Of a stretch of 24,127 bases of DNA, positions 1-24,127 are shown piece by piece; within the stretch, counting starts at the first letter, position 1; each line of letters starts with the position of its first letter. The translations under genes were made by a program, and so were the position numbers. The stretch comes from a virus, in the IMG/VR virus record IMGVR_UViG_3300020578_000424, positions 1 to 24,127 of that record; one strand, 5' to 3'. Below the pieces are notes generated by a model that was not told the DNA's origin, ran no database searches, and saw nothing but the letters and a program-made list of their open reading frames with translations.

Positions 1-5
1 ATATT

Positions 6-323
6 TTATTTTTCTCTAATAAGTAATTCACCTAAAACTTCCATACGGCCTACTTGTCTTTGAAATTCATTTTGGTTCATATCTAAAGAGATACTTTTTA
101 GAATTTCATCAAATTCTTTTTTAGCAGCTTCTTTATCAAATTTGCCATTTATAGCCTTTTCATAATAAGGTGCTTTTACATAAAAGTGATTATAGGTTAA
201 CATTGCTAAACCACCTTTTTCTTTAGCTGTTTCAGCTATTTTAGCAGCACCTTTAGCACGTGTAGTAGCAAAATCTTCAAAAGTTTCTTTTGCTTCTTTT
301 AATATGTCAGTTAATTTAATCAT
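6..323 (-). CDS. Conserved phage protein of unknown function with MIKLTDILKE leader (105 aa)
   Basis: Function unknown. I place the start at the ATG whose complement is at 321-323. An in-frame upstream ATG at 410 would overlap the preceding 488-aa gene by more than 80 bases, and the chosen start lies 4 bases after that gene's stop. The first ten residues, MIKLTDILKE, resemble the starts of three neighbouring proteins and end in LKE followed by Ala, which fits the (L/I)xE cleavage rule of T4-type prohead protease. The rest is Lys/Glu/Ala-rich and mostly helical, with an aromatic patch around residues 44-55 (YNHFYVK) and a C-terminal segment (FQRQVGRMEVLGELLI, 87-102). From memory, similar small proteins occur in uncultured marine phages without a known role. 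It is the last gene of the left cluster in this window and may be a virion-internal protein, which is inference. Confidence 0.75.
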   Translation of the reverse strand: MIKLTDILKEAKETFEDFATTRAKGAAKIAETAKEKGGLAMLTYNHFYVKAPYYEKAINGKFDKEAAKKEFDEILKSISLDMNQNEFQRQVGRMEVLGELLIREK

Positions 324-327
324 TTTA

Positions 328-1794
328 TTATTTTTTAACACAATTAGGATATCTTTTACCAAACATTTTTTTAAAACCTTTTTGGGTATATCCTTTCCAA
401 CATTTTTCATTTAATTTGCCAGGAGCATTTAATGTTTTATTTGTTTTAACATCTTTATTATATCCACAAGTACCTTCTTTTTTTACTTGGCCATATCCTG
501 AACCATATGGTACTGCTTTACCTGATTGTGGATTTGAAGTTTCTTTATTTAAAATTTTAGTCTTCTTTTTTGATGCTTCTTTACGTTTTTCAATATAATT
601 TAATGCACGTTTTAATCTAGATTTCACCTCAGGGTCTTTAGCTTTACCATAAGCTGCTCTAACACGTTGATGAATTAAATTAATAACTTGTGATTTACGA
701 GCATGTGGTTTAGCTTTGAATGATTTTTTAGCTAATGTATTTTTGATATCTTGAGCTGTTTTAAACTTAATACGGACAGTATCTTTTGGATTTTCGTCTG
801 TATATAAACGGCGATCAGATCCTTTTGGTTTTTTACCTGTACCTTTTTTAGGGTCTGGTTTTTTAGTGTTACCTTCTAAATATCCTTTTTTTACTGCTAA
901 TTTAGGATCATTAGTCCAAACATCAGATGCTTTATATCTAGTTTTTAATATCATATCTGCCTTATATGGCGGATAATTTTCATCTAATTTAGGAAGAGAT
1001 TGATTTACTCTCTTTCCATCTAATATCTCTGTTGGTTTCATTATTATTTCATTCCAGAGATATGTTTTATTTTGTTGACATTCTATCCAGTTTCTACACA
1101 AATTATTTTCATTATCTGGGAAAGAAAATCTAAATAAATTGGCAGCTTTGTGTCCTTTGTCTGTTGTTATTGATTTAACATCTGATTGGAATGCTGCTAC
1201 TAAGTCACCTTTTAATTTTAGTAATATATTACTTTCAGGTTTAAAAAATTCTTTGAATTGTGTAGTAAATGTAGAAATAGGTATATGAATACCTTGAGAA
1301 ATAGAATCTACAATATTTTTATATCCTTCTTCTGTAGTATAATGATATGATACTACTTGAATATCATTACTTCCATAAGTGTCTTCAGTAAATTGTTCGT
1401 CTAATAAAATATAAGGTTCAAGTGCTCCTCTTGAATAAAAAAATGCAATCTTATCATTATCAAAATTAACAATATATTTTTCAAATTCATCTTTTAAAGA
1501 CCAAACTCTATGATTTACAAAATCTTCAATGAAATCTAACACCATTTTTTTAGTTAACTGAGAAAACAATTCAGTTTCACTATAAAGTTGATATCCAAAA
1601 TATTTATTAACTAATTCTATTAATTGGTCATTATTACTTATTTGACCTCCTCTAACATCATACCCTTGGGATTGTAATGCTAAAAATTCTTTAGATATAG
1701 CTTCCCATTCGCTTATAGTATGAAAACTAGACTCGGGTCTATAGTAACCTCTTACAGGGAATACTTCATTTAGTATGTTTATTAAATTAATCAT
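328..1794 (-). CDS. 488-aa multidomain phage protein; possible ADP-ribosyltransferase-like core, basic Cys-rich tail
   Basis: No confident family assignment. Residues 1-10 (MINLINILNE) form the leader shared with neighbours. Residues 147-262 contain a pattern reminiscent of H-Y-[E/Q]-type ADP-ribosyltransferases: SYHYTT (149-154), a following K-N-I then S-Q-G (159-168), STFT (174-177), a strand LLKLKGDLVAAF (191-202), and WNEIIMKPTEIL (247-258) as a possible catalytic-Glu loop. This resemblance is weak and unproven. Residues 300-330 are a Lys/Pro/Gly linker. Residues 338-412 form a very basic helical domain (RIKFKTAQDI, INLIHQRVRAAYGKAKDP). The tail carries Cys443, Cys465 and Cys485 in a CWKGY...GKRYPNC arrangement that I recall from C-termini of other marine phage proteins. 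Its ATG shares one base with the upstream stop (TAATG), so translation is probably coupled. It may be a DNA-binding or packaged protein. Confidence 0.85.
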   Translation of the reverse strand: MINLINILNEVFPVRGYYRPESSFHTISEWEAISKEFLALQSQGYDVRGGQISNNDQLIELVNKYFGYQLYSETELFSQLTKKMVLDFIEDFVNHRVWSLKDEFEKYIVNFDNDKIAFFYSRGALEPYILLDEQFTEDTYGSNDIQVVSYHYTTEEGYKNIVDSISQGIHIPISTFTTQFKEFFKPESNILLKLKGDLVAAFQSDVKSITTDKGHKAANLFRFSFPDNENNLCRNWIECQQNKTYLWNEIIMKPTEILDGKRVNQSLPKLDENYPPYKADMILKTRYKASDVWTNDPKLAVKKGYLEGNTKKPDPKKGTGKKPKGSDRRLYTDENPKDTVRIKFKTAQDIKNTLAKKSFKAKPHARKSQVINLIHQRVRAAYGKAKDPEVKSRLKRALNYIEKRKEASKKKTKILNKETSNPQSGKAVPYGSGYGQVKKEGTCGYNKDVKTNKTLNAPGKLNEKCWKGYTQKGFKKMFGKRYPNCVKK

Positions 1795-2804
1795 TACCAG
1801 AATCCTGAAAATGATGTTTTAAAGCCTAACAGCTTAGCATATCGTGGTAAACGACAGCTCCAATACGATGCCTTTGTTCTATCTTTCTTTTGAGGGCAAT
1901 TATGGCGTTTAGAAAACGCTTGTCTTGCTTTTGAATTGTTTAATTTAGCACGTAATCCTGATGTGTCACCAAATGATACTTTTTTAATTTTTTTCGTCTT
2001 AGGATTCTTAACGTAAACGTAGAATTTTTTAGAACCACCACGTTTTGGTTTTCCAATTGGTGGTGTTTTCTTTTCAGTTTTTGCTTCTTTTAAGTATACC
2101 GAAGTATTTTTTAAAAAACTATCTATTTCTTTTTTAGGTATGTGTAATATTTTTACATTTTGATTATTAACCCCATATCCTTTAATACTGTAGAAACTTT
2201 CACCATCATCGTCAAATTGATATTGAATTGAAACTATATCCCCTATTTTAAATTGGGTTCCTTTAATAGAAGTTTCTTTATCTACTACTACTGTTTTTGG
2301 GAAATTTGATGATTCTTCAGTTAAAAACTCGGCATCATCTAAGAATGGTAATCCTAAATGTATTGTTTTATTTTCAATAATTACTGAATGACCAATACCT
2401 GATTCAAGTAATTCTGCTTCTTCTTTAGTTACTTTTAGTAAACCTTCGTTATATAATTGTCTTGCTTCGTTAAATAAATCAAAATATGCTTTTGATTCAG
2501 GACGAAACACATTTTCAAATAAACTTAACTTATTTTTAATATGGAAAGCTAAACCAGCTGAGATTTCATTTAAATCACCAGCGTATTCCATTTTTTCTTG
2601 TGTTGCCTTAATTAAATCTGAAAAGTGAAATGATTTTGTAGAACCATCACTTAATTTAATAGCGTAGAAGGGATGTTTAGCTAAAGTAATTTCACCTTCT
2701 TTACCGTCAGTAGTTTTTACTTTTTCACCTTCAGCAAATTTTACATCTTCCTCTAAAAGACGTTCAATTTCTTCTCTAATTAAAACTTTTAATTCTACTG
2801 ACAT
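1794..2804 (-). CDS. 336-aa phage protein: KOW-like N-terminus, conserved RPES segment, basic Cys-pair C-terminal domain
   Basis: Function unknown. It begins with an acidic amphipathic helix (LIREEIERLLEE, 8-19). Residues 22-65 look like a small beta-barrel of KOW or Tudor type (FAEGEKVKTTDGKEGEI, then FYAIKLSDGS). Residues 96-136 contain FENVFRPESKAYFDLFNEAR and a helical ELLESGIG, a pattern I recognise from uncharacterised marine phage proteins. The RPES string also occurs at residues 19-22 of the next protein. Residues 257-322 form a strongly basic domain, FYVYVKNPKTKKIKKVSFGD then RHNC (Cys303) and YWSC (Cys317), again recurrent at phage protein C-termini. The Cys pair could bind metal, which is inference. 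Stop and start codons are shared with both neighbours as TAATG, so it is the middle member of a translationally coupled trio. A role inside the virion or in DNA binding is plausible but not shown. Confidence 0.85.
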   Translation of the reverse strand: MSVELKVLIREEIERLLEEDVKFAEGEKVKTTDGKEGEITLAKHPFYAIKLSDGSTKSFHFSDLIKATQEKMEYAGDLNEISAGLAFHIKNKLSLFENVFRPESKAYFDLFNEARQLYNEGLLKVTKEEAELLESGIGHSVIIENKTIHLGLPFLDDAEFLTEESSNFPKTVVVDKETSIKGTQFKIGDIVSIQYQFDDDGESFYSIKGYGVNNQNVKILHIPKKEIDSFLKNTSVYLKEAKTEKKTPPIGKPKRGGSKKFYVYVKNPKTKKIKKVSFGDTSGLRAKLNNSKARQAFSKRHNCPQKKDRTKASYWSCRLPRYAKLLGFKTSFSGFW

Positions 2805-3175
2805 TATTTTAAGAATTTTAACTTGTAAATAGTAGTATTAATTAACTCAGAAATCATATCTACTTGATTTTGCACATATGAGTCTTGAGGTAATTTATTT
2901 CTGTTTTGTTCAACATACATTGACAACGCAGTAAAATAAGCAATTATTTCTTCACATGAAATATACTCTCTTACTTGACCAGGAGCAGAATAACCTGTGA
3001 TGATACCATTTTTACCTTGAATTGATTCAACAAGAGGATCAATTATATCAATAATTTTTTCATAATAAGCAGCTAATGCTCTGTGAGCCGCATCAGATGG
3101 AGTCTGCCAATGATAAATGTGAGCTTGGTTTCTTGAGGCAAGTAAAGTTGAAAAAAATGCAGCTATAGGATTCAT
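2804..3175 (-). CDS. Dps/ferritin-like four-helix protein (DUF5856-like), 123 aa
   Basis: Probably a small ferritin-like helical bundle. The N-terminal half reads NQAHIYHWQT (16-25), then AHRAL (30-34), YY (37-38), and a helix with Asp43, Asp46 and Glu50 (IIDIIDPLVE). This matches the arrangement of Dps proteins, where the first helix carries His before Trp and a later helix carries the D-x3-E type ferroxidase ligands. I recall the same pattern in the phage family DUF5856. His19, His22, His31, Asp43/46 and Glu50 are candidate metal ligands. At 123 aa it is shorter than bacterial Dps (about 160 aa), and it lacks a basic DNA-binding tail. It is fused by TAATG overlaps between the coiled-coil protein upstream and the KOW/Cys-pair protein downstream. 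Its role could be metal or peroxide handling, or a structural one. Iron oxidation is not demonstrable from sequence. Confidence 0.8.
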   Translation of the reverse strand: MNPIAAFFSTLLASRNQAHIYHWQTPSDAAHRALAAYYEKIIDIIDPLVESIQGKNGIITGYSAPGQVREYISCEEIIAYFTALSMYVEQNRNKLPQDSYVQNQVDMISELINTTIYKLKFLK

Positions 3176-3837
3176 TATTTTTTAATTTTTTCAGCTTCGT
3201 CTAATTTTTTTACTTCGTTTTCTAAAGCACCTTTTAATTTAGCTAATTCGGCTTCTTTTTTCTTTAAATCACCTAATAATTTTTCAGCATCAGCAAAGTG
3301 AGCATCACGAGTGCCAGGTTCAGACATAGCTGACTGCATGTGATGTTCGATTTCTTGCTTAATTAAATTAATATCATCTTCAAGTTCAGCTGCTTTATTT
3401 TCACCTAATTTAAGATTTTCTCTCATTTGTTTTCTCATTTCGTTGATGAGTCTTTCACCAATTCTTTGAGCTTTATCAGCTGTTTTGTATAAACCAAATA
3501 TATTATCAAAATCTAACCCACGTTTAAATAAATTAGCAATGGTAAATAAATCACCTTCAGCTACAATATTTTCAACAGTTGAATCTTTAGTTGGGTTTTG
3601 TACAATAAAAAATGAACCCAATTGATCATCAATACCAAGGGCAGCAGTTGTTGGATCAACATTATCTTGTAATGCTTCTTTAATTTCTTTTGCAGCTTTA
3701 ACCGCTTCGTTTTTTTCAACAGCGTATAATGCGGCTAAGTAGTCTTTAACTGCACCTTTAGTGCATCCTACTTTTTCCCCGCGTTTGCCATTTTCGTATT
3801 GTTTGTAAACACATTTACCGACTGATGTATAAGGCAT
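3175..3837 (-). CDS. Coiled-coil phage protein with N-terminal Cys-pair module (220 aa)
   Basis: Function unknown. Residues 1-40 form a compact basic module, GKCVYKQYENGKRGEKVGC then KDYLAALYA, with Cys9 and Cys25. Similar short modules occur at the ends of other phage proteins, including, in variant form, the next two-cysteine tails in this cluster. Residues 45-125 are mixed. Residues 128-220 are almost entirely charged heptad-like helix (Lys/Glu/Ala/Leu), predicted to form a long coiled coil. The size and composition would suit a scaffold-like or internal head protein, but nothing proves it. It is the first gene after a 47-base gap that contains the motif GTATATTTATATAG on the coding strand 28 bases before the ATG, so it probably begins a transcription unit. 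No Shine-Dalgarno sequence precedes the ATG. Confidence 0.82.
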   Translation of the reverse strand: MPYTSVGKCVYKQYENGKRGEKVGCTKGAVKDYLAALYAVEKNEAVKAAKEIKEALQDNVDPTTAALGIDDQLGSFFIVQNPTKDSTVENIVAEGDLFTIANLFKRGLDFDNIFGLYKTADKAQRIGERLINEMRKQMRENLKLGENKAAELEDDINLIKQEIEHHMQSAMSEPGTRDAHFADAEKLLGDLKKKEAELAKLKGALENEVKKLDEAEKIKK

Positions 3838-3865
3838 AAATATTATTATTTATTAGAGTATTTCT

Positions 3866-3879
3866 CTATATAAATATAC
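3866..3879 (-). promoter_or_regulatory. Putative phage promoter motif GTATATTTATATAG
   Basis: The coding strand reads GTATATTTATATAG in the gap between the GAF-like gene and the 220-aa gene, 28 bases before the ATG at 3837. The identical 14-mer occurs at 21831-21844 and a near-copy at 14620-14635, all in genuine intergenic gaps upstream of a minus-strand gene. A five-base inverted repeat (TAGAG / CTCTA, 3854-3868) overlaps its downstream edge and could be a 5' leader hairpin or operator. Promoter function is inferred from position and repetition only. Confidence 0.42.
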
Positions 3880-3884
3880 AATAT

Positions 3885-4484
3885 TTAATAAAGGTAGCCA
3901 GAAAATACACCGGCTTCTACGTTAAGCGCGGTAATTTGCTCAGTATCTAATATAACTTTCTTTTTACAATAATCTAAACCTAAAACTCCAATAAATTTTC
4001 CATCAATGTTTTTAATAGCAAAATAATAACCCCCTTTAGTATTTGTTTCCGCAGCGGTATATTTTAATCCTAAATCATTAATATTTTCATTTTTAAAATC
4101 GAAAATAGCAAGATGTGTATTTTCTAATAAATAATTTGTAGATCTTGAAAATAACGATACTGGAATGTTTTGGAATATCATCTTTACAGATTCAGTATTT
4201 AATGTTAATACTTCATAAAACATACTAAATTTCTGTATTGATTTTCCTGAGGGGTAAAAATACCCTCCATTATGAAATTGGGTAATCCAAACTCTATCAG
4301 CTTTATACGTTTCCCTAATTTTTTCTAATTTAGTGTCAATTTGACTATATAGTGCACATTGCTCTGCTATTGGATCTGTATTTTTTTCCTTTATTTTTTT
4401 AGTACGATTAATATAAAATTGAACTAATAAAGGACCTAATATACCTGTTAAAAAGGCTGCTATTATTTCTGTAGAGTAAGTCAT
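3885..4484 (-). CDS. Membrane-anchored GAF-like domain protein (199 aa)
   Basis: Residues 5-25 (TEIIAAFLTGILGPLLVQFY) form one transmembrane helix, followed by a positively charged stretch (NRTKKIKEK), so the rest is predicted to be cytoplasmic. After a helix (38-60) comes an alpha/beta domain: ADRVWITQFHNGGYFYPSG (62-80), SIQKFSMFYE (82-91), then GGYYFAIKNIDGKFIGVLGLDY near residues 151-172. This order of strands and the closing helix fits a GAF-like sensor or binding fold. I recall the QFHNGG...FYPSGKS signature from other T4-like phages without a known function. It stands as a short unit with AT-rich gaps on both sides, the upstream one containing TATATTTAT. It could sense or modulate something at the inner membrane during infection. 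A holin-type role is less likely because there is only one membrane helix and a large soluble domain. Confidence 0.78.
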   Translation of the reverse strand: MTYSTEIIAAFLTGILGPLLVQFYINRTKKIKEKNTDPIAEQCALYSQIDTKLEKIRETYKADRVWITQFHNGGYFYPSGKSIQKFSMFYEVLTLNTESVKMIFQNIPVSLFSRSTNYLLENTHLAIFDFKNENINDLGLKYTAAETNTKGGYYFAIKNIDGKFIGVLGLDYCKKKVILDTEQITALNVEAGVFSGYLY

Positions 4485-4501
4485 ATATAAAAATAAATAT
4501 A

Positions 4502-5074
4502 TTAAATTGATTTATTCTTTAATTCCTGAATATATTCTTTTAGTTTAGTTACTTCATTTTTATTAACGGTTCCACCTCCCCAATTTTCAACATCTCCTGC
4601 TTCATTTACAAATGTATCTTTTACATTAGCCCACGCATCTATAGCTTCTAAAGTTTCATCTAGCACTGCATCTTTATTAGCATTTAATATATTACATTGA
4701 TATTCTTCAAACTTACCTTCTTGACGTAATTTAGTTTCATATTCAATTACACAATCAAAACATGTTTTGTGTATTGCCCACATTTCTTTATTATAGCGGT
4801 TATCTTTCATTGGACGACCACAATTAGGACATAAAAGGGGTAAAGTAACTAAACGTTTTAAAGTATCATACTTTGTAACAGTTTGTTTAATACCATTTTT
4901 AATAGTCCATTTCCTACCATTTTCTTCCCATATATCACCTTCAGTATGTTCTATTTGTGTTTTAGTATAACCTACCTGGGATTGGGTTTTACCACCTAAA
5001 TCTCCAGTAATAAGATTTCTCATACGTTGAACATCACGTTGAGAAAATTCTCTTTTTAATTGTGATTCACTCAT
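4502..5074 (-). CDS. Conserved phage zinc-ribbon protein (190 aa)
   Basis: Exact role unknown. The N-terminal part, SQRDVQRMRNLITG (11-24), then QSQVGYTK (31-38) and EGDIWEENGRKWTIKNGI (45-62), is a pattern I recognise from uncharacterised proteins of cyanophages and other T4-like phages. Residues 82-108 contain CPNC (82, 85) and CFDC (105, 108), a four-Cys zinc ribbon with a 19-residue spacer. The C-terminal third is acidic and helical, with a Trp-Gly-Gly-Gly turn near 165. The zinc ribbon could bind nucleic acid or a protein partner. The gene overlaps the HAD gene that follows it by the four bases ATGA, so the two are probably translationally coupled. Standard start, no Shine-Dalgarno sequence. 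Confidence 0.82.
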   Translation of the reverse strand: MSESQLKREFSQRDVQRMRNLITGDLGGKTQSQVGYTKTQIEHTEGDIWEENGRKWTIKNGIKQTVTKYDTLKRLVTLPLLCPNCGRPMKDNRYNKEMWAIHKTCFDCVIEYETKLRQEGKFEEYQCNILNANKDAVLDETLEAIDAWANVKDTFVNEAGDVENWGGGTVNKNEVTKLKEYIQELKNKSI

Positions 5075-5586
5075 AAACCTAATTCTTTAAGTTGCGAAAT
5101 AGTGTCGCTGGCACTTTTATGATGGATACCAATTCCACCTTTTTCTCTCCACATAACAATATTTGGTTCTAATCTATCATCTATTAATATTTTCCCTTCA
5201 CCTGATTGATCTGCTTTGCGTTCTGGAGAAGCTAAGATTAATTTAGTTCCTGGTAGATATTTTTTAACCCACAAACGCTTACCTAAACGGCTTGATTCTG
5301 AAGCTGATGGTGATGATAATAAAATAGGATTATATTTTTTAATATAGTCCCAAAGTTGATGTCCATCTGGCATCCAAGGAATACCAACCCAGAATTTAAC
5401 ACCTATGTTGTTATCGATTTGATTCCAAAATGCTCTTTTACCATACTTTGCTTCGTACTCTTGAGGAGGGATTCCAAAAAAATGGTCAAAACGTGCTTCA
5501 AAATCAGCAATAACGCCATCCATATCACAATAAATTTGATATGGGGTAATGCCTTCTACTTCTAATATGTTTTTTAAACTTATCAT
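5071..5586 (-). CDS. HAD-family 5'(3')-nucleotidase-like phosphatase with N-terminal leader (171 aa)
   Basis: A HAD-superfamily hydrolase of the short deoxyribonucleotidase type. Motif I is CDMDGVIADF (20-29, nucleophile Asp21 and acid/base Asp23). Motif II is LLSSPS (89-94). A Lys in GKRLWVKK (102-109) is the likely motif III base. Motif IV is ILIDDRLEPN (133-142, Asp136/137). The likely reaction is dephosphorylation of a (deoxy)nucleoside monophosphate in the cytoplasm, although the substrate cannot be read from sequence. Compared with the neighbouring HAD protein, which starts directly at its first strand, this one has about 13 extra residues before the fold (MISLKNILEVEG), resembling the leaders of other proteins in the cluster. 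ATGA overlaps link it to both neighbours. Confidence 0.87.
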   Translation of the reverse strand: MISLKNILEVEGITPYQIYCDMDGVIADFEARFDHFFGIPPQEYEAKYGKRAFWNQIDNNIGVKFWVGIPWMPDGHQLWDYIKKYNPILLSSPSASESSRLGKRLWVKKYLPGTKLILASPERKADQSGEGKILIDDRLEPNIVMWREKGGIGIHHKSASDTISQLKELGL

Positions 5587-6473
5587 AACTCAAATACCAT
5601 CGGATTTTTCTGTCCATAATTTCTCATTAATACACCTGCTAAAGCATTTGCTTCATTCTCTACTGGTGAGCCCGTTTGGCCTGAAGACATATCAAGTTTA
5701 TTAAGTTGCATCTGTTGAGCATGAACCATTTCGTGAGCTAATGTTCTTAATATATCAGCTAATCCTCTTCCTTTAATTACTATAGCAATTTTGTTTTGCA
5801 TTGGTTGGTATCCACCAAAACTTTTAAATTGTTGAGTAAAATTAGGAGAATTAATAACATGTACTTTAGGAACATCTTTTAATTGAAGTTCATTTGATGC
5901 AAAATTAACAAAATCTTTCATAGTGTGAAAGAAATTAGGAGCATATTCTTTAATAATGTTTTCTTGTAAACGTTTTTTATTTAAATAATTTTTCCAATAA
6001 TTTTCTTTTAACATACCTAATTGCTTAATAATTTGATTAGCATTATTTTGAAATAAATACGATATTCCTCCTTCTATTTCCCAATCAGCCACATTATCGG
6101 GACGATCATCAATTAAAATATTACCTCCCTTAGCGTATTTCTTTTTCGCTGATTTATTATTAACAAATATGATTTCTTTAAGGTAAGGAGATAAACCATT
6201 CTTTTTTAACCATTCAAGTTTACCTTGTTTTGTTCGTTCATTTGTTCCCGCTGCTGATAATATTGATGGTTCTTTATCTTTAACAGTGTTAAATATTTTC
6301 ATTCCCTCAGGGATTGGTTTTAAATTAGACCACCACTCCTCAGGATTACTATTAATTTTATTCCAAATAGCTTTGCCATCATCCTCAGATACACCTAATT
6401 GTTTAGCAGTATCTTTCAAACCACCTTTATAGTCTGCTAATAAACCATCCATATCAAGATAAATCTGTGGCAT
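5583..6473 (-). CDS. HAD phosphatase fused to HExxH zinc metallopeptidase-like domain (296 aa)
   Basis: Two domains. Residues 1-152 form a HAD fold: IYLDMDGLLADY (4-15, Asp7 and Asp9), SILSAAG (70-76) and ILIDDRPDN (119-127), closely similar in layout to the HAD protein encoded just downstream. Residues 153-180 form a charged helical linker containing MLKE, LQEN and IIKE. Residues 181-296 are a zincin-like domain with LAHEMVHAQQ (245-254; zinc ligands His247 and His251, catalytic Glu248) and SPVENEANALAG (269-280), where Glu272 or Glu274 is the probable third ligand. I recall this HExxH...ENEAN pattern as a recurrent phage peptidase family of unknown substrate. Fusion to a HAD domain is unusual. 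One domain could process nucleotides and the other a viral or host protein. TAATG overlap with the kinase gene upstream and ATGA with the HAD gene downstream. Confidence 0.85.
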   Translation of the reverse strand: MPQIYLDMDGLLADYKGGLKDTAKQLGVSEDDGKAIWNKINSNPEEWWSNLKPIPEGMKIFNTVKDKEPSILSAAGTNERTKQGKLEWLKKNGLSPYLKEIIFVNNKSAKKKYAKGGNILIDDRPDNVADWEIEGGISYLFQNNANQIIKQLGMLKENYWKNYLNKKRLQENIIKEYAPNFFHTMKDFVNFASNELQLKDVPKVHVINSPNFTQQFKSFGGYQPMQNKIAIVIKGRGLADILRTLAHEMVHAQQMQLNKLDMSSGQTGSPVENEANALAGVLMRNYGQKNPMVFEL

Positions 6474-7213
6474 TACTTAAGAAATCCTTTTAATTTAGTT
6501 GCTAATTCATCAAATGCCACAAAGTTAGCATCTTCAGTTTTATCAATAAGTGTTTGAATACGTGCCTCAATTTTCTTCTTATCTTCCTCGGGTATGTCTT
6601 TCCAGATTTTAGATTTTTCAAATAATGATTCTACATCTTCTAGGTTAAAGCTTTTATTAGCACCTTGAGGATCATTATCTACTAAAGCAAAATGATCAGC
6701 ATCAAATAGTTGTGAATATAAATCAACATTTTTAATTACATCTTCCCAGTTTCTAATTACAATACCTGGATCTAGTGATCTGTCTCTACTCATATTGCGA
6801 GATAAAGTAGTATATGGTGAAGCATATAATAAAACCATCATTACATCATAACCTTGTTTTTCTAGTTTTTCCTTTGTTTCCTTTACCTTTTTAAAGCTAC
6901 CACCTGTAATATCTAAAATAACTGGTTTTGTACCAATTGCTTTTTCTAATTCAGATCTGTATTGTTTTACAGCTACCGCTTGTGCTTTTGCTGCTGCTGA
7001 TAATTGTTCAGGTGAAAAATCTTTCATATTCATTGAACCACCACCAATTTTGGCTAATTCTGGTTCGTAGAATTTATCAGGATTTAACACATATTTTTGA
7101 TATTCAGTAGGAATAACAGATTTAACAAATGTCGACTTACCCACGTTAGATGGTCCAGCAATCAACACTGCTTTTAAATCTTTCTGTGCTTCCTTAATAA
7201 CTTTTAATTTCAT
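6473..7213 (-). CDS. Zeta-toxin-like P-loop kinase (246 aa)
   Basis: A P-loop NTPase with Walker A GPSNVGKST (20-28) directly after the first hydrophobic strand. LNPDKF (43-48) places Asp46 where zeta-toxin and polynucleotide-kinase families bind substrate. VILDITGG (98-105) is a Walker B-like strand, and SRNMSRDR (138-145) provides the Arg-rich lid. This order fits the zeta-toxin/PNK-like kinase group. The phosphate acceptor is unknown: a nucleic acid end, a nucleotide sugar, or another small molecule. About 13 residues precede the fold (MKLKVIKEAQKDL), and IKE followed by Ala matches the prohead-protease type site seen in neighbours. It is the first gene after a strong terminator, so it must have its own promoter or depend on read-through. 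No antitoxin-like gene lies beside it, which argues against a toxin-antitoxin pair. Confidence 0.83.
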   Translation of the reverse strand: MKLKVIKEAQKDLKAVLIAGPSNVGKSTFVKSVIPTEYQKYVLNPDKFYEPELAKIGGGSMNMKDFSPEQLSAAAKAQAVAVKQYRSELEKAIGTKPVILDITGGSFKKVKETKEKLEKQGYDVMMVLLYASPYTTLSRNMSRDRSLDPGIVIRNWEDVIKNVDLYSQLFDADHFALVDNDPQGANKSFNLEDVESLFEKSKIWKDIPEEDKKKIEARIQTLIDKTEDANFVAFDELATKLKGFLK

Positions 7214-7228
7214 GACGCTTAAAGATAA

Positions 7229-7260
7229 ATAAAAATTAGCGATTCCCCAAGGAGAACCGC
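7229..7260 (-). terminator. Intrinsic terminator after the PD-(D/E)XK nuclease gene
   Basis: On the coding strand the arms GCGGTTCTCC and GGGGAATCGC pair over ten positions with two G-U wobbles, separated by TT (in practice a nine-pair stem with a CTTG loop). They are followed by TAATTTTTAT. It lies downstream of the nuclease stop at 7285 and just before the kinase ATG at 7213. It is also the most GC-rich spot in an AT-rich gap. Confidence 0.72.
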
Positions 7261-7284
7261 CAATAAATATTTACCATTTCACCA

Positions 7285-8064
7285 TTAAATCATCTTGATA
7301 CTAGTAGGCAACGTTTCAGTTGCTGGTTTAGGATCAGGATTTTCAAGTTTATATATGTCGTATATATTTAAAAACATTTTAAAGTTATTTTCAATGTCTC
7401 CACAATTCTTTAACTGCCACCCATTTCCCTGTATTTTATCCTTAGAAGCGCCTCTAGTGGATGCTTTTAACCATAAAATACCGGTCTCATCAATCTTTTC
7501 GTTGTGTGTTTCTGTCCATGCTTTAGCATAAGCAGCTAACTGAAGATTATGCGATGTATGTAATGAATTAGATGTTTTAATATCTAATAACCATAATTTA
7601 TCTTGAAAACGACAAACAATATCTGTTGTTCCAGCAAAACAATATTCGTCTGAGAATAAATGATATTCTGTTGCTACTAATTCTGGTTTGTATTCATTCC
7701 AAAATTCGGCAAAATGCAGAATCATTTTCCATGCTTCAAGACTATATTTTGCCGTTCCGTCTTCATTAATCCAATTTAATTCGTTACCTAATAAAAACCA
7801 TTCTACTGCGTTATGTACTATAGTACCTTCAGTAGCTGCTTTGTTAGCAATAATTTCGCTGTTATGGCCTACATCTTTAAGCCAATTATGGAAAAATTGA
7901 TTTTTAGGAAAATAATTTAGAATAGAGGTTACTGAAGGATAGTATTTGCCATTACGTCTATAAAAACGTTGATCTAATACATTTAACTGTTTGTTATCCT
8001 CTGTGTATTCAACAATCCTTTTAATTTTAGGATCATGAATAATATTAGAGTTTTTTTCTATCAT
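7285..8064 (-). CDS. PD-(D/E)XK nuclease of the RecB/Cas4-like exonuclease group (259 aa)
   Basis: Probably a phage DNA exonuclease. The catalytic core is visible in order: SVTSIL (44-49), EGTIVHNAVEWF with the conserved His84, Glu133 in VATEYHLF, Asp148 in AGTTDIV, the DxK pair Asp161 and Lys163 in LLDIKTS (159-165), and the motif-III helix Gln175 in NLQLAAYA. This is the RecB-family signature (H, E, D, DxK, QxxxY). No Fe-S cysteine cluster like that of Cas4 is present. At about 260 aa it is a stand-alone nuclease, useful in recombination, DNA end processing or host DNA breakdown. Its ATG overlaps the primase stop by four bases (ATGA), placing it in the replication unit, and a terminator follows its stop. 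Confidence 0.87.
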   Translation of the reverse strand: MIEKNSNIIHDPKIKRIVEYTEDNKQLNVLDQRFYRRNGKYYPSVTSILNYFPKNQFFHNWLKDVGHNSEIIANKAATEGTIVHNAVEWFLLGNELNWINEDGTAKYSLEAWKMILHFAEFWNEYKPELVATEYHLFSDEYCFAGTTDIVCRFQDKLWLLDIKTSNSLHTSHNLQLAAYAKAWTETHNEKIDETGILWLKASTRGASKDKIQGNGWQLKNCGDIENNFKMFLNIYDIYKLENPDPKPATETLPTSIKMI

Positions 8065-8990
8065 GCTTGGTTTAATTTGAGAGAAAAGAATGATGAAAAA
8101 GTAAGCGGTACTGATGTTTGTACTAAATTAGTAAATTGTTCGAATCCCATTTCACTAGGGTCTTTATCGTCCATTTCTACTATGTAAACTTCTTTTCCAG
8201 AATTCATTATTTTCTCAGATAATTTGAGAGTATCTTTTATGGCGTCTTTATCTAAGGCGATATAGACTTTTTTGACGTCATTGGTAACGATTTTTTGCAT
8301 TAATTTTTTAGAAACAATCTTACCAAATAACGGAATAGCATTTCTTTTAACAGCAATAGCGTCAAATGCTCCCTCACATAAAATAACGGGAACATTCCAA
8401 TTAATTAAATTTTCAAAACCAATAATGTTTTTACTAGCAGTAGGGGCATCAAACTTTCTTCTAGGATCTTTCTCAAAACTACGTCCTACAAAATATTCTA
8501 GTGTACCGTTTTCGTTATACGAAGGAATGATAACCATATTTTCATAACGTCCTGATTCACAATATCCAATATTGTATTTTATAATATCTTCTTTTTTAAT
8601 TCCTCTTTTTTTCAAATATGAAGCAGCTTGTTTAGCAAGAGGAGTTGGTTTTGCTTCATATAGTAGAATAAATTCTTTAGGTAATTCTACTTTAACTTTT
8701 TCATCTTCATCTTTTCGTTTTTCAGAAAAACCTAATGTTGATCTAAGTTCAAATATTTTTTCTTTATCAATCTTTAATTTCTTAAATAAACCAACTAATG
8801 TTTTGCCTTTAGCATCACATACCCAACAATGCCATGGGTTTTCTCCCTTAGCCGTTGGAATCATGTTTATTTCCAATTTCTTTTTATGGTGGTTGCAAAA
8901 AGGACATTTATAGGAATAATTGCCTCTTGCTGTAGGAGAACCTTTTCCTAATATATTGTCTATTAGTCCAACAAGTATTGAATTAACCAT
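8061..8990 (-). CDS. DnaG-type DNA primase: zinc finger plus Toprim domain (309 aa)
   Basis: Synthesises RNA primers for lagging-strand DNA replication, playing the role T4 gp61 has. The N-terminal zinc-binding domain has CPFC (Cys29, Cys32), nearby His34/His35, and CWVC (Cys55, Cys58). A basic and acidic linker (90-105) leads to the catalytic core with YLKKRGI (125-131). The Toprim domain shows LCEGAFDA with Glu206, IALDKDA with Asp247 and Asp249, and DDKDPSEMG with Asp275/Asp277 as metal ligands. Length is close to a minimal phage primase, and no helicase domain is fused, so the helicase must be encoded elsewhere. The first gene of the pair with the nuclease, it follows a 23-base gap (8991-9013) containing GTATATTGAGATT before the ATG and no Shine-Dalgarno sequence. 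Confidence 0.9.
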   Translation of the reverse strand: MVNSILVGLIDNILGKGSPTARGNYSYKCPFCNHHKKKLEINMIPTAKGENPWHCWVCDAKGKTLVGLFKKLKIDKEKIFELRSTLGFSEKRKDEDEKVKVELPKEFILLYEAKPTPLAKQAASYLKKRGIKKEDIIKYNIGYCESGRYENMVIIPSYNENGTLEYFVGRSFEKDPRRKFDAPTASKNIIGFENLINWNVPVILCEGAFDAIAVKRNAIPLFGKIVSKKLMQKIVTNDVKKVYIALDKDAIKDTLKLSEKIMNSGKEVYIVEMDDKDPSEMGFEQFTNLVQTSVPLTFSSFFSLKLNQA

Positions 8991-9013
8991 AATCTCAATA
9001 TACGAAAGTATCT

Positions 9014-9451
9014 TTAGTTAACAAAATCTTTTTTAAAGAATTTGCCTAACACATTATCATTGTAAGATAAACTAGGAGATACTAAGCATTCAAATTTACA
9101 TTGATAATGCATTTCGTAGTATGTAAGTAGTTTTTTTGTTTTACAAGGCATAAGTATCATACATTCAAAATAACTACCCCCTAATTCTTTTACATCAGTG
9201 AGTAATTCTTTAGATGATCCCCAATATGTTTTCCAGTCGCTTTCTACTTTAATTATTTCAAAAGCAGATTTGCGACCAGGTCCTGTTTGTTCAGCAAGTT
9301 GTTTTTTGGTTAATTTTTTCTTCTTGTTAAACCAGAAGTATTTTTTACCAATATAAAATCTACCATCGGTTAAATTGGTAATTTTATAAACAAAACCTAA
9401 ATAATCTTCGGGATTTAATTTATCCCAATATAACCATTTACCTGTATCCAT
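9014..9451 (-). CDS. GIY-YIG nuclease family protein (145 aa)
   Basis: The region GFVYKITNLTDGRFYIGKK (19-37) is a GIY-YIG core: Tyr22 and Lys23-Ile24 stand for GIY, Tyr33-Ile34-Gly35 for YIG. Further candidates are Glu113 in YYEMHYQ (catalytic metal ligand) and Asn131/Asn133 in YNDNVLGKFF (the Asn of the family). The WKTYWGSSK segment (73-81) and a Lys-rich insertion (43-50) lie between. It could be a free-standing homing-type nuclease, or a stable phage nuclease like T4 endonuclease II, which shares the fold. It is joined to the 102-aa tail gene by a TAATG overlap at 9451, an intimacy that argues against a recent selfish insertion. No DNA-binding finger follows the catalytic domain. Confidence 0.75.
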   Translation of the reverse strand: MDTGKWLYWDKLNPEDYLGFVYKITNLTDGRFYIGKKYFWFNKKKKLTKKQLAEQTGPGRKSAFEIIKVESDWKTYWGSSKELLTDVKELGGSYFECMILMPCKTKKLLTYYEMHYQCKFECLVSPSLSYNDNVLGKFFKKDFVN

Positions 9452-9759
9452 TATGTATCGTATTTTATAACAAATGTTGTGTCAACCATATTTGAAATAG
9501 GAATAGGTTGAGATAATTTTCCAACTAATAATAATTCATTTAATTCATTGTAAATACCAACAGTAGTTACATAAGGTCTAAAATTAGAACCTGTAGCAAA
9601 CGGAAGTAAATCACCATTGCTGCCTGTATTAATAGAAGGATTTTGAGATTGGTTAAATTCATTTTCAGTAATAGTACAACGTATCTCATTTTCATATAGA
9701 ATATATGTGTTTTTAAAACTCATTTCAAATGAACCTGTATGTATTGAAGATATTGGCAT
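9451..9759 (-). CDS. Small virion structural protein, paralogue of the 368-aa protein C-terminus (102 aa)
   Basis: Residues 30-102 align by eye with the last 80 residues of the 368-aa protein (12831-13937): ENEFNQSQNPSI against NSDFNYSTNPSI, YVTTVGIYNELNELLLVGKLS against YPTTVGLYNDNNELLAVAKLS, then Pro-rich turn and a final beta strand. The short N-terminus (SIHTGSFEMSFKN) is also of the Ser/Gly tail-protein style. I infer a tail or baseplate component, perhaps an assembly partner of the adhesin encoded upstream. A TATTTATA box lies 5 bases before the ATG in the 26-base gap, and there is no Shine-Dalgarno sequence. A TAATG overlap couples it to the GIY-YIG gene. Confidence 0.78.
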   Translation of the reverse strand: MPISSIHTGSFEMSFKNTYILYENEIRCTITENEFNQSQNPSINTGSNGDLLPFATGSNFRPYVTTVGIYNELNELLLVGKLSQPIPISNMVDTTFVIKYDT

Positions 9760-9764
9760 TTAAT

Positions 9765-9772
9765 TATAAATA
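9765..9772 (-). promoter_or_regulatory. Weak promoter-like TATTTATA box
   Basis: The coding strand carries AATATTTATAATT in the 26-base gap before the 102-aa gene. It resembles the core of the GTATATTTATATAG motif found in other gaps, but in such AT-rich DNA a match of this length could be chance. Confidence 0.2.
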
Positions 9773-9780
9773 TTTTTAAA

Positions 9781-9807
9781 ACCCACTATTCCGGTAGATA
9801 CCCGGAA
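9781..9807 (-). terminator. Possible terminator hairpin overlapping the adhesin stop codon
   Basis: Coding-strand arms TTCCGG and CCGGAA (9802-9807 and 9789-9794) form a perfect six-pair stem with a seven-base loop that encodes the last codons. It is followed by the TAG stop and then GGGTTTTAAAAA. The T tract is short and displaced, so termination is likely partial at best. An mRNA-stabilising 3' structure is the alternative. Confidence 0.35.
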
Positions 9808-12800
9808 CTGTAATTTATAGTTACTATGTAATTAAAAGTACCTGTTATATATAAAGGATTAGATATAAAATTAGCATATGTAACTCCTGAAAAAGTTGTA
9901 GGTCCTAATAAATAATTTGTTGAAGATTCATATCCAACAGCACCACTAGTAACTGCTATAGTTGCAAAAATATCTCCTTGAGGGTCTAACGCTTGATCAA
10001 GTAAAGCATTTACTGTATATGAACCTAATCCTGGAGGTACTGGAATGGTATGTAAAGAAGAAGTAGTAGTTACACCGTTCCATGCTAAATTAAAATTTGA
10101 ACTAGTAACAGCCGCACCATATTGATATTGAAGCTGAGTGAAAGATGTTACTTTAATTGGATTATTATTAATAGTAGTACTTATAGTTTTAGATACTGCT
10201 ATAGGACAAGGATCAAAATTATTTACCCATCCCCCTACTGCTGTTCCTAATCCAATATCTCCAACATTACCAATTCCATCAGAATAGCTACCTACAGAGG
10301 CTGTGATTGTTTGAGCACAATTATCCCAAATTAAAGCATTTATATCTCCATTTGCCGCTAATAATGAACTAAGATTTGTTATTGTTGAGGATGCAGTAGC
10401 GCTACTTGCAAAAGAAGATGATAAATAAAATATTGTGGGGGACCCAACAGCACAATTACAAACATTTGATGTAATACTACCATCAAAGCATACTGGGATT
10501 TGTTGTACTACTTGTGGGGCTAAAGATAGATAATATGAAGGACTATAATTTGAAGATGTACAATTATTATTATCTGTTCCTAACAATACCCAGTTAGTAG
10601 ATGCAGTTAAACAAGATTGAGTTAATAATAGTTGTTGAGTAGATGTTGTGGAAGCAGTTATTGTGTATTGTAAACTTAATCCAGCACTTGAACTTAAATA
10701 TAATGAAGCTGTATAACCACCACCTGTATCTAAAGTACCTCCTTGAAATGCAAATCTAATACGATAAGGACCAACAAGTGAAGATAAAGCAGGAGTTCTA
10801 TCTATAGTAAATGAAGATGATTTAAATTCGGTGGGTTGATTAACAGCATAAGGACCAAAAGTATAATAACATCCTGTAGCTGAATCTGTAACAGTTAAGG
10901 TATAACTACCTATATTTAGATTAATAATATTTACACTATTTGAAGTAAACCCACTAGGACCAGTAAATACAGGACTTAAACTACCAGAGCCTCCAGTTAA
11001 AGAACCTCCAGTAATGCTTCCGCCACCACCACTTCCATAACATGAAGAAGAGGCAATAGTAAACCCTGCAAATCCAACCGCTGTAACAGATCCTACTGTT
11101 ATAATACTTGAAGTAGTACTATTACATCCTGTACTATCACTTACATATAATTCATAGTTTCCAGCAGATAATCCTACAGGATCTTCTACAAAACTTACAA
11201 AAGAGACACCACTATTGTTTGTCCATCTGTAGTTGTATAAACCAGATCCTCCAGTTACACTAATAGCAATACCTCCATTTGGTTGTCCTGTACCTCCTGG
11301 GCAATCAGCTTCAACTGATTGAAGGGAAATATTAATTGGGGGAGGAGTTGTAATAGTAATATTAGAAGAAGTAGTACAATTATTATTATCTTTCCAAGTC
11401 ACAGTATAACTACCACTATTTAATCCTGTAAACACATAAGAACCTCCAACTAGTGGAAAATATCCACTATTATAGGAACCTGATTGATAACTTGCTGATA
11501 AAGCATTTGTTGGGTTTCCACCTGTAGCACTAGCAGATATAATACCTGTACTTCCATTTATACAAGTATCTAAATAACTTGGGTTTGGAACTATAGGAAA
11601 CAATTGCGTGTCTAAAGAATAAGAAATAATAGTTCCTTCTACATCTTTAAGATAAACATTGACGTTATCTGCTGTTGGAACAGATAAACTTACAATAGGT
11701 TGATATAAAGAAGGACATCCACTAAATCCAGTATAAGTTATATTATCTAAGGAATAGCTATATGGAGGAATACCTAAATCAAGTGAAAAAGTTACTGATT
11801 GACTTGCTACATCACCCCAACATCCCGAAGTATGAGCAATAAATGATGAAGTAAATTCACTTGATAATATAGTTAAACTACAAGTAGCTAAATTACTTGT
11901 TGTTCCTTTATCATTATTTACTGTGTATAATATTTTGTATACACCAGGAGTAACTTGTAAATTATTAGCACCACAATCAGTAATATGAATATCTCCACTT
12001 ACAATTGAAAATGAAGGAAAACTATATCCTGTTAAAGGATAAGTTATCACGGTTGCATCATCAATATTGCTACAATCATCAAAATCATTTGCTAAAATAT
12101 CTAATACTTTACTTTGAGAAACATTTAATATTACATAATTATCATTTAAAGCAACAGGATCAGAAGGATAAAAACATAAGTAATCTGGATTTGTTATAAT
12201 AGCAAATCCTGGGGAATAAACTATGTTTCCAATGTATGTTTTTGTATCATTTACCCCAGCATACCAAGATCCACTATAAGGTCCTTCATTATAAATTGAC
12301 CCGGAGTTTATATAATCCCATAAATTGCCTTGACCATCATCTTGAATATAATAAGTGGAACTTGAAATTATAAAGGTACCTGGTTGAACACCATTACCAT
12401 AAATGTCTTGGGGAATAGAAATTACTCTAATTTTAGGTTGAGTAGCAGATGAAGTATTAGTATTAAAAATTTTTACTACTGTAGCATCAAAAGCGCCAGA
12501 TGCTAAGGTCGTTTGGTTATAATTTTCATATGAAGAAGATACAAAAAATGAACCTGATTGTGATCCTGAAATGTAGTTTTGGTAATATAATTTTTGAATT
12601 GAATCAAAAATTAATCTTCTATACTGGCCATTGTTTTTTACATCATTAATAGGATCAAAAGCATTATAAACTGTTCCGCTTATAATATATTGAGGATCGT
12701 ATTCACCAGTATAAACTATTATTCCAGAGCTAGATAAACTATTGCTCGGAAAGGTATATTGCTTATTGGCAATATACGGCGATATCGAAATATCGGATCC

Positions 12801-12827
12801 TTTTAATGTTTTGTATGCAAAACTCAT
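9786..12827 (-). CDS. Large tail adhesin with SprB-like repeats (1013 aa)
   Basis: A probable receptor-binding tail protein. Residues 1-215 form an N-terminal region typical of phage baseplate or fibre attachment (RVISIPQDIYGNGVQPGTF at 134-152, then SSSTYYIQDDGQGNLWDYI). Residues 222-320 resemble a bacterial cadherin/Ig-like domain (ALNDNY...VLDILANDFD). Residues 336-668 hold four tandem units that start with Cys336, Cys422, Cys509 and Cys596 and resemble SprB repeats (TGG, GLNSGSYTVTWKDNNNC, LSAGNYELYVSDSTGC, LNIGSYTLTVTDSATGC). Residues 780-1013 are Cys- and Ser-rich and end in a beta-rich tip. No signal peptide, as expected for a virion protein. SprB repeats are known from adhesins of gliding Bacteroidetes, so the domain was probably gained from such a host or a relative's genome and may contact the host surface. 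The gene sits between the 368-aa and 102-aa paralogous proteins. Confidence 0.85.
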   Translation of the reverse strand: MSFAYKTLKGSDISISPYIANKQYTFPSNSLSSSGIIVYTGEYDPQYIISGTVYNAFDPINDVKNNGQYRRLIFDSIQKLYYQNYISGSQSGSFFVSSSYENYNQTTLASGAFDATVVKIFNTNTSSATQPKIRVISIPQDIYGNGVQPGTFIISSSTYYIQDDGQGNLWDYINSGSIYNEGPYSGSWYAGVNDTKTYIGNIVYSPGFAIITNPDYLCFYPSDPVALNDNYVILNVSQSKVLDILANDFDDCSNIDDATVITYPLTGYSFPSFSIVSGDIHITDCGANNLQVTPGVYKILYTVNNDKGTTSNLATCSLTILSSEFTSSFIAHTSGCWGDVASQSVTFSLDLGIPPYSYSLDNITYTGFSGCPSLYQPIVSLSVPTADNVNVYLKDVEGTIISYSLDTQLFPIVPNPSYLDTCINGSTGIISASATGGNPTNALSASYQSGSYNSGYFPLVGGSYVFTGLNSGSYTVTWKDNNNCTTSSNITITTPPPINISLQSVEADCPGGTGQPNGGIAISVTGGSGLYNYRWTNNSGVSFVSFVEDPVGLSAGNYELYVSDSTGCNSTTSSIITVGSVTAVGFAGFTIASSSCYGSGGGGSITGGSLTGGSGSLSPVFTGPSGFTSNSVNIINLNIGSYTLTVTDSATGCYYTFGPYAVNQPTEFKSSSFTIDRTPALSSLVGPYRIRFAFQGGTLDTGGGYTASLYLSSSAGLSLQYTITASTTSTQQLLLTQSCLTASTNWVLLGTDNNNCTSSNYSPSYYLSLAPQVVQQIPVCFDGSITSNVCNCAVGSPTIFYLSSSFASSATASSTITNLSSLLAANGDINALIWDNCAQTITASVGSYSDGIGNVGDIGLGTAVGGWVNNFDPCPIAVSKTISTTINNNPIKVTSFTQLQYQYGAAVTSSNFNLAWNGVTTTSSLHTIPVPPGLGSYTVNALLDQALDPQGDIFATIAVTSGAVGYESSTNYLLGPTTFSGVTYANFISNPLYITGTFNYIVTINYSSGYLPE
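10824..11822 (-). repeat. Four tandem SprB-like protein repeats, about 86-87 residues each
   Basis: Within the 1013-aa protein, unit-initiating cysteines lie at residues 336, 422, 509 and 596, spacings of 86, 87 and 87. Units 2-4 each have a second Cys (484, 568, 653) after a GSYT(V/L)TV-D or GNYELYVSD strand. The first unit is the most diverged. DNA-level identity is low, so this is an old protein-domain array and not a recent duplication. Confidence 0.75.
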
Positions 12828-12830
12828 TCA

Positions 12831-13937
12831 TTAGAAATCTAACTTAACACGAATATATATTTCTTTTGTAAAATCCTTTGGTAAGGCTTTTGACAATTTA
12901 GCTACTGCTAATAATTCATTATTATCATTATACAAACCTACTGTTGTTGGGTAAGTTTGAGGATTATTTACTAATGATGGATATATAAATTCACCACTAC
13001 CACTAATAATAGAGGGGTTTGTTGAATAATTAAAATCTGAATTTATAGCTCTTACAAACACATAATCTGAACTAATTTGTTCTTCACTATTAATTTGAAA
13101 TGAACCAGAAGATAATGATCCTGAAATTGATTGGAATAATCTAGCAATTGAGCCAGAAGGTCCTGTTAAATCACCATTATAAGTTGTAGCAACAGAAGCT
13201 GAATATGGTTGAATATTTACACCTCCTGAAGCAAAAGGTAAAGCTAATGCTCTTGGGTTTAATAAAATTAAACCAACATCAGGTAAGTATTTACCATAAG
13301 ATCCTGAAGGAGTATAACCAGCAGAAACTCCTGGAAATGATGCTGTTGTAATAGCAGTACCATTTGTGCCACTTACTATATCATAAACTCTACCTGCATC
13401 GCAATAAGTAACTGTTGATACGTTATTACTATTATTTGTTAATACAATAGATCCAGTATGAGGAGTAGGTAAATTACCACCCCCACCTAAACAAGATAAT
13501 CTTAAATTAAATGTACCTAAGAATAAATGATCTTTGTAACGAGCTCTTTCAATGTTAATTACATATAAATCTACTGAACTTGTATTATTTAATCCAAAGT
13601 TAAAATTTGTATTTTCATCACCATTAACTAATGTTCTATATTGTCCATAAGTTACTCTTGTAGGAGTATTATTAGGAACTAATAAATTGTAAGGAGCTGA
13701 ACCTGAACTATCTACTCTACCATAAGCGATAGAAAACTGAATTTCTGCACTTGCCGTTAACGCAGGATTTGATTGGTATACATTTAAGTAATTAGCAGAA
13801 CCAGTAGTAGTTCCACCTACTCCTGTTGATGAAGTAAAAAATGTAGTTAATGTAGGAGTAGCATTTGACCATAGTGTGGTTGTAACTGAATCTGCACTTA
13901 CTACAAAATCTTCAGGATTTAATTGTATATAGCTCAT
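12831..13937 (-). CDS. Virion structural protein, cyanophage-type tail/baseplate family (368 aa)
   Basis: The N-terminal half, LNPEDFVVSADSVTTTLWS (6-24), then TTFFTSSTGVGGTT, SAEIQFSIAYGR (63-74), TRVTYGQYRTLV (88-99) and YVINIERARYKDHL (124-137), matches a family I recognise from T4-like cyanophage virion proteins of undefined position. A central segment has GSYGKYLPDVGLILLNP. The last 80 residues form a separate module ending YPTTVGLYNDNNELLAVAKLS, shared with the 102-aa protein encoded downstream. The expected place is the tail or baseplate periphery. It lies 3 bases from the adhesin gene and 6 bases from the 220-aa gene, so all three are probably one transcription unit and may be assembled together. 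Confidence 0.8.
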   Translation of the reverse strand: MSYIQLNPEDFVVSADSVTTTLWSNATPTLTTFFTSSTGVGGTTTGSANYLNVYQSNPALTASAEIQFSIAYGRVDSSGSAPYNLLVPNNTPTRVTYGQYRTLVNGDENTNFNFGLNNTSSVDLYVINIERARYKDHLFLGTFNLRLSCLGGGGNLPTPHTGSIVLTNNSNNVSTVTYCDAGRVYDIVSGTNGTAITTASFPGVSAGYTPSGSYGKYLPDVGLILLNPRALALPFASGGVNIQPYSASVATTYNGDLTGPSGSIARLFQSISGSLSSGSFQINSEEQISSDYVFVRAINSDFNYSTNPSIISGSGEFIYPSLVNNPQTYPTTVGLYNDNNELLAVAKLSKALPKDFTKEIYIRVKLDF

Positions 13938-13943
13938 ATTTTA

Positions 13944-14606
13944 TTATTGTGTTACTTTTGTAATTGTTACGGGGACTGTTAAACGAGCACCTGAATCTCT
14001 ACCTGTAATGATTAATTGGGTAAAAAGAGAAGTTGCTGTTGAACCAAATAAAGTATTAACAGTTGTACCTGTCATATTAATTGTAGTACCTATTACTGTT
14101 TTACTTACTATGGTTCCTATTGTAGTAGAAGTATTTAAAGCAGCCACTTCAGGTGTATTAATACCTACACCATTAAACTGAGATAATGTTCTAACATCAC
14201 CTATAGTAGCTGTATAACCAGAAGATTCAAAGGTAGTAGCAGCACCTAAATAATTAAGTGTTTGGGGTGTAATTGATAATGTAGCACCTTGTCTTAGGCT
14301 AATTGAAGCATAACCAATATCAATTACAGGTAATTTAGCTGTTCCACGAGGAGCAGTAAATAATTTATATTTCATAATTTGCGTTTCATCGGGAAAAGCC
14401 TCAATAATTGGCATTGCCTCAATAGCTTCACCATAAAAAGCGGAACCCGAAGGATGGTTAGGGTTGTATAAAGTATAATCAATCTCGTCATCAGATAAAG
14501 CAAATTGAGTAATTCTAAATGAACCATCATTTGCAGCTAATAACTGTCTACCTTTTGTTGTTAATATTGCATCTACTGTTACTGTAGTTGAATTTAAATA
14601 TCCCAT
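13944..14606 (-). CDS. Virion structural protein with conserved N-terminal domain (220 aa)
   Basis: The first 85 residues contain TVDAILTTKGRQLLAANDGSF (10-30), ITQFALSDDEIDYTLYNPNHP (32-52), AMPIIEAFPDET (63-74) and QIMKYKLFT (75-83). I recall this pattern from phage virion proteins encoded near the baseplate genes, where it is uncharacterised. The remainder is Thr/Ser/Val-rich beta sequence (GTIVSKTVIGTTINMTG) like a fibre stalk or beta-sandwich. It has its own 42-base upstream gap carrying the motif TTATATTTATATATAG 13 bases before the ATG, so a promoter may lie here. The tail function follows from the neighbours, and the exact role is unknown. Confidence 0.8.
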   Translation of the reverse strand: MGYLNSTTVTVDAILTTKGRQLLAANDGSFRITQFALSDDEIDYTLYNPNHPSGSAFYGEAIEAMPIIEAFPDETQIMKYKLFTAPRGTAKLPVIDIGYASISLRQGATLSITPQTLNYLGAATTFESSGYTATIGDVRTLSQFNGVGINTPEVAALNTSTTIGTIVSKTVIGTTINMTGTTVNTLFGSTATSLFTQLIITGRDSGARLTVPVTITKVTQ

Positions 14607-14619
14607 GTTTTAATGTTTA

Positions 14620-14635
14620 CTATATATAAATATAA
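14620..14635 (-). promoter_or_regulatory. Putative promoter motif TTATATTTATATATAG
   Basis: Same motif as at 3866-3879 and 21831-21844 but with an extra TA, ending 13 bases before the ATG at 14606. It sits in one of the few true gaps (14607-14648) of an otherwise packed tail module. Confidence 0.4.
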
Positions 14636-14648
14636 TGTTTTTGTATTT

Positions 14649-17600
14649 CTAAATTAGATTTTGTGCCTTAAGTTGTTTTACAATATTACCTGCTTTATCT
14701 CTTAATGATGTAGGAGCATCAGCTGGTAATATAATACCATCAGAAGTTACACCTGGTTGTTTTTGGTAATTAAGAGTAATATTAGTTTCATCAGGTGTTT
14801 TTTTCATTATAATAAATTTTTGAACTTGATAACAAGCATCTGAACTTGAAGGGTTCAAATAGTCAAAGCATGATCTTGGGTCAATTTGTTCGTCAAATTC
14901 AATAATCATTCTTTTACCTGCAGAAAATTCGCCTGATGTAGGAACATATATACTTTTTACTTCACGTTCAAAAGCTTTTGGCCAACTATTACTAGCATAT
15001 TCATAAAATCTAAATAAATCACCCCTATTAATTGTAAATGGTTCTTCAATAAGTTCATATCCAGATTGAGACATATTTAATGATCTAGATTGAATAAATG
15101 TTCCATAATAATAAGACATTGAATCAGAAGCTGTAAGATAATTAAATGAACCCGATAAATCTCTTTTAAAGAAATATCTATGACCTCCACCATCAAATCC
15201 AGGATCTATTGCTCCTGAAACAATTTGGGTTACTAAAGAAGTTGCTTGTTGCGTGATAGCAGATGAACCAGCACCACTATCAACTAATGATAATGAGTTT
15301 GGACCACCATATGCATTATAAGTAGCATTATAAAAATTAGTACCATTACCATCTATAAAAATGTATAAAGGACTAGCTACATACGTTACTGAAAGTACTC
15401 CTGCTGGAATAGAAATTGCAGGCAAATTACCATAAAAAGTTCCATATACAATAGTGAAAGGAGAAGATGATTGAGAAACCACATTATCTAAACTATATCC
15501 TCCTAAAAAAACTGTTGGAGTTGCAGGCATATTATCATTCCAATGGCCAAAAGTTACTTGAAAAGAAGATGAAAAACCTACGTAAACATTAACAGAGTTA
15601 TTTAAATAACCTCCAGCACCGGATGAAGCTAAAGCCCCTGTTCTTGTAACAGAAAATGTAGGATAAAGAAGTACTTCTCCATTATAAAAAGGAGGATAAG
15701 AAGGAACGAATGATATACTACTTGAAATTCCAACACTCGCCGGCACAACTCCTGCAGGAGCAGTAGCCGCAGTAAATATTCCTGCTTCACCTGCTGCTGG
15801 AGTAGTTATTACTAGAGATTCTGTAAGGTTATATTGTAACGAAGAAGCGGCTAATGGATTATAAGAAATAGGAGAATATTTAAATCCACCAGCATATATA
15901 TCTTTTAAACCATCTAAGAATTTTTGATTTGATGGTTGTTGATTATTAAATAATGAAATTACAGCTTGTTGATTATTATATATTTCTTGAACTTCAAAAA
16001 TATTTTTATTTTGTTTTGTTAATTCAAGTACATTTGATTCAGCATCAATAAGATACTTAATATAAACATTACTGATATAAGGGGTTAAAGAAGATGTAGT
16101 TACCATCATACTAGAACCTGTTGCTACTACTTCTTTAAAATAACTAAATAAAATAGAATTCTTATTAATAACTGGTGAGCTACCATATGATATATCACCT
16201 ACAGAGTAAGTATTATAAGTTCTAGCTATAAGTTTTACACCATCATATCTAGAATCAACAGTAGGAGTAGTAGTATAATTACTATCTTGAACTGGTGCAT
16301 TTAAAAATGAAGAAGATTGTTGAGATAAAGCAAACGATAGTTGTGAGTTTGGAGTAGCAGCGGTTGAACCTGTTAAACTACCCCCAAATCTACCTGTAAT
16401 AAAACTATTATTTACAGCAACATTTGGATTAGATGAATAATCTATATCTAACTGTTTATTAGTAGTTCTAGCATTATTAACTGTATTTAATGTTGGTAAA
16501 AAAGGTAAAACTGAATATGTGGTAGCAATTGCTATTTCTTGAGCATCAGGAATATCAAATAAATCTAATTTATTAACTTCCATTACCATACTAGAAGTAG
16601 GTTGAGTATAAGTTATAATTTCACTCCCACCATACTGACCATTAAATTGAGATCTTTGATCAGTAATATTATAAGCATATATTCCTGATTCATTAGTAAA
16701 TAATGACTGGGATGGGTTGCTATGAGGAGGAACATTTGGTGCTACATCATTATGATTTGAATCAAATGTAATTTCATCCACTTGATAGCTATAACTGCCA
16801 GATATTTCTTCCATTGGAATAGAACCTGTATAATAACTACCTGTATAAAAATCAGGCTCAAATCTTTGAGTTTTAACTCTTTCGAGCAAGTTAGGTCTAA
16901 TAATAACTCCCGAAGCTAAAGCAGCACGACCAGGAACCCAATTTTTAATCATTTTAAATAATGAGTTATCAAAATATCCTAATAATCTCATTATATCAAG
17001 AACATTATATTTTTGAATGTATTTTTTAAAATAATAATTTCTAAATGTATTAAGACTTTGATAAAAAGAACTTTGAGCTTCTAAAGGATTACCTATATAT
17101 TCATCAATGTTCCAATATCCTAATTGATTAATAATATCATAATCAATTGAATTTTGAGGAGATAAACTTACATCTAAATAAGGAAAATCTGGGGTAATTG
17201 GATTAAGTTGAGGCTGGGTTATACTTATAAAAGGTGATAAAGTACTTCCTGTTATTAAATTTTGTTCTATAATTCTTATTTTATCATCAACAGGAGAAAT
17301 AGCACCTACATTAGGAGCTGATTGTAAAGCATAGTATGTAGTATCACCTTGACTTCCTGAATTGTTTATACCAAATGAGAAAGTATATAAATCATATGTT
17401 GTTGAACCTGAGTAGTAACTTCCACTATAGAAAGATCCACTATATATACCTGTAGGGCTTCCACTTAAGATAAGCTGATACGTACTAACATTATACAGGT
17501 CAATAGTATATCCTGATGTGTTAAGAGGAAATATAAATGAGGCTGTTGGAGCAACAGTACCTGTAATCGCAGGGTGAACTGATTGTAAATAAGCATCTGA

Positions 17601-20327
17601 TGCTGTGTAAGAAGCTGTTAAATAATAAGCATTTCCATAGGGGTCTACACTGTAAGCACTACCTGTAAATGTAAGACCATTAGGAGTAGCCATTAGATCA
17701 TTACCTAGACCTAAACGGAATACTAAATCGTTATAAGAGTCATTTGAACCCGAAAATTGGTCATTTTGAATTGACATTGGGTTTAATACGTGTTTGTTAA
17801 ATGACTCTAATCCAAGTGTTCTTCTCCAATATCTTAAATCTTGAAATGAACCTGTAAATCCAACCCCATTTGGAGCTAATACGTTATTACTTCCAGTACC
17901 ACCTAGATAAGCATCAGTAGGAATTAATGATGCCGAAACAACAGGAGTAGAATTATAATAGTTCCATGAATTATTATAAGAAGAAGAAACAGCACCCATT
18001 ACATAAATTGATGATGATGCTTGAAAACCAACTGTGGTTCCGTCTCCTCCTTGATAAATTGAATTTTTAGCTACTAACCAATACGTGTTATTTGATATAT
18101 TATCAGATGCTGGATTTTCTCTATATAATAAAATACTCCACCAATTTCCATTAAAAAAAGGCAAATAAATAGGAGTACTATAGCAATATCCTTGAGAGCC
18201 AGACATTACTAATTGCATTAAACCATACTCTTGAAAGTTACTTCCTAATCGTTGATTATAGTAGGGGGAAGCTGGTGATTGAACAGTTCCACTTACATAA
18301 TTATTATATGATTGACTATAAGCAAGTTTAACACCAAATCTAAAATTAGAATCTTTACCTACTTGGAATACCGGTTCTGTAAAACTTCCTGTTGTAGGAA
18401 TACCTGGTGTTTTTAGTCTAAATTCGATAGCATCAGGCATTAGATTTGGATCACCTGTGTCAATAAATTGTGCTAGTGAAGGTAACCAAGGAACATTAAT
18501 ATTACCATATCCTTCAAAATCAGTTTGGAAAGCAAAACGTTCAAAGTATGTTTCTATAGAACCCGTTGTTTTAATATTTCCACCATATTCGTCTACACGA
18601 AGTAAAGTTGAGGGAATACCAAAACAATTCATTAATATTCTTAAACCATTATAAGTACCTTTTGCTTTTAATAAATAAGGTAAGTTATGATATAAACGTT
18701 TATATCCTTCAGCTACTAAATTACTATCTGGAATAGTTTGGTAGGAAGCTGTTACATAATCAGTAATTAATAATGAACCCGTTGAGGGCAGTAATGAGCC
18801 TGAAGGTGTTATGCCTAAAAGAGCAGTATAAATATCTTCATTATTACGGTTATTACCATATAATTTAATACCAAAAGATTGTAAAGCAGCCCCTACTAAA
18901 TCTTTTGAAATACCATGTTCTAGTCTATTATCTCCACTTTGAATATCAGTAATTGCTCTAATATAAGTCCAAAGGTAATCATAGTGTTGACCTAACATTG
19001 AAACAAATAACTTAATAATAGCATTTTGTGGATCACTTACTATATAAGAAGGCATTGTATTCCAAACATAATTGGAATTTAAATTATCGTAAACTGAAGC
19101 AGATAAATATTGCCCACCATAATAAGGCTGATCATAATTATCATCACCAAACCAAGTTAATGCCGTTGAACTTGTTACTGAGTATAAAACATAAGGTTGA
19201 CTACTATTTACTTTGGGCCATGCTGCTGATGATGAATCATAATATAAAAAATATTCGTAATTATCAAAATGCTTAATTATTTCATCAATTTTAGCTTGTA
19301 AAGGAGCTTTACTTTGAGATATAAAAGGAGAAGCAATTGTATTATTTAAAACATTAATATCACTTTGATAACCTTGTATTAATGTTAATTTATATTTAAA
19401 ATTTGTTAAACGTTCAGCTGCGGAAGAAAAATGAACAAAATTTGCAAAAGCAGTTGAACCATCAGGATTTTCATACTCAATATTAATGTCAGCACTTGTT
19501 TCATCAAATAAAGATACTAATTGTTGTAATGAAGATGTTACTTCTGTAGAACGTAATTCATCTAAACTAAATTTTTCAGTTGATAAATTTGGTTTATCTT
19601 CAATATCAATAGTAATATTTGGACCTCTTAATTGAGTTGATTCTATTACATTTACAAATTCTTGTTGAATTGTAACTTCATAAGTAATAGGATCAGATAC
19701 TTCTTCTACCAGCCAAAATGTATCATTATTATTAAATTGAAAAGGTAAAGGTTCGTATAATTTAACCAATAAAGTAGGAACTAAACTATCTTCAAAAGCT
19801 AGATTAACGCCAATTAATGTAATATTATTTCCAAAATTAAGTACAAAATCACTATAATAATTTCTAGAGTTAACTAAATTTGACCATCCAATAAAATCTA
19901 ATTGTAAATCATCTACAGATACTGATGGTAAAATAACACGTAATTCTGTCCTATCAGAAGAAATATCTTTAATTAAAAATTTTTTACTTGAAGAACTATT
20001 AAATAATTTTCTGTAAAAATAATAAATTGAATTAACTGTACCCTGATTAATGCCATTTGTTTTAACATCATTTTCAGGAGATATATATAATTGGTTAAAT
20101 GTATCTGAACTTTCGTAAGTAAGATATACTTTATAATTTGTAAAATTATAATTTGAAGCAAGTAATTCACCAGAAGGAGAATAAATAAAGTTTTCAATAC
20201 AATCAGTATCTAAACCAAAATTTTTAGTTATAAAAATTGAATTTAATACCCCCTGATCTTTAGGAGTATATTCTTGGTTTTCAGGTACCTCTATGTAATT
20301 TATATTTTGAACATTAATATTTTCCAT
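14649..20327 (-). CDS. Giant baseplate protein with lectin-like domain (1892 aa), possibly gp7-like by position
   Basis: The largest gene here. Residues 430-583 contain helices and the signature NLVAEGYKRLYHNLPYLLKA (536-555), then KGT (556-558) and EYGG (580-583), a motif shared with P2 gpI-type and other baseplate proteins. Residues 590-852 look like a concanavalin/LamG-type beta-sandwich (AIEFRLKTPG at 633-642, NWWSILLYR at 728-736, YLGG at 807-810, GSFQDLRYWRRTL at 826-838), a possible glycan-binding module. Residues 1090-1152 return to a helical baseplate motif, NWVPGRA...VIIRPNLLER. The C-terminal 700 residues are Ser/Thr/Gly-rich beta sequence with many GSYYSGS-like strings, closing with a conserved-looking end (FEREVKSIYVPTSGEF, KRMIIEFDEQIDPRSCFDYL). 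Position after gp25- and gp6-like genes suggests the place of T4 gp7 (1032 aa), but it is nearly twice as long and homology is not established. TAATG overlap with the 114-aa gene. Confidence 0.82.
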   Translation of the reverse strand: MENINVQNINYIEVPENQEYTPKDQGVLNSIFITKNFGLDTDCIENFIYSPSGELLASNYNFTNYKVYLTYESSDTFNQLYISPENDVKTNGINQGTVNSIYYFYRKLFNSSSSKKFLIKDISSDRTELRVILPSVSVDDLQLDFIGWSNLVNSRNYYSDFVLNFGNNITLIGVNLAFEDSLVPTLLVKLYEPLPFQFNNNDTFWLVEEVSDPITYEVTIQQEFVNVIESTQLRGPNITIDIEDKPNLSTEKFSLDELRSTEVTSSLQQLVSLFDETSADINIEYENPDGSTAFANFVHFSSAAERLTNFKYKLTLIQGYQSDINVLNNTIASPFISQSKAPLQAKIDEIIKHFDNYEYFLYYDSSSAAWPKVNSSQPYVLYSVTSSTALTWFGDDNYDQPYYGGQYLSASVYDNLNSNYVWNTMPSYIVSDPQNAIIKLFVSMLGQHYDYLWTYIRAITDIQSGDNRLEHGISKDLVGAALQSFGIKLYGNNRNNEDIYTALLGITPSGSLLPSTGSLLITDYVTASYQTIPDSNLVAEGYKRLYHNLPYLLKAKGTYNGLRILMNCFGIPSTLLRVDEYGGNIKTTGSIETYFERFAFQTDFEGYGNINVPWLPSLAQFIDTGDPNLMPDAIEFRLKTPGIPTTGSFTEPVFQVGKDSNFRFGVKLAYSQSYNNYVSGTVQSPASPYYNQRLGSNFQEYGLMQLVMSGSQGYCYSTPIYLPFFNGNWWSILLYRENPASDNISNNTYWLVAKNSIYQGGDGTTVGFQASSSIYVMGAVSSSYNNSWNYYNSTPVVSASLIPTDAYLGGTGSNNVLAPNGVGFTGSFQDLRYWRRTLGLESFNKHVLNPMSIQNDQFSGSNDSYNDLVFRLGLGNDLMATPNGLTFTGSAYSVDPYGNAYYLTASYTASDAYLQSVHPAITGTVAPTASFIFPLNTSGYTIDLYNVSTYQLILSGSPTGIYSGSFYSGSYYSGSTTYDLYTFSFGINNSGSQGDTTYYALQSAPNVGAISPVDDKIRIIEQNLITGSTLSPFISITQPQLNPITPDFPYLDVSLSPQNSIDYDIINQLGYWNIDEYIGNPLEAQSSFYQSLNTFRNYYFKKYIQKYNVLDIMRLLGYFDNSLFKMIKNWVPGRAALASGVIIRPNLLERVKTQRFEPDFYTGSYYTGSIPMEEISGSYSYQVDEITFDSNHNDVAPNVPPHSNPSQSLFTNESGIYAYNITDQRSQFNGQYGGSEIITYTQPTSSMVMEVNKLDLFDIPDAQEIAIATTYSVLPFLPTLNTVNNARTTNKQLDIDYSSNPNVAVNNSFITGRFGGSLTGSTAATPNSQLSFALSQQSSSFLNAPVQDSNYTTTPTVDSRYDGVKLIARTYNTYSVGDISYGSSPVINKNSILFSYFKEVVATGSSMMVTTSSLTPYISNVYIKYLIDAESNVLELTKQNKNIFEVQEIYNNQQAVISLFNNQQPSNQKFLDGLKDIYAGGFKYSPISYNPLAASSLQYNLTESLVITTPAAGEAGIFTAATAPAGVVPASVGISSSISFVPSYPPFYNGEVLLYPTFSVTRTGALASSGAGGYLNNSVNVYVGFSSSFQVTFGHWNDNMPATPTVFLGGYSLDNVVSQSSSPFTIVYGTFYGNLPAISIPAGVLSVTYVASPLYIFIDGNGTNFYNATYNAYGGPNSLSLVDSGAGSSAITQQATSLVTQIVSGAIDPGFDGGGHRYFFKRDLSGSFNYLTASDSMSYYYGTFIQSRSLNMSQSGYELIEEPFTINRGDLFRFYEYASNSWPKAFEREVKSIYVPTSGEFSAGKRMIIEFDEQIDPRSCFDYLNPSSSDACYQVQKFIIMKKTPDETNITLNYQKQPGVTSDGIILPADAPTSLRDKAGNIVKQLKAQNLI

Positions 20328-20671
20328 TAACCTGCCCTATTTATCGTCAAATCTAAAATTGTTTTATTTGCATCAAGAAGTTCTTGTCTTAATGAGTTAA
20401 TTTCTTCTAATAACCCATTTACTTCATTATTTTGAACTGTTGCCCCAATATATTCAGAACTTCTAGTTACTAAATAAGTGTGAGAATTAATATCTCCTTC
20501 TATTGGAATTTCATAAAATAAATTATCATATGCTTCAAAAAACTCGGGCACTGTAAGTGCTTGTGGGGGTGGAGCAGCAGGTGGAATTAATTGATTAAAA
20601 GTAGTATCTACAACTTGAGGATATAAACCTCTTCCATATACCTTTTTAGTTAATTGAACTTCTTGACTCAT
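20327..20671 (-). CDS. Small baseplate-region coiled-coil protein (114 aa)
   Basis: Function unknown. A Pro-rich stretch (LIPPAAPPP, 28-36) is followed by VPEFFEAYDNLFYEIPIEGD (41-60), NSHTYLVTRSSEYIG and a C-terminal coiled coil (VNGLLEEINSLRQELLDANK, 84-103). The NSHxYLV...EYIG pattern is familiar from T4-like phage genomes, again uncharacterised. It is locked between the 381-aa and 1892-aa genes by TAATG overlaps at both ends, so its product is probably made in step with theirs and may be a minor wedge component or an assembly factor for them. Confidence 0.75.
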   Translation of the reverse strand: MSQEVQLTKKVYGRGLYPQVVDTTFNQLIPPAAPPPQALTVPEFFEAYDNLFYEIPIEGDINSHTYLVTRSSEYIGATVQNNEVNGLLEEINSLRQELLDANKTILDLTINRAG

Positions 20672-21816
20672 TATCTTACAACTTTAAAATAATATGATGG
20701 ATTATCAATAATTATTTCCTGTTTACCAATTTGAGTTTTAATTAATATTTGATAATATCTTTCTGGTTCTAATCCGTTCATATAAACATCAAAATAATTA
20801 TACTCTGGGGTTGAGCTTAATCTTGTACAATTACTAAAATCAATTATAACTTCTTCTGTATTTAAATCAACTAATGACCAAAAACTATTTGTTGGTAAAA
20901 GTTTAGTATTTAAGTATACAGATTGAGTTTGAAATGAACGAGTAGGAAATTGATCTCTTGAATATACATTAAATCTATATATTGAATTTTCAGGTATTTC
21001 TTCCTGTAAATTACCTATAGTAGTAATAAATTGGTTATTATTCACAATTGATGAAGAACCAGTATTAAAAGTATAATCAGGCCATTTGAGTTCTAAAGTT
21101 GGAGGATAAATAGTATGAGTATCCATTGAAAAGAAATCTAATTGTTGAATACTCGCTGTATTAAATTCTTGACTTGCTGTATATCTAATAATAAATCCTT
21201 CATTACCAAAAGATTCACCAGCTAAATATCCTTGACTATGACTATACCAGTATTTAACCATTTGAGTAACATCAAAATTAGTATCTTTATTTGAGGTATA
21301 ATTAAATGTTTGAGAGGATGAGGGTACAATATACCAATTACCTCCTCCTCTTTGTATACCATTGTCTGAAGAAGTTACATTAGCTTGAAAACTTGAAGTT
21401 TGCCATTCAACAAAAGAAGCAGAAGTAGAACGATAAGTCCAAGAAACTCCGTTTGTTGTTCTTGGCCTGTCTGCTAGTCGTCCCGTGCCCATTTCCCATG
21501 ATTGAGAAATAGCGTTAGCTACTAAAGTATAATTTTGAGGTAAATTGGAAGCGTTTGCTAAATATAATTGAAAAGAAGCAGTTAGTTGCGAAAAAGCATT
21601 ATCTTCATTAACTAAAGTTATTACTTGATTTATTTGAGAAAGTGAAAACTTAACTAATGCTCTAGTTGCTGAGGGTAATGTATTTAAATTATTATTAACT
21701 GTATCGGGATTATTATACGTTGAAATTTGAAGAATTTCATCGCGGCCCGTATTTTGAACAGGTTGTTCATTCCAAATGAATGCATCTTTTTCGGGGAATA
21801 TTTTATAAACTGCCAT
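20671..21816 (-). CDS. Baseplate/tail structural protein with DNRLRE-like beta domain (381 aa)
   Basis: The first 150 residues run KIFPEKDAFIW (5-15), RALVKFSLSQI (52-62), ASFQLYLANASNLPQNYTL (79-97), AISQSWEMGTGRLADRP (102-118) and GVSWTYRS (123-130). This layout, a bound-end strand followed by a jelly-roll with LVKF and SWxxGxG, is that of DNRLRE/carbohydrate-type beta-sandwich domains and of phage baseplate proteins. A middle segment has FDVTQMVKYWY (181-191) and the end a fibronectin-like part (YFDVYMNGLEPERYYQILI). Role in the wedge or as a fibre connector is inferred from location between the gp6-like and giant baseplate genes. A promoter-like motif lies 14 bases before its ATG. Confidence 0.8.
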   Translation of the reverse strand: MAVYKIFPEKDAFIWNEQPVQNTGRDEILQISTYNNPDTVNNNLNTLPSATRALVKFSLSQINQVITLVNEDNAFSQLTASFQLYLANASNLPQNYTLVANAISQSWEMGTGRLADRPRTTNGVSWTYRSTSASFVEWQTSSFQANVTSSDNGIQRGGGNWYIVPSSSQTFNYTSNKDTNFDVTQMVKYWYSHSQGYLAGESFGNEGFIIRYTASQEFNTASIQQLDFFSMDTHTIYPPTLELKWPDYTFNTGSSSIVNNNQFITTIGNLQEEIPENSIYRFNVYSRDQFPTRSFQTQSVYLNTKLLPTNSFWSLVDLNTEEVIIDFSNCTRLSSTPEYNYFDVYMNGLEPERYYQILIKTQIGKQEIIIDNPSYYFKVVR

Positions 21817-21830
21817 AAGTATACTTAATC

Positions 21831-21844
21831 CTATATAAATATAC
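21831..21844 (-). promoter_or_regulatory. Putative phage promoter motif GTATATTTATATAG
   Basis: Exact 14-base match to the motif at 3866-3879, placed 14 bases before the ATG at 21816 in a 42-base gap between the gp6-like and 381-aa genes. No Shine-Dalgarno sequence is seen between it and the start, only AGGATTAAGTATACTT. Confidence 0.42.
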
Positions 21845-21858
21845 TTACTTGTTACTCT

Positions 21859-23733
21859 TTAGAAGTTAACTACTCTACCTTGAATATCATTTCCGGGGAA
21901 TTTTACTTCAAAAATGCTTGGATCTAATGAAGGATAAACAATTCCATTAATTGTAGCAGCTTTAATATCATAAGCATATTTAGAATATCCTGTTGATTCT
22001 CCTACAATATTGTAAATATCAACGTTTTGTACAGTTTGAACACCTTCTATTGTATCAAGTAAACTATATATAGTGGCAAGAATTATAGGTTGATTTATTT
22101 GCCAATTTTCTATAGAAAAATAATCATTTAATGTTGTTAAACATCTATTTAATACATCTCTATTATTATATTTTGGTCTAACAACGATATCAAAATCTAT
22201 GCCAATGTTTATAATAAAGGCATCAATAATATTAATAGCATCTGTTAATATTCTATATTCACCTAAAAATGTTTTTAAATTTTGTTTTAATGCTAATGTA
22301 GGTGGCTCGAGTTTGTTTTGATTATTTTTTGATAATACGTACAAATTTAAGGCAAAAGGATTATTTTCTATTTCCGCAAATGTATTTTGTGTAACTGCTT
22401 TTTCTTGAGTAACATATGCCTTAGATACAACACCATACTTAGGATTCATAGATAAAGCTCTAATTAAATAGTCATCTTTAGTTACAGTACGTAACTGAGT
22501 AGGGTACGATGCAAGAGTATTTAGTCTTAAGTCATCATTTGTATCACCATCACCACCTCCTGTAGCCGCGTTGGGATTATTAAATATTAATGATTGTTGA
22601 ACATTAGTAGAAAGAGCAGCATTTAAATTACTTCCATAAAATGAAATACTACCTGAGGCAATTAAACCTAATGTGTTTGAAGGAATATTTGACGTAACCC
22701 CACCTCCAGCTAAATAAGTAACTGTTAATGTTGTATTAGAAGGAGCAACACCATATGTCTTTGTATACATAAAGTTAGATGGATCATAAGCTGTAGTCAT
22801 TTTATCAACTCCATAAGGTAAACCTATACCTACGTTTTCCGAATTTGGAGTAATATATTCATCAGCATCATTTGAAATTCCAGCTCCAAATTGTAATTGT
22901 AAGGTATCATCAGATAAAAATCTACTAACAAAACGTCTTGAAACTTTTTGTAATTTTAATAAATATGGAACTTGATCTCTATATTGATATAAATTAGGAT
23001 CATTTAATATTGTATTTTCTTCAGGAGTAAATATAGTTTCTTGAGCTAAATAAGGTACTTCATAATATTTGTTTCCATCTTCATCTACTATATCTATTAT
23101 CTCTATAATTTGATTATCATTAATAGTAACAGTTGGAAATTTTTCAGGAGCACCAAAAGTAAAAGTAGTAGTTTTTATAGTACCAGCTACTGCTAATGCT
23201 TGTTTTTTTAATAAGTAAAAGTCTGGTTGGTTTATATTATTAAGTGAACGTACTGTTAATTCAGTAGGAGAAAATGACCCGGATTGTGTAAAATCTATTT
23301 TATTTTCAATATAAAATTTTATAGTAGGGTCATTAATATATGAAAGTTGAGCACCTTGTTCAATAATTAAAGCATAATCCCAATTAGGAACAGATTGACC
23401 AAAAACAATTTGTGAAGGAATAATTTGATATATATCTACTAAAGTAGTAGAGGCAGCTGTTACCTTAGGAATATAACCTCCTCTGTAAGCAGCCGCTAAT
23501 AAACTTCTTCTTTGTTTAGCAAACTGAACAAAATTTTCTTGAATTTGATTATCAGAATAAAATGATAAAACATCTCCTACATAAGAAGCTTGCTCAATAA
23601 ACATCATACCAGGTGAGGCCTCAGTAAAATCATTGTATGACTGTGGATAATACGTTTTAGCAAAATTAATAAGTTGTTGTTTAAACGTATCAAAATCTTT
23701 ATTTATATATGATACTTTTTTAGATGTTGGCAT
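21859..23733 (-). CDS. gp6: Baseplate wedge protein, T4 gp6-like (624 aa)
   Basis: A core baseplate wedge subunit of contractile-tailed phages, belonging to the gpJ/gp6 group. The N-terminal domain shows the family signature: FDTFKQQLINFAKTYYPQSY (14-33), then DFTEASPGMMFIEQASYVGD (35-54), VLSFYSDNQIQENF (55-68) and RSLLAAAYRGGYIPK (76-90). The central part contains the beta-rich segment with GGGDGDTNDDLRLN and TKDDYLIRALSMNPKYGVVSKAYV, typical of Baseplate_J proteins. The C-terminal ferredoxin-like region (INIGIDFDIVVRPKYNNRD, then EGVQTVQNVDIYNI) completes it. Length is close to T4 gp6 (660 aa). Gene order gp25 then gp6 is the same as in T4. It overlaps the gp25-like gene by 14 bases. Confidence 0.92.
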   Translation of the reverse strand: MPTSKKVSYINKDFDTFKQQLINFAKTYYPQSYNDFTEASPGMMFIEQASYVGDVLSFYSDNQIQENFVQFAKQRRSLLAAAYRGGYIPKVTAASTTLVDIYQIIPSQIVFGQSVPNWDYALIIEQGAQLSYINDPTIKFYIENKIDFTQSGSFSPTELTVRSLNNINQPDFYLLKKQALAVAGTIKTTTFTFGAPEKFPTVTINDNQIIEIIDIVDEDGNKYYEVPYLAQETIFTPEENTILNDPNLYQYRDQVPYLLKLQKVSRRFVSRFLSDDTLQLQFGAGISNDADEYITPNSENVGIGLPYGVDKMTTAYDPSNFMYTKTYGVAPSNTTLTVTYLAGGGVTSNIPSNTLGLIASGSISFYGSNLNAALSTNVQQSLIFNNPNAATGGGDGDTNDDLRLNTLASYPTQLRTVTKDDYLIRALSMNPKYGVVSKAYVTQEKAVTQNTFAEIENNPFALNLYVLSKNNQNKLEPPTLALKQNLKTFLGEYRILTDAINIIDAFIINIGIDFDIVVRPKYNNRDVLNRCLTTLNDYFSIENWQINQPIILATIYSLLDTIEGVQTVQNVDIYNIVGESTGYSKYAYDIKAATINGIVYPSLDPSIFEVKFPGNDIQGRVVNF

Positions 23734-24127
23734 TTAATGTGGCATTTTGGAATGTTACTTGAATTTCATCTTCTATGTTAGTCAATGCTACTGAATAGCG
23801 AAAATATATTTGGATTGTATTATTATCATAAAGAGGAGTTATTTCTAAATTTTTAACTATAATGTTTGGAAAGTAAATAGCAATTTCATTTGAAACCATC
23901 TGTTTTAATTCACTAGTAGAAGAAGTAGTGATTTGTTCAAATAACATACCTCTTATGCCTGATCCAAAATTAGGATTAAATACTCTTTCTCTATTATCAG
24001 TTAAAAAATAATTAAGTAAATTAGATTTTATAGCTTCTTGAGTAGTAAATGTTTGATTAATACCTGTTGGACCATCAAAAGGTAAAGAAATACCTACTCC
24101 AGTGCTTGGTCTTTTATTACCATCTAG
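23720..24127 (-). CDS. gp25: Baseplate wedge protein, T4 gp25-like, 5' end outside the window (at least 135 aa)
   Basis: The reading frame runs without a stop to the window edge, so the true start lies beyond 24127. An internal ATG at 23947 would delete the conserved core. Visible residues include GVGISLPFDGPTGIN, TTQEAIKSNLLNYFLTDN, then RERVFNPNFGSGIRGMLFEQ, the hallmark of the gp25/lysozyme-like baseplate family (T4 gp25 has GER...P.FG in this place). The C-terminal half is the ferredoxin-like fold (LEITPLYDNNTIQIYFRYSV). It nucleates the wedge sheath contact together with gp6, and its overlap of 14 bases with the gp6-like gene fits co-translation. Whether further N-terminal residues are few or many cannot be told from this window. 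Confidence 0.88.
   Translation of the reverse strand, partial: LDGNKRPSTGVGISLPFDGPTGINQTFTTQEAIKSNLLNYFLTDNRERVFNPNFGSGIRGMLFEQITTSSTSELKQMVSNEIAIYFPNIIVKNLEITPLYDNNTIQIYFRYSVALTNIEDEIQVTFQNATLNANI

Follow-up and report, generated by a model that had tools for sequence, protein, structure and literature searches.

Capsid-targeting-like N-terminal leaders on enzymes and unknown proteins of an aquatic T4-like phage lineage

Introduction

In bacteriophage T4, the internal proteins IPI, IPII and IPIII as well as Alt bear a capsid-targeting sequence (CTS), are processed by gp21 and are injected. The genes of uncultured aquatic phages are mostly unannotated, and the nucleotidases, kinases and NMNATs found in them are usually read as auxiliary metabolism during infection. 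If a leader marks packaged proteins, many such enzymes would instead be effectors that are injected and active from time zero, and the cargo of virions could be read off the sequence. In the CTS of T4, importance was demonstrated for residues 4, 7, 8 and 10 (PMC9026906).

The window, which is the whole 24,127-nucleotide stretch of viral DNA that was analysed, was found to encode proteins with leaders like those of the T4 internal proteins, with a short N-terminal helix, hydrophobic residues at positions 4, 7 and 8, E at position 10 and an [LI]xE site. As in T4, the lineage of the window encodes gp23 and a protease of the gp21 family, and unrelated cargo was found behind similar leaders. Unlike in T4, the cargo of the window includes conserved domains of unknown function, a HAD that resembles deoxyribonucleotidases and a P-loop kinase-like protein. 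The wording of the leaders also differs (MIKLxxILxE in the window, MKTYQEFIAE in T4), and a second leader class, copying the C-terminus of the scaffold protein, sets the lineage further apart from T4.

Leaders of the same pattern were also found in virion enzymes of gp21-encoding cyanophages, namely the cytidyltransferase of S-SM1 and the SAM hydrolase, APH-like kinase and cytidylyltransferase of S-CREM2. The cyanophage leaders are rich in F, unlike those of the window, and the gene location differs (between gp41 and gp61 in S-SM1). The ejection proteins of phiKZ and SPN3US are head proteins that enter the host and that a prohead protease processes (PMC5694885), which for the window proteins is inferred. 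Their propeptides are much longer, whereas the relatives of the window contain a gp21-type protease and short leaders.

Leaders in the window

The original prediction had named four N-termini, MIKLTDILKE-A, MINLINILNE-V, MISLKNILE-V and MKLKVIKE-A (the hyphen marks the putative cut), and all four were found at genuine gene starts on the minus strand, in a tight run of genes. The 105-aa protein of unknown function (6..323, minus strand) was found to contain the leader MIKLTDILKE-A in residues 1-10 (window 294-323), followed by the 488-aa protein (328..1794, minus strand) with the leader MINLINILNE-V (window 1765-1794), both of which fit the strict T4-IPIII pattern. The 171-aa HAD protein (5071..5586, minus strand) contained MISLKNILE-V (window 5560-5586) and the 246-aa P-loop kinase-like protein (6473..7213, minus strand) contained MKLKVIKE-A (window 7190-7213). 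The leaders were found to end in LKE-A, LNE-V, ILE-V and IKE-A, which is the L/I-x-E form of a prohead-protease site, the cleavage itself being inferred from sequence only. The 296-aa HAD-zincin fusion (HEMVH; 5583..6473, minus strand) starts with MPQIYLDMDG and serves as an internal contrast, its HAD domain being without a leader as had been claimed.

The 336-aa protein (1794..2804, minus strand), which had been overlooked in the earlier reading, was found to contain a related, leader-like start, MSVELKVLIREEIERLLEE-D, and a C-terminal phrog_7595 domain. Measured against the T4 pattern, the HAD and kinase leaders are short, and that of the 336-aa protein is long, which speaks against the CTS reading. 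In the first gene, the 105-aa start fits a 4-base spacing to the preceding stop; the 134-aa start of the longest open reading frame is probably wrong.

Cargo proteins and modularity of the leaders

The orthologues of the 105-aa protein were found to be 66-69% identical and to contain an invariant E-A-K at the leader end, as in MRLLELLRE-A of phage immuto (gp082) and MVKLIHLLTE-A of contig L132. Behind its leader, the 488-aa protein contained a conserved domain of ~256 aa, then a C-terminal region with a phrog_727 match and the tail CWKGY...PNCVKK, the tail being ~80% identical to cyanophage proteins. The ~256-aa domain was found to be free-standing in most of 80 contigs, where its start MYPVRGY coincides with the place where the leader ends, whereas in the window and in contigs L145 and L223 it follows leaders that differ in sequence. 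In the AlphaFold model of the 488-aa protein, the domain was mostly at pLDDT >90 and residues 1-15 were almost all <50. No significant match of this domain was obtained in Pfam, PDB-sequence and Foldseek searches; a single member of its alignment gave a weak Pfam match to Tox-ART-HYD1 (E = 0.078). An Alt-like ADP-ribosyltransferase identity was considered for the domain and was dropped as unproven in the absence of a significant PDB fold match.

The 336-aa protein matched phrog_7595 (E = 2.6e-9), a domain that is also C-terminal in the NMNAT protein of Melnitz. The 171-aa HAD matched phrog_2643 (E = 1.3e-25) and, by profile, the human mitochondrial deoxyribonucleotidase (PDB 4mum, E = 2.9e-5), and contained the expected DMDG motif; judged by sequence, it is a 5'(3')-deoxyribonucleotidase-like protein (NT5C, HAD) with inferred activity. 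Homologues of this HAD were found in HTVC008M and Melnitz, the former also containing a weakly similar kinase. Nearly all aquatic relatives of the HAD contained a variable leader plus a linker, and the leader was absent from the HADs of Atu_ph07, Phosso, Cr30, XacN1, OLIVR1 and phiXF1. The HAD-zincin fusion matched NT5C (E = 1.2e-8) and its close relatives start with MANIYFDMDG; a more distant relative (contig L131, 9664-10746) does contain a leader, MNQLVQELIKDLLEQ. The 246-aa kinase gave weak AAA_33 and zeta-toxin matches, and its homologue in contig L171 passed the Pfam cut-offs of both families. The leader of the kinase was kept in relatives as MKLKVIKE-A or MKLKVLKE-A, and as MISLKEIIKGILSE-G in contig L171. 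The relatives of NMNAT were found both with and without a leader.

The claim that the leader is extra sequence ahead of a complete fold was borne out by leaderless homologues of the HAD, as well as of the 488-aa domain and NMNAT, which are complete; those of the HAD and NMNAT start at beta-1. The AlphaFold models agree, in that the leader is detached from the fold and that of the HAD has pLDDT <50 beside a core >90. On the evidence of alignments and models, the leader is an addition that can be detached, and its removal is predicted to leave a complete folded protein.

Frequency of the leader pattern

The strict pattern, derived from T4, requires a hydrophobic residue at 4 and 7, [LIV] at 8 and E at 10. 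In the T4 control, it was found in IPII and IPIII and not in IPI and Alt, and in 0/29 other T4 genes. The window contained exact matches in 2/10 genes (the 105-aa and 488-aa proteins; shuffle P = 0.00075), and a relaxed pattern was found in 5/10 (P = 0.0007, which is optimistic since the relaxed form was tuned after the leaders were seen). The plain [LI]xE count was not above chance in the window, which is small (4/21 against 2.7 by shuffling).

In the complete genome of Flavobacterium phage immuto, which is syntenic with the window, an analogous pattern was found in 11/54 genes of a 50-kb late block (1.1 expected; never more than 4 in any of 200 shuffles). The enrichment was restricted to this block, two earlier segments having contained 4/81 and 3/69 matches (1.5 and 1.8 expected). 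The sampled immuto-type late regions, in which gene starts were called mechanically, contained the strict pattern 19 times against ~0.8 expected by shuffling, these genomes being related and not fully independent. The residue after E was small (A, V, S, G, T or N) in 60% of cases and in 42% at comparable internal sites (P = 0.001). Further genes with the leader, which the original prediction had proposed to look for, were found in the same block of relatives. The strict pattern was not enriched in Mel-JY01, nor in whole Melnitz, HTVC008M and S-SM1 segments, so the claim of enrichment is limited to the immuto-type late block and the virion-detected proteins of S-CREM2 and does not extend to every T4-like genome.

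Protease and gp23 in the relatives

The window record, a fragment of 24 kb, lacks head genes, and no protease, scaffold or capsid gene was found in it. The gp21-like protease on which the original prediction depended was accordingly met only in relatives: a Peptidase_S77 profile search of the window record gave no match, which is uninformative for a fragment, control genomes having given none either. A protease of the gp21 family (Pfam Peptidase_S77, E = 9e-35; gp070 in immuto) was found together with gp23 in immuto, Mel-JY01 and each of the seven relatives >100 kb, in the same block as the cluster. Peptidase_S77 was found in 11/28 related records, including all seven >100 kb; in the five closest contigs, none longer than 49 kb, protease and gp23 were searched for and not found. 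In the longer relatives, both lie downstream of the cluster, and the leader genes were located in the late block between the exonuclease and the terminase. The gp23 proteins contained candidate cut sites KQ[ILV][VIL]xE-[AQSVT], of the same hydrophobic-x-E form as the leaders, and the N-terminus of gp23 is itself a similar helix, e.g. MEINQLLEG.

Association with cyanophage virions

Virion proteins of S-CREM2 were taken from published mass spectrometry (PMC10665884), and the strict pattern was found in 4/26 detected non-structural proteins and in 1/155 that were undetected (P = 0.0016). Each of the three 'regulatory' enzymes of this phage matched it (MKDFDSFLEE, MKRFDAFLTE and MKNFSSFLTE, followed by F, E and A, respectively). 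The majority of the virion-detected proteins of S-CREM2 were without the pattern, so a protein can associate with virions in its absence. The cytidyltransferase of S-SM1, which has been detected in virions (PMC3037559), was found to start with MKKFSAFLNE-A. No link between virion enzymes and a CTS was found in the S-CREM2 paper, nor in excerpts of the S-SM1 paper. The authors of the S-CREM2 study cautioned that abundant enzymes may co-purify with virions (PMC10665884); if the leaders act as proposed here, these enzymes, for which co-purification was not excluded, would gain a mechanism of entry. No virion proteomics of the lineage of the window was found in the literature, and the paper on Baltic Flavobacterium phages contained no virion mass spectrometry and did not cover immuto.

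Interpretation of the leaders

We hold with considerable confidence that the leaders serve as propeptides for capsid targeting, like the CTS of T4, with cleavage by the S77 protease and ejection of the enzymes with the DNA as inferred steps. In the proposed mechanism, an amphipathic helix of ~8-14 residues, ending in hydrophobic-x-E, would dock each protein on the prohead's scaffold core, the gp21-type (S77) protease would cut after the E of the leader and so release the enzyme, complete and folded, inside the head, and the enzyme would leave the head together with the DNA at ejection. Capsid targeting and processing, as had been predicted, are well supported as an inference by the protease and gp23 of the relatives, the leader on other genes of the block, the families with and without leader and the virion enzymes of S-CREM2. 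That the proteins are injected and act as effectors is plausible but was not shown, the roles of the cargo being unknown and proteomics lacking for the phage; for the proteins of the window itself, docking, cleavage, injection and any part in host takeover are inferred. The HAD-zincin fusion and many NMNATs of the same block are leaderless, which is a counterpoint to the CTS reading, and N-terminal peptide data are not available for it.

The leaders might instead dock proteins to the prohead or another part of the virion, uncut and without injection, for an assembly role, e.g. as core proteins or chaperones. T4 IPIII also acts in head assembly (PMC9026906), and the leader class that copies the scaffold C-terminus favours docking as such, but leaders that otherwise differ widely all retain an E with a hydrophobic residue two positions ahead of it, an arrangement similar to the candidate gp23 sites, and complete enzyme folds were found among the cargo; docking alone is considered unlikely. 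Still less credence is given to ordinary auxiliary nucleotide metabolism in the infected cell, with the leader either belonging to the protein itself or reflecting an effect of translation starts in an AT-rich genome, although deoxyribonucleotidase and kinase families are common among phage metabolic genes and the leaderless HADs of Cr30 and RHph_I1_18 adjoin genes of ribonucleotide reductase, dCMP deaminase or DHFR. Against it stand the lack of comparable enrichment in the early segments of immuto, the completeness of leaderless orthologues, the contrast in pLDDT between leaders (<50) and cores (>90) and the position of the genes, which lie between the exonuclease and the terminase within the late block. 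A chance likeness of short AT-rich N-termini, which would agree with the unenriched plain [LI]xE count of the window alone, is hardly tenable in view of the strict-pattern results (P = 0.00075 in the window; 19 against ~0.8 across relatives) and the recurrence of the leaders in orthologues.

A second class of leaders

Besides the CTS-type helix, leaders were found that, by sequence comparison, copy the C-terminal motif RMQKLAGI of the scaffold protein (gp067 in immuto), followed by [IL]xE; this class leads to a specific, testable model of cargo recruitment to the scaffold. It remains an even question whether this T4-like aquatic lineage loads a large, interchangeable set of enzymes by at least two kinds of leader (a CTS helix like the start of gp23, and RMQKLAGI with a protease site) and delivers them at infection as a pre-made takeover kit, so that the tags predict injected proteins from genome sequence alone. 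RMQKLAGI was found at protein ends in 79/81 cases, at the extreme C-terminus in 66/81 and no more than 20 residues from the first Met in 13/81, and the N-terminal copies were followed by [IL]xE within about four residues in 13/13.

Leaders at the gene starts of the window

The window, which is the entire virus record and a genome fragment of 24,127 bases, was found to have its genes on the minus strand, those for the baseplate and tail from 23.9 kb being followed by GIY-YIG-like, primase and exonuclease genes and then by the cluster at 7213-6. The four capsid-targeting-like N-terminal leaders of the original prediction (105-aa protein, 488-aa protein, HAD and kinase) were each located at a true gene start; the 336-aa gene opens with a longer one, which makes five.

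Mutagenesis of T4 IPIII assigned residues 4 and 7 to targeting and 8 and 10 to processing, with cleavage after L/I-x-E (summarised in PMC9026906). The strict pattern M..h..h[LIV].E was taken from these data and was thus independent of the window. In the T4 control, IPII and IPIII matched whereas IPI and Alt did not, and no match was found in the other T4 genes (0/29). In the window cluster 2 of 10 genes matched (shuffle P = 0.00075). A relaxed pattern for the remaining leaders was tuned on those leaders, so that its P value is optimistic. Immuto-type late regions, with the window included, contained the strict pattern 19 times against about 0.8 expected, some of the genomes being closely related and the counts therefore not independent. 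The late 50 kb of immuto contained a leader-like pattern in 11/54 genes against 1.1 by shuffling, and its two earlier segments were near background. Small residues followed the leader E in 60% of cases versus 42% after comparable internal sites (P = 0.001).

A DUF5856 (Pfam) and a PHROG "starvation-inducible transcriptional regulator" match were found in the protein at 2804-3175, mid-cluster. At 5583-6473 a HAD domain was fused to a zincin-like C-terminal domain (HEMVH), and a similar zincin-like part was found in relatives within proteins opening with an NMNAT-like domain. A phrog_7595 domain was common to the C-termini of the 336-aa protein (1794-2804) and of the Melnitz NMNAT (related phage sequence L140, 14914-16866), which suggests modules circulating among possible cargo proteins.

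Leaders as additions to complete proteins

The 488-aa protein has a first domain that most of 80 contigs encode on its own, as a free-standing protein (about 256 aa) starting MYPVRGY. The junction was MINLINILNE|VFPVRGY in the window, MKIRIIKEGDEKKMFPVRGY in L145 and MIKLKNIISENIKVLGY in L223 (both related phage sequences); past the proposed cut the 488-aa protein is thus almost exactly the free-standing protein. The HADs of Atu_ph07, Phosso, Cr30, XacN1, OLIVR1 and phiXF1 began right at the first strand, and those of aquatic relatives contained varied leaders and linkers. The cluster NMNATs were found in two forms, MNQLTKFLIGELLDE...GGGFKPPTKGH and MIALYPGAFKPPHRGH. The 488-aa domain and the HAD were modelled by AlphaFold with cores mostly above 90 pLDDT and leaders almost all below 50; the low confidence could also stem from a shallow alignment at the variable leader.

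The domain of about 256 aa (955-1764; L145-L223) showed 45-85% identity across aquatic phage contigs. It had no match in Pfam, PDB or cultured phages, and no significant fold match despite a good prediction (pLDDT mostly >90).

Head genes in relatives and cyanophage virions

The window was syntenic with the 160-kb genome of a cultured phage, Flavobacterium phage immuto 2-6A, in which the order was baseplate, primase, exonuclease, cluster (HAD and 105-aa orthologue), terminase, portal, prohead protease (Pfam Peptidase_S77, E = 9e-35), scaffold and gp23 (capsid protein, Pfam Gp23). Longer metagenomic relatives contained the same order; in them the HAD and protease genes share a strand and lie about 12-26 kb apart. 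Candidate gp23 cleavage sites in relatives, located, following T4, by position ahead of the conserved capsid fold, were KQ[ILV][VIL]xE|[AQSVT], and the gp23 N-terminus was a helix similar to the leaders (MEINQLLEG, MNVQQLLES).

The published virion proteome of S-CREM2 gives the coordinates of each ORF detected (PMC10665884). In a retrospective test on it, for which the strict pattern had been set in advance and genes beyond 150 kb were excluded, 4/26 detected non-structural proteins matched versus 1/155 undetected (P = 0.0016). All three virion enzymes classed by the authors as "regulatory" (PMC10665884) matched, namely SAM hydrolase (MKDFDSFLEE), kinase (MKRFDAFLTE) and cytidylyltransferase (MKNFSSFLTE). 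The text of that paper makes no mention of targeting or propeptides, and the authors caution that proteins may co-purify with virions (PMC10665884). The S-SM1 cytidyltransferase, whose N-terminus is MKKFSAFLNE|A, has been detected in virions (PMC3037559). These data support the capsid-targeting reading by analogy only, because both cyanophages are of another lineage than the window.

The virion-detected Cas9-like gp12 of S-CREM2 (L354, 7704-10313) contained a CTS-like RFASFMAE|A near residues 18-25 from the annotated start.

Leaders resembling the scaffold C-terminus

In immuto-type phages the scaffold ended in RMQKLAGI(I/K), as in the related sequence L091 (25626-26867). Unexpectedly, this motif also marked a second leader class: in 17 other proteins RMQKLAGI lay inside roughly the first 12 residues, and no internal occurrence was seen. 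A scan of viral contigs gave at least 81 occurrences; among the matches listed 66 were extreme C-terminal, 13 near the N-terminus and 2 unclear, so that the motif was found hardly anywhere beyond the scaffold C-terminus and the N-termini of unrelated late proteins. The 66 are inferred to be mostly scaffolds from their likeness to ten seen in context. All 13 N-terminal cases listed contained [IL]xE within about four residues after the motif; late proteins of this type include L091 11675-12139 and, in two further relatives, L007 19418-20125 and L131 12192-12938. The simplest reading is that they borrow the scaffold assembly motif for head entry and are then cut off it.

For the window proteins the most likely mechanism is that the leader would dock onto the scaffold core of the prohead, the S77 protease would then cut after the leader E, and the freed enzyme would remain with the DNA and be ejected along with it; none of these steps has been observed for any window protein. 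The cargo is assigned at family level only, the HAD being deoxyribonucleotidase-like, the kinase a weakly matched P-loop kinase and the rest domains of unknown function, and "effector", as the original prediction termed the cluster products, is reasonable but unproven. The capsid-targeting principle is known from T4; here it is carried over to an enzyme-rich cluster, with a scaffold-mimicking leader class added.

A third recurring N-terminal wording, FDLKKFLVENKLTxNSKLLxE, was found to open several otherwise different proteins in immuto and relatives (L091 3806-4354, 17631-18632 and 18632-18931; L120 10937-11182; L125 6967-7740).
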